51,199 nucleotides of DNA from Caldifarciminota bacterium (GTDB taxonomy: Bacteria; Hydrothermota; Tepidihabitantia; SM23-42): assembly GCA_014859085.1 (NCBI GenBank), contig JACUUY010000003.1, positions 1-51,199 of the forward strand. Reading direction: 5' to 3'. The notes beneath the pieces were generated by a model. The model had not been told where the DNA came from, ran no database searches, and saw only the letters and a list, made by a program, of their open reading frames with translations. Positions within the stretch are counted from its first letter, which is position 1. Each line of letters starts with the position of its first letter. Both the position numbers and the translations under genes were made by a program. Below are positions 1-51,199 of this stretch, one piece after another.

Positions 1-1
1 T

Positions 2-1192
2 GGAATGAAGGAAAGATTCCTCAGGCGGATCAAGGGTGAAGAAAAAATAGATTACCCCCACCCGAACCTGAAACAAACATTGGGCGACACCCTCGGCATA
101 CCCGTGTATCAGGAACAGATACTGCAGATCGCCCATGACTTCGCCCGTTTTTCCCTGAGCGACGGTGACATGCTGCGCCGGGCAATGACCAAGGCGCGCA
201 GCCCGGAGAACATGAAAGAGATCGAAGACCTGTTCTTTGCCAAGGCGGGTAACATGGGATACGACACGCAGGAGATCACACCGGTCTGGGATCGCATAAG
301 AGCATTCTCTTCTTTCGGTTTCAACAAAGCGCACAGCATAACCTATGCGACGCTCGCCTACCTGTCCGCCTACCAGAAGTATTATGAACCCATGAAATTC
401 TTCTGCCAGGTGATAAACAACAAGGGCGGCTACTATCCCACCATCGCCTATATCAACGAGGCGCGCCGGAGGGGGATCAGGATAATGGCGCCGGATGTCA
501 GCAAAAGCGCGGCGCGGTTCATGATCCAGGATTCATCGCTCCTTACCGGCCTGGATGAGATAAGGGAACTCTCGGCGGAAACGATCAGCCGGATCATGAG
601 AATGCGGCCGTTTGAGGACGCGCGGGATTTCTTCTACCGCGTCCGCCCCTCGATCGAAGAAGGCATCTCGCTCATAAAATCGGGCAGCCTGGACCCGTTC
701 AACCATACCTGGCCCGAACTGTATTTCCTGCTGCTCGATTCCAAGATCTTAAAAGAAACCATTCCCCACTTTGGCCGAAAAGTACCGAAATTGAGTGACT
801 TCAGCGACCGAGTTAAAGTATTGGGCCAACTGGGGACAATAGAGTTCATACCGGCATGCCATGTCCTGCAGGTATTCTACGGTCAGCGCCAGACACACAT
901 ATCAAGCCTGCATGACAAATCGAGAGCGCAACTGATCAGCAGCCTCATCACCCGCCGTACGATCCGTACCAGGAACAACAGATTAATGAGTTTTCTGACC
1001 ATGGACGATGAAACCGGTATCCTGGAAGTCGTAATATTCCCGGACAAATATGATCCGGGCCGGGTCGGCCCGGTAATGGAGATAACCGGCACCATGCAGG
1101 AAGATTCATTGATCGCAGACTACTACAAAAACCTGACTACCAGCAGAACAATAATTGCAGACCAGCGTACGGCATTTGGAGGACTTCGGTAG
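2..1192 (+). CDS. dnaE: DNA polymerase III alpha subunit (DnaE-type), C-terminal part, 5' end outside window
   Basis: Replicative or repair DNA polymerase subunit of the C-family. The reading frame is open from the window edge, so only about the last 396 residues are present. The visible start resembles the family segment 'YPHPNLK..LGDTLGIPVYQEQ', followed by 'DGDMLRRAMTKAR' and 'FGFNKAHSITYATLAY', which match the fingers region of DnaE proteins. A helix-hairpin-helix-like part follows, then a C-terminal OB-like segment ('DDETGILEVVIFP'). No long tail follows the OB-like part, which fits short DnaE/DnaE2-like forms as well as DnaE1; I cannot tell which without the N-terminus. Its last 56 bp overlap the convergent gene ending at 1137. 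Confidence 0.9.
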   Translation, partial: GMKERFLRRIKGEEKIDYPHPNLKQTLGDTLGIPVYQEQILQIAHDFARFSLSDGDMLRRAMTKARSPENMKEIEDLFFAKAGNMGYDTQEITPVWDRIRAFSSFGFNKAHSITYATLAYLSAYQKYYEPMKFFCQVINNKGGYYPTIAYINEARRRGIRIMAPDVSKSAARFMIQDSSLLTGLDEIRELSAETISRIMRMRPFEDARDFFYRVRPSIEEGISLIKSGSLDPFNHTWPELYFLLLDSKILKETIPHFGRKVPKLSDFSDRVKVLGQLGTIEFIPACHVLQVFYGQRQTHISSLHDKSRAQLISSLITRRTIRTRNNRLMSFLTMDDETGILEVVIFPDKYDPGRVGPVMEITGTMQEDSLIADYYKNLTTSRTIIADQRTAFGGLR

Positions 1193-1766
1193 CCGCATCG
1201 TCAGTACCATGAATTGCGGTCGGTAATGGAACATTACCGGTTAGACGTACAGCTACATGCCGGCGTTCATACGTAATACCCAACCCCGGGACAAATACCA
1301 CATTCCCTCCCTTACTTCCGGCAAGGTCATAGAACAAGTAGCCCGCTTTAATTGGCGCAAAAACACCAAAGTCATTGCGGAAGTAATAACCAAGAGCGCA
1401 TGTTCCGGTGAAACGCATTCCTGCGTACTCGTGTTCACTGTTGAAGAATATTTCAGTATCGGCGTAGCCGCTCGAGAACAAATGCGTACTTCTGGTTACC
1501 GACTTGCCAAGCCCGAGGTTAGCACCGAAGATATCGAGGCCGGAAAGCCCGGCACCGGCGCGCAGTTCGAGCCCTGACCTGAGGATTCCGCGGGCAATCG
1601 TGACATTGGCCGGTATGTGGACTCCGATTTCGTTCTTACCCTGCTCGAGCACCTTGCCGGTCTGGAACGTATACGGGTAAAACATCTTTGCCTGCCATGA
1701 GCACCGCACCGTGATGAATGAACACAGTAGTACGATCAGCGTGCAACATTTGGTTATGATCTTCAT
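1137..1766 (-). CDS. Small secreted envelope protein, probably outer-membrane associated
   Basis: Unrecognised 209-residue protein. The N-terminus is a signal peptide (MKIITKCC followed by a hydrophobic stretch) ending near 'TVRCS', a possible lipobox-type cysteine. The rest is rich in glycine and alternating hydrophobic residues ('GLELRAGAGLSGLDIFGANLGLG', 'YAGLQLLFCW'), as in a small beta-barrel; the last residue is aromatic. The ATG at 1766 is chosen over an upstream GTG at 1793 because a -10 element ends 7 nt before it and the GTG lies inside the promoter. The 3' end runs 56 bp into the dnaE-type gene on the other strand. Function unknown. Confidence 0.65.
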   Translation of the reverse strand: MKIITKCCTLIVLLCSFITVRCSWQAKMFYPYTFQTGKVLEQGKNEIGVHIPANVTIARGILRSGLELRAGAGLSGLDIFGANLGLGKSVTRSTHLFSSGYADTEIFFNSEHEYAGMRFTGTCALGYYFRNDFGVFAPIKAGYLFYDLAGSKGGNVVFVPGLGITYERRHVAVRLTGNVPLPTAIHGTDDAATEVLQMPYAGLQLLFCW

Positions 1767-1773
1767 GGAGAAT

Positions 1774-1801
1774 AATATACGCGTGCAGTGCACCTTGTCA
1801 A
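1774..1801 (-). promoter_or_regulatory. Promoter for the 1766 gene, leaderless arrangement
   Basis: On the minus strand TTGACA (1796-1801), a 16-bp spacer and TATATT (1774-1779) lie 7 nt before the ATG at 1766. There is no room for a Shine-Dalgarno site between the expected +1 and the start codon. Confidence 0.7.
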
Positions 1802-1896
1802 GCTGTTATTGTTCACACAACCAGCCAAGTTGGTTTCATCGATTTACTCCAAACCGGAAGTTAACTGCTCGCCGCCACCGATCCCGCATATCAATG

Positions 1897-1924
1897 TTGA
1901 CTCAAGACGCTCCAAGCATATAAT
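1897..1924 (+). promoter_or_regulatory. Promoter upstream of leader ORF and EamA gene
   Basis: TTGACT (1897-1902), 16-bp spacer, TATAAT (1919-1924). The next ATG is at 1934, nine bases beyond the -10 element, so the transcript would begin within a few bases of that ATG. Confidence 0.75.
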
Positions 1925-1933
1925 CGTGTCCCT

Positions 1934-2005
1934 ATGAAATACGGACGCCGTACCGAAGAACCAGAAAAATACCGCGCATCAGCAGTAATAAGGAGAACGC
2001 ATTAG
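1934..2005 (+). CDS. Putative 23-codon leader peptide coupled to the EamA gene
   Basis: Short ORF starting at the ATG directly downstream of the promoter at 1897-1924. It encodes a basic peptide (starts MKYGRRTEEPEK, ends VIRRTH) and stops with TAG at 2003-2005. The stop overlaps the proposed ATT start of the transporter at 2001, and the AAGGAG at 1990-1995 lies inside this ORF. The layout suggests translational coupling or a leader peptide. It could also be a chance ORF, or the old 5' end of a gene broken by a frameshift; the peptide does not resemble an EamA N-terminus. Confidence 0.4.
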   Translation: MKYGRRTEEPEKYRASAVIRRTH

Positions 2006-2894
2006 TAGATTCGTAGGAGAGTTTGCGGCACTGGGCACGGCGCTGTGCTGGTCATTCGGCTCAATGTTCTTTACCGTGGCTTCCCGCCGGCTCGGCCACA
2101 ATGTCGTAAACCGCGTCCGGCTGGCAGTAGCGCTGATCCTATTGCTGCTTGCGCATCTGATCTCAACCGGCACTATCGTGCCCATGGATGTGATCGGTTA
2201 TCACTGGCTCTGGTTTGGGTTGTCCGGGATCGTCGGCTTTGCCCTGGGCGACATGCTGCTCTTCAAGGCCTTTGTAATGCTCGGTACCAGGCTGGCTATG
2301 CTGCTGATGGCCCTCGTGCCGGTCTTCAGCACGCTGATCGCCTGGATCTTCCTCTATGAATTGCTTGAAATGACCGATATCCTGGCCATGTCGGTCGTGA
2401 TCGCGGGGATTGTCTGGGTCGTCACCGGCCACAGGAACACCAGCCCGAATGGCAAACATGACACGATCGGTATCCTCTGCGGTATCGGCGGCGCAGCGGG
2501 CCAGGCCATCGGGTTGATCCTGTCAAAGAAAGGGCTGGCCGATGGTTATTCTGCTCTTTCCGGGAATATCATCCGGGTGTTCACGGCGACAAGCGTCCTA
2601 TGGGTGATCGCGCTCATCCGGGGACGCGTGCCCTATACGGTAAGAATGCTCCAGGACCGCCCGGGCAGCAGGGCGCTTCTTGCCGGCAGTATCTGCGGTC
2701 CGTTCCTGGGCGTCTGGCTGTCGCTCGTTGCGGTTCAGAATACGTATGTGGGCATTGCCTCGACACTGATGGCGCTGCCGCCGGTCTTTTTGATCCCCTT
2801 GTCCCACTGGATATTCAAGGAACGGATAAGTCTCGCCGCGATCATCGGCACGCTGGTGGCGATTGCCGGCGTCGCGCTGATATTCCTGCTGTAA
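2001..2894 (+). CDS. EamA-family (DMT superfamily) transporter with likely ATT start
   Basis: Inner-membrane permease of the drug/metabolite transporter superfamily; about 297 residues and ten hydrophobic segments in two EamA repeats. The frame is open only from 1992 (stop TAA at 1989-1991). The first in-frame ATG, at 2064, would cut off most of the first membrane helix ('GEFAALGTALCWSFGSMFF'). No in-frame ATG, GTG or TTG lies between 1992 and 2064. An AAGGAG at 1990-1995 sits five bases before an in-frame ATT at 2001, so I place the start there. The substrate cannot be told from sequence. It is convergent with the hydrogenase operon and separated from it by a strong hairpin. Confidence 0.8.
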   Translation: MSRFVGEFAALGTALCWSFGSMFFTVASRRLGHNVVNRVRLAVALILLLLAHLISTGTIVPMDVIGYHWLWFGLSGIVGFALGDMLLFKAFVMLGTRLAMLLMALVPVFSTLIAWIFLYELLEMTDILAMSVVIAGIVWVVTGHRNTSPNGKHDTIGILCGIGGAAGQAIGLILSKKGLADGYSALSGNIIRVFTATSVLWVIALIRGRVPYTVRMLQDRPGSRALLAGSICGPFLGVWLSLVAVQNTYVGIASTLMALPPVFLIPLSHWIFKERISLAAIIGTLVAIAGVALIFLL

Positions 2895-2932
2895 AACGCA
2901 ACAATATATAGCAGGTTGGTTTGTTGCGTTTT
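2893..2932. terminator. Bidirectional terminator between EamA gene and hydrogenase operon
   Basis: Perfect 12-bp inverted repeat: AAAACGCAACAA at 2893-2904 and its complement at 2921-2932, with a 16-nt loop. Each strand ends its stem in four T residues, as expected for an intrinsic terminator serving convergent genes. Part of the loop plus stem (2911-2925) recurs exactly at 50663-50677, again inside a hairpin. Confidence 0.8.
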
Positions 2933-2947
2933 GCCGCTTTCTGCTTT

Positions 2948-2982
2948 CTGTCTACTGTCTACTACCTACTACCTACTGCTGT
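2948..2982. repeat. Degenerate tandem heptamer array
   Basis: Five consecutive 7-bp units: CTGTCTA twice, CTACCTA twice, then CTGCTGT. The array sits one base past the stop codon of the last gene of the hydrogenase operon. It is too short and without spacers, so it is not a CRISPR. Confidence 0.75.
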
Positions 2983-2983
2983 A

Positions 2984-3589
2984 TCAGTATCCCCAGATCT
3001 CGTTCAGATAGACCGATCTGCGGCATGCGGGGCACAAGTACCTCAAGTGCTCACTGCGGTAGGGCGGCGTGTCCGCGCTCTTCGGGATCGACTCTTCACC
3101 GTATTCCCGGGATAGCACAAGGAAGAGGTTGGGGTTAGCATAGGCAAGCTCGCCGACTCTCCGGGCGATCCACAAGAGATGCGCCCGGGTCGTAATGACC
3201 TCACCGCACCGCTCGCAGCAGATCAACTCGTCCTCGATCGACTCCTCGTAGCCGTCCCGCGTTATCTGGGCCAGGTCGTATTCCTGGGTGTGCCTGATAC
3301 CTTCTTTTGTCGTGCAGTACGCAACACATTGCCCGCAATAGATACACCGCTCCGGATGGTATATCTCCTTGCGGACGCCCCTCGTGAGATCATCCTGCTG
3401 CTCGCGCGCGTTTGCCGGGCACACTTCAACACATGCACCGCAGAGCACGCACTTTTCGGCATCGAACTCTATCTTACCCCGGAAGCGCGGTGCGGCCGGC
3501 GAAGGTTTGAAGGGAAATTTCGACGTGTACGGGCCAAGGACAATCGCCCGGATCGCTTCGCCCAGTTCTCTCAATTTTGGCTTACGCAT
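2984..3589 (-). CDS. NuoI/HycF/MbhN-like ferredoxin subunit of membrane-bound hydrogenase
   Basis: Peripheral iron-sulfur subunit that would pass electrons to the NuoB-like subunit. It has 201 residues. Two [4Fe-4S] motifs are visible: CVLCGACVEVCP near residue 47 and CIYCGQCVAYC near residue 82; the second lacks the usual proline. Beyond them lies an extra cysteine-rich part with CCERC and CPAC pairs, like a zinc ribbon or rubredoxin-type site, that short MbhN/EchF proteins lack. It is the last gene of the operon and starts two bases after the mrpG stop, with GGAGG upstream. Confidence 0.88.
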   Translation of the reverse strand: MRKPKLRELGEAIRAIVLGPYTSKFPFKPSPAAPRFRGKIEFDAEKCVLCGACVEVCPANAREQQDDLTRGVRKEIYHPERCIYCGQCVAYCTTKEGIRHTQEYDLAQITRDGYEESIEDELICCERCGEVITTRAHLLWIARRVGELAYANPNLFLVLSREYGEESIPKSADTPPYRSEHLRYLCPACRRSVYLNEIWGY

Positions 3590-3590
3590 T

Positions 3591-3947
3591 CTACCCGCCT
3601 CCTCTCTCGATCTGCTCGCTGCCGAGTTTGTCTTTTCCGTAGTTATCGACGATCGTGCCCTTCCACATCTTGACCCCGAAATGGAGTGAACCCTTCATCA
3701 GAGCGTGGGCGGCAACCGGGTTTGTCAACAAAAGGAATGCGCCGCATATGAGCGCCTTGATCCCCATCGCGGAAAAACCGTGTATCATAAAAATGCCGAC
3801 CATTATGCCGAACGTGCCGAGGGTGACGCATTTGGTCGAAGCCTGCAGGCGGTTGTAGACATCCGGGAACCGGACGAGACCGATCGCGCCGAGTACATCG
3901 AAGAGAACGCCGATCCAGATTATGATCCAGCCGATCGCGCTAATCAT
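3591..3947 (-). CDS. mrpG: Mrp/Mnh antiporter subunit G
   Basis: Small membrane subunit (118 residues, three hydrophobic segments) of Mrp-type cation/proton antiporter modules, homologous to MbhC. Typical features are 'GVLFDVLGAIGLVRFPDVYNRL' and 'LLLTNPVAAHAL'. The start at 3947 is preferred over an upstream in-frame start at 3992 because it has an AGAGGAG site six bases upstream and gives the normal family N-terminus; it overlaps mrpF by 8 bp. Confidence 0.92.
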   Translation of the reverse strand: MISAIGWIIIWIGVLFDVLGAIGLVRFPDVYNRLQASTKCVTLGTFGIMVGIFMIHGFSAMGIKALICGAFLLLTNPVAAHALMKGSLHFGVKMWKGTIVDNYGKDKLGSEQIERGGG

Positions 3948-4194
3948 CGAGACTCCTCTTTTCCAGATACTTGGCAAGGGCGAGTGCACCAATGAAGCTG
4001 AAAAGCGCGAGTGATATCGAAAGGTCCATCAGATAAGGCAGATCGTAAAAGAGTGCGGCGAGTCCGGTGATGCCGACAAAAAGGATGCCCATGATGTCGA
4101 CGCCGACTGCCCGGTCCGATATCGAAGGACCCTGGTAGATCCGATAGATGCACAAAAAACTGCTGATCGCAAGGATACTAACTAAGACGCTCAT
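3940..4194 (-). CDS. mrpF: Mrp/Mnh antiporter subunit F
   Basis: An 84-residue membrane protein with three hydrophobic helices and the family motif 'YRIYQGPSISDRAVGVDIM', equivalent to MbhB. It forms part of the ion-translocating Mrp module. Its start overlaps the mrpE stop by 4 bp (ATGA), which points to translational coupling. Confidence 0.92.
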   Translation of the reverse strand: MSVLVSILAISSFLCIYRIYQGPSISDRAVGVDIMGILFVGITGLAALFYDLPYLMDLSISLALFSFIGALALAKYLEKRSLDD

Positions 4195-4676
4195 TCGAAA
4201 ATCCTCCTCAAGAATACTTCAAACCGCGAGGCGATGATCCTCGACGCCTCTTCGAGGTCCTCGGATTGTACCCAGATCCAGTGGATGTAGAGAATATCGC
4301 CGTCGATATCGCAGGTCATCGTGCCCGGGGTCAGAGTGATCGAATTCGCCAGGAAGACACGGGCAATATCCGTCTTCAGGGTCGTGCGGATCTTGACAAT
4401 ACCCGGTTTTATCGGCCTTTCTGGATGGAGCGCGCGATAGGCCACATCGATATTCGCTTTCACCATGTACCACACAAAGATCGGCACGTAGATCGCGAAA
4501 ACGACTATCCTGTGCAGTTGCAGGAATTTCAGGGGCCGGTCAGTGAAATAGCCGCCGAACAGGACCGTGCCGACGAGCACGACTGCGGCACCCGCGATCA
4601 GATGGTCGATGTTCGTGCTCCATGTCAGAAGAAGCAAGAGAATGAACCCGGTGATGAAATATATGATATACCTCAT
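4191..4676 (-). CDS. mrpE: Mrp/Mnh antiporter subunit E
   Basis: A 161-residue subunit with N-terminal membrane helices and a C-terminal soluble part carrying the MrpE/MbhA signature 'FLANSITLTPGTMTCDID'. Located between mrpD and mrpF in the same order as in stand-alone Mrp operons, so the whole Mrp block was probably recruited as a unit. Confidence 0.92.
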   Translation of the reverse strand: MRYIIYFITGFILLLLLTWSTNIDHLIAGAAVVLVGTVLFGGYFTDRPLKFLQLHRIVVFAIYVPIFVWYMVKANIDVAYRALHPERPIKPGIVKIRTTLKTDIARVFLANSITLTPGTMTCDIDGDILYIHWIWVQSEDLEEASRIIASRFEVFLRRIFE

Positions 4677-4685
4677 TATGGCCTC

Positions 4686-6191
4686 CTAAAAACCCGTGGT
4701 GACGTATCCGAAAACAAGCTGCGAATACTCAAGACCGCGCAGCAGCGCATTCGCGGCCGGGCCGACAACGAAATCGATAACCTGCTGGAAACCGAGACCC
4801 AAAACCACGATCAAAACCACCAGGAAGACCATCGCGATGCGCATGGTAAACGGCGCCGGCTTAGCATCGACTTTGCCCTTTTTCAGGAACACGCTATTTT
4901 CGATCTTAAGATAGTAATACAACGTCAAGCCGCTCAACACGATCGCGGTAATTGCGAGCCATAACATACCGGCTTTCAACGCCCCGAGGATGATCCAGAA
5001 CTTTGCCCAGAACCCGACGAGCGGCGGTATGCCGATGAGCGACAACCCGCCGAAGCGGAAACTCCATGCCGTGGTCGGCATCTTCTCACCCAGACCCGCC
5101 AGTTTATTGAGATCGCGCGTCCCGGTCGCGTGCACCACCGCGCCGGAGGTCAAGAACAAGAGACCCTTTGCCAGCGCATGCGCCAGAATGAAGAATATCG
5201 CACCGGCCACGCCGTAGTAGTTACCGATACCGAATCCCAGCATAATGTACCCGATCTGCGACACGCTCGAATAACCGAGCAGGCGCTTGTAGTCCTTCTG
5301 ATTGAGCGCGGTCAACCCGGCGAACGTGATCGAGAGCAATCCGAGCACAATAAGGATATTGAAGAACATCGGCGCATTAGCGCGGCTCAGCCCGAATACA
5401 TTGAAGACCATCCTTGCTGTCGTGTAGATTCCGAGCACTTTGATGAAGATGCCGGAAAGGAGGCTGGATACCGGCGCCGGCGCCGCCGGATGAGCATCAG
5501 GCAGCCATGAATGGAACGGCACGAATGCGGCTTTGATCGAGAAAGCAAAGAGCATGAGGCCGAGCACGGTCCAGAAAAAAGTGGTCTGACCGAACATCTG
5601 CATGACATTCGATATATCGGCGAGGTTCAAGGTCGATGTCCTGGCGTAGATCAATGCGATCGCGAGCAGGAACGTCAGACCGCCGATCTCGCCCATGACC
5701 ATATATTTGAAGGATGCCTCCAGCTCCTCAGCATCGACCCCGAAAGCCACCAGCGCATAGGATGAGATCGCCGCGATCTCGAGGAAGACGAACATGTTGA
5801 ACAGATCACCGGTCAGCACGACACCCATCATGCCGGCCGTGATCAGCATATACAACGTGTAGAATTTCCATTGACCGGTGTAGTGCGAAAGATACCTGTA
5901 GGAGAAGAGCGCGCCGGCGAAGACGACGATCGAGATCACGAGCGCCATGAACGCCGAAAAAGCATCGAGGACCATGACTATTCCCAGCGGCGGCGCCCAT
6001 CTGCCCATCTTGCAGACGATCAGAGGAAACTCCTGCACGGCAGCGACACCGTACAGCGCGATCACAAAGAGCGCGAACGAAACGGCCGTTGTGAATAGCC
6101 AGGTGAATGTCTTCGCGAACTTGCCAATGACCGGGATCAAAAAGGCAGCCAGCAGCGGTATCGCAAAATACAGCGGAATTATGGTCACCAT
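4686..6191 (-). CDS. mrpD: MrpD/MbhH-like antiporter subunit (NuoL/M/N family)
   Basis: Proton-conducting membrane subunit, 501 residues with about 14 helices. The residues expected in an active half-channel are present: Glu in 'NMFVFLEI', Lys in 'AFSIKAAFVPFHSWLPDAHP', Lys in 'HALAKGLLF' and Lys in 'GFWAKFW'. It is one of three NuoL/M/N-type subunits encoded here; the others are at 7518 and 9424. Its place between mrpC and mrpE marks it as the Mrp module's own antiporter. Confidence 0.93.
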   Translation of the reverse strand: MVTIIPLYFAIPLLAAFLIPVIGKFAKTFTWLFTTAVSFALFVIALYGVAAVQEFPLIVCKMGRWAPPLGIVMVLDAFSAFMALVISIVVFAGALFSYRYLSHYTGQWKFYTLYMLITAGMMGVVLTGDLFNMFVFLEIAAISSYALVAFGVDAEELEASFKYMVMGEIGGLTFLLAIALIYARTSTLNLADISNVMQMFGQTTFFWTVLGLMLFAFSIKAAFVPFHSWLPDAHPAAPAPVSSLLSGIFIKVLGIYTTARMVFNVFGLSRANAPMFFNILIVLGLLSITFAGLTALNQKDYKRLLGYSSVSQIGYIMLGFGIGNYYGVAGAIFFILAHALAKGLLFLTSGAVVHATGTRDLNKLAGLGEKMPTTAWSFRFGGLSLIGIPPLVGFWAKFWIILGALKAGMLWLAITAIVLSGLTLYYYLKIENSVFLKKGKVDAKPAPFTMRIAMVFLVVLIVVLGLGFQQVIDFVVGPAANALLRGLEYSQLVFGYVTTGF

Positions 6192-6197
6192 GCCTCC

Positions 6198-6536
6198 TTA
6201 TCCTTTCAACTTCCTGATCTCGGCGATATCAAATGTCTTGTAGCGATTATAGATGCGCAGCGCAACCGCAAGCATGAGCGCGGTCGTTCCCAGGGCAATG
6301 ACGATGGCGGTGAGGACAAGCGCCTGCGGCACCGGATCCACGAACCTTCGAGGCATGTCGATCTGCGTGATGATCGGCGCAACGCTGCCATGACGGAAAC
6401 CGATGAGCGCGAAAAGCAGATTGATCCCGTATTCCATCAGCGCGAAACCGATCACGATCTTGATGAGATTACGCTTCGTGACAATTGCATAAAGACCGAT
6501 CAGGAACAAAACGATACACGCAAGAAAAGCAATCAT
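6198..6536 (-). CDS. mrpC: Mrp/Mnh antiporter subunit C (NuoK-like)
   Basis: A 112-residue, three-helix membrane protein of the NuoK/MrpC/MbhG family. The signature 'DPVPQALVLTAIVI' is intact and a Glu lies in the second helix ('ALMEYGINLLF'). It has a short gap to mrpD and belongs to the same transcription unit. Confidence 0.93.
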   Translation of the reverse strand: MIAFLACIVLFLIGLYAIVTKRNLIKIVIGFALMEYGINLLFALIGFRHGSVAPIITQIDMPRRFVDPVPQALVLTAIVIALGTTALMLAVALRIYNRYKTFDIAEIRKLKG

Positions 6537-6540
6537 CTCT

Positions 6541-6975
6541 TCAATCCTCCATCACGTATTTTATTGCCGCAAGAGCGAGGAATATAGTGAACAAACCGGC
6601 TCCGACTTTTATTCCGATCGCGATGTTGCAGAGGGGAATAATGCCCCCGCTCAACAACCGCAGCGGTGTGCCCTGGGGCAGGAAATTAAGGAAGAAAGCC
6701 CCGCCGATGATCAACCCGGCAAACGCTATGCCGATGAAGAGCAGGGCGCCTAAACTCTCGAATGCCGAAGCGCGTTCTTCGGCCCGCTTCTCTGAGACGG
6801 GTTCAACACCGAAAGCGAGTATCCTCAGCACGAGCGCTCCCGCGATGATGACACCACCGGCAAAACCGCCGCCGGGCGTCAGGTGGCCGTGCAGGATTAT
6901 GTAGACACCGTATATGAATATGAAACCCACGACTATATTGGTGACAACTTTAACAACAAGACTCATACCCCTCAT
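6541..6975 (-). CDS. mrpB: Mrp/Mnh antiporter subunit B
   Basis: A 144-residue membrane protein with the MrpB/MbhF signature 'HGHLTPGGGFAGGV'. Its start overlaps the previous gene's stop by 4 bp. The middle part has a charged stretch ('VEPVSEKRAEERASAFES') that would face the cytoplasm or the neighbouring subunit. Confidence 0.92.
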   Translation of the reverse strand: MRGMSLVVKVVTNIVVGFIFIYGVYIILHGHLTPGGGFAGGVIIAGALVLRILAFGVEPVSEKRAEERASAFESLGALLFIGIAFAGLIIGGAFFLNFLPQGTPLRLLSGGIIPLCNIAIGIKVGAGLFTIFLALAAIKYVMED

Positions 6976-7505
6976 CTTTTCCTCCCGATTTTGCGCATCA
7001 AAGCAAGCACGCCGATGACCGACGTGAAGAGAACGGTCGCTTCACCAAGGGTGTCGAGGGCACGGAAATCAAGGATCACGTCGGCGACGATATTCGCCCC
7101 GCCGCATTCAGAAAGACCCAGTCTGATGTATTCGCTGGCAACCCTCATGGTCGCATAGCCAAACCTCGGCAGTTCTCTCAGCGATTGAACGACTGCCGCC
7201 AGGAACAAGAACGCAAAGAGCGAGAACAGAACCATGGAAAGGATGTGGGTGCTGGCAAAACGCTTGCCGATCGTCTCGTCGATATGTGTCGTGCGGAAGA
7301 CCACGGCTACGAAGATCACGATCGTGAGGATTTCAACGACGATCTGGACGATGGCCAGGTCCGGCGCCTGCACGAGGATGAACATTATCGCAACCGAGAA
7401 CCCCACGGCGCCCAGCGAGATCACGGCGGCGAGCAAATCCTTGATCTCGGTCGCAATGACGGCCGCGATCAGCATGATGAAAAGGAAGAGATAAAGTTCA
7501 ATCAT
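6972..7505 (-). CDS. MrpA C-terminal-domain protein (MbhD-MbhE fusion)
   Basis: A 177-residue membrane protein equal to the C-terminal part of MrpA. The first half carries the DUF4040/MbhD-like motif 'FILVQAPDLAIVQIVVE'. The second half carries the MbhE-like motif 'VADVILDFRALDTLGEATVLF'. In Pyrococcus Mbh these are two genes and in MrpA they are fused to a NuoL-like domain; here they are fused to each other but separate from the NuoL-like subunit, which is the next gene upstream. Confidence 0.9.
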   Translation of the reverse strand: MIELYLFLFIMLIAAVIATEIKDLLAAVISLGAVGFSVAIMFILVQAPDLAIVQIVVEILTIVIFVAVVFRTTHIDETIGKRFASTHILSMVLFSLFAFLFLAAVVQSLRELPRFGYATMRVASEYIRLGLSECGGANIVADVILDFRALDTLGEATVLFTSVIGVLALMRKIGRKR

Positions 7506-7517
7506 TCGTCCCTCCGG

Positions 7518-9422
7518 TTAGAAGACCAGCATCAGCAGGATGATGATACCGCCCAGGAAGATCCAGCCAATGTAACCGTATAGTTCGCCCGTGTGCAGCG
7601 CCGATGTCAGCCGGCCGAGATTCTGTATGATCTCTCCGATCACCCGGTAGAGAGTTGTTATCAATTTATCAACGACATCGCGCAGAAGAACACCGAGAGC
7701 ACCGGTCGCGCCCTTCAGGTAGTTGTAGAAATCGAACGCTCCACCCTCGCCAAAGCTGTAGGTCTTCTCGAGCATGTCAACGGTGTGCACCGAGGAGTAG
7801 AAATTGGGACCGGTAATCCTCGCGGCTTCCTCTTCCATTACCTCGCCACCGATAAAAACGCGCGCCCGGCGCGGCTTCATCGCGGTGCCGAGCAGATAGA
7901 CAAGCAGGCCGATCAGCAGACCCCCGATCATCAATATCGTCGCCAGTGCCGGAGTCCAGAACCCGATACCGCTGACCGGGAACGACAACGCCGGCAGTAT
8001 CAGATGCTTCAGGGGTATGGCCTGGGCAAACACGCCGAACAGGATGCACGCGGCGGCAAGGATCAACGTAGGTACGACCATCTCAAAACGCGCCTCGCGC
8101 ACCTTGTCGAGCTCTCGCGGCCGCTCGCCAAGGAAGAGGGAATGGATCATCTTCAGGAACGAAGCCAGGGTCAGCACGCTGCCGAACATCGCCGCGATGA
8201 GGAACACGGGCCAGAAGCTGATCTGGTCACCGAGTTCCACGACACCCTGGTACACCATCCACTTCGAATAGAAACCATTGAACGGAGGCACACCAGAGAT
8301 CGCGAAGGCGGCGACAATGAACGAGAGCATGGTGAGCGGCATCTTCACACCGAGCCCGCCGAGCCGGTCGAGTTCGGTTGCCCGGGCGCGGTATTCGACC
8401 GAACCTGCGGACAGAAAAAGGCATGTCTTATAGATTGTATTATTAATCATATGGAACATACCACCGGCAATGCCGACCGGGATGCCGGTCCCGATACCCA
8501 GGATCATGTACCCGACCTGGGACACGGCATGGAAAGAAAGCAGGCGCATCGCCTCCTTCTGGACCATGGCCATCATGACGGCCGCGATGATCGTGACCGA
8601 TCCGATGACCATCAAGACGATCCTGACCGAGGTGACGCCCGATATGTCAAAGATGAAGTACGAAACCCTCATGAGCAGATAGATACCGAGGAGTTTATCG
8701 AGGCTCGCCGGAAGGTAAGCCATCGTGGAAGCGGGCACGGACTTGGCGGCCTCAGGTATCCAGGAATGGAGGGGCATGGCACCGGCTTTGGCGAGCGCGC
8801 CGACCACGATCAGAACATATGAAGCGATAAGCCAGGGGTCGGCGAGCAATACCCTCGGTTCCACGGGGAAATTCGCTGTCCCTGCCCTGACGAGCAGAAG
8901 CACGATACCGAGCATCATCGCATAATCGGCGATACCGATGATCGTCAGCGCTTTTCGCGCCGCAAAAGTGCTGTCCGTTTTGCCGATCAGCAGCATTCCG
9001 TAGAGCGCGAAGACGAGGACATTCCAGAAGATCAGCAGAAAAATGAGATTACCGCTCAGCACGACGCCGTTTGCCGCCGCGAGCGTGATGGTCAGATACA
9101 TGTGGTACGTTCGTTCGCCCGGTTTCTTCGACATGAACCTGAGCGAATAGAACCAGATAAGAATGGCGAATATCGCATTGAAAAGCACAACTAATCCCGC
9201 CAGGCTATCCGCGTAGAATCTGAAATCGATGCCGAACATCGAAGCCAGGTTATATGATATTATGCCGGTCCGCGTGGCCACGAAGATCCGGATCGAAAGT
9301 ATCAGCGCTACCAGGAAAGCCACGAAATCCAATTCGGTGCGCAGGCGGTTGATCACGAACCCCAGCAAACCGATCGCGATCGGCAGCAAGATCACATAGA
9401 AGATCGCACTAATCTCACCCAT
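7518..9422 (-). CDS. NuoL/MrpA-like antiporter subunit with long C-terminal extension
   Basis: A 634-residue membrane subunit. The NuoL-type core spans roughly residues 1-480, followed by an extension ('GGEVMEEEAARITGPNFYSSVHTV') and a final helix. Lysines of the channel are present ('GALAKAGAMPLHSWIPEA', 'NNTIYKTCLF', 'GFYSKWMV'), but the usual Glu of helix 5 (FWE) reads 'FWNVLVF', an Asn. The start at 9422 is chosen because GGAGGT lies eight bases before it and the upstream gene stops two bases earlier; the frame could also open at a TTG at 9440. Together with the next gene it corresponds to a split MrpA. Confidence 0.9.
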   Translation of the reverse strand: MGEISAIFYVILLPIAIGLLGFVINRLRTELDFVAFLVALILSIRIFVATRTGIISYNLASMFGIDFRFYADSLAGLVVLFNAIFAILIWFYSLRFMSKKPGERTYHMYLTITLAAANGVVLSGNLIFLLIFWNVLVFALYGMLLIGKTDSTFAARKALTIIGIADYAMMLGIVLLLVRAGTANFPVEPRVLLADPWLIASYVLIVVGALAKAGAMPLHSWIPEAAKSVPASTMAYLPASLDKLLGIYLLMRVSYFIFDISGVTSVRIVLMVIGSVTIIAAVMMAMVQKEAMRLLSFHAVSQVGYMILGIGTGIPVGIAGGMFHMINNTIYKTCLFLSAGSVEYRARATELDRLGGLGVKMPLTMLSFIVAAFAISGVPPFNGFYSKWMVYQGVVELGDQISFWPVFLIAAMFGSVLTLASFLKMIHSLFLGERPRELDKVREARFEMVVPTLILAAACILFGVFAQAIPLKHLILPALSFPVSGIGFWTPALATILMIGGLLIGLLVYLLGTAMKPRRARVFIGGEVMEEEAARITGPNFYSSVHTVDMLEKTYSFGEGGAFDFYNYLKGATGALGVLLRDVVDKLITTLYRVIGEIIQNLGRLTSALHTGELYGYIGWIFLGGIIILLMLVF

Positions 9423-9423
9423 T

Positions 9424-10632
9424 TTATTGACCTCCGGCAATCAGAAAGCCAAGCGGCTCATAGAACATAACACCGAGTATCAGCGAGAGGAGCGCCAGCA
9501 TGAAAACCACGGCTACTGCCGCGTTACTCGGGCGTTTGTATCTCGACTTGGCGATATCGCACTTATCTCCGAAGAACACCTCATGGTAGAATCTCGTGAT
9601 GTAGAGCAGGGTAACAACGGCCGAGGCAATGGCGCCAATGCCCAGATATGGAGAATGCCCGACCGCGCTGACGATGACGGCCAGTTTTGAGAAGAATCCG
9701 ATAAGCGGAAAGAAACCGACGAGCGATCCGGCCAGCAATGCCATACCCAGGGTCAGCACCGGCGAAAGTCTGAACATGCAGGACATATTGGTCAGATCAT
9801 CCTCGCCCGTCACGTCCTCGATCAGGCCGACACCGTAGAAGAGCCCGGACTTGGCCAGGGCGTGGGCAAGTATGTATAATATGCCGCCGACCACGCCGTA
9901 CAGCCCGCCCACGGCAAAGGCCAGCAGGACAAAACCAACCTGGCTGATCGTAGAGAATGCGAGCATGTTCCTGAGCTTGTTCGACCGCAGGGCCACGCCG
10001 CCGCCCACGATGCTCGAGACAACGGCCAGCCACGCCACCATCTCCATGAAGGCAGGCGTACCATGCCCGCTCAAAGTGAAAAGACGGAGGAAGAGGATGA
10101 CCCCGATGTTCTCCGCAACCCCGGCAAGACTGCCGCCAAGCGCGGTCGGTATCGCACCGTAGGCCGGCGCCAGCCAGACGTGGAACGGAACGGTCACCGA
10201 CTTGGTCATGATGCCGACGAGCACGAACAAAGCGGCCGTTTCGCTGACCGTGGAGATATCGAATATGCTGAATGTCCCGTTGTCATTGTAGATCATCAAA
10301 ATTCCCACAAGGAGTATGCTTGCGGCGATGAAGTTGATGAGAAATGTCCAGGTCGAGGCCTCGATCTCGGGGGCTCTCCGGTAGTAAGCAACGGCGCGCC
10401 AGGCAGCAAAGGTCGAGACCTCCCAGAAGACGAAGATGAGAAGGATGTTGTACGAGAATGCAACACCCACGCCGGACCCGACGATCAGCAACAACATCAG
10501 GTAGTATTCGAGCCGGTGTCCTTTCTCATGCATCGTGCCGAGCGCGTATACGAATGACATCAGACCGACGAAAACGAAGAGCGCACCCAGCAGGAGACCG
10601 TAGTTATCAATGAAGAAATCGAGTCCGATCAT
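9424..10632 (-). CDS. NuoN/NuoM-like antiporter subunit, short form
   Basis: A 402-residue membrane protein of the NuoL/M/N family, shorter than the usual 450-500. Channel residues are intact: Glu in 'FVFWEVSTF', Lys in 'GIMTKSVTVPFHVWL', Lys in 'HALAKSGLF' and Lys in 'GFFSKLAV'. Coupled to the catalytic subunit gene by a 4-bp overlap. It would be the antiporter-like subunit nearest the hydrogenase arm, but this is inferred from gene order only. Confidence 0.9.
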   Translation of the reverse strand: MIGLDFFIDNYGLLLGALFVFVGLMSFVYALGTMHEKGHRLEYYLMLLLIVGSGVGVAFSYNILLIFVFWEVSTFAAWRAVAYYRRAPEIEASTWTFLINFIAASILLVGILMIYNDNGTFSIFDISTVSETAALFVLVGIMTKSVTVPFHVWLAPAYGAIPTALGGSLAGVAENIGVILFLRLFTLSGHGTPAFMEMVAWLAVVSSIVGGGVALRSNKLRNMLAFSTISQVGFVLLAFAVGGLYGVVGGILYILAHALAKSGLFYGVGLIEDVTGEDDLTNMSCMFRLSPVLTLGMALLAGSLVGFFPLIGFFSKLAVIVSAVGHSPYLGIGAIASAVVTLLYITRFYHEVFFGDKCDIAKSRYKRPSNAAVAVVFMLALLSLILGVMFYEPLGFLIAGGQ

Positions 10633-11804
10633 CGCTTATATCTCCTTCTTAGTGTCTCGGTTTTCTGCCAGGACAATCGCAGCAGGTCGGCGCCCGAGTA
10701 CTTCGGCTTCCTGTCTTCGTATACCACGGTCCGCTCGGTGCAGCAGTAGCAGGGATCGACCGCGGCCAGGACGAGCGCCGCGTCAGCGATTGAGTATCCC
10801 CTCACCGCCACTTCATTCGACGGAATGTTCATGAAACTGGGCGCTCTTATCTTGTGCCGTATCGGGTAGTTTGAGCCGTCGGAACGGACATAGTGGAAGA
10901 CCTCGCCCCGCGGTGCCTCATGACGCCCGATGCCCTCGCCGGCCGGGATCTCCTCGACCCTGTTCTCGATAGGTCCGTCCGGCATGTTCTTCAGACACTG
11001 TCTCACGATCTTTATCGACTCGAAACATTCCAGCAATCTGACTTTCGCCTTGGCCAGCACATCACCCTCTTCACACACGATCATGTCCCAGGAAATCTTG
11101 TCGTACGCATCATAGGGTTCGTCTTTGCGGACATCTATCGCATACCCGGACCCCCGGGCCGTGGGACCCAGCACGGCGTACGCGACCGCATCCTCCCGGG
11201 ACAGAATGCCCACGCCTTCGAGCCGGGCACGGATCACCGGATCGTCGAGCACGGCTTTCGTGAACATCGTATTCTTTTCCTCGAGCAGATCCAGGTACTT
11301 CTCGATCTTTGGATAATCCTCGGGCAGGATATCCCGGCGCGCGCCGCCGGCCTTATTGATCGCGTAATGGTTCCGGTTGCCCATTATCAATTCGAATAGA
11401 TCGAGCAACGGCTCGCGGTAACGCCAGACCCACATCCAGACCGTGTTGTAACCGATGAAATGACCGGCAAGACCCAACCACAGATAGTGCGAGTGGATAC
11501 GTTCCAGCTCGCCGATGATCGTTCTTATGTATTGCGCACGTAGCGGCACCTCGATGTGTGCCGCATCCTCGATCGCCATAACACAGGCATAGGGGTGGGA
11601 ATCAGAGCAGATCCCGCAGATCCTTTCCACCAGGAAGGGGATCTGGTCCCAGGTGAGCTTCTGAGCGATGAATTCGTGACCCCGGTGGTTGTAACCGATA
11701 TTTATCTCAAGATCGATCACCTTCTCGCCTTCGACGATCAGTTTGAAGAACTCAGGTTCTTCCTGCAGTGGATGGTATGGACCGATCGGTACGATTCTCT
11801 TCAA
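10629..11804 (-). CDS. Group 4 [NiFe] hydrogenase large (catalytic) subunit, NuoD-like
   Basis: Holds the Ni-Fe active site; 391 residues. Both metal-binding motifs are intact: the N-terminal motif RICGICSDSH (Cys63, Cys66) and the C-terminal motif DPCYCCTER (Cys352, Cys355). All four ligand cysteines are present, so it should be a true hydrogenase rather than a NuoD or an Mbx/Mbs-type subunit. About 33 residues follow the C-terminal motif, the usual target of a maturation protease, and a HycI-like protease is encoded at 17627-18103. No HycE-type fusion: the NuoC-like part is the separate gene upstream, overlapping by 4 bp. Confidence 0.95.
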   Translation of the reverse strand: MKRIVPIGPYHPLQEEPEFFKLIVEGEKVIDLEINIGYNHRGHEFIAQKLTWDQIPFLVERICGICSDSHPYACVMAIEDAAHIEVPLRAQYIRTIIGELERIHSHYLWLGLAGHFIGYNTVWMWVWRYREPLLDLFELIMGNRNHYAINKAGGARRDILPEDYPKIEKYLDLLEEKNTMFTKAVLDDPVIRARLEGVGILSREDAVAYAVLGPTARGSGYAIDVRKDEPYDAYDKISWDMIVCEEGDVLAKAKVRLLECFESIKIVRQCLKNMPDGPIENRVEEIPAGEGIGRHEAPRGEVFHYVRSDGSNYPIRHKIRAPSFMNIPSNEVAVRGYSIADAALVLAAVDPCYCCTERTVVYEDRKPKYSGADLLRLSWQKTETLRRRYKR

Positions 11805-12289
11805 TGCCCCCTCCTTGATCTGCCTTCGTCCATTTTCTCATGCTCATCGCGGTAATCACGGCGCAGAGGGTGAAGGTCCGCAGGCCAGGTTTCGGCGGTC
11901 AGGAGCGGCACAAGATTCGGATGGCCGGTGAAATCCACGCCGAGCAACTCGTGGACCTCGCGTTCGATCCAGTTTGCCGCCGGCAGGAAATCGGCAAGAC
12001 TCTTTATCTTCGGATCGTCTTTGGGCACGACGGTCTTCAGACTGTAGAATGTACCTGCCTTATCGTGCGAAAAATGATACAAAATCTCGATCCCGTCCCG
12101 GGTGTCAATGCCGGTTGCGATCGAAAACCGGAAGCCCAGTTCGCAATGAAGGAAGCGCGCCAGATCGTATAACTGCTCCCGCGGTATCCTGATGTAAACG
12201 CGCCGGGGTCCATGCACCTTCACCAAGATCTCGGGGAACTTCTCGCTTATTTGATCCAGAATCTCTCTTGAATATTCTTTCTTCATCAT
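11801..12289 (-). CDS. NuoC-like subunit of membrane-bound hydrogenase
   Basis: A 162-residue soluble subunit of the MbhK/EchD/NuoC family. The signature 'AANWIEREVHELLGVDFTGHP' is clear. The start is the first of two adjacent ATG codons (12289), which overlaps the nuoB-like stop as ATGA; the frame extends further upstream but that part is a shadow of the nuoB-like gene. The C-terminus is charged (GRSRRGH). Confidence 0.92.
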   Translation of the reverse strand: MMKKEYSREILDQISEKFPEILVKVHGPRRVYIRIPREQLYDLARFLHCELGFRFSIATGIDTRDGIEILYHFSHDKAGTFYSLKTVVPKDDPKIKSLADFLPAANWIEREVHELLGVDFTGHPNLVPLLTAETWPADLHPLRRDYRDEHEKMDEGRSRRGH

Positions 12290-12702
12290 AGCCTCTTCAG
12301 TGCTTTCACGACACCGCTGATGATCGCCTCGGGTTTGGGCGGGCACCCGGGTATGTAGACATCGACCGGAATGTGTTTGTCGTATGGCCCGACCGCATTG
12401 TAGGAAGGCCTGAATATGTGATTGTCGCACGTGCAGCTGCCCACAGCTATGACCAGGCACGGTTTAGGTGTTTGTTCATAGACGTGTATCACGCGCGGCA
12501 GTGATTTCCGGTTGAGGACACCGGTCACGAGCAACGCATCGGCATGCCGGGGTGAACCGACAAGCACGATCCCGAAGCGTTCAACGTCCCAGCGCGGTGT
12601 GATCACGTCGAGTATTTCAATATCGCAGTTGTTGCAGGACGCCGCAGCCACGTGGAAGACCCATGGTGATTTCTTCAGGCCCCAGAGTTTTGCATTCGTC
12701 AT
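12286..12702 (-). CDS. NuoB-like small subunit of membrane-bound [NiFe] hydrogenase
   Basis: A 138-residue iron-sulfur subunit carrying the proximal [4Fe-4S] cluster that feeds the Ni-Fe site. Candidate ligands are Cys23 and Cys26 ('ASCNNCDIE'), Cys90 ('GSCTC') and Cys120 ('PGCPPKPE'). Same family as MbhJ and EchC. It lies between the nuoH-like and nuoC-like genes. Confidence 0.94.
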   Translation of the reverse strand: MTNAKLWGLKKSPWVFHVAAASCNNCDIEILDVITPRWDVERFGIVLVGSPRHADALLVTGVLNRKSLPRVIHVYEQTPKPCLVIAVGSCTCDNHIFRPSYNAVGPYDKHIPVDVYIPGCPPKPEAIISGVVKALKRL

Positions 12703-12717
12703 AGATACTCCTTCTCC

Positions 12718-13638
12718 TTATAGACCGTAGAATGTCAGAACCAGACCGATGATCGACAGGATACCGGTGCCGATCCAGAAGAATCTCAGTGACTGGTCGA
12801 TACGCAGCCTCGGATTGGTGTTCTTGATCAATATAACGAGCACGACTATGACCAGGAATTTCAATACTGCCCACCAGTCAGCAAAACCACCCCACAGCAG
12901 GGAAATGGTGAAGAGCGGAAGGACAAACAACATCATCGCCCTGGTCAGCTTGAACAATGCCAGACTCACGCCGGAATACTCGATGAAGGGACCGGCCATG
13001 ATCTCCTGCTCGGCTTCGGGCGCGTCGAACGGCACATAACCCAATTTCGCCTGCATAGTAAGGAGCATGACGACCCCGGCAATCGCGCCGGAGAACGAGT
13101 AAAGAAAAGGACCCTGAGCCGCCTGCGCGCTTATTATCTCGCCGATCCGGATCGTACCGCCCGCCTTGATAATGATACTTGTGATCACGATCAGAAAAGG
13201 GAGTTCGTAGGCAAAATACTGGGTCATCTCCCGCGATGCGCCGACGCTGGCCAGGGGATTTTTGGATGCCGAGCCGCCGATGATGATACCGATGGGCGGC
13301 AGGGCAAGCAAGTAAATGATGACGATCAGATCGCCAACGAACGTCACTTGCGGGTTGAAATTCATTGAGAACAGCATCACGGCCAGGATCGTCATGGCCA
13401 CGACGCCCAGCACCGGTCCGAGCAGGAAAAGGACTTTGGATGCGCCCTCAGGCACTATCGTTTCTTTCAAAAGCAGTTTCAGAAAATCCGCATACGGCTG
13501 GTACCACGGCGGACCGACCCGCCAGTGGATCCGCGCGGTGACTTTCCGGTCGATCCATGTGAGAAAAAGACCTACGACCGAAGTGAACAGAAATCCGGGG
13601 AACACTAGATATGCGACGATGATCCTTAGTATGCTCAT
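12718..13638 (-). CDS. NuoH-like membrane subunit (MbhM/EchB/HycD family)
   Basis: A 306-residue membrane protein, about eight helices, linking the soluble hydrogenase arm to the membrane arm. Family motifs 'WIDRKVTARIHWRVGP' and 'AKLGYVPFDAPEAEQEIMAG' are present, including the acidic cluster thought to be the start of the proton path. Overlaps the upstream ferredoxin gene by 4 bp. Confidence 0.94.
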   Translation of the reverse strand: MSILRIIVAYLVFPGFLFTSVVGLFLTWIDRKVTARIHWRVGPPWYQPYADFLKLLLKETIVPEGASKVLFLLGPVLGVVAMTILAVMLFSMNFNPQVTFVGDLIVIIYLLALPPIGIIIGGSASKNPLASVGASREMTQYFAYELPFLIVITSIIIKAGGTIRIGEIISAQAAQGPFLYSFSGAIAGVVMLLTMQAKLGYVPFDAPEAEQEIMAGPFIEYSGVSLALFKLTRAMMLFVLPLFTISLLWGGFADWWAVLKFLVIVVLVILIKNTNPRLRIDQSLRFFWIGTGILSIIGLVLTFYGL

Positions 13639-14105
13639 GACCTTCTCCTGAAGAATTGATCTTTGGAAACTAGTCTCATACCGATCTCGTGGCGCCCTAT
13701 GTCCTCATCACTCAGCCACTGCAAAGCACCCGAGGAACATGCGGCAACACAGCGGGGACCCTGTTCCCGGTCTGAGCACAGATTACACTTCTGCGATACA
13801 TGCCTTATCAAAGGAGCATCAATAACGCCAAAGGAGCAGGCGAACGCACAGCTCCTGCATCCGATGCAGGTGAATGCAGAACGGACCACCAGACCATTCA
13901 CTTCATCCTTGGTTATCGCCTCGACCGGACAAGCAGCAAGACAGAGCGGCTGTTTGCAGTGCTTGCAGGCAAGTGGTAGATAGGCAACGCCGCTGATATC
14001 GCCATGCCGGATGCGCGCCTCACCCTTGAATGCCGCCCGGCAGGCCGCTTCACATGAGCGGCATCCACAACATAGATCAAGATCCAGGACTATTCTTCTC
14101 TGCAT
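13635..14105 (-). CDS. HycB/HydN/CooF-like polyferredoxin
   Basis: A 156-residue electron carrier of the four-cluster ferredoxin type. Cysteine motifs seen in order: CCGCRSCEAAC, CKHCKQPLCLAACP, CIGCRSCAFACSFG and CNLCSDREQGPRCVAAC. Such proteins link formate dehydrogenase-like subunits to membrane hydrogenases (HycB in formate hydrogenlyase, CooF in CO-driven hydrogenase). Here it follows a NuoG/FdhA-like gene with a 16-bp overlap, in keeping with that role. Confidence 0.92.
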   Translation of the reverse strand: MQRRIVLDLDLCCGCRSCEAACRAAFKGEARIRHGDISGVAYLPLACKHCKQPLCLAACPVEAITKDEVNGLVVRSAFTCIGCRSCAFACSFGVIDAPLIRHVSQKCNLCSDREQGPRCVAACSSGALQWLSDEDIGRHEIGMRLVSKDQFFRRRS

Positions 14106-15667
14106 ATTTTAACCTCGGTTGGCACAAAGCTGATTGCCCGGTTGTCTTCTTCAATCACGTAATCGAAAAGTCCCCGCACCTCCGGACTCTCGGCCGGCAC
14201 GGCGACGACACCGGGGTCGACGTCGCTGGTCAGCGTGACTCTCAGACCGTGACTCCCTCTTTTCGACTCCACGGCCACCATATCACCCTGACGCAGGGTG
14301 AGCATGGCTCCATCCGCAGGGTTCATTTTAAGCATCTCTTTATCGAGGAGATTCAGGTAATAAAACGCGATCTTTTCACCGATCAGCCGGAAATGATCCT
14401 TCTTCGGCTTGATGGACATGTCAAGGATCCGGCCGATGCGCGAATCGATATCAACCCTGGGTTCTTGCGTTTCAGCCACCTTGAGCTTTTCACTCTTCGC
14501 CTCGCACATGGAAAGCATCTCACTGACCGTCTTGGCACCGCTTGCCGGTTTGACCGAGCCCGTGAGTTTCCTCGGTCCGAAAGTGGTCATGATGGTGCCG
14601 CTCTTCTCGATATTGAGAGCGGCAGGCAATGCGGTGCAGCCGTCGTACTTCAAGGTCGATGTAGCAAAGACATCCACATTCTTCAAAGCCGGCAGCAGTT
14701 GGGGATAATAGAACGGGAACAGTTCGCCGAAATTGATCAGGTACTTGATCCCTTTCTTCTTTATCGCATCAAGGATCCCGGCAAAACTCATCTTCCCCTT
14801 ATAACCCGCAAATTCGACATAGGGAACGACGGCCTTCCCGCTGTAGTCGCTGAGCACCCTCAACCCCTCGGTCAATAAAACAGGATCATAGGTGTGTGCG
14901 AATGGCAGGCATGCGATTATGAGGCCCTTCCCGGCTCTCCGGAAGGACTCGGCAAGTTCGCTGATCCGGGCGCCGGGAATACCCGTGGCCTTGGCGATAT
15001 CAACCCCGGACAGTTCGCGTTGCGCGAGTGCCAGGAGCAGGAGCGGTTCGGTGCCGACGCGGACCTTCAAGAATTCATGGGCATACGCCGCGGTATGGGT
15101 GCGTATCGAGTCAATGACATAAAGTCTCCGGTCACGGCTGCCCAGCCGCCAGTTGATGATCGACTTCGAAGACACCGGCGCCTGATTGAATGGATCGCCC
15201 AGGATGACAATGGTCTGTGCCGACTCCATCTCTTTCTCGGAAAAATCACTCCGGAGAAAATCCGACAAACAGGTTTCCGGTTCAAGATACGAAGAGGCAA
15301 ACTGCTTTATGCCCGCGCCCTGGCAGAAACCGGCGATCGACTGGTATTCTTCAAGTGTTATATTCCGGTCGAACGTCACGGCCACGGTTTCGGGGCTGGC
15401 AAGCGCTTTTTTTAGTTCGGCGGTGATCTTTGTCCACTCTACGGCCCGGCCGCCCCGGCTCGGAGAACAAAGCCGGCGCGGATGATCGAGATACAATCCC
15501 GCCGCGCTGCCTCTTGGACAGAGCCTGCCCCCGCTGCAGCCGTCTTTGAGATATTCAACACCCTTTATGCCGAAGTCATCGAAGACCACACCGAATTCAC
15601 AACCATAACTGCAGAACGGGCAGAGCACCGGCTTCGTGGTCGTGGTTTTGGGATCGATCGTATTCAT
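14090..15667 (-). CDS. NuoG/FdhA-like molybdopterin-oxidoreductase-fold protein, probably non-catalytic
   Basis: A 525-residue protein with an N-terminal [4Fe-4S] motif (CPFCSYGC, then GGRLCPRGSAAG) and a molybdopterin-oxidoreductase-like body, ending in a small dihydrogenase-like domain ('DGAMLTLRQGDMVAVES'). Catalytic formate dehydrogenases are longer and carry Sec or Cys near residue 140; in the corresponding part here I see only 'EPETCLSDFLRSDF', with no such motif. This resembles NuoG, where the fold serves as an electron conduit. The start at 15667 overlaps the gamma-subunit stop as ATGA. Whether it binds a pterin cofactor cannot be judged. Confidence 0.82.
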   Translation of the reverse strand: MNTIDPKTTTTKPVLCPFCSYGCEFGVVFDDFGIKGVEYLKDGCSGGRLCPRGSAAGLYLDHPRRLCSPSRGGRAVEWTKITAELKKALASPETVAVTFDRNITLEEYQSIAGFCQGAGIKQFASSYLEPETCLSDFLRSDFSEKEMESAQTIVILGDPFNQAPVSSKSIINWRLGSRDRRLYVIDSIRTHTAAYAHEFLKVRVGTEPLLLLALAQRELSGVDIAKATGIPGARISELAESFRRAGKGLIIACLPFAHTYDPVLLTEGLRVLSDYSGKAVVPYVEFAGYKGKMSFAGILDAIKKKGIKYLINFGELFPFYYPQLLPALKNVDVFATSTLKYDGCTALPAALNIEKSGTIMTTFGPRKLTGSVKPASGAKTVSEMLSMCEAKSEKLKVAETQEPRVDIDSRIGRILDMSIKPKKDHFRLIGEKIAFYYLNLLDKEMLKMNPADGAMLTLRQGDMVAVESKRGSHGLRVTLTSDVDPGVVAVPAESPEVRGLFDYVIEEDNRAISFVPTEVKICREE

Positions 15668-16479
15668 AGGAATGGCTCCTCTATATCCTTGATATCCTTC
15701 CAGGTCAGTACCGGTCCATCCTTGCACACGTAGTATTTTCCCAGCCGGCAGTGATTGCACTTGCCCAAACCGCATGACATATTCTGTTCCATGGACAGGT
15801 ATACGTTCGCATCGTTGAAGCCTGCCGCGAGCAGCTTCTGGGTCGTGAATTTCATCATCAGCGGCGGACCGCAGACCACGGTCGGTGCAGTCTTAACGTT
15901 GACCGGGATCTCGTCCAGGATCACGGTCACGACACCGACCCTGCCCTTCCACGATTCGTCATCGACATCGACCGTCATCAGTATGTCGACACTCGGCAGC
16001 TTCTCCCACGTCGGGATCAACTGTCTATACACGATGTCTTTTGGCGTGCGGGCTCCATATCGGATATAGATCTTCCTGTATTTGTCGATGTTATGCACGA
16101 GTGCCAGGAACAGCGAACGCAGCGGAGCAAAACCGACACCGCCGCCAACAATGAATATATCCTTGCCCTCAAAATCCCTCAATGGATAAGGCTTTCCGAA
16201 CGGCCCCCGGACACCGAGCAGGTCACCCTCTTTGAGCGCGCACAGGGCGCCGGTCACGCGACCGACCTGCATGATCGTGAATTCAAGGTCTCCGCCGTAG
16301 GGTGATGATGAGGGAGTGAAGGGTGCTTCGCCCACGCCTGGGATCGTCAGTTCGGCAAATTGCCCAGCCTCAAATTCGATCGGTTTGCCATCGAGGATGA
16401 AGGTCGTAATGTTAGGCGTCTCGGGTATGATCTTCTTGATCCTGGCGGGAATGGGATAATAAGGATTCACGCGTTCCAT
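15664..16479 (-). CDS. Sulfhydrogenase-type gamma subunit (FAD/NAD(P)H reductase)
   Basis: Flavoprotein exchanging electrons between NAD(P)H and iron-sulfur centres. It has 271 residues: N-terminal FAD-binding domain ('PGVGEAPFTPSSS'), NAD(P)-binding domain ('IVGGGVGFAPLRSL' and 'VVCGPPLMMKFT'), and a C-terminal [2Fe-2S] site with pattern C-x4-C-x2-C-x7-C starting in 'MSCGLGKCNHC'. In Pyrococcus this subunit belongs to soluble hydrogenase I. Here, with the beta subunit, it heads an operon for a membrane-bound enzyme. Confidence 0.9.
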   Translation of the reverse strand: MERVNPYYPIPARIKKIIPETPNITTFILDGKPIEFEAGQFAELTIPGVGEAPFTPSSSPYGGDLEFTIMQVGRVTGALCALKEGDLLGVRGPFGKPYPLRDFEGKDIFIVGGGVGFAPLRSLFLALVHNIDKYRKIYIRYGARTPKDIVYRQLIPTWEKLPSVDILMTVDVDDESWKGRVGVVTVILDEIPVNVKTAPTVVCGPPLMMKFTTQKLLAAGFNDANVYLSMEQNMSCGLGKCNHCRLGKYYVCKDGPVLTWKDIKDIEEPFL

Positions 16480-17471
16480 AGGATCTCCCTTATGTCAATC
16501 TTTGCCGAACAACCGAGCCAGCAGCGGCCGCAGCCCGAACAGGAATAAATACTCTCATACTGATAGAAATAGTTGAACTTGCACTGAAACCGGTTCCAGA
16601 ACCGCTCGTCGAGCCGGCTGCGCGGATTCGCGCCGCCGCCCACCCGAGCGTAGGCAGCGTAGTAGCAGGCATCCCATGCTCTGACCCTTTCGATATCACT
16701 CCCCCGCTTGTAATCGCTGAGCAGGAAACAATAACACGTGGGACAACCGTGCAGGCATGCGTGGCATTCGACGCACTCACCCCGGGCGTCACGGATCCGG
16801 CTTTTTTCGGCTGAGGCAATGCGGTCGGGAAGATTCTTTTTCAAGGACTTCTCGTTTATCTTTCTGACCTTGCTCAAGGCCTCCTTACGGATCAGCGCGC
16901 GTTCTTTCTCGTCTTCGCCGCCGGCCTCGGTGAAGAGACCCTGATGCTTCTTTATTATCTCCTCGCCCTTCTCGGTGAAGACCTCGAATAACAGACCGCG
17001 GGAGACCACGGTAAAATTGACATCACCAACGCCTTCACCGTATGGATTCAACCCGACGAGACTGCAAAAACAGGATTCCTCAGGCACCGGACAATCCGCT
17101 GAGATCAAAAAAACATTTTTCCGGCGCTCCCGGTACACAGGATCCACTGGTTCCCACTTCAAGAAAACCCGATCATACACGTCAACGCCGCGGAGATCGC
17201 AGTTCTTGATGCCGAACAGATATGTCACCGGGAATTCTTTCTTTTCATCATTAGGGAACCGTGCCACGGTGTGACGACTGGGAAAGAAGAAATGCTTGAC
17301 GTTCTCGGCGGTCCTTATTCTTCTGAAATCGGGTTTGAATGGCTTGCCTTCAGCGTATTTCTGCAGGTGCGTCTTGCCATTCTCGAGATAAGGGTAAAAA
17401 ACAGCACCGTCCGCAGACAGTGCCTGAACAAAATCTGATATTTTTTCTGCGGGGAGAAGAGTGAATTTCAT
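16467..17471 (-). CDS. Sulfhydrogenase-type beta subunit ([4Fe-4S] protein, HydB/AsrA-like)
   Basis: A 334-residue iron-sulfur protein, first gene of the operon. Two C-terminal [4Fe-4S] motifs: CVECHACLHGCPTC and CSGCGRCWLGC. The N-terminal part has the family segment 'FGIKNCDLRGVDVYDR'. It would pass electrons from the gamma subunit to the rest of the complex. The ATG at 17471 lies 7 nt after a -10 element, so the operon mRNA appears leaderless. It overlaps the gamma gene by 13 bp. Confidence 0.9.
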   Translation of the reverse strand: MKFTLLPAEKISDFVQALSADGAVFYPYLENGKTHLQKYAEGKPFKPDFRRIRTAENVKHFFFPSRHTVARFPNDEKKEFPVTYLFGIKNCDLRGVDVYDRVFLKWEPVDPVYRERRKNVFLISADCPVPEESCFCSLVGLNPYGEGVGDVNFTVVSRGLLFEVFTEKGEEIIKKHQGLFTEAGGEDEKERALIRKEALSKVRKINEKSLKKNLPDRIASAEKSRIRDARGECVECHACLHGCPTCYCFLLSDYKRGSDIERVRAWDACYYAAYARVGGGANPRSRLDERFWNRFQCKFNYFYQYESIYSCSGCGRCWLGCSAKIDIREILWNA

Positions 17472-17478
17472 AGCTTTG

Positions 17479-17506
17479 ATTATACTGTTAATTGCTACTG
17501 TGTCAA
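17479..17506 (-). promoter_or_regulatory. Promoter of the 18-gene hydrogenase operon
   Basis: On the minus strand: TTGACA (17501-17506), 16-bp spacer, TATAAT (17479-17484), then 7 nt to the ATG. Both hexamers match the consensus perfectly. No other promoter this good was seen within the operon. Confidence 0.85.
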
Positions 17507-17523
17507 CACTCTCTGGACGCGAG

Positions 17524-17572
17524 AGTATTGAACAGTATACTTGACATGACGGCGTGTCCTGCCGGAGGCAGG
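17524..17572. other. Inverted repeats upstream of the hydrogenase promoter
   Basis: Two small symmetric sites lie between the hydrogenase promoter and the end of the protease gene: AGTAT / ATACT (17524-17528 and 17537-17541) and a 6-bp stem with a 3-nt loop, CCTGCC-GGA-GGCAGG (17558-17572). The first could be an operator for a regulator acting at the -35 side; the second may be a weak terminator of the protease gene. Confidence 0.35.
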
Positions 17573-17626
17573 CATCCGAAAAACATCCAGAATGTAGGCA
17601 CGCACGCGGGAAAGTAATTTCGGAGA

Positions 17627-18103
17627 TTATCTGAGTTGTTCAGATAATGCCTCATATATTTTGATTATATCAAAATCATTCATCTTGTCAATATCGTTAA
17701 GTAGTGTAATCAAGCGTTCCGCGACGGTTCTGACCGGTGGTGAGAACTCTGCGTAGGAACGCACGGGCACGCCCACGAAACAGACTTCCTTCACGCCGCT
17801 GCCCTTGAGGAACCCGTATAATGCGGCAAGCGACAGATTGTGGGTGGACACGGACAAGAAACTCCGGCCCAGGATTTCATCGTTTTTCAGCAGCACGCTC
17901 GTTTTATCGGGTCCGCGCACGGTATCGAGGAAGATCACCATATCCGGCGCCAGCGAAACGATCTCGTTGAGGTAGTTCTCCGGGTATAACCCGCAATCGA
18001 TCTTTTTCAGTCTCTCCCCTTCGTTCAGGCGCGCGACAACGAACGGGCCGAACATGTCATCACCCCGCTCAACATTGCCTATCCCGCATACTACAACACG
18101 CAT
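17627..18103 (-). CDS. hycI: HycI-type hydrogenase maturation protease
   Basis: Endopeptidase that trims the C-terminus of the hydrogenase large subunit after nickel insertion. It has 158 residues. Expected features are visible: 'GIGNVERGDDMFGPFV' with the nickel-sensing Asp16, 'IFLDTVRG' with the second Asp, and His in 'STHNLSL'. The start at 18103 is taken rather than an in-frame codon at 18127 because a perfect -10 element ends 6 nt before it. It has its own promoter although it lies directly upstream of the hydrogenase operon on the same strand. Confidence 0.9.
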   Translation of the reverse strand: MRVVVCGIGNVERGDDMFGPFVVARLNEGERLKKIDCGLYPENYLNEIVSLAPDMVIFLDTVRGPDKTSVLLKNDEILGRSFLSVSTHNLSLAALYGFLKGSGVKEVCFVGVPVRSYAEFSPPVRTVAERLITLLNDIDKMNDFDIIKIYEALSEQLR

Positions 18104-18109
18104 CAGAAC

Positions 18110-18137
18110 ATTATAGCCGCCACGCATGTACTGTCAA
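18110..18137 (-). promoter_or_regulatory. Promoter of the maturation protease gene, leaderless
   Basis: On the minus strand TTGACA (18132-18137), 16-bp spacer, TATAAT (18110-18115), then 6 nt to the ATG at 18103. Confidence 0.85.
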
Positions 18138-18347
18138 CGACATTACCCCAATGATCCTGGATTCTTGATACTGGATACTGGATATGAAATCCTGAATACA
18201 AAAACCAACGTTCTAGACCGTGGCAACGATGGGAAGAATTGTGTCGCGCAACCGTCGTTCCAATCATCCACGGCTTTCAGTCTCATCCACTGTTTTGGTC
18301 ATTTGTGTTTTGGTGATTCGGATTTGTCATCCAGTATCCAGCATCTG
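18138..18347. repeat. Intergenic spacer with inverted copies of a GGATACTG-type repeat
   Basis: No gene seen. CTTGATACTGGATACTGGAT lies at 18164-18183, and an inverted relative (ATCCAGTATCCAGCATC) at 18329-18345. Related copies occur at 49844-49870 and 50735-50775. Between the two there is a weak CCGTGG / CCACGG pairing around 18219-18285 that may extend the folding. Confidence 0.5.
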
Positions 18348-18517
18348 CTGATTTCGGCAAAAATACGTTTACCTTTCAGAAAAAAACGAATATCAAACCA
18401 TTGTAGTTGCTTGATTTATCAAGCATTTTATAGCCCAATGAATCTCCGAAGAGATATGCTCTTCAGGAGCAGGTGGGCAACTACAATTATTTGACAATTG
18501 ATTAATGCCGAAATCAG
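18348..18517. repeat. 170-bp nested inverted-repeat element (MITE-like or structured RNA)
   Basis: Outer perfect 12-bp arms: CTGATTTCGGCA (18348-18359) and its complement (18506-18517). Inside is a perfect 10-bp pair: TTGTAGTTGC (18401-18410) and complement (18477-18486). Inside that are two hairpin arms: CTTGAT-TT-ATCAAG (18410-18423) and a stepped arm GCCCA/TGGGC, CTCC/GGAG, AAGAG/CTCTT (18433-18478). The whole folds as a three-way junction on a long stem. It has no coding capacity and I do not recognise an RNA family. Confidence 0.55.
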
Positions 18518-18547
18518 TAGTATCAAGTATCTTCGTTATGATGCATA

Positions 18548-18575
18548 TTGACACTCCATTCGATATGGCTATAGT
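18548..18575 (+). promoter_or_regulatory. Promoter of the cupin-to-queA operon, leaderless
   Basis: TTGACA (18548-18553), 16-bp spacer, TATAGT (18570-18575), then 5 nt to the GTG at 18581. Confidence 0.7.
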
Positions 18576-18580
18576 TGCTT

Positions 18581-18967
18581 GTGCTGGTCAAGAGGCTGAG
18601 CAAGATAACGCCGTTCGTTGCCGGCGATGGCTCGCTGCTAATTGAAATCCTGCATCCAAGACTGAAAACGGCCGATGTCCGCTTCAGTCTTGCCCATGCT
18701 ACAGTGAAACCGAAACAGAAAACACGACAACATGTCCTTGAACATGCCGAAGTGTACTACATCCTATCGGGCAGGGGATTAATGCATGTCAATGATGAGA
18801 CAGAAGAAATCAGCAAGGACGACACGATATACATCCCGCCCGGTCATAGCCAATTCATCGAAAACACGGCTCAAGAAGACATTGAGTTCCTCTGTATCGT
18901 CGACCCGGCATGGGAACCCGGGATCGAACACGTCATCAACGGTGAGCAGAAAGACACACGCCGATAA
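18581..18967 (+). CDS. Cupin-fold protein
   Basis: A 128-residue single-domain cupin of unknown substrate. Cupin motif 1 is seen as 'RQHVLEHAEVYYILSGRG', motif 2 as 'DTIYIPPGHSQFIENT'. The two motifs supply metal-binding His and Glu residues in the family. The GTG at 18581 is chosen as start from the promoter position; an in-frame TTG at 18575 overlaps the -10 box. It is first in a run of five closely spaced genes ending with queA; the link to them is not obvious. Confidence 0.8.
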   Translation: MLVKRLSKITPFVAGDGSLLIEILHPRLKTADVRFSLAHATVKPKQKTRQHVLEHAEVYYILSGRGLMHVNDETEEISKDDTIYIPPGHSQFIENTAQEDIEFLCIVDPAWEPGIEHVINGEQKDTRR

Positions 18968-19736
18968 CCGCGCCTTGGGTCAGAGGCTGCTAATGGCGGC
19001 GCTTTTCGCGATGCCGTTCGCATTGCACGCGGGCGCGTCCGAATCCTGCGACTCGATCGTCCTGGAAAGAAGACTCTGCCGGATCGAATATTTCGAGGGA
19101 ACCCTGTATGGCGCACCATGCATCGGGACGAGCATATTCAGGTTTTCTGCACTGGATGAAAGCAACCCGATATCCTTTACCGACGACGTGAACTACCGCA
19201 TACGCGGATTCAAACCAACGCCATTTGCTCTGTACATAAACCGGGGTACGAGCATCGAGAAGTATTATCCGGCAGCGGGCGTGAGGGAAACTGTCTACGC
19301 GGCAGGAGATATCGTTTCCTTTGACCTGACCGATGCCGAAGAGGTGATCCTGGCGGACCGCCAGAAACAGGAACTGATCTTCCTCGACTTCGCGTTCCAG
19401 AAGAAATACGTGATCGCAAACATCGCCGTCGAGGACCTGCAATGGCGCGATGGTCTGCTCTACGTCTTGGCGAAGAACAGGATCCATCTATATGATGAAC
19501 ATGGGAATCTCGTCGAGACCAAAGCGATCCCGGAACGCTGCAATCGAATACGTGCCACCACTGACGAGCTGCTGATATTCTCGGAAAAAGCACGCTGCGT
19601 CTTCAAATCAGATACGGCCTGGTCGAGAATAGAACTTCCATTTACGGTGCTCGACATCTGCGAGAAAAATGATGGCTTCCTGATCCTCGATGGACCTGGC
19701 GCTACTTTATATATTTGCCGTCGCAGCAGTTTCTGA
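18942..19736 (+). CDS. Secreted protein of unknown function, propeller-like
   Basis: About 264 residues. The N-terminus holds a basic stretch and a hydrophobic signal peptide ending near 'ALHAGA'. The body has repeated short strand patterns ('DGLLYVLAKNRIHLYDEHGNLV', 'DELLIFSEKARCVFKS') as in six-bladed beta-propellers. The start is uncertain: GTG at 18942 gives a basic n-region and overlaps the cupin gene; TTG at 18975 and ATG at 18993 are alternatives. It overlaps the next gene by 47 bp, so the two are probably made together. Confidence 0.65.
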   Translation: MSRKTHADNRALGQRLLMAALFAMPFALHAGASESCDSIVLERRLCRIEYFEGTLYGAPCIGTSIFRFSALDESNPISFTDDVNYRIRGFKPTPFALYINRGTSIEKYYPAAGVRETVYAAGDIVSFDLTDAEEVILADRQKQELIFLDFAFQKKYVIANIAVEDLQWRDGLLYVLAKNRIHLYDEHGNLVETKAIPERCNRIRATTDELLIFSEKARCVFKSDTAWSRIELPFTVLDICEKNDGFLILDGPGATLYICRRSSF

Positions 19737-22407
19737 ACCGACTGCGTTCGATCTCGATTCCTCATACTACAGGTATGAACCCATGCCTTATGACACGTCG
19801 CTTGATACAACCAGAACAGTGCTGACCATGGATTCCGCGGCGGGCGATCAGACTACATTGAGGATAAGTGGCGCCAAGGACTTCTCATTCGATGCCAAGC
19901 AGGGGTTTAACCAGGGATTGAAGGTCGATATCTCAGGCGAGGTCGAAGGCGTCGGTATCGAAGGCAGCCTTTCTGACAAAGCAACACCTTCATCGACCGT
20001 CCGGATATCCGAGGTCGAGCGGGTCAGTCTCCGGGTATTTACGAGGAATCTCACAGGCGGTCTTGGCAATCTTACGCTCGACCTGCCTTTCGGTATTACC
20101 GACGAGATCCGCGGCGGGCGGCTCGGTCTCCGCACCGCAGACGAAAAGAACAAGGTGAATGCTTCCTACGCGATCAACCGGGGCGCTCACCGCAGGCTGC
20201 AATTCACCGGCGAAGAAGGCAAGCAGAGCCCGTATTTTTTTCAGGGCGCCGTGATCCCCGGAAGCGAACGCGTCTATATTACGCATGGATTGGAGCGGCC
20301 GGTGTTGTTGGAACGCGATACCGACTATAAGGTCGACTACATGAGCGGCATACTCTCCTTCACCAACAGACAGATCATCACGAGCCACACCCGTATTGAA
20401 GTTGAATACCAGGAAGCGATCGAGGATTACGTCAATACCTACCAGCAGATCGACGGCAGATCCGGTTTTGGCGGTATTGATCTCCACGGCCTGTACCGCG
20501 CGACGGCTGACGAGAAAGACGACCCGCTGACTTTCACGCTCAGCCCGGCCGAGAGCGAAAGTCTGATCCTCGCCGGAGACAGCGCCCGCGTGCAGCACAC
20601 CTATGCCGACACGACATCCGAGGGAAGTTATGTCCGGCAGAATGATCATTTTGTCTACGTGGGACAGGGCAATGGCGATTACGATGTCACTTTCTTCTAT
20701 GTCGGCGAAGGGAACGGCGAATACGTGTACGATCCAGCACTCAGCGCATTTACCTATCTGGGTCCCGGCCTCGGCAACTATTCACCGACCAGGCCATTGC
20801 CGCTGCCGCGACGCGAGGAATTCTATGCACTGAGCGGCGAATTCTACAAGACGTTGACACTGCACGTGTACGGATCGCGGCTCGACCAGAATATCTTCTC
20901 GCCGGTTGACGACGGCGACAACAGCGGCCACGGGTACCGCGCCCGCGTCGATCGCAGGATCGGGTTCGCCTCGGTCAAAGCCGAATACGTGCGTTACGGG
21001 GAAACATTCTATTCACCGGCACGCCGCGAGGAGATCGGCCACCGGCATATCTGGAATACCGAGGTACCCCTTTCTGAGCTGGCGGACATTTCGGTCGGCC
21101 TGGCGCCGGCCGCTTTCTTCAAGATGGACATGGGCTACGGCTTGCTCAACCGGCGGCACAGACGCCGTTTCGTGACGGTCCACCCGTATTTCCTCTCCTT
21201 CGGTTACGAAACCGTCGATACCAGCGAAAAGTACTTCGCCGGATTCACCAAGCAATGGACGCGTCTCATGTTGATGGGTCGGTATGAGAAATACGGAACC
21301 GTGCAGATCGTGCGGTACGGAACAGACATCGCGATCACCAAGGGAATCAGCGTTGGGATGCGCGGCACCGTTGACCGGGACAGCACATCGTTCGGAATAA
21401 TGAACACGTTCAATCTCAGCACGTCTCCCCTGTCACTGTCTTTCGGTCACCGTTCATTAAACGATACCACGTTCTTCTTCGGCAACGCCGGTATCCGTTA
21501 TTCAGGTCACGGACTGGCGCTCTTCGCCGACGTGCAACAGACCCAGCGGTACTCGCAGAAACGTGACGAGACATACGTGAAAGTCGGCGAGGGCAACGGC
21601 GACTATGTGTATGACCCGGTGACCAATACCTATATAAAGAAAGAAGGCGGCGACTATGCGCGTAAGGTATTCCTGCTGCCCGATTTCACGCGGGTTATCA
21701 CCAGGAATTATGCCGCCGAAGCCGGATATGCAAGAGGGTTCTACAGCTTGAACGGGCGCTTTTACTATGTTGACGAAGAAAATTTCCGCAACCACAGCGA
21801 GGATGCTGTTCTGAACTTCAACGCGGCCGATCACGACATAACACTCCTTCTCCGCCAGAATTTCCAGGAAGATCGACGGTATGCCCTCGCCGGGAGTTCA
21901 ATGCGTGAGCGGTCGGTGGCTCTGGCGCCCTCGATCCACGCTTTTTCGGGACGGGCTGAAATCCAGAACTCGGTCGAGGAGACCGGAGAGATAGAAAGAG
22001 AACGGAAGAACACATACCGCACAGAAGTATCGTATGAGATTCTCCGCCGGCCGGTCCTGCGGCCAAAGGCCGGCTACGCCTACAGCATCATAAGTTCCGG
22101 GTACTTCGATGACCTCGACATAAGACAGCATGCACCCGGGACCGGTATCCTGCTGGGCATACCCCTGAAGCGGATCCAGGGCAAGGTGGAAACGACGGCG
22201 GATTTCGTATATCGTCGGTACAATATTGATGAGATACCTTATTTGTTCACGGCCAATGAACCAAAAGGGTTGACCACGATCCTCGGCGCGTTCATAAGTT
22301 TCGGGGTCGGTGCAAACACGGTATTCAATCTGGTCTACCGGGTCGAATTCCGGTCTGATGAAAAACCAAAACAGAACATGCGACTGCAATCAAGGATAAA
22401 ATTCTGA
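19690..22407 (+). CDS. Large outer-membrane beta-barrel protein with GxGNGDY repeats
   Basis: A 905-residue protein with an N-terminal signal peptide (MDLALLYIFAVAAVSEP), a long run of alternating hydrophobic and polar segments, and a terminal Phe (RIKF) as in outer-membrane barrels. The motif 'V G (Q/E) G N G (D/E) Y' followed by YDP occurs three times (near residues 323, 340 and 635), with a related 'GPGLGNY'. I do not know a function for this motif. The upstream secreted protein overlaps it by 47 bp and may be a periplasmic partner. It could be a transporter, an assembly factor or a surface protein; the sequence does not decide. Confidence 0.75.
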   Translation: MDLALLYIFAVAAVSEPTAFDLDSSYYRYEPMPYDTSLDTTRTVLTMDSAAGDQTTLRISGAKDFSFDAKQGFNQGLKVDISGEVEGVGIEGSLSDKATPSSTVRISEVERVSLRVFTRNLTGGLGNLTLDLPFGITDEIRGGRLGLRTADEKNKVNASYAINRGAHRRLQFTGEEGKQSPYFFQGAVIPGSERVYITHGLERPVLLERDTDYKVDYMSGILSFTNRQIITSHTRIEVEYQEAIEDYVNTYQQIDGRSGFGGIDLHGLYRATADEKDDPLTFTLSPAESESLILAGDSARVQHTYADTTSEGSYVRQNDHFVYVGQGNGDYDVTFFYVGEGNGEYVYDPALSAFTYLGPGLGNYSPTRPLPLPRREEFYALSGEFYKTLTLHVYGSRLDQNIFSPVDDGDNSGHGYRARVDRRIGFASVKAEYVRYGETFYSPARREEIGHRHIWNTEVPLSELADISVGLAPAAFFKMDMGYGLLNRRHRRRFVTVHPYFLSFGYETVDTSEKYFAGFTKQWTRLMLMGRYEKYGTVQIVRYGTDIAITKGISVGMRGTVDRDSTSFGIMNTFNLSTSPLSLSFGHRSLNDTTFFFGNAGIRYSGHGLALFADVQQTQRYSQKRDETYVKVGEGNGDYVYDPVTNTYIKKEGGDYARKVFLLPDFTRVITRNYAAEAGYARGFYSLNGRFYYVDEENFRNHSEDAVLNFNAADHDITLLLRQNFQEDRRYALAGSSMRERSVALAPSIHAFSGRAEIQNSVEETGEIERERKNTYRTEVSYEILRRPVLRPKAGYAYSIISSGYFDDLDIRQHAPGTGILLGIPLKRIQGKVETTADFVYRRYNIDEIPYLFTANEPKGLTTILGAFISFGVGANTVFNLVYRVEFRSDEKPKQNMRLQSRIKF

Positions 22408-23225
22408 TGACAGACCGTTTTCGGGAATTCTACGAGTCGGTCGGCGCGCGATATCCTGAAGATGCCAGCGTGTACCGCACGTTGAGCGGTCAAATCAGAA
22501 AGAAATGGATAACGCGCAAACTCCGGGAATTGCCCGCCGGGACGCTGCTCGACTGCGGCTGCAACATGGGTACTCTTTCCAAAGACTGGCACCGCGGTGC
22601 GGTTTTCGGCATCGACATCGCATACGCACCGCTGCATCGAGGCAGAAGGCGCGCTCCCCGCACGACTTTCATCCAGGCCGACCTGCGCGACCTGAGTATG
22701 CTCCGGAATGGATGTATCGATAATGCGATCGCATGCGAGGTTATCGAACACCTGGACCGGCCAGGCCTGTTCCTCGGGCACCTCTACCGCATCCTGACCC
22801 GGGGCGGTAACGTTCTTGTCACTTCACCCAATTTTGTGCATTCCCGGCCGCGTGAAGTCGGCCTGGGTGTCCTGCGCAGTTTCGGCATTGACAAAGGAAC
22901 GGCCGATGACCGGTACCTGCACACGGCATACAAGCCACAGGAGCTGGCGGCCATGGCGCAGGAAGCCGGTTTCACGGTTCTCGAGCAGGGCAGTTTTGAG
23001 TTCGAATTGCGCGGCTGGTTGAAACCGGTGACAGAAATCGAACGGATCATGAACGCGCTCATCATGGATCACGCACCGGCATCGCGATTGAATCGCCTGA
23101 GAGAACAAGGTTTCCGCCGATTGGAGATCGGCCTGTTCTGCGTGCTGGACATATTCAACTTCGGCCGATTATTGAGCGGGATCTTCAAGGAGGGACGGAG
23201 ATCCTATATTGTGGCACGGAAATGA
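22407..23225 (+). CDS. SAM-dependent methyltransferase, class I
   Basis: A 272-residue cytoplasmic enzyme. SAM-binding motif I is 'LLDCGCNMG', followed by 'FGIDIA', 'FIQADLRDL' and 'IACEVIEHLDRPGLFLGHLYRIL', typical of the UbiE/Methyltransf_11 group. Substrate unknown. The start ATG shares one base with the stop of the preceding gene (TGATG) and its stop overlaps queA (ATGA), so it is translationally coupled on both sides. Confidence 0.85.
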   Translation: MTDRFREFYESVGARYPEDASVYRTLSGQIRKKWITRKLRELPAGTLLDCGCNMGTLSKDWHRGAVFGIDIAYAPLHRGRRRAPRTTFIQADLRDLSMLRNGCIDNAIACEVIEHLDRPGLFLGHLYRILTRGGNVLVTSPNFVHSRPREVGLGVLRSFGIDKGTADDRYLHTAYKPQELAAMAQEAGFTVLEQGSFEFELRGWLKPVTEIERIMNALIMDHAPASRLNRLREQGFRRLEIGLFCVLDIFNFGRLLSGIFKEGRRSYIVARK

Positions 23226-24211
23226 AACTGAACGGATTCAAGTACGATCTCCCTGAAGAACTCATTGCTCAGTTCCCGGCCGGGGAGCGCGCCGCCGCGC
23301 GGCTGTTGACCGTCGACCGCAGCACCAGGCAGATCTCGCATTCGGTTTTCAGCCGGATCGGCGATCTCCTGGACAAAGATGATGTCCTCGTCCTCAATAA
23401 CACAAAAGTCTTCAAGGCACGGCTCTTCGCGCACAAAGCAACCGGCGGCAGGGTCGAGCTGCTGCTGATCAGGCAGGCGGGCAAGGACACATGGGAATCG
23501 ATGATCTCGCATTCAAAGCGTGTCACACAGGGCACGAGGCTATTGCTGGACCGGGATACTTACGTGACCATAGAAGAAAAAATGGCTGACGCGCGGGTCA
23601 TGATCAGGTTCAGCGACCCCGCAATGACCATCGAGCGCTACGGGATCGTCCCGCTTCCGCCCTATATCAGGCGCCAGCCGGCACCCGGTGACGAAGAACG
23701 ATACCAAACAGTGTTTGCCAGCGAAGCTGGTTCCATCGCCGCACCGACCGCGGGTCTGCACTTCACCGCGGAGCTGCTCGAAGAGATCGGCCGGAAGGTG
23801 AGGATCGCCAGGATCACCCTCCACATCGGGCCGGGTACGTTCAAACCCGTGCGCGGCGAGAGTGTTGAAGAACATAGAATGGACGCGGAGTATTTTGAGA
23901 TCCCACCGGAAGCCATCTCGATGGTCACCGGAGCTAAGCGCGTCGTTGCCGTGGGCACATCGACCTGCCGCGCCCTGGAAACCTGCGCGATGACCGGTCA
24001 ATCCAGGGGATGGGCTGACCTGTTCATCTATCCTGGATTTCGATTCCAGGTCGTGGACCGCCTGCTCACCAACTTTCACCTTCCGTGTTCGACGCCGCTC
24101 CTGCTGGTCTGCGCGTTCGCCGGTAAGGACTTGGTTTTCCAAGCGTATAAAGAGGCAATCAATAGGAAATACCTCTTTCTGTCGTACGGTGATGCAATGC
24201 TGATCACCTGA
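23222..24211 (+). CDS. queA: S-adenosylmethionine:tRNA ribosyltransferase-isomerase
   Basis: Transfers and isomerises the ribosyl part of SAM onto 7-aminomethyl-7-deazaguanine in tRNA, making epoxyqueuosine. It has 329 residues, close to family length. Family motifs are clear: 'VLVLNNTKVFKARL', 'PPYIRR', 'RYQTVFASEAGSIAAPTAGL', 'GTFKPVR', 'LTNFHLPCSTPLLLVCAFAG' and 'LSYGDAMLI'. No other queuosine gene is in the window. Confidence 0.95.
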   Translation: MKLNGFKYDLPEELIAQFPAGERAAARLLTVDRSTRQISHSVFSRIGDLLDKDDVLVLNNTKVFKARLFAHKATGGRVELLLIRQAGKDTWESMISHSKRVTQGTRLLLDRDTYVTIEEKMADARVMIRFSDPAMTIERYGIVPLPPYIRRQPAPGDEERYQTVFASEAGSIAAPTAGLHFTAELLEEIGRKVRIARITLHIGPGTFKPVRGESVEEHRMDAEYFEIPPEAISMVTGAKRVVAVGTSTCRALETCAMTGQSRGWADLFIYPGFRFQVVDRLLTNFHLPCSTPLLLVCAFAGKDLVFQAYKEAINRKYLFLSYGDAMLIT

Positions 24212-24299
24212 AACTCGATCCGGCCCCGCGTCGTCTGAGGTCGGTTGCCGCTGCCTGCAGTGGATCCGGATAAGTCGCAAGCAAGCCGGAGCGCAAGGA

Positions 24300-24327
24300 T
24301 TGACACAGCCGGTGTACTATGTATAAT
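24300..24327 (+). promoter_or_regulatory. Promoter of the glycosyltransferase / hyp gene run, leaderless
   Basis: TTGACA (24300-24305), 16-bp spacer, TATAAT (24322-24327), then 7 nt to the ATG at 24335. Both hexamers are perfect. Confidence 0.85.
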
Positions 24328-24334
24328 AATTCGT

Positions 24335-25066
24335 ATGCCGAAGGGACTGATCATCATCCCGACCTATAACGAATCAGCCAACATAGAAAAGATCATCAAT
24401 GTCATCCTTGCCGTTTCGCCGCTGCTGGATGTCTTCGTAATCGATGACAATTCTCCGGACAAGACCGCGGACATCATCAGAAGAATGAAGGCAAAGAATT
24501 CACGGCTGCACCTCCAGACCAGACCAAGAAAGATGGGACTGGGCACGGCATATGTCCTGGGCTTTGATTACGCCCTCAAGAACGACTACGATTTTGCCTT
24601 TGAAATGGATGCGGATTTCTCGCACGATCCGATCGAACTCCCCAACTTCATCAGTCTCTTGAAAGAATACGACCTCGTGATCGGATCCCGCTACATCAAA
24701 GGAGTGAGCGTCGTTAATTGGCCGATGAAGCGGCTGATCCTATCATACCTTGCCTGTGTTTTTGCCCGTGTCGTTACCGGGGTACCGGTTAAAGACCTCA
24801 CGAGCGGTTTCAAGTGCTACTCGAGGAGTGCGCTGGCGCGTGTCGACTGGCAGAAATTCAATGTCGGCGGTTACGGCTTTCAGATACAGAGCGTCTATTC
24901 TGTTTACAGGACAGGGATGAAAATAAAAGAGATACCCATCATCTTCGTCGAACGGCGTTCCGGTGAATCGAAGATGTCCAGGCGGATAATATGGGAAGCA
25001 TTCTGGCTCGTATGGAAACTGCGCTTGCTGTCCATTTTCAACCGCGAAAGATACACCAGGAAGTAG
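24335..25066 (+). CDS. Polyprenol-phosphate mannosyltransferase-like glycosyltransferase (GT2)
   Basis: A 243-residue GT2 enzyme of the dolichol/polyprenol-phosphate mannose synthase type, which makes lipid-linked sugar donors at the inner membrane. Motifs: 'IIIPTYNESANIE', 'VIDDNSPD', 'FEMDADFSHDP' (the metal-binding DAD) and 'LVIGSRYIKG'. No C-terminal membrane helices, as in soluble DPM1. The start follows the promoter; an in-frame codon at 24245 would place the promoter inside the gene. The membrane protein at 30585 may use its product; this is inference. Confidence 0.88.
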   Translation: MPKGLIIIPTYNESANIEKIINVILAVSPLLDVFVIDDNSPDKTADIIRRMKAKNSRLHLQTRPRKMGLGTAYVLGFDYALKNDYDFAFEMDADFSHDPIELPNFISLLKEYDLVIGSRYIKGVSVVNWPMKRLILSYLACVFARVVTGVPVKDLTSGFKCYSRSALARVDWQKFNVGGYGFQIQSVYSVYRTGMKIKEIPIIFVERRSGESKMSRRIIWEAFWLVWKLRLLSIFNRERYTRK

Positions 25067-25081
25067 CACGGAGAATATTTC

Positions 25082-27262
25082 TTGACCATCATTATCTTGA
25101 TCACGGCCGCGATCGACATCACGGCCACGTACTACACCAATACGAATTACATATACGATATGACCGGCCGCGACAACGCGGTATATTGCGCGACCAATGG
25201 CGGTATCGCCGCGTTCAATACGATAACCGGTGAATTCGCCGTACTGACCAATACCGACGGCCTTCAGACGAACGCCCAGAACTGTGTTGGCCTGGACAGT
25301 TCGGGGAGCATCTGGACCGGCAGTGACCTGGGGCTCGCCTTGATCGCAAGCGATCTAAGCGCCGTCCACCTCTACCCGGTCGAATGCCTCACATCCACGC
25401 GGATAACGGACATCGCATGTCGCAAGGATTCGGTCTATGTCGGGTCATCGAACGGCCTGCTTTTCATCGATACCAAAGGAACACCCGCCGATTTCAGCGA
25501 TGATACGCAGATCAAGATCTTCGAGCAGCTGCCCTGCAACAGCATCCGTTCGATCGCGGTTGACGACACGTCGGTGTGGGTCGGGACTGCAACCGGCGGC
25601 ATTGCGCATTTTTCTAAGAACATGACACTCACAGCTACTTACACGATGAGCCACGGTCTCCTGAGTAACGAGATCAACAAGCTGGCAATCATCGACTCGC
25701 ACCTGTACGTTGCCTCAGGTCTGGGCTTGAACCGGTTTGTGAACGATCATTTCGACACTCTGCTGACGGGCTACGCGGTCAACGACATAAGCCGACTGGG
25801 CGATACGCTCGTCCTCGGTCTCGATCCGAGCCTGCAGGTCGGCACTTTCCACGACGGCAGCCTGACGGTAATCAAGAACGGCCTGCCGAATTACAGCCGG
25901 GTCATGTGCTTGCTGAACCTCGGCGGTGAACTGCTCTGCGGTCTGGGCAACCGCTACGCGACGTCTTATTACGGCGACGGCATCGGCCGCTACGAGGCCG
26001 CCGCCGGCCAATGGACGGTCACGAAGAACCGCGGCCTGCCCTCGAACCACATCGCCGAGATCACCGCGAACGAGCACGGCGTCTTCATCGCCCACGGACA
26101 GCGGACAAGCGCCAGTGAGTCGCGCGGCCTGGGCTGGTTGAACAACGAGAATGAATGGCTCAGCTTCTCGACCGACTCGGTGCTCTGGTCGAATTACGTC
26201 CACCGGGTCACGACCGACCCCCAGGGCCGCGTGTGGCTCGGATTTAATACGTTCCCGAACCAGGATTCATCGATCATGCTCTCCTGCCTTGATCCGCGGG
26301 ACAAGACCTGGTTCTCGCTTTACAACCGCTACAACGGCATGGAAGGAACCGAGGCGGTCTGGGACATTGAATTCGACCGAGAAGGCAACATGTACCTGTC
26401 GCTGGCCCGGCCGACGAACAAGGTATGGCTCATGGACCCGGCGCTCGAGCAGGTCTACTACCTGAACCCGCAGCTTACGGATCTGAGATATCAGGTGGAG
26501 ATCGCGCTCGACTCGACAGGCCGGATCTGGCAGACCCATCCCGATGCCGGACTGTCCATGACCGACACCCGCAATACGCTCTTTGACCGCAGCGACGATA
26601 TCTACCGCAATTATACCACGGCCGATGGTTTGATCTCGAACTACATGCGCGGGTGCATTGTCGACCGGGACAACACGCTCTACGCGTGCACTGACCAGGG
26701 CCTGGTCGTGCGCGACAGCGTGGGGTTCTCGAACCGGACGGATATCTCGGATTCGGAACTGCTCGACGGAGTCATCGATTCACAGGGCAGAATATGGCTG
26801 CTCGCCCGCGACGGTATTCATTCACTCGATCCGGTGGCAAACACCATTCTCCACTGGCGCTTCAGAGACCACAATATCGACATAAGCTTCATCGAATCGA
26901 TCGCTGAAATGACGCAGGTGCAGGGTTTCGAATTCGACCCGGTCCGGCGTTGCTTCTGGGTTGGCGGCGAGACTGGACTGCTCAAATTAGCCATTGAGTA
27001 CGATCCCCTGATGCAGCTCGCGGCGAAGATCTATCCCAACCCGGTAACCGGAAACACGGTCAGGATCAAAGACCTGCCAGCCGATGCACGGGTCGATATA
27101 TACACGATATCGGGTCGCAGGGTTGCCCGCGACCTTGCCCCGGACAGCGTTTTCGGCGAAGTGGTCTGGCAGATCCCGCAGGGCGTCGCCAGTGGCATGT
27201 ATTTCGCGCTCGTGCGCTCGGGGCAGGGCAACCATACATACAAATTTGCCATCGTCCGTTAG
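25082..27262 (+). CDS. Secreted two-component-regulator-type propeller protein with C-terminal sorting domain
   Basis: A 726-residue exported protein. It starts at TTG 25082 with a GGAG site upstream and a short signal-like hydrophobic stretch. The body has repeated Reg_prop-type units of the form 'DGL.TN....L..D..G.IW.G...GL', suggesting one or two seven-bladed beta-propellers. The last 85 residues ('KIYPNPVTGNTVRIKDLP' ... 'ISGRRVARDL' ... 'GMYFALV') form a type IX-like C-terminal sorting domain, so the protein is probably surface-bound or released. No histidine kinase follows. Confidence 0.85.
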   Translation: MTIIILITAAIDITATYYTNTNYIYDMTGRDNAVYCATNGGIAAFNTITGEFAVLTNTDGLQTNAQNCVGLDSSGSIWTGSDLGLALIASDLSAVHLYPVECLTSTRITDIACRKDSVYVGSSNGLLFIDTKGTPADFSDDTQIKIFEQLPCNSIRSIAVDDTSVWVGTATGGIAHFSKNMTLTATYTMSHGLLSNEINKLAIIDSHLYVASGLGLNRFVNDHFDTLLTGYAVNDISRLGDTLVLGLDPSLQVGTFHDGSLTVIKNGLPNYSRVMCLLNLGGELLCGLGNRYATSYYGDGIGRYEAAAGQWTVTKNRGLPSNHIAEITANEHGVFIAHGQRTSASESRGLGWLNNENEWLSFSTDSVLWSNYVHRVTTDPQGRVWLGFNTFPNQDSSIMLSCLDPRDKTWFSLYNRYNGMEGTEAVWDIEFDREGNMYLSLARPTNKVWLMDPALEQVYYLNPQLTDLRYQVEIALDSTGRIWQTHPDAGLSMTDTRNTLFDRSDDIYRNYTTADGLISNYMRGCIVDRDNTLYACTDQGLVVRDSVGFSNRTDISDSELLDGVIDSQGRIWLLARDGIHSLDPVANTILHWRFRDHNIDISFIESIAEMTQVQGFEFDPVRRCFWVGGETGLLKLAIEYDPLMQLAAKIYPNPVTGNTVRIKDLPADARVDIYTISGRRVARDLAPDSVFGEVVWQIPQGVASGMYFALVRSGQGNHTYKFAIVR

Positions 27263-27308
27263 CACAACTCCGGTCCCCAGATCATGGCCCTTCTAATGAG
27301 GAACCCAA

Positions 27309-27650
27309 ATGCATGAATTCAGTGTGACGAGATCCCTCGTCGAACTCTGCGAACAGGAAGCAAGCCGGAACAACATGAAGACCGTACGCAGAATAAATCT
27401 CAAGGTCGGGAAATTCACGGGATTTTCGCCGGACTCGATCAACTTCTACTTCGAACACCTCAAGGCCGATACGAGATGCCACAGCGCCTGTCTCGTGTTC
27501 GAAGAAATACCGATCAAGATCGCATGCCGCGACTGCCATGGGCAGCACGTGATCGAAGAACCCACACTTCTGTGCCCGAAGTGCGGCAGTGACAAGATCG
27601 AGCTGGTATCGGGCCGTGAATTCTTTGTCGCATCAATTGAGGGAGAATGA
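27309..27650 (+). CDS. hypA: Hydrogenase nickel incorporation protein HypA
   Basis: Nickel chaperone for [NiFe] hydrogenase maturation, 113 residues. Starts with MHE, where His2 binds Ni, and has the zinc site 'CRDCHGQH' ... 'CPKCGSD'. A TGAGGA site lies about seven bases upstream of the ATG. It precedes hypB and should act on the large subunit encoded at 10629-11804. Confidence 0.95.
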   Translation: MHEFSVTRSLVELCEQEASRNNMKTVRRINLKVGKFTGFSPDSINFYFEHLKADTRCHSACLVFEEIPIKIACRDCHGQHVIEEPTLLCPKCGSDKIELVSGREFFVASIEGE

Positions 27651-27692
27651 AGAAACCAACTGAGCGAACCATCTTGAAAAGGAGCAATAATA

Positions 27693-28361
27693 ATGAAAAA
27701 AATCAATGTCCTCAAACCGGTGCTCGTCTCGAACCAGCAGCGGGCAAGAGAAAATCGAAAGGTCTTCGACAAGATGAACAGCCTCGTGATCAATATTATC
27801 GGGTCGCCGGGTGCCGGCAAGACATCGTTCATCAAGAACATCGTCACGAACTTGAAAACGAAGTACAAGATACTCGTCATCGAAGGCGACATAAAAGGCC
27901 AGATCGACAGCAAGACCATCTCCCGGTTGGGCGTGGACGTCATTCAGATAAACACCGTGACCGAATGCCACCTCGATGCTTTCATGACCGCTCAAGCCCT
28001 GGGCCGGATCAAAAAAAAGTATGACCTCGTGCTGGTCGAGAATGTGGGAAATCTCGTGTGCCCGGCCGAGTTCGAGATCGGCGAGGACTATAAACTGGCG
28101 ATACTCTCGACACCCGAGGGCGATGATAAGCCATTGAAGTATCCGCTGCTCTTCCATCTCGCCCGGGTCATCGTGATCAACAAGTGCGATCTCCTGCCCT
28201 ATGTCGATTTCGGCGTCGGCGATGCAATAAGGAACATCCGGAAGGAGAATCCTGGAGCAACGATATTCGAGGTTGCGGCAAAGACCGGAGCGGGATTTGA
28301 CAAGGTGTGCAAGCACCTCGAAAAAGAGATACATGCCAGGAAGAAGAAGAATACACGTTAG
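27693..28361 (+). CDS. hypB: Hydrogenase nickel incorporation GTPase HypB
   Basis: Ni-binding GTPase, 222 residues. Walker A 'GSPGAGKTSF', switch segment 'VIEGDIKGQ', metal motif 'TECHLDA' (Cys-His), 'VENVGNLVCPAEFEIGED' and the specificity motif 'NKCDLL' are present. It lacks the N-terminal CxxCGC motif and the His-rich stretch of enterobacterial HypB, so it is a short, non-storage form. An AAGGAG site lies upstream, and its end overlaps hypF by 29 bp. Confidence 0.95.
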   Translation: MKKINVLKPVLVSNQQRARENRKVFDKMNSLVINIIGSPGAGKTSFIKNIVTNLKTKYKILVIEGDIKGQIDSKTISRLGVDVIQINTVTECHLDAFMTAQALGRIKKKYDLVLVENVGNLVCPAEFEIGEDYKLAILSTPEGDDKPLKYPLLFHLARVIVINKCDLLPYVDFGVGDAIRNIRKENPGATIFEVAAKTGAGFDKVCKHLEKEIHARKKKNTR

Positions 28362-30603
28362 GGGTATTGTTCAGGGTGTCGGTTTCCGGCCCTTTATCTA
28401 CCGTCTCGCCCGTGAATCGGGACTCAAGGGTATGGTCCGTAACACGACGACCGGCGTCGAGATCGAGATCGAAGGCCCGCTACCGAGTACCGAACGTTTC
28501 ATTGCCGCGATCCGGGGGCAAGCGCCGCCAGCCGCGCGCATCGATGGAATTACGGCTGATTCACTTCCTTACAGAGGCTACGCGGATTTTTCGATCCGCG
28601 AGAGCAAAAGATCCCGGGGGTTCACACAGATATCGCCGGATATTGCTACGTGCCGGGACTGCCTGCGCGAAATGGAAGACCCGGCCGACCGGCGTTATGA
28701 ATTCCCTTTCATCAACTGCACGAACTGCGGCCCGCGTTATTCAATTATTAAGGGTACGCCATACGACCGGCAGCGCACTTCAATGCGCGAATTCAGGATG
28801 TGCCAGAACTGCCGCCGCGAATTCGACGATGTCGCTGACCGGCGATTCCATGCGCAGCCCGATTGCTGCCCGGCATGCGGGCCTACGTACCGGTTATATT
28901 CAATAACCGGCCGCGAGATCGCAGCGCGCGAACCGATCAAAGAAACCGCTGCACTGCTCAAAAAGGGTAGGATCGTAGCGATCAAGGGCATCGGCGGATT
29001 TCATATCGCCTGTGACGCGCAGAATTGCGAGACTGTCGCACAATTACGGCGTTTGAAAGACCGGCCGTCCAAACCGCTGGCCGTCATGGTCAGACCCGGC
29101 CTCGTCCCCGGACTCGTCCACGCCACGAAAGCCGAAATGAAAACGCTGACGTCGCCGTCGGCGCCGATCGTGCTCATGAAGAAGAAGGGTGACCGGTTGT
29201 GCGCACAGATCGCACCGGGTAACCCTTATCTCGGCGTGATGATCCCTTACTCGCCCGCCCACCATCTGCTGCTGCGGCAGATACCGTACCTCGTCATGAC
29301 GAGCGCCAATGTTCAGGACGAACCGATCGTGGACAATGCCCAAGAGGTCAGGCAACGCTTGGGTTCGCTCGTATCTTTCTATCTCGATCATGACCGGTCC
29401 ATTGAGAACCGGTGCGATGATTCGGTAGGGTTCTCTTTACCCGGCCGGGGTTTTTCGATAATCCGACGTTCCCGCGGATACGCTCCGCTGCCGGTCGAGC
29501 TGCCGGTATTGGTGAGTCCCACCCTGGCGGTCGGTCCCTATCTGAAGAACACGTTCACCCTGGCCACGGGCCGGGCTGCGTATGTCTCGCCCCATATCGG
29601 CGACCTCGACAATCTCGAGACCATGCGATTTTACGGCGACATGGTGGAAAAATACAGACGCTGGTTCCGGATCGAACCGCGCATCATCGCTCACGACCTG
29701 CACCCGGATTATCTCTCAACGAAGATCGCCCGGAGCATGGACGGTGTGAAGAAAGGCGTTCAGCATCATGCCGCGCATTTCACTTCATGTCTGGGCGAGA
29801 ACGGTATAACCGGCAATGCCATCGGTATCATCTTCGACGGCACGGGTTTTGGCACGGACGGCAGGATATGGGGCGGTGAGTTTTTTACCGGCAACCTGCA
29901 GGAACAGACACGGGTTGCGCACCTGCAGTATCTACCGCTTCCCGGCGGCGAGTCGAGCATCCGAAAACCTTATCGCATCGCTATCGCCTACGCATACGCC
30001 CTGCTGCGGAAACGGCTGGCGCCCGCCGGTGATGATGAAACGGAAATCATCCGGCAGATGATCGATACCGGGCACAACATAGTCCATACATCGAGCATGG
30101 GCCGGCTCTTCGACTGCATATCGGCGCTGCTCGGCATAACGACAGAAATAACGTATGAAGCAGAAGCGGCGATCAACCTTGAACATGTTGCCGACCAGAA
30201 GACGAAGGGCCATTTTCCCTTTGTAGTAAGAGACGGCCGACCCATGACCATCGAGGTCGAGGACACGCTGCGCGCGATAGTCGGCGCGATAAATAAGAAT
30301 GTTCCCAAAGCGAAGATAGCCGCCAGATTCCATAACACGATAGCCGAATTCTCCTGCAACGTTGCCAACCGGCTGAGAAAGATGCACGGTCTGACAACGG
30401 TCTGCCTTTCGGGCGGTGTATTCCAGAACCGCTATCTCCTGACCCTGATGATCGAACGCCTGGAAAAAGACGGATTCCGGGTTCACACGCACCGGCAGCT
30501 CCCGACCAACGACGGTTGCATATCATACGGACAGGTGCTCGCCGCCAATGCAGAAACAGAAGACAAAATGACATTACAGCGCCCGTGCACGAACACCAAC
30601 TGA
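28333..30603 (+). CDS. hypF: Carbamoyltransferase HypF
   Basis: Makes the carbamoyl thiol on HypE that becomes the CN ligands of the Ni-Fe site. It has 756 residues in the usual order: acylphosphatase-like domain ('VRGIVQGVGFRPFIYRLA'), two zinc-finger-like segments (CRDC...CTNC and CQNC...CPAC), YrdC-like domain ('KGIGGFHIACDA', 'KDRPSKPLAVM') and Kae1-like domain ('HHAAHFTSCLGE', 'GIIFDGTGFGTDGRIWGGEF', 'LSGGVFQNRYL'). The ATG at 28333 gives the normal N-terminus. hypE and hypD are not in the window. Confidence 0.95.
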   Translation: MPGRRRIHVRGIVQGVGFRPFIYRLARESGLKGMVRNTTTGVEIEIEGPLPSTERFIAAIRGQAPPAARIDGITADSLPYRGYADFSIRESKRSRGFTQISPDIATCRDCLREMEDPADRRYEFPFINCTNCGPRYSIIKGTPYDRQRTSMREFRMCQNCRREFDDVADRRFHAQPDCCPACGPTYRLYSITGREIAAREPIKETAALLKKGRIVAIKGIGGFHIACDAQNCETVAQLRRLKDRPSKPLAVMVRPGLVPGLVHATKAEMKTLTSPSAPIVLMKKKGDRLCAQIAPGNPYLGVMIPYSPAHHLLLRQIPYLVMTSANVQDEPIVDNAQEVRQRLGSLVSFYLDHDRSIENRCDDSVGFSLPGRGFSIIRRSRGYAPLPVELPVLVSPTLAVGPYLKNTFTLATGRAAYVSPHIGDLDNLETMRFYGDMVEKYRRWFRIEPRIIAHDLHPDYLSTKIARSMDGVKKGVQHHAAHFTSCLGENGITGNAIGIIFDGTGFGTDGRIWGGEFFTGNLQEQTRVAHLQYLPLPGGESSIRKPYRIAIAYAYALLRKRLAPAGDDETEIIRQMIDTGHNIVHTSSMGRLFDCISALLGITTEITYEAEAAINLEHVADQKTKGHFPFVVRDGRPMTIEVEDTLRAIVGAINKNVPKAKIAARFHNTIAEFSCNVANRLRKMHGLTTVCLSGGVFQNRYLLTLMIERLEKDGFRVHTHRQLPTNDGCISYGQVLAANAETEDKMTLQRPCTNTN

Positions 30604-31997
30604 CCAGGATCCGCGAATCCGGTCCGACGCAAGTGTGGTACATGCTCGTCCTTGCCGCGTGTTTTGTCGGTTCACGCTTGCCCATGCTCTTTCTGGGGTT
30701 TGGGCTGGATCCCGATGCCTGGCGTATCGCAAATACCTCATTCGATCTGAGATACCATCTAGCCTACCATACGTCCCGCTTCCCCGGTTATCCGGTACCC
30801 GAATTCGTGAACTCATTAGCCATTACCCGCGGCTGGGCTGCAACCAATACCCTGACCATGCTTCTATCGCTTGTTTCAGTCTTCATTCTCGAGCGTATCG
30901 CCGGGATCCTGGCCATCCGGAACCGGAACCTCTTGATATTCACCTACGCTTTTCTGCCCATACTCTGGATCAACAGCACGAATACCATGGATTACATGTG
31001 GTCGCTCTGTTTCATACTGCTCACCTGGCTCCTCATTTTGAAGCACAGGTGGCTTGTGGCCGGCATCGCAATGGGACTGGCAATAGGTTCCCGTCCGCAG
31101 GCTGCGATACTTGCTCTACCCTTCATCTACCTGTGCTACAGTATCAGCGGCGGCAAGAGAAGAACCATTGAATTTCTCGTGTCATCCGTGATCACGACAT
31201 TCTTGCTCTTTGCGCCGCTGGTATCAACCTATGGACTCTCGTTCGTCAAAGCGTATCCGGTAAGTACCGACGTGTTACAAATAGGCTACATGGCGATCAG
31301 ACATTTCGGGTTACCGGCGATCTCCATGTTGATATTAACCGTTCTGCTGTCCTACAGGGATCTGCACAACACCGTTGCGCAGCATAACACAAGAGATGTC
31401 TTTTTCCTACTCGCTCTCCTGCTGGCGCTCGCTTCCTTCATCGCCATAGACGGCCATGTCGAGTACGTGATAATCTTCATTCCCTTCGCACTCATGTTCA
31501 TCTATCAGACCTGCAGAAGGCCGCTGCTGATCATCCTGAGCGTGCTGCTCATATCTCACGCGTTCATCACGGTCGGGAGCTTCAAACACCTCGGCGAAAA
31601 ACGGCTGCAAGTCAGGATTTTCGGTCCAGGCGCGATATTCAACAACATCGAAGCGCGCCGGACGCAGCTATCCTATGGACGCGAACTCGCGAATACAGAT
31701 ATTCCCGCGCGGAGCGTGGTAATTGCCGGCACATGGCTGCCGGTCCTGGCAAATCTTGACGCGGACGTATCATCATGCGCCGGGGCAAAGCGGATGTACG
31801 ACTGCAACCGGCCGCGCGCCGGCGTGCGGGACTTCAACCGCGACGTCTGTTACAGATACCTGGCCGGCATCGACGAGATCGCGGCGATGAAGAACGATAA
31901 CTATCATATTTTCTACATTGACGGCGCAGTGGAACTCACGGCGCGCACATACGGGTTCGACCTCGCTCTCCACGCGATGCGTCTGTCAACAGAATAA
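30585..31997 (+). CDS. Multispanning membrane protein, GT-C glycosyltransferase-like
   Basis: About 470 residues with 10-12 hydrophobic helices, then a soluble C-terminal part of about 130 residues. The first loop ('GFGLDPDAWRIANTSFDL') has acidic residues where GT-C mannosyltransferases carry theirs, and the later 'GSRPQAAILALPF' is common in such proteins. It may transfer sugar from a polyprenyl-phosphate donor, such as one made by the enzyme at 24335. GTG 30585 is taken as the start, overlapping hypF by 19 bp; ATG 30642 is an alternative. Assignment to GT-C rests on pattern only. Confidence 0.65.
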   Translation: MHEHQLTRIRESGPTQVWYMLVLAACFVGSRLPMLFLGFGLDPDAWRIANTSFDLRYHLAYHTSRFPGYPVPEFVNSLAITRGWAATNTLTMLLSLVSVFILERIAGILAIRNRNLLIFTYAFLPILWINSTNTMDYMWSLCFILLTWLLILKHRWLVAGIAMGLAIGSRPQAAILALPFIYLCYSISGGKRRTIEFLVSSVITTFLLFAPLVSTYGLSFVKAYPVSTDVLQIGYMAIRHFGLPAISMLILTVLLSYRDLHNTVAQHNTRDVFFLLALLLALASFIAIDGHVEYVIIFIPFALMFIYQTCRRPLLIILSVLLISHAFITVGSFKHLGEKRLQVRIFGPGAIFNNIEARRTQLSYGRELANTDIPARSVVIAGTWLPVLANLDADVSSCAGAKRMYDCNRPRAGVRDFNRDVCYRYLAGIDEIAAMKNDNYHIFYIDGAVELTARTYGFDLALHAMRLSTE

Positions 31998-32005
31998 CGC
32001 AACCG

Positions 32006-32033
32006 TTGATTCATGAGAATGAATGTGTATAAT
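32006..32033 (+). promoter_or_regulatory. Promoter of hypC
   Basis: TTGATT (32006-32011), 16-bp spacer, TATAAT (32028-32033). The ATG at 32057 is 23 nt further, with GGAG at 32045-32048, so unlike several neighbours this transcript has a short leader with a ribosome binding site. Confidence 0.7.
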
Positions 32034-32056
32034 ATACGGACTATGGAGTCTGCGAC

Positions 32057-32275
32057 ATGTGTTTAGGCGTGGTCGGCCGGATCGACGAGATCCGCGGCGA
32101 TACCGCAATGGCCGAGATCCTCGGGGTCAGGCGCGAGATCTCCATTGTCCTTGTCCCGGAAGCAAAGATCAATGACTACGTGATGATCCACGCCGGTTTT
32201 GCGATCAACCTGATGGACGAGGAAGATGCCCGTGAAACCGAAAAATTGATCATCGAAGTATTGAAACATTCGTGA
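32057..32275 (+). CDS. hypC: Hydrogenase assembly chaperone HypC/HybG
   Basis: A 72-residue chaperone that binds HypD and the hydrogenase large-subunit precursor. It begins MCLG with the essential Cys2, and has 'LGVRREI' and 'NDYVMIHAGFAINLMDEEDA'. It has its own promoter, separated from hypF by the membrane-protein gene. Confidence 0.95.
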   Translation: MCLGVVGRIDEIRGDTAMAEILGVRREISIVLVPEAKINDYVMIHAGFAINLMDEEDARETEKLIIEVLKHS

Positions 32276-32310
32276 TGGACTGGCACCCCCGGCCCGTCTT
32301 CGGCATATGA
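32275..32310 (+). other. 11-codon ORF linking hypC to the next gene
   Basis: Its ATG shares one base with the hypC stop (TGATG) and its own TGA (32308-32310) overlaps the next ATG at 32307 (ATGA). Peptide MDWHPRPVFGI. It could carry ribosomes from hypC to a gene without its own Shine-Dalgarno site, or be chance. Confidence 0.2.
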
Positions 32311-33593
32311 ACAGCACGCTGGCTTCAATCCTGCTCCTGCTGAGCAGCGACTTCCCGATCTCCGCGCAGATCGAATCCCAGCACCGCCCGGTCGTCCTCT
32401 TCGCAGACGATCTATTCTATGCGTTCTGGCAGGACCTCCGCTTCTACCCTTCTGACCGTTCAACATTTGGAGCGCGCGTCACCCAGCAAGGAGGTGTCCT
32501 CGATACGAACGGCGTTCTCATAATGCGGGACCGGACGATCAGTGCCGATGCCGCTTACGACGGCACGAATTTCCTTATCGTCGTCCAGGACAGTTGTTGA
32601 AACATGTCCGATGTATTCGGCGTGCGGGTCACGGCCGATCTCAATATTCTCGATTCCCTGATAATCATCTGCAACAACGCCAGCGGGCAGACCGAGCCGG
32701 CCGTGGTCTGGGCCGGCCAGAACTACTTCGTGACCTATCTCGATGCTGTTTTTGAGAACCGCGGCGGGACGGTTATGGTCCAACGCGTGAGCCCGCAGGG
32801 AGTGGTCCTCGGCAGCGGCGCGAACATCGGCCAGGGCGATTACCGTCCAGGGATCGCATATGACGGAGTTCGCTGTCTCATTGTCTGGTGCCCGGAGTAC
32901 CTTGGGGTGAAGGGACGGTTCGTCAATACAGGTGGCGAGCCCGACGGTCCCGTGTTCGATATCACCGCATTGCAGGCAAGTTCAGCTATGCCCGCCGTGA
33001 AATTCGGCAGTCAGGGCTATCTTGTCGTCTGGGCCGATTTCTCTCCCGGCGGTACGGACCTGGATATTTACGGCCAGATCATCACGGCCAGTGGAATGCT
33101 CGCCGGCGACCGGTTCCGGATCGCCGATGGGCAAGCGATTCAGAGTTCGCCGGCCATTGCCTTCGACGGAACGACCGGCGAATTCTTCGTTGTCTGGGTG
33201 GAGAACAACGAGCATATCTGCGGCCGCGCTGTATCCGCAAACGGGGTATTGACCGGTACGGTGTTCACCGTATCGAACACCACGCCGTACCCGCGCCAGT
33301 ATCCTTCGGCCGTTGCCGGCATGGCGTCGTTCCTCGTCGCCTGGAGCGAATTCCACGTCGATTTTGATGTCTACGGCAATGTGGATATAAACGTCGGCAT
33401 AGGTGAAGGCGAACCGGAGCGTCGCGTGGAGACCCTGCCCGCCACAAGCAGCCTGTTACGGGATCACCTGAGCGGTGAGAAGACACTGTACGACATCATG
33501 GGCCGGCGCGTGACCGGCGCGTATATCGGTCCGGGCGTATATTTCCTGGAAGACGAGAACTGCCGGCTGCAGAAAGTGATCGTGATCCGGTAA
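32307..33593 (+). pseudogene. Secreted repeat protein with C-terminal sorting domain, interrupted by in-frame TGA
   Basis: One frame of 428 codons, open on both sides of a TGA at 32598-32600. The N-terminus (MNSTLASILLLLSSDFPISA) is a signal peptide. The body has repeated units of the type 'LVVWAD...D.YGQ..', 'FVVWVEN....GRAVSANG', 'LVAWSEF..DFDVYG'. The end ('LYDIMGRRVTGAYIGPGVYF') is a short type IX-like sorting domain. The TGA falls within the first repeat, after 'VVQDSC', where TGG or CGA would fit, so a point mutation is the simplest reading. The second half restarts at ATG 32604 but would lack a signal peptide. A Sec codon is considered under findings. Confidence 0.7.
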
Positions 33594-33603
33594 CGGCCGA
33601 TCG

Positions 33604-34356
33604 TCAACCCGGCTCGATGATCCGGCGTACGATCTCGGGCAAGGCCTTGCCCGCTTTTGCCCGAAGCGACAGGTCAACGATGGACGTGATGGGCGTGGGT
33701 TCGGGGTTTATCTCTATGGTCTTTATCCCCTGTTCCCTGACAAATCCGGGGATCGCGGCCGCGGGCCAGACCACACCCGACGTTCCACAGAACAATGCGG
33801 CCTGCGCCTCCTTCAGGAAATCGACGCTTTCCTGCCAGACGTCGGAAGGTATCGCTTCGCCGAACCAGACCACATCGGGCCGCAAGAGTCCGCCGCACGC
33901 GCACTCAGGGAGTGAACGCGCGGCGTCTTCCTCGATCGTATGCGGGACCTTCCGGCCGCACCTGCAGCATCTTGCGCGGAAAATATTCCCGTGAAGTTCG
34001 AGCACGCGGCGCGAGCCGGCGCGAAAGTGAAGGTTATCCACGTTCTGGGTCAGAAGAAGAAACCGCTCAAAGCGCGCTTCCAATGCAACGAGGGCACGGT
34101 GCGCGGCATTGGGCTGCGCTTTCAGAATGATCCCCTGTCGCCAGTGATACCATGCCCAGACGAGAGCCGGGTCCTTGCTGAATGCTTCCGGCGTGGCAAG
34201 ATCCGCGGCCGAGTAATTGCGCCACAGGCCATCCGCGCCGCGGAACGTCGGAACGCCGCTCTCAGCCGACACCCCGGCGCCGGTCATTACGAATAAAGAA
34301 AGGGCCTGCCGCAGGACCTCAGCGGCCCGCTCGTATTGCTCGCTGGTCGTATCCAA
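33604..34356 (-). CDS. cobB: NAD-dependent protein deacylase, sirtuin (Sir2/CobB)
   Basis: Removes acyl groups from protein lysines using NAD+. It has 250 residues: 'GAGVSAESGVPTFRG' (residues 26-40), 'TQNVDNLHFRAG' (103-114), catalytic His122 in 'ELHGN' and a zinc site CCRCG ... CACGG. 'WYHWRQ' supplies Tyr70 and Arg73 in the Y-x-x-R spacing that binds succinyl or malonyl groups in class III sirtuins, so desuccinylase activity is likely. The start is a TTG at 34356 with no clear ribosome binding site. Its 3' end faces the TGA-interrupted gene with a 10-bp gap. Confidence 0.92.
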   Translation of the reverse strand: MDTTSEQYERAAEVLRQALSLFVMTGAGVSAESGVPTFRGADGLWRNYSAADLATPEAFSKDPALVWAWYHWRQGIILKAQPNAAHRALVALEARFERFLLLTQNVDNLHFRAGSRRVLELHGNIFRARCCRCGRKVPHTIEEDAARSLPECACGGLLRPDVVWFGEAIPSDVWQESVDFLKEAQAALFCGTSGVVWPAAAIPGFVREQGIKTIEINPEPTPITSIVDLSLRAKAGKALPEIVRRIIEPG

Positions 34357-34392
34357 GATGTACCGCGCCGCCTGACTGCGGCAGTGTGGACG

Positions 34393-34986
34393 TTAAAACT
34401 TGTAGTACAAGCCGATCCGGTTGCCACCGGTATCGAAGCCGAACCTTTCCTGCCGGCTGAAGAGAAGGATGTCGACCACGGACACGACCCGGTTTATGAT
34501 GGCGAATCCCGGCATGAACGAAGCGCGCCTCCAGTGCTCGCGCGCCTGCCTGCGCTTCTCCCAGTACTGGCTGCGGCTGGCCAGGCTGTCCCACAGCCAT
34601 TCGTCTTCGCCGTAATATGAATTGGCTTCAATGTATTCCTGCTGCAGTTCTAGATTGTTCGGGAAAAACCAGCTCGCGTACCTTTCGACCATTAGATTGT
34701 GGTCGGCGGCCGACAGATAGGTTTCGAGGTCGTCGAAATAACGGTCATCACGGCGCGCGGGGTTGGCGCCGGCATGGTCGATGGCATACACCCGCGCCGA
34801 ACCGTCGATCCGGTCTCCCCAGTAATTGAAGCCGAAATACGATAACCAGATCGCCCCTTCGACCGCGAAGAAAGTCTGGGCCCTGGAACGGTCGCCCTGG
34901 ATCATTTGTCCCAGACCGGGGACCATGACCGATGCGATCACCGGATTTAAGCCCTGGACCACGATGAGTGAGATGCCTAAAAGCAC
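34393..34986 (-). CDS. Membrane-associated protein of unknown function (DUF5683-like)
   Basis: A 197-residue protein that starts at GTG 34986, with an AAGGGGG site just upstream. It has an N-terminal hydrophobic stretch and the segment 'ASVMVPGLGQMIQGDRSRA', reminiscent of the PGLGQ motif of DUF5683-type proteins, then a middle part rich in Tyr, Trp and charged residues. It ends in Phe ('GLYYKF'). It follows the M6 protease gene by 9 bp and is probably co-transcribed. Function unknown. Confidence 0.65.
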   Translation of the reverse strand: MLLGISLIVVQGLNPVIASVMVPGLGQMIQGDRSRAQTFFAVEGAIWLSYFGFNYWGDRIDGSARVYAIDHAGANPARRDDRYFDDLETYLSAADHNLMVERYASWFFPNNLELQQEYIEANSYYGEDEWLWDSLASRSQYWEKRRQAREHWRRASFMPGFAIINRVVSVVDILLFSRQERFGFDTGGNRIGLYYKF

Positions 34987-34995
34987 AAGACCCCC

Positions 34996-37900
34996 TTATT
35001 TGAGAACGGCAAATTTCTTGAATTTAACTTCGCTCTTGCCCGCATTCTGCGCTTTGACGCGGAGTATGTACAATCCATTCGATTGTCTCGTGAAGTCGAA
35101 TTCCACTTCATTGTATTCGTTATGCGTCGTGTTGGACAACGTGACCTCCCCGAGCGAGCGGCCCGTTATGTCAAGGATCTCGACCGTAACGTCGGCCGCT
35201 TGATTCAGGAAGAACCGCGCGCGGCCTGTGTTCTTGACCGGTGAAGGATACATCTGGATCACGCCCAGTAAGGTGCTGGCGATCTGGACCGGTGACAGTT
35301 CACCCTCAAAATACCCCGCATTGTTCGGCGCGTTCATATACCCTTTCCATGACGCGCGTGTTCCGGGAAAATCATAGGCATAGAGTTTGCCGTGATCACT
35401 GCCGCAAATGAGTTCCATGTCGCCGTCGCCGTCTAGGTCCACGATCACGCCCGGGCTGGAGAACCCGCCCGCTCCAAAGAGTGGCGAGAAATTGAACTCG
35501 GTCTTTCGGTCATTGATGATCTTTATGCACCCGGTGGACAGCGGATCTGAATTCGCGAGGCCGAAGATGATCTCCTCCCGGCCGCTGTTGTCCAGGTCCG
35601 CGACCAGCAGCGGGTACAGTATGTGGTCATCGTAGTGCACGGGGAATTCATTCACCAGGGTGCCGTTCCGGTTCGTAACATAAAGCGTCCGGCTGCTGTT
35701 GGGCATGATGATCTCGAGGTACCCGTCGTTATCGATATCGGCCAGCGCCGGAGTGTAGTAGAAAACAGTATCGATCAGGATATCGAACTTCGTCTTCAAC
35801 TCGTTCTCGCCGAAGATGTATATCGTCCCGTAGCCGTTGATGATCACTGCCTCGTTCTCGCCGTCCCGGTCAAGATCACCGACGACCGGCGACGCATATG
35901 TCAGCATGTTGTGACTTGCCTCGGTGAACTCGCGGATAATACCCTGGCCATCGAGCAACCAGAACCGGCCGTCTGAACCCAACACGCCCACCTTGCGGCC
36001 AGCCGCGCTGAAGACGCAGGGCGTCGAGAGCAACTCGGTATTGAGAAAGACCGGATAATAGGGTATGTTGCTGCCGTTGTCGGTAAGAGCATAGAGATTG
36101 CGGTCCTTGCTGCCGAATATTATCTCCGACTTGCCATCACCGTCGAGGTCAAAGATGAGCGGCGCGCCAGTGATCGCGTTCCCGGCCGTGAAAGGGAAGC
36201 TTGGCAGCGGCACGAGGTCCAGGCCGCTCAGGCACACCATGTTCAGACCCGAGCCGAAAGCGATGTCATCGGCGTTGTCACCATTGACGTCACCGACCGC
36301 GAGGAAGGTCGTGATCGAGCCGACGTAGCGGCTGGCGTAGAGCGTACCATCGTTCCGGTACGCATGGACCCGGCCACCGGCCGTGGCGACGATGATCTCC
36401 ATATCGCCGTCACCGTCCAGGTCACCGTAGGTCACATCCGTGATCGCAACACCGTTCTGCACCACGAGCGGAAATCCGGCCTGATAGATGTCGAACCCGA
36501 CCGAGATCCGCATCATCGTATCGAGCGGCGACAGCACTTCGATATTGAGCATCGATTTGCCGTAGTAGGAGTCGGAGTTCGGAATGGTGAACGGCCCGAA
36601 TTTGCGGTTCGCCTTGTTGCTGTCGTCGGCAAAAAAGAGGTCATACCTGGAACCGTAGTATTCCAGCGAGTCGCCGAAGTAATAAGCATCGAAGTGCTGT
36701 ATGCCGTCGGCTTCTTCCAGATCTATCCCCTTGTGCTGGGGGTTGATCTGTATCGTGTTCGTCGCGTAGTGGGCATTGATGACATTGTCGTCGATATGCC
36801 AGATCGCGATGCCGCTCGCCGGCAGGAAGAAATCGAACTCGCCGTCCTCGACATAGATCGGAACACCGTCCTCGGCATCGATGATGATCGTGTCCTTGCG
36901 TGTCACGTCCTGCTGGCGGTTCTCAATGAGGAAAAATTCGGTCGGTGAGATCGGTACCTTGATCATGGTCTGGTCCACGACGCCGTACTGCGTGGTGTCG
37001 ATGGACGATGCGCGGATCGCAAGCAGGCTCTCAGGGCTCGTGACGACCAGGGGATTGACCCAGCCCAGCGCGTACCTTGTCCAGGCGCCCATGTTGGCGG
37101 GTATCGACCCCTCTGGAGCACCGGCTGCCGGGCTGCCGACCCAGCCACCTGTACCCATCAGATCGAAGGCACCGACGCCGTTCGACCATCCCGTGATATC
37201 GTAAAGATCGGGCAGATTGAGGATATGCCCGAACTCATGGATCACCGTGCCCGCGGCGCCGACCATGTACTGGTCGACGCGTGCCATCTCCGCATTGATA
37301 CTGACCGGAAAGTCGATCGTGTCCGCGCCCCCGTTTGCCAGGATATACGGCACGCCGAGGTAGAACTCGAGCGCACCGGGGGGTATCGTCGCCGAGGGTA
37401 TATCGCAGAATCTCATAAAATTGATGCTGGTCTGCCACTGGGTTCCGGCGTGGAAGATTACGATCGCGTCGTACGCGGAGAAATCGACCGTCTCGTCCTG
37501 GTCCGCGGCGGCGACCGCGTCGGCGAGGATCCGGACGAGGCCCATTTCCATGGCGTATACATTGTAGTAGACGAAGCCATTGTCCGCGTCGTATTCGACG
37601 AACCCGCTGTAGTAGCGCATCTCGTGCGGTAACTGGTAGCTTGCCAGGTTATGATCGGGTTTGACCGTGCAGGTGACGTTGCAGTTGCCGAATGAATTGA
37701 CCTTGTAATAGTTGCTCAGGAATTGCATCTGCCGCTCGAAATAAACGCCGGTATGCGGCGGATCGTAATAGAGACCGTCATCGGATGTGCCGTATCCGGT
37801 CAGGTCCATTTTGCCGTTTCCGGTCGTATACGTATGATCATCCTCTACGAATTCGACCTTCAAGACCAGGATATTAAGGTCCTGCCGGCCCCTCGTGGGC

Positions 37901-38106
37901 GAGGGCAAAGGAAAATCGCGGAACAACCTGAGATTCGTAAACCGCTGAACCGGTATGCTGCGGCTCCCCAACTCCGAAGAGAATTGCAGCGTGAGATTCG
38001 CAACGGGCGGCGTTTGCGGCACCGGATGCTGCCCATCCCGCGTCAAAAGGACCGGCGCGGCATAACCCGTCCACGACACCAGCACCAAAGCCAATGCTAC
38101 CTTCAA
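34996..38106 (-). CDS. Secreted M6-family metalloprotease with FG-GAP repeats and C-terminal sorting domain
   Basis: Exported zinc protease of 1036 residues. Order: signal peptide (residues 1-16), M6 catalytic domain with HEFGHILNLPD (zinc ligands His290, His294, Asp300) and Met-turn 'FDLMGTGGW', then seven FG-GAP/VCBS-like repeats with calcium-binding cores such as 'DLDGDGDMEI', 'DVNGDNADDI', 'DLDRDGENEA' and 'DIDNDGYLEI'. It ends in a type IX-like sorting domain ('MYPSPVKNTGRARFF' ... 'GLYILRV'). Active-site residues are intact. Likely an extracellular, surface-attached degradative enzyme. Confidence 0.93.
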   Translation of the reverse strand: MKVALALVLVSWTGYAAPVLLTRDGQHPVPQTPPVANLTLQFSSELGSRSIPVQRFTNLRLFRDFPLPSPTRGRQDLNILVLKVEFVEDDHTYTTGNGKMDLTGYGTSDDGLYYDPPHTGVYFERQMQFLSNYYKVNSFGNCNVTCTVKPDHNLASYQLPHEMRYYSGFVEYDADNGFVYYNVYAMEMGLVRILADAVAAADQDETVDFSAYDAIVIFHAGTQWQTSINFMRFCDIPSATIPPGALEFYLGVPYILANGGADTIDFPVSINAEMARVDQYMVGAAGTVIHEFGHILNLPDLYDITGWSNGVGAFDLMGTGGWVGSPAAGAPEGSIPANMGAWTRYALGWVNPLVVTSPESLLAIRASSIDTTQYGVVDQTMIKVPISPTEFFLIENRQQDVTRKDTIIIDAEDGVPIYVEDGEFDFFLPASGIAIWHIDDNVINAHYATNTIQINPQHKGIDLEEADGIQHFDAYYFGDSLEYYGSRYDLFFADDSNKANRKFGPFTIPNSDSYYGKSMLNIEVLSPLDTMMRISVGFDIYQAGFPLVVQNGVAITDVTYGDLDGDGDMEIIVATAGGRVHAYRNDGTLYASRYVGSITTFLAVGDVNGDNADDIAFGSGLNMVCLSGLDLVPLPSFPFTAGNAITGAPLIFDLDGDGKSEIIFGSKDRNLYALTDNGSNIPYYPVFLNTELLSTPCVFSAAGRKVGVLGSDGRFWLLDGQGIIREFTEASHNMLTYASPVVGDLDRDGENEAVIINGYGTIYIFGENELKTKFDILIDTVFYYTPALADIDNDGYLEIIMPNSSRTLYVTNRNGTLVNEFPVHYDDHILYPLLVADLDNSGREEIIFGLANSDPLSTGCIKIINDRKTEFNFSPLFGAGGFSSPGVIVDLDGDGDMELICGSDHGKLYAYDFPGTRASWKGYMNAPNNAGYFEGELSPVQIASTLLGVIQMYPSPVKNTGRARFFLNQAADVTVEILDITGRSLGEVTLSNTTHNEYNEVEFDFTRQSNGLYILRVKAQNAGKSEVKFKKFAVLK

Positions 38107-38240
38107 GATTACCTCCAGCCTGTTACACAGTAAACTAATAGAATCCTGATCAATTCTTCGCCCACCAACACTTTCCCATTATCACCGACGGTCGAGTTGT
38201 GCTAACCACTCCCCTCTTGCGGAGCGTTTCGCCCGGAACA

Positions 38241-38268
38241 ATTATAGATACAAACTCTTTCATGTCAA
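38241..38268 (-). promoter_or_regulatory. Promoter of the M6 protease gene
   Basis: On the minus strand TTGACA (38263-38268), 16-bp spacer, TATAAT (38241-38246). About 130 nt of leader separate it from the ATG at 38106; I see no known riboswitch in it. The remaining bases of this 184-bp gap hold nothing else I can name. Confidence 0.75.
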
Positions 38269-38290
38269 TACGAAGACCGCATCCGGTTGG

Positions 38291-41200
38291 TCAGAACCGC
38301 ACACGGTACTGGTACTGGACGCTGTACTCGCCGGCTTCGTCGCGTTCGACATGTATCTTGTTCCTGTCGTCAATGTAGTATTCGACGTTGAATTCATTGG
38401 AAAAAGTTGTTATGTCATAGGTGTAAGTAACAAAGAGATTCCGCGAGATGTACTTGCCAACCGTCAACCTTGTCTTCTCATCACTCTCGAAGAAAGGCGT
38501 CTCGATATGAAAGTAGTCGAGTCCGGTGTACTGCCGGATCGCTCGCGAGATATCACCCTCCAGCCACGAAAGCAGGCTGCGCGGAATGACCCGGCTCATG
38601 TATTCGCCGCGCTTGATCTGTTCCAGTTCCTGCCAGGTAATATTGAGATTCAGATAAGTAACGATATCTTGCTCGGTATACCTGCCCGGCGGGTCAGTGT
38701 AGAACTCGAATATCGGCTCGGAGATCGGGCCGAACATGTGGAGGATTATCTTGACCCCTTCCCGGGTATCCATTTCCGCCCAGAAATCCACCTCCGGGTC
38801 TATTTCGTCCTGGGGCATGAAAGTCACCTTACCCTGCGTTATCGAGAGGATGTGGTTCAGCCAGTAGTAGTTGCCCCGGCGGGTCTCCATGACGCCGGAA
38901 AGGCGCACCGGACCGGTTTCCTTGACGATCGACAGATCACCGCCGAACTCGATATCCGCGTCACGGTTCCTCAGCCAGACATCCCGTTCTCCCCTCACGG
39001 TCAGATTGAGACGCCAATCTTCATCCTGCACGGCTTGCTCCTCTTCGATCTTCATGCCGAATTCGAGCGGTATGACGGCTTCCTTGACCGTTATGCTGCC
39101 GTTATAGTGCATCACGCGATCGCGCATATTCAATGAAAAATTGCCGCTTCCGAGACCATAGGCAAACGGTGGAAATTGAACCGGCGCATCGATGAAGCTG
39201 AAATCGAAGTTCAGGTTGTTAACGCGGAAACGCTTCTCGAGTTTCACGACCCCGCCGCCACTTATCCACTTGCCGGGCAACCGGCGGCCGTTAGTCGGCG
39301 ACATGACCCCCCGGCCTGAGACGAACACTATCCGGGTGCCTTCAAATACGACTTCCGTGTTCACCGAATCGAGCCGGGAGGCGATGACCGCCACGGTAAA
39401 GGCCCCCTCGTGGATCGTACCACCGCCGTTGAATTCGAACTGCTCGATGTTCCCCTTGAAGCCCACTTCGCCGGTCATCAAACCCGTCGGGTCGCCCAGA
39501 AATTTCGAAAGGAACGGCAGAACCCAGATACCGACGTTATGGAATTTCGCGGTCAGATCAGAATGCTGCCAGGAAACGACACCGCGCGCGTCCAGTACTT
39601 GTCCAAGGTCATCATGGACGTGTAGCGAATCAATGGCGACGCCGAGCTCTGACCGCCGGCCCGTCAAAGCAAGCATTCCGTTCTTCATTCCGATGAAATC
39701 GACGTTGCGCGCGCTGAGGTTGATGGAATCCCGGGTGAAACTCAATTCAAGCATGCCCTGCAATTCCTCCCTGATGCCCAGCAATCGGCCCAATTTGTGC
39801 AGGTCGATGGCCTCGAGTTTCAAACTCAACGGCACCCTTGAGAACTCCAGAACACCATCGGCAAGCATGAGATTGACGCTGCTGATCATGCCGGTCAAGA
39901 TATCGAATTCGATCGGCCTCGTATTCTTCGTAAGCACCCGGTTGTAGTTCACGGCCAAGGAGCTGATCGTGCCGCGCAGACCGGCGCGCAACATTCCTTC
40001 CGCGATGATGCTGTCCGCCTTATCAAAGGCGATAAAAGTGAACAGGCTGTCGCGGATCGCCAGACGGGCGTGTTCCATACGGTGATCCTTGTACTCCAAG
40101 CCGGCGATCGCGATCGAGAGTTCCTGTCTCGTGCCGTCGCGCTGGAAATTCTCGCTCCTTATCGCGATCGTGTCCGCCGCGATCCCGTAGACCGACGGTT
40201 CTCTGACCAGTAAGTTCGAACTGATGCTCAGACCGAGCAGATCATCGGGCTTGCCGGCCAGCCGGGCCGAACCGCTCAACCGACCGGCCGCGTGAGAATA
40301 CTTGGAGAAGCGCGTGAAATCAAAATCCGCGAAAGCAAAATACAGGTCGATCTGCGGTAAAACCGTACCCCGGGCCCGCATCGTCTCAACACCCTCGAGG
40401 ACAAGAAGTGAATCGACGTGCAAACCGGAACCGGAATATGACCCGTAACACCACACCGAATCGAGACCCAGACCAGGACCGGCGGGCGAACTGATGAATC
40501 CGGTGAAATTGCTGTCCTTGAATGTGACGTGCCCGTTGACAAGGACCGGCTCGTCAAGACCCAGTAATGCGCCGGCATCAAGATCCGTGAAGTCGCCGGC
40601 GAAGGCGATCCGGCGCAGACCCACCAGCCTCAGTTGACCGGACACCGATCCACCGTATGCCCCGGCATCGAACACGTCCGCCCAGACCGTATCGGCCGCG
40701 GCCCTTGTCTCAAAGCCGAATCCTGTAAAAGGACCGAGGCCCGTGACTTTGCCGCGGATCTGCGGCAGCAGATTGCCCTCAGAGTAAACAACCTTGCCGC
40801 CAAAATCTGCTTCGCCTTCGGGAACGCCTACTTTCTTCAGATCGATCCGTGCGTCCTCGAATTCAAAAGCGGCATGGGGCGGCTCGAAGAAATAGGAACC
40901 TTTGCCCCTGAAGACCAAGCCCTCGCCGTTCACCCTCAAGGAATTGACCTTGACCTTCTCGTTGTCAATGTCGACATCGAGATCGATCGTTCTGAGGTCT
41001 AACGAGTATTCTTCGGAGCGCAGAGAAAGATTTTTTGTCAGGAAATGCATCCGGGAACCGATGAAATCCGCGAAGACGATACCGGATATGCCATCGGCCA
41101 TGTAGATCTTCTCTGCCTTGTATGTTATCTGCCCGTTTTTCACACTCATCCTCAAACCCAGCCGTATGTTGGGCACGCCCGGAACAGGGGTCTTCGCAAC

Positions 41201-41536
41201 GTGCTTCTTCGCTTCGATCGTGACCCTCGGCTCGAGCAGGTTGATCTCAAACAGATTGGGCAACTGGAGCATGAACGGGTTGAAGCGATAGTGGAGCTCC
41301 GCGGCCGCGCCGCAGGCGCGGTCGCCGTCCGACAACCGTACGCAGTATTCTTCGATCCGAAATCCCTGGAGTATGTTACCCTTGATAGCCCGGTACTCGA
41401 TACTGACACCGGTTACGCGCTCCAATATGTTGAGCGTCAGTTTGCCGAATTCAACACTGGTCACGAACCGGACCGCGGCGGCAATGATCAGAACAAAAGC
41501 GACGGGTCCGATGATATGCCTGAAATAACGCTTCAT
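38291..41536 (-). CDS. tamB: TamB-like translocation and assembly module protein (DUF490)
   Basis: Very long envelope-spanning protein, 1081 residues from ATG 41536. A single N-terminal membrane anchor ('HIIGPVAFVLIIAAAVRFV') precedes a long repetitive beta-rich body as in AsmA/TamB lipid-transfer bridges. The C-terminal region has the conserved DUF490 features ('GNYYWLNHILSITQGKVTF', 'DIVTYLNLNITWQEL', 'VGKYISRNLFVTYTYDI') and ends in a beta-signal-like Phe. Directly downstream of an Omp85 gene, the classical tamA-tamB order. The frame extends to 41605 but that part overlaps the upstream gene. Confidence 0.88.
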   Translation of the reverse strand: MKRYFRHIIGPVAFVLIIAAAVRFVTSVEFGKLTLNILERVTGVSIEYRAIKGNILQGFRIEEYCVRLSDGDRACGAAAELHYRFNPFMLQLPNLFEINLLEPRVTIEAKKHVAKTPVPGVPNIRLGLRMSVKNGQITYKAEKIYMADGISGIVFADFIGSRMHFLTKNLSLRSEEYSLDLRTIDLDVDIDNEKVKVNSLRVNGEGLVFRGKGSYFFEPPHAAFEFEDARIDLKKVGVPEGEADFGGKVVYSEGNLLPQIRGKVTGLGPFTGFGFETRAAADTVWADVFDAGAYGGSVSGQLRLVGLRRIAFAGDFTDLDAGALLGLDEPVLVNGHVTFKDSNFTGFISSPAGPGLGLDSVWCYGSYSGSGLHVDSLLVLEGVETMRARGTVLPQIDLYFAFADFDFTRFSKYSHAAGRLSGSARLAGKPDDLLGLSISSNLLVREPSVYGIAADTIAIRSENFQRDGTRQELSIAIAGLEYKDHRMEHARLAIRDSLFTFIAFDKADSIIAEGMLRAGLRGTISSLAVNYNRVLTKNTRPIEFDILTGMISSVNLMLADGVLEFSRVPLSLKLEAIDLHKLGRLLGIREELQGMLELSFTRDSINLSARNVDFIGMKNGMLALTGRRSELGVAIDSLHVHDDLGQVLDARGVVSWQHSDLTAKFHNVGIWVLPFLSKFLGDPTGLMTGEVGFKGNIEQFEFNGGGTIHEGAFTVAVIASRLDSVNTEVVFEGTRIVFVSGRGVMSPTNGRRLPGKWISGGGVVKLEKRFRVNNLNFDFSFIDAPVQFPPFAYGLGSGNFSLNMRDRVMHYNGSITVKEAVIPLEFGMKIEEEQAVQDEDWRLNLTVRGERDVWLRNRDADIEFGGDLSIVKETGPVRLSGVMETRRGNYYWLNHILSITQGKVTFMPQDEIDPEVDFWAEMDTREGVKIILHMFGPISEPIFEFYTDPPGRYTEQDIVTYLNLNITWQELEQIKRGEYMSRVIPRSLLSWLEGDISRAIRQYTGLDYFHIETPFFESDEKTRLTVGKYISRNLFVTYTYDITTFSNEFNVEYYIDDRNKIHVERDEAGEYSVQYQYRVRF

Positions 41537-41541
41537 CTGGG

Positions 41542-43209
41542 CTAGAAAGTATGATAAATACCGAGATACAGCTCGCTTCCCTTCTCCTGGAGCGGAAAGC
41601 CCCAATCGAGCCGTATTGGGCCGATCGGCGTGAAATAACGGATGCCGACGCCCGCGGTCGTTTTCAGGTATTCGCTGTCTGAAAAATCAATCTCATTGTC
41701 AATGTATCCGGCATCGAAGAATCCAACCAGACCAAAATTCAGCGGCAAGCCGATCCGATATTCAAGGTTCAGGTTCAACAGTATCCTTCCGTACCGCTCG
41801 TCGGCAAATGAATCAGGGCCCAGCGACCGTTCGGGATAGCCGCGCAGCGAATACTGACCTCCGAGGTAGTACATCTCGTAGACCGACACTCCGTTGGTCG
41901 GGATGAGAACGCCGGATTTGAAACGCTGCGCGATCACCTGGCCGAGGAACTCCACAAAAACGCGTTCTTCGCTCTCCAGACGCACGAAATGATTCTCCCC
42001 CCCGAATATTCCGCCCGCGTATTCCAGCGCAGGCACCATATAGAATCCTTTTCTGGGATTGAAGAACTCGTCCCGGAAGTCGAGCAGGAATTGCATTTTT
42101 GCGCTGTTGGTTGCACCTCTGATCGTATCGGGCAGAGTGACCCTCGGCTCGAGCCGCATGTACTTGTACTGGTGTGCAACATTCAATGCGGCATGTTCGG
42201 TGAATACCTTGGTCACCCTGAATTCATTGCCTCTCGTGTAGCGGAAAAAGTCACTCTTGTCTTCAAACCAGACGAACGGCAGCGTCGAAATACTGAGACG
42301 CAGGGGGGTGATATGGGGCAACGTGTACCTCCCCTCAACCTTCACCTCCCATTCCCGTTCGATATTCACCTTGAAAAGCGGCGTGACGTTGACGCGGTGG
42401 CCGATATTGGCAAGATTCAATTCCTCAATGCCGATGGAAAGCAAGAAGCTGAACGGCAGCGTCATGCCGATCCCGAAATTGAGGATGCGCGACTTCAGTT
42501 CTCTTACGTTAAAGATCAGATCAAGACTGTCCGGCTCGACCTTTGTCATTTCGACCTGGAGCGTACTGAAAAATCCAAGCGCGTAGATCCTGCGCTGGCT
42601 GTTGTAGACCCTGGATTTGTTGTAGATATCGCCGGGTGCGAGTTCAACCTCACGCCGCACGAGGTGGGGTCGGGTCCTCGTCACACCGCGCACCTCGATC
42701 TTCCTTATATAATACAGCCCGCCCTTTTGGACTTTGAAGACGAGAATGCCGGAATCGGGCAGCGCCGAGTGTTCAACTTCGGCGAACGGGTATCCCCGGT
42801 CTTTGAAGTGATCCTCCAGCGCGCGAGCGCTCTCATTGAGCCGGGACTGGATGTAGTGATCGCCGGTCCGCGCGCGCAGGTAGTTCTTGACATCCGGTAC
42901 GGTCTCACCGACAACGACGATCTCCTCGATGCGCGGTCTGAAGCCTTCTTCAACGTGAAATACGATGGACACGAGATCGCGGTGTATCGCGACCTCGGGC
43001 GTCACTTTGGTCGCAAAAAAACCCCGAGCGCGATAGAACCAACCTATACGCTCGACATCGTAACTGATGTCGAGATCGCTGTATTCCTCACCGACCCTGG
43101 AGACGATCTCCTTACGCAGATTGCGCGCCGGTACCGACTCGTTACCCGTAAATTCTATCTCGGTTATTGGAAGACTAATGAGGAATAAAGACAGAAACAA
43201 ACCCGCCAA
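41542..43209 (-). CDS. Omp85-family outer-membrane assembly protein, TamA/BamA-like
   Basis: A 555-residue outer-membrane protein. After a signal peptide it has about three POTRA-type repeats (to about residue 240; BamA usually has five, TamA three) and a C-terminal 16-strand-type barrel. The barrel has the loop-6 motif 'GGQYSLRGYPERSLGP' and the final 'GPIRLDWGFPL' ... 'YHTF' beta-signal. POTRA number and the adjacent tamB gene favour TamA, but in this lineage it could also be the only BamA seen here. TTG start at 43209 without a visible Shine-Dalgarno site. Confidence 0.88.
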   Translation of the reverse strand: MAGLFLSLFLISLPITEIEFTGNESVPARNLRKEIVSRVGEEYSDLDISYDVERIGWFYRARGFFATKVTPEVAIHRDLVSIVFHVEEGFRPRIEEIVVVGETVPDVKNYLRARTGDHYIQSRLNESARALEDHFKDRGYPFAEVEHSALPDSGILVFKVQKGGLYYIRKIEVRGVTRTRPHLVRREVELAPGDIYNKSRVYNSQRRIYALGFFSTLQVEMTKVEPDSLDLIFNVRELKSRILNFGIGMTLPFSFLLSIGIEELNLANIGHRVNVTPLFKVNIEREWEVKVEGRYTLPHITPLRLSISTLPFVWFEDKSDFFRYTRGNEFRVTKVFTEHAALNVAHQYKYMRLEPRVTLPDTIRGATNSAKMQFLLDFRDEFFNPRKGFYMVPALEYAGGIFGGENHFVRLESEERVFVEFLGQVIAQRFKSGVLIPTNGVSVYEMYYLGGQYSLRGYPERSLGPDSFADERYGRILLNLNLEYRIGLPLNFGLVGFFDAGYIDNEIDFSDSEYLKTTAGVGIRYFTPIGPIRLDWGFPLQEKGSELYLGIYHTF

Positions 43210-43215
43210 GTGCGT

Positions 43216-44169
43216 TCAGATCAAAAACTGGCCCTTCTTGATGATCGGCATGTCGTCAAGCCACACACTTGGTTTTCGTATCACACCATCGAGGTGAATG
43301 CGCGCCTTGTTGCGGCCGCCGAAAGCCAGATTATTACCAAAGGCAACGTGTATCGTGCCGAGGACCTTCTCGTCCTCGAGCACATTGCCGGTAACTGCGG
43401 CCCTGTAATTCGTACCGATGCCAAACTCGCAGAGCGTTCGCTCGTTGCGTCCGTAGCGGTTGAAAAGGGAATTCATTTGACGGTTGCCCTTGAGATTCTT
43501 GATCCTGCCCTTTTCTATCTCGAGGATGACCGGTTCAGCAAGGGCGCCGACCGGCGCGAAGGAACCGTCAACAACGATCCGGCCGTGACTCTTTTCCTCA
43601 ACCGGTGCGACATACGCCTCGCCGGCCGGTAGGTTCGAAAACCCGCCTGTGTGTTTGACGATCCCCGTGTCCAGGTAGCACCGTCGCCGGGTAAGATCAA
43701 GTTCCAGTATGGATCCGTTGTCCGATTCAATGCAGACATGTCGGGCGACGTCGACGATTCTGCCCAGTTTCTTTGTCAGCCGGGCGATCCTCGAGTAATC
43801 GGCATTGAGCGTCCGGAGCATCATTTCAACCGTGATGCCGGGCATGGTCGCGCCCCGGGCGCCGCCCTTGTTTGCTTCGATCCTTGCCCGGGTATGTGTC
43901 AGTGAACAACTGGTCGGCATGATGAAAACATCGCAGGCCCGGATCGCCTCGGCAACGGTCCGCGGCGGTTCTTCGCCGTGAATGGAGCGCGGCTTCATTT
44001 CGATAAGCAGGGGGTCGTTCTTCGCGAGCAAAGCGGTCCAGATCGAAACGCCGACGGCGCGACATGGTTCATCCGTGACAACGACAACCTTCTCGCCAGC
44101 CCTGACCGCCAGGCATTTGTCGATGACGACTCTGGCCGCGCTAAGTAGTCCTCGCTCCAGGTCTTTCAT
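43216..44169 (-). CDS. Aminopeptidase of the M29-like (AmpT) type
   Basis: Probable metal-dependent leucyl aminopeptidase, 317 residues, shorter than the ~400 of classic AmpT/AmpS. Candidate metal ligands in family order: Glu in 'LPAGEAYVAP', Glu in 'CEFGIGTN', His in 'GTIHVAFG', and His/Asp in 'IHLDGVI'. Lies 23 bp after rpsG on the same strand and 6 bp before the Omp85 gene, so it appears to be read with the ribosomal genes. No obvious ribosome binding site. Confidence 0.82.
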   Translation of the reverse strand: MKDLERGLLSAARVVIDKCLAVRAGEKVVVVTDEPCRAVGVSIWTALLAKNDPLLIEMKPRSIHGEEPPRTVAEAIRACDVFIMPTSCSLTHTRARIEANKGGARGATMPGITVEMMLRTLNADYSRIARLTKKLGRIVDVARHVCIESDNGSILELDLTRRRCYLDTGIVKHTGGFSNLPAGEAYVAPVEEKSHGRIVVDGSFAPVGALAEPVILEIEKGRIKNLKGNRQMNSLFNRYGRNERTLCEFGIGTNYRAAVTGNVLEDEKVLGTIHVAFGNNLAFGGRNKARIHLDGVIRKPSVWLDDMPIIKKGQFLI

Positions 44170-44192
44170 GTGAGTCTATTGGGGGGTTTTTG

Positions 44193-44663
44193 CTACCAGC
44201 GGAAATGAGCGAACGCGCGATTCGCCTCAGCCATCTTGTGTACTTCTTCCCGTTTCTTGATGGCGCCGCCCTCGTTCTTGCTTGCGGCGATGATCTCCTG
44301 CGCCAGCCTGTCTTCCATCCGGTACTCAGCCCGGCCACGGGCAATGCGGATCAACCACCTTATGGCGAGACTTTCCTTCCTTGCCGGACGGACCTCCATC
44401 GGGATCTGATACGTTGCGCCGCCAACGCGTCGCGGTCTCACCTCGAGCACGGGTTTGACATTATTCAGCGCTTTTTCGAAAACCGCAAGGCCGTCTTCTT
44501 TGGTCTGTTTCTCGATGGCTGCAATTGCACCATAGAGGATCTTCTGGGCAACGCTTCTCTTCCCGTCCCACATGAGGTTATTGATGAACTTGCTGACGAC
44601 CATGCTGTTGAATTTCGGATCCGGCTGCACTTTCCTTACCTGGGCTCTTCTCCTTCTTCCCAT
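44193..44663 (-). CDS. rpsG: 30S ribosomal protein S7
   Basis: A 156-residue 16S rRNA-binding protein, full length. Clear matches such as '[19 protein letters not shown]', '[19 protein letters not shown]' and '[11 protein letters not shown]'-like end. Lies 10 bp after rpsL in the usual order, but the expected fusA does not follow; an aminopeptidase gene takes its place. Confidence 0.97.
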
Positions 44664-44673
44664 ATCTCCTCCG

Positions 44674-45063
44674 CTATGACGTTGCCTGTGTTTCCTTGGG
44701 CCGCTTCACGCCGTAGAGCGAACGGCTCTTCTTCCTGCCTTCAACACCGGCCGTATCGTATTTGCCGCGCACGATGTGGTAGCGCACACCCGGCAGGTCT
44801 TTGACCCTGCCGCCGCGCACGAGCACGATCGAGTGTTCCTGCAGGTTGTGGCCCTCACCCGGTATGTACGAAGTCACTTCATAACCATTGGTCAACCTGA
44901 CCTTGCATACCTTGCGCAACGCTGAATTCGGTTTCTTGGGCGTCGTCGTGTAAACGCGCGTGCAAACGCCGCGACGCTGGGGATTTTGCTGCAAAGCCGG
45001 CGCCTTGCTCTTCGACGCCGCCCGCTTCCGGCCTCTCCTAATTAACTGATTGATTGTCGGCAT
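44674..45063 (-). CDS. rpsL: 30S ribosomal protein S12
   Basis: A 129-residue decoding-centre protein, full length. '[20 protein letters not shown]' and '[17 protein letters not shown]' are conserved, including the lysines linked to streptomycin sensitivity in other bacteria. First gene of its operon, with a good ribosome binding site (GAAGGAGG) before the ATG and a real leader, unlike many other first genes in this window. Confidence 0.98.
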
Positions 45064-45100
45064 TAGCCTCCTTCATTAAAAGCCATGAACATAACGTTCT

Positions 45101-45128
45101 ATTATATCCACCAGCGACGATTTGTCAA
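45101..45128 (-). promoter_or_regulatory. Promoter of the rpsL operon
   Basis: On the minus strand TTGACA (45123-45128), 16-bp spacer, TATAAT (45101-45106), then a leader of about 30 nt that includes GAAGGAGG. It is back to back with the asnS promoter. Confidence 0.85.
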
Positions 45129-45138
45129 CCCATAATGC

Positions 45139-45166
45139 TTGACTTTGTCCCGGGGGTAGGTATATT
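45139..45166 (+). promoter_or_regulatory. Promoter of asnS, leaderless
   Basis: TTGACT (45139-45144), 16-bp spacer, TATATT (45161-45166), then 6 nt to the ATG at 45173. Its -35 begins 11 bp from the -35 of the divergent rpsL promoter. Confidence 0.75.
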
Positions 45167-45172
45167 TGACCC

Positions 45173-46462
<1,290 letters not shown>

Positions 46463-46465
46463 AGG

Positions 46466-46496
46466 GGGACGGTGCTTGACAATTTGACAATTTTCA
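46466..46496. repeat. 31-bp direct repeat, copy 1
   Basis: Begins GGGACGGTGCTTGACAATT and continues TTGACAATTTTCA. Identical to 47980-48010. Starts four bases after the asnS stop. It contains two overlapping TTGACAATT units, so it can mimic -35 boxes. Confidence 0.9.
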
Positions 46497-46768
46497 AGAC
46501 ATCTTCAGGGCCCGGCACATAATGATCTGGCAAATTACAAAGCACAAGCACCGGATTCCAAACAAATCACAAAATTCAAACTCCAAACAAGTCGTAAGTA
46601 CCATAGATTCCCGACCTCTGCACAGAAGAAGACGGTGGTTGACAATACGACTGCAGGAAGCCGGCAAATTATGGCACAGCCCGCAATATCCGGGGCAATG
46701 TCCAAGATGCCGTCCTGGCACCGACATTGATCTCTCATTTCGAGGGCCGACCCTGGAAGGAGTCTATC
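46497..46768. other. Spacer upstream of the serpin gene
   Basis: No gene that I can support. An A-rich stretch with imperfect repeats of the 'CAAATTAC / CAAATCAC / CAAAATTC' kind lies around 46529-46590. A TTGACA at about 46638 lacks a matching -10. A ribosome binding site AAGGAG lies before the serpin ATG (46769). Confidence 0.5.
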
Positions 46769-47980
46769 ATGTTTGAAAGAACGATCGTTCCAGCGGCTGC
46801 AGTTTTATTGTACATGAGCTGCGGATCAGCGGTGCCAAGAGCCAACGAGAATCCTGTGCCCAGGCAAGATATGAACGTCGTCGCCGCCGCGAATCAATTC
46901 TGCCTGGATCTCTATGCCCGGCTCAGCGAGAAACAGGAGAACATTTTCTTTTCTCCGTACAGCATATGGACGGCTCTGGCCATGACCTATGAAGGCGCGC
47001 GTGCAGGAACGGCCGAGCAGATGGAGCGAACACTCCATGCGCCAGATGACCCTGACATGCGGAAGACTGCTATCAAGGACCTGTTGACCATCATAAACTC
47101 TCCTGATGCTGAATATGAGCTCAATACGGCAAATGCGCTCTGGGCGCAGCACGATCACGGCTTTCTGCGGGAGTACATAGCCATCATCGAAGAATACTAC
47201 ATGGGCCGGGCGGCGAATCTCGATTTCAAGACCGATGCCGAAGGAGCGCGCAAGACGATCAATGACTGGGTCGCCGATCAGACCCGGCAGAAGATCAAGG
47301 ACTTGATCCCGTCCGGCGCACTCTCGGTCCTGACCCGGCTCGTGCTCACCAATGCCATCTATTTCAAGGCGGACTGGCAGCAGCGGTTCGAAGAAGCGCA
47401 GACGACTGACCAGCCTTTCTTTACAAGCACCGGGGATACCGTATCCGTGCCCATGATGACCATGATGAACGCGCGGTTTCCGTATACCGAAACCCCTGAG
47501 GTGCAGGTTCTGGAACTACCCTACAGCGGCGATTCGCTCGCCATGCTCGTCATGCTGCCGCGCACGCGCGACGCCCAGACGCTCGAAGCGCGGCTCGACA
47601 CCGCGCACCTGTATGCGTGGACCAGGCAACTCAGCCGGCAAGAAGTTGATGTCTTCATGCCGCGTTTCAAGCTTGAGACAAAATATAACCTCAATGCCAC
47701 CCTCAGCGATATGGGTATGGCGATCGCATTTTCTCCCCGGGCCGATTTCTCCGGCATGAACGGCAGAGGTGATCTCTTCATCAGTGCGGTCATTCACCAG
47801 GCATTTGTCGAGGTCAATGAAGAAGGGACTGAGGCCGCGGCCGCGACCGGCGTTATGATGGAGACGGTGTCGGTACGGCCGAGGATCGAATTCCGCGCCG
47901 ATCACCCATTTGTCTTCATGATCCGGGACAAGAGAACCCAGGCCATCCTGTTCATGGGCCGGGTTAGCGATCCGAGCTAG
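46769..47980 (+). CDS. Serpin-family protease inhibitor, probable lipoprotein
   Basis: Suicide inhibitor of serine or cysteine proteases, 403 residues, the usual serpin length. N-terminal signal ends in 'YMSC', so Cys18 is a likely lipid-attachment site. Serpin core features: 'NIFFSPYSIWTALAMTYEGARAGT', 'LVLTNAIYFKADW', 'FMPRFKLE' and the end 'HPFVFMIRDKRTQAILFMGRV'. The hinge of the reactive loop is EEGTEAAAAT (residues 351-360), matching inhibitory serpins; P1 falls near Val367. Start ATG 46769 has AAGGAG upstream. Flanked on both sides by the 31-bp repeat. Confidence 0.95.
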   Translation: MFERTIVPAAAVLLYMSCGSAVPRANENPVPRQDMNVVAAANQFCLDLYARLSEKQENIFFSPYSIWTALAMTYEGARAGTAEQMERTLHAPDDPDMRKTAIKDLLTIINSPDAEYELNTANALWAQHDHGFLREYIAIIEEYYMGRAANLDFKTDAEGARKTINDWVADQTRQKIKDLIPSGALSVLTRLVLTNAIYFKADWQQRFEEAQTTDQPFFTSTGDTVSVPMMTMMNARFPYTETPEVQVLELPYSGDSLAMLVMLPRTRDAQTLEARLDTAHLYAWTRQLSRQEVDVFMPRFKLETKYNLNATLSDMGMAIAFSPRADFSGMNGRGDLFISAVIHQAFVEVNEEGTEAAAATGVMMETVSVRPRIEFRADHPFVFMIRDKRTQAILFMGRVSDPS

Positions 47981-48010
47981 GGACGGTGCTTGACAATTTG
48001 ACAATTTTCA
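47980..48010. repeat. 31-bp direct repeat, copy 2
   Basis: Identical to 46466-46496. Its first base is the last base of the serpin stop codon, so both copies sit directly behind a gene end. Confidence 0.9.
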
Positions 48011-48139
48011 GGCCATAGATTCACACCCGCTGTAACCTCTATTTCTTCACTGAGACCCTGTTTCTGGCATACTCTCTGCCGCCACGCAAAGGCCCGCAAT
48101 TACGATGATTTCCATATCATGGATCATGTATCGTGGATC

Positions 48140-48166
48140 ATATCTCGTAAATTACTTACGGAATAT
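48140..48166. promoter_or_regulatory. Palindromic site upstream of the DUF2089 operon
   Basis: ATAT-CT-CGTAA-ATTAC-TTACG-GA-ATAT, symmetric about its centre, 33 bp before the -35 box. A plausible operator, possibly for the regulator encoded next. A run of ATCATG/GATCAT repeats (48110-48140) precedes it. Confidence 0.4.
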
Positions 48167-48198
48167 CAACATATATTGATTTTCTTTCATTTTACCCA

Positions 48199-48226
48199 TT
48201 GACAAATTGAAATTATTGATTATAAT
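48199..48226 (+). promoter_or_regulatory. Promoter of the DUF2089 operon, leaderless
   Basis: TTGACA (48199-48204), 16-bp spacer, TATAAT (48221-48226), then 5 nt to the ATG at 48232. Confidence 0.85.
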
Positions 48227-48231
48227 GTATC

Positions 48232-48597
48232 ATGAAAGTTAAATTATTCAATTGTCCATCGTGTAGCGAAAGGATGGTCATCAGCGAGCTGAAGTGCCCG
48301 AAGTGCGACCTGAAGATCAAGAAGGAATTTGAGGTCTGTGAATTCTGCCGTCTGTCTGAAGAGGACCACGAATTCCTCATTATATTTTTGCGCACCCAGG
48401 GCCGGATAACCGACATGGAGAAAGTGCTGGGCGTCTCGTACCCGACGATCAAGTCCCGGATCGAAAACCTGCTCAAGAACCTCGGCCTCTCCCCGGTCGC
48501 CGGAGATACGGATACTGATCCGCTCGAAGCGCTCGCGCGCGGCGAGATGTCGGTCGACGAAGCGATCGCGATATTGAAGCAGCGAAAAAGAAAGTAG
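48232..48597 (+). CDS. DUF2089-type zinc-ribbon and helix-turn-helix regulator
   Basis: A 121-residue putative transcription factor. N-terminal zinc ribbon (CPSC, CPKC and CEFC pairs), a helix-turn-helix-like part ('FLRTQGRITDMEKVLGVSYPTIKSRI') and a C-terminal SHOCT-like helix pair ('LARGEMSVDEAIAILKQ'). In Firmicutes and others DUF2089 proteins sit beside DUF4097-type membrane-stress genes, as here. Probably regulates its own operon. Confidence 0.85.
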   Translation: MKVKLFNCPSCSERMVISELKCPKCDLKIKKEFEVCEFCRLSEEDHEFLIIFLRTQGRITDMEKVLGVSYPTIKSRIENLLKNLGLSPVAGDTDTDPLEALARGEMSVDEAIAILKQRKRK

Positions 48598-48630
48598 GGA
48601 TGAAGGAAAGTTGATTGAAAGGAGAGAAAC

Positions 48631-49029
48631 ATGTCTGAAGAAAAGAAGAAGATCCTGCAAATGGTCGCCGATGGCAAACTGACGCCTGAAGAAGCCGACC
48701 GCCTGCTCGATGCGGTAAAGGACGCGCGCGGCAAGAAGCGTTTCTTCAAGGTCCGGGTGTACGACCGCTCCAGCGGCGACAAACCCACGGTGAACGTGAA
48801 CATACCGATCGCGGTATTGAAACTGGCCTCGAAGCTCGGTCGGGCATTCAAGGGCATGGTGCCCGAGGGCATGAAGGTCAACATGCACGGCCGGGAGATC
48901 GCGCTCGACGAATTCACACCGGAGATGATCGACGAGGTCATTGACAGCCTCGGTGAAGGAGAGAAATTCGTGCTCGCCGAGGTGACCGACGAAACCAAAG
49001 GCGAGTACGTGGAGGTGTACATTGAATGA
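48631..49029 (+). CDS. SHOCT-like-domain protein of the DUF2089 operon
   Basis: A 132-residue protein with an N-terminal 'ILQMVADGKLTPEEADRLLDAV' helix pair, the same SHOCT-like/YvlB-type element that starts the next gene's product and ends the regulator. The rest is a compact alpha/beta part without recognised motifs. A GAAAGGAG site precedes the ATG. It overlaps the next gene by 8 bp. Cytoplasmic; function unknown. Confidence 0.75.
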   Translation: MSEEKKKILQMVADGKLTPEEADRLLDAVKDARGKKRFFKVRVYDRSSGDKPTVNVNIPIAVLKLASKLGRAFKGMVPEGMKVNMHGREIALDEFTPEMIDEVIDSLGEGEKFVLAEVTDETKGEYVEVYIE

Positions 49030-49804
49030 ACGGCTAAAGATCCTGACCCTCCTCGAAGAGGGCAAGATCAACGCACAAGAGGCCGAGCGGCTGCTCGAAG
49101 CGATCTCCGGCTCCGGGTCGGCCGAAAAAGGAGGCCGGCACAAGATATGGACTTCGCTCGAAGGATTGCCAAGGGTGATCAGCGTCGCGCTTGGCGACGC
49201 TTTTTCCGAAACGGCTGAAGCCGCATCCCAGGAATATCCGGGCAAGAAGGTGATCGTCTTCAAGGGAATCAGCGGCGATCTGGAAGTCCGGGGCACGGAC
49301 CGGGAAAACATCCTGATCGAGAAGGACGGTTTTGCCAGGATCAAAGAGCACGGCGATTCGATCGCCATAAAAGCGCTGAGCGGCAACGTGAAGATCGCCG
49401 CACCGAAGAAGATAGACCTCGTCATTGCCGGTGTCTCCGGCGATATCAGTCTGGCGAACGTCAATGGCGCCATAGATATCGAATCCGTATCCGGCGACGT
49501 GACCGGCAAGGATCTATCAGGCTCGCTCAAAGGCGAGATCGTTTCGGGCGATATCGATCTTGACTACGAGACCGTGGATAAGCTGAAGATCAAATCCAAG
49601 AACGGCAACGTGATCCTGCGGCTCGACGAGAAGATCGAAGCCGAGGTCGAGATCGAAACCGAGGACGGCACGGCCACCTGCGACTTCACCCTGATCGACC
49701 GCAAAAAAGAAGGCGATAAATTATGCGGCATCGTAAATAAGGCAGGCGCCAAGATCAAGATCGCCAGCGCGCACGGCGACGTTGAAATAAAGAAGCGACA
49801 GTAA
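49022..49804 (+). CDS. DUF4097-family beta-helix protein with SHOCT-like N-terminus
   Basis: A 260-residue protein. The N-terminus repeats the element of its neighbour ('ILTLLEEGKINAQEAERLLEAI'). From about residue 75 it forms regular repeats 'SGDLEVRG', 'SGNVKIAA', 'SGDISLAN', 'SGDVTGKD', 'SGDIDLDY', 'NGNVILRL' typical of DUF4097 right-handed beta-solenoids. No signal peptide or membrane helix, so it is probably cytoplasmic; relatives (LiaX/YvlB group) take part in envelope-stress responses. Confidence 0.85.
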   Translation: MNERLKILTLLEEGKINAQEAERLLEAISGSGSAEKGGRHKIWTSLEGLPRVISVALGDAFSETAEAASQEYPGKKVIVFKGISGDLEVRGTDRENILIEKDGFARIKEHGDSIAIKALSGNVKIAAPKKIDLVIAGVSGDISLANVNGAIDIESVSGDVTGKDLSGSLKGEIVSGDIDLDYETVDKLKIKSKNGNVILRLDEKIEAEVEIETEDGTATCDFTLIDRKKEGDKLCGIVNKAGAKIKIASAHGDVEIKKRQ

Positions 49805-49812
49805 GATACCAA

Positions 49813-49870
49813 CCCGGGCCCGGGCTGATCATGAAAAGAGATTCTTGATGCTGGATACTTGATACTGGAT
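49813..49870. repeat. GC-rich palindrome and GGATACTT-type repeat
   Basis: CCCGGGCCCGGG (49813-49824) is a perfect palindrome eight bases after the operon's last stop; it may help terminate transcription though no T-run follows. A repeat of the CTTGATGCTGGATACTTGAT kind follows at 49844-49870. Confidence 0.5.
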
Positions 49871-49909
49871 ATAAGAGTAGTTTTTCGTCAGGGCGCGCTG
49901 CTACCCGAT

Positions 49910-50494
49910 CTATTGGGATGTGCTGCTTTGATTCGTGCCTTTTGGTTTGAACCAGGGGATGAACAACGGGTGCCTGGTTCTTACACCGTACAGGGGCATG
50001 ACTTTCTGCGCAATGAGTTCCCGGTTCACCAAAAGCACGACGAAGAATAATGACTGAACAGCGTACCGGTTGATCCCGAACCCCCGGACAATTCCGTTGA
50101 TGTCCCCTCCGTAAATGAAGGGACCGATCGAGAGATTGAAAGCATCGACCAGCAAGAAGATGATCGTCGCGTAATAACCCAGCGTTCTCATCGAGAAGTG
50201 CGGCAACGAGCGTATCCTGTTCCTGGAGATGAACAGCACATAGCCGATCAAGATGGTGACCATGTTGCTCGTGCCCGAGATGAAACCCCACGCCACGCCC
50301 TGCCGAGCGGCCGGCTCGGTTTTGAATATTACCTCCAATCCATAGGGATGGACCACAAACCACTGGTATTCGTCGAATGCCAGGGCGACAAGCACGTGCA
50401 GGCTTTCGTGGATGACGGCGAATATCACGATCGCCACGATGAAGCAAAGATACTTCAAAAACGTCTGCCGCCGGCCAGCCATATTCTCCATCAT
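49910..50494 (-). CDS. Membrane protein with HEXXH motif, putative intramembrane metalloprotease (DUF3267/M50-like)
   Basis: A 194-residue membrane protein with about five hydrophobic helices. HESLH at residues 29-33 lies inside the first helix, as in site-2-type proteases. A later segment 'DAFNLSIGPFIYGGDINGI' could supply the third ligand. It resembles the DUF3267 group, whose substrates are mostly unknown. The start is the ATG at 50494, directly downstream of its promoter; the longer frame from 50557 would span the promoter. Confidence 0.75.
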   Translation of the reverse strand: MMENMAGRRQTFLKYLCFIVAIVIFAVIHESLHVLVALAFDEYQWFVVHPYGLEVIFKTEPAARQGVAWGFISGTSNMVTILIGYVLFISRNRIRSLPHFSMRTLGYYATIIFLLVDAFNLSIGPFIYGGDINGIVRGFGINRYAVQSLFFVVLLVNRELIAQKVMPLYGVRTRHPLFIPWFKPKGTNQSSTSQ

Positions 50495-50500
50495 GGACGG

Positions 50501-50529
50501 ATTATACCCGTAACCATCTACTCCGTCAA
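50501..50529 (-). promoter_or_regulatory. Promoter of the HEXXH membrane protein gene, leaderless
   Basis: On the minus strand TTGACG (50524-50529), 17-bp spacer, TATAAT (50501-50506), then 6 nt to the ATG at 50494. Confidence 0.75.
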
Positions 50530-50656
50530 TGCGCTGCAAGACGCTACCCAAGAACATTCAAAATCCTAAATACCTAAATGACTAAATACCTAAACCGGCG
50601 CCGCGATCATATGTTCTGGCAGGTGCCGGATTTCTCAACCTTTTATCTTCTTGAAA

Positions 50657-50678
50657 GAACACGCAGGTTGGTTTGTTC
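50657..50678. repeat. Hairpin sharing a 15-base core with the 2893-2932 terminator
   Basis: GAACA / TGTTC stem around the core GCAGGTTGGTTTGTT (50663-50677), which is identical to 2911-2925. The flanking stem sequence differs between the two sites. Confidence 0.55.
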
Positions 50679-50699
50679 CACAGGATACAGATAGTCTGG

Positions 50700-50907
50700 A
50701 TTCTCCGGCTAAACCGGAGAATGACCGTGCTCTAATCCAGCATCGAGAATCTAGGATCGAGTATCCAGTATCAAGTTGCGATATTCGGATTTCGTATTTG
50801 TCCCGTTCCGGCACTGCCAGAACGAGGTCCGACGACTCTCGTAGAGTCGCCGAGACTCTACGGAGATTCTCGCAAATTCGTACAAATCAAAGATTTGTGA
50901 ATTTGCG
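50700..50907. repeat. Cluster of strong hairpins in non-coding DNA
   Basis: Three structures in a row: ATTCTCCGG-CTAAA-CCGGAGAAT (50700-50722); two overlapping alternatives sharing the middle arm, CGACTCT-CGT-AGAGTCG (50833-50849) and CGTAGAGTC-GCCGA-GACTCTACG (50840-50862); and a 16-bp stem with a 2-nt bulge at 50871-50907 (CGCAAATTC, GT, ACAAATC, AAA, then complements). A GGATACTGGAT-type repeat in inverted orientation lies between them at 50735-50775. The spacer from 50530 to 51028 holds no gene I can support; 'GGATTTCGTATTT'-like imperfect repeats also occur at about 50787 and 50911. Confidence 0.6.
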
Positions 50908-51028
50908 GAATTTCGTATTTCATGCTTCGGATTTCGAATTTGTTGTATGGGGCATACCTTCAGGTCTTTGAAAAGTCAACAAAGTATGGCCCCTGGACGG
51001 AATCTACGACCGGTTGGTCTGTTGAGTA

Positions 51029-51056
51029 TTGACGGGGCACGGTTTCTGTATATAAT
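51029..51056 (+). promoter_or_regulatory. Consensus promoter with no recognised gene downstream
   Basis: TTGACG (51029-51034), 16-bp spacer, TATAAT (51051-51056), the same spacing as promoters elsewhere in the window. The last 140 bases contain no ORF opening close behind it; the target is either a small RNA or a gene with a long leader that begins past the window. Confidence 0.6.
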
Positions 51057-51199
51057 AAGCAATTAAGTCGGCGAGCAACAAGACCAGGGCTGCCTCTAAC
51101 AGCACGGCCAGGGCAGATTTCTGCTGTGGCAATATCCCATTTCACCTACGTCTTTCATCAAAATAAAATCTAACCCAAGGTGATGTGGTGTTTTTGAGG

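Follow-up and report, generated by a model that had tools for sequence, protein, structure and literature searches.

The infC gene of E. coli, through which IF3 controls its own production, starts at AUU, and this codon lies behind a Shine-Dalgarno (SD) sequence. The same arrangement is found for the ATT described here at the head of an EamA transporter gene, although no feedback logic ties a transporter to IF3. Single AUU-start genes, as the EamA gene may be, have also been encountered outside infC; Binns and Masters are said to have reported such a start for E. coli pcnB in 2002. Borrelia pncA is described as starting at AUU after having been mis-annotated as truncated (PMC13398362), and the AUU of Staphylococcus aureus cvfC1 is stated to have afforded ~10% of the AUG output in reporters (PMC13009471). 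IF3 is presented as discriminating against non-canonical starts such as AUU; the GTC of Streptomyces sigR, likewise a non-canonical start outside infC, is described as repressed by IF3, demonstrated by mutation, and conserved (PMC5472188). As far as these accounts go, the starts of pcnB, pncA, and cvfC1 are experimentally supported and that of cvfC1 is also conserved, whereas the EamA ATT is known from sequence alone and is not conserved, two respects in which it also differs from the start of sigR.

The window, a stretch of 51,199 nucleotides, is contig C111 of the draft genome of an uncultured WOR-3-type bacterium (G000), which comprises 2.57 Mb divided among 252 contigs, with a completeness of 97.4% and a contamination of 1.5%. 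Members of its genus, SM23_42 among them, are labeled candidate division WOR-3 in public records. The plasmid collection searched contained no match. The features of the locus are collected in Table 1. The divergent neighbor is preceded by a promoter-like site matching the consensus at 11 of 12 positions, and its end overlaps the frame at positions 5 to 1192 by 56 nucleotides.

Table 1. Features at the start of the EamA gene and in its immediate surroundings
Feature	Positions	Strand	Remarks
Divergent neighbor ORF, 218 codons, no Pfam family	1137..1793	-	Own promoter-like site at 1801-1774
Promoter-like element TTGACT-16-TATAAT	1897..1924	+	11/12 sigma-70 consensus positions
Leader ORF MKYGRRTEEPEKYRASAVIRRTH, 23 codons	1934..2005	+	No SD; 9 nt between -10 hexamer and ATG
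Shine-Dalgarno AAGGAG	1990..1995	+	5 nt upstream of ATT; predicted unpaired
ATT at the EamA family start-codon column	2001..2003	+	Alignment with orthologues
EamA (DMT superfamily) transporter	2001..2894	+	297 aa including the start residue

The transporter frame is open from position 1992 to its end and matches PF00892 over two EamA repeats (E value of 2e-32; 112.7 bits against a curated cutoff of 28.2). Its codons from 1992 to 2063 include no ATG, GTG, or TTG, the first being the ATG at 2064, within the first helix. This frame scan bore out the claim of the earlier note that the ATT preceded by AAGGAG is the only initiation-like site before that helix. The spacing of 5 nucleotides falls within the range most common among SD-bearing starts (5 to 7 nucleotides) in the sampled part of the genome, and both SD and ATT lie in a 17-nucleotide stretch (1988 to 2004) predicted to be unpaired; RNA structure around the start did not exceed that of shuffled sequences (z = -0.90). 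Other ways of entering the frame were considered and discarded. Starting at ATG 2064 would cost the protein its conserved segment GEFAALGTALCW along with part of the first helix. The in-frame codons CTG 2031, CTG 2043, and GTA 2013 lack an SD and lie at or beyond the conserved segment. If ribosomes shifted by +1 from the leader ORF to the transporter frame, the protein would gain an N-terminal extension that is absent in close relatives, and the site CAT TAG would appear to offer no good re-pairing.

Orthologues were sought in 61 genomes. Six of the seven other members of the genus possess one (68 to 75% identity), the seventh (G007) giving only weak hits. Opposite the ATT, the alignment shows GTG in G005, G002, G003, and G004, ATG in G006 and G001, and TTG in the nearest sister-genus orthologue (G010). 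In all eight proteins compared, 296 residues follow the start, and loci L033 to L036 carry start sequences identical to those of G005, G002, G006, and G001. Since the six same-genus orthologues start at this column with ordinary codons, the position of the EamA start is well supported. We extended the comparison to 110 EamA loci, 30 from whole genomes and 80 named ones; the N terminus could be aligned in 108 (two had no N-terminal match), and removal of 12 duplicates left 96 distinct loci. Among these, in which the named loci are the best 80 of 157, 94 have an ATG, GTG, or TTG no more than 10 codons away from the column, in 40 cases exactly on it, and the only exceptions are the gene of the window and L104. 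As judged from the alignment, the location of the ATT exactly on the family start column is beyond chance.

Two observations on more distant loci are recorded here. At L104 (~2910-3060), from a distant FCB group bacterium, the 19 open codons of the EamA orthologue include no standard start, and a 21-codon ORF ends beside its N terminus, resembling the arrangement in the window; a non-canonical start or an indel may account for this. At L025 and L116 (G017), the orthologue is split between two frames and carries a TAG in frame.

As a positive control for AUU usage, infC reads AAGGAGGTG-NNA-ATT-AAG in each of the eight genus genomes (L032 and L121 to L127). All of them use ATT as the isoleucine codon, the SD comprises 9 bases, and the nearest standard codon, a GTG, belongs to the SD itself. 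Sequence conservation thus points to AUU as the start very probably used for infC in the genus. The conserved infC ATT makes AUU initiation very likely available to the lineage, but the EamA ATT occurs in one genome only (0/6 genus orthologues versus 8/8 for the infC control). The sampled genes provide no support for a general AUU habit in this genome: ATT is not enriched behind an SD before the first standard start (3/75 versus 101/3,933 for all codons; 596 kb, 330 genes), nor did it stand out in a screen of SD-preceded non-standard codons preceding the first standard start. The three SD-preceded ATT cases are those of the EamA gene, of an apparently frameshifted gene, and of infC, where the codon lies upstream of the start. 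For the EamA gene itself, an ATT at the family start position, the SD, the lack of a usable standard start, the intact frame, and the infC precedent in the genus together support AUU as the initiation codon, as the earlier note had proposed.

A nonstandard start might also be expected of a gene that has lost its start and become a young pseudogene. The upstream EamA paralogue found in relatives (see below) is missing, and the protein of the window has 17 private amino acid changes compared to 2 to 6 in each of six relatives, but its genome sits on an unpaired and longer branch. Against decay, the frame contains no stops, and comparison with the two nearest orthologues gave a dN of ~0.17 and a dS of 1.15 to 1.38 (dN/dS of ~0.12 and 0.15); the SD and the promoter-like site are also still present. 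Judged from these substitution ratios, the frame is alive and under purifying selection, and we regard the pseudogene explanation as extremely improbable.

The restriction of the ATT to the genome of the window reflects either a recent change of start codon or a one-base error. In the latter case, an error of sequencing or consensus, or a mixture of strains, in the draft metagenome assembly would have turned an ordinary start at 2001 into ATT, and a single third-position change separates ATT from ATG. The assembly is fragmented, as indicated above, and a gene at L158 (~1980) of the same assembly looks frameshifted, by error or decay. On the other side, known genomes contain a few genuine non-canonical starts, errors are expected to hit a start codon only rarely, and there is no direct sign of one at this base. 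The frequency of start-destroying errors was gauged from reciprocal best ORF pairs between the sampled parts of G000 and G005. The two members share a standard start column in 134 of 163 pairs. The other 29 include the EamA gene, and 12 of the remaining 28, read by eye, revealed no second lost start; some proved to be shadow ORFs, and the others possessed a usable start farther inside the frame or displaced by about one codon. Lost starts are thus uncommon in the assembly, so that an error becomes less probable without being eliminated as an explanation. A second assembly of the same species was looked for, and none was found. Overall, we consider an error unlikely, though to be taken seriously. 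As to the gene at L158, its coding sequence, which presumably corresponds to the end of a flavodiiron protein, continues over ~1980-2450 from another upstream frame.

The surroundings of the gene differ between the window and its relatives. In G005, G002, G006, G001, G010, and G012, an EamA-like ORF of 283 to 294 codons, so called from its sequence and from neighbor alignment rather than from Pfam, ends 1 to 9 nucleotides before the EamA start. Such tandem pairs are present at L003, L004, L005, L006, L009, and L013; at L003 and L004, the pair sits behind what we take to be the end of a dnaE-like gene. As in the window, the downstream orthologous gene begins beside an upstream stop, but this stop belongs to a whole transporter in these WOR-3 genomes and to an unrelated 23-codon ORF in the window, where the first gene of the pair is missing. 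One search of G000 with the G005 paralogue as the query did not detect a copy elsewhere, a result that shows little, being without a positive control.

We confirmed the existence of the 23-codon leader ORF described in the earlier note, including the overlap of its TAG (2003-2005) with the ATT by one base. The same note suggested that this could be a regulated start using termination-reinitiation. In a fuller form of this proposal, ribosomes would load on the leaderless or nearly leaderless ORF, end at the TAG, and start again at the AUU that overlaps it, with IF3 in control. The stop/start overlap is in keeping with this proposal, as is the near-consensus promoter ending 9 nucleotides upstream of the leader ATG, and the full-length paralogue ending just before the start in several relatives raises the possibility that coupling is ancestral. 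The proposal also draws on a strong pattern in the genus: a TATAAT-like hexamer lies 4 to 9 nucleotides before the first ATG in 30/173 genes without an SD versus 1/84 genes with one in G000 (window plus L128 to L187), and in 43/244 versus 0/180 in G005 (L188 to L227). The spacing peaks at 5 to 6 nucleotides, and a previous count on a different gene set gave a concordant result. Leaderless mRNAs would be expected to leave this signature. The reasoning follows that of PMC5397173, which cautions that an AT bias does not by itself constitute proof. A limited literature search found no papers joining leaderless, Shine-Dalgarno, and WOR-3. With its ATG at the edge of the hexamer range, the leader ORF may have its first codon at the 5′ end or only a few bases from it, and an SD might not be required for its translation. 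The signature thus makes translation of the leader more plausible and adds nothing for a regulatory use.

Several results speak against such a handover. The leader ORF is conserved among relatives neither in place nor in sequence and has no counterpart there; it also lacks a Pfam match, 23 residues offering little to match. In G003, an unrelated 16-codon ORF overlaps the GTG, but the sister G004 has no such ORF. The region from 1794 to 2000 was compared with the upstream DNA of seven relatives, and similarity did not exceed that of shuffles in any of the seven. In dinucleotide shuffles, 182/2,000 sequences contained a comparable ORF by a strict definition (ATG only, 23 codons or more, stop no more than 3 nucleotides from the start) and 581/2,000 by a loose one (any standard start, at least 15 codons, stop within 10 nucleotides). 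Since 9 to 29% of shuffled upstream sequences do as well, the occurrence of the leader ORF, overlap included, is within chance. The leader has no SD, and its distance of 9 nucleotides from the hexamer is at the edge of a range that peaks at 5 to 6. Furthermore, coupling is not needed to expose the initiation site, since the SD and ATT are predicted to be unpaired. The comparison with relatives, which the earlier note had called for, found neither the ATT nor the leader ORF to be kept; the note had also held that ordinary codons at the same place in relatives would count against its reading, and these are what the relatives have. Its identification of AUU as the initiation position is supported, whereas regulated termination-reinitiation is not. 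We consider the handover improbable. A more specific version, in which a minimal near-leaderless leader and AUU replaced the ancestral coupling of the paralogue pair in this lineage, is very unlikely; if true, it would make output of the transporter dependent on both leaderless initiation and IF3. The leader ORF is most likely incidental.

The reading that we favor is probably correct: the EamA gene would have a real but weak, SD-driven AUU start, its own promoter, and a short 5′ region, and it would be passively sensitive to IF3, with an incidental leader. An ancestral GTG or ATG at the start column would have become ATT in the lineage of the window. The gene would be transcribed from its own promoter, and the six-base SD, its favorable spacing, and the unstructured stretch would direct initiation at ATT 2001. 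By analogy with the published reporter, initiation is expected to be weak, about one-tenth of that at AUG, and to rise when IF3 is limiting; such sensitivity need not be a selected regulatory device.

The ATT is either a minor peculiarity or a sequencing error of one base, and the leader frame in front of it is probably incidental. We know of no experimental translation data for the WOR-3-type group. The analysis also brought out a clear signature of leaderless mRNAs and a conserved, probable infC AUU start in a WOR-3 genus. If the base is real, the EamA gene would be one more AUU-initiated gene outside infC, and start prediction restricted to ATG, GTG, and TTG would trim 21 residues from such a protein.
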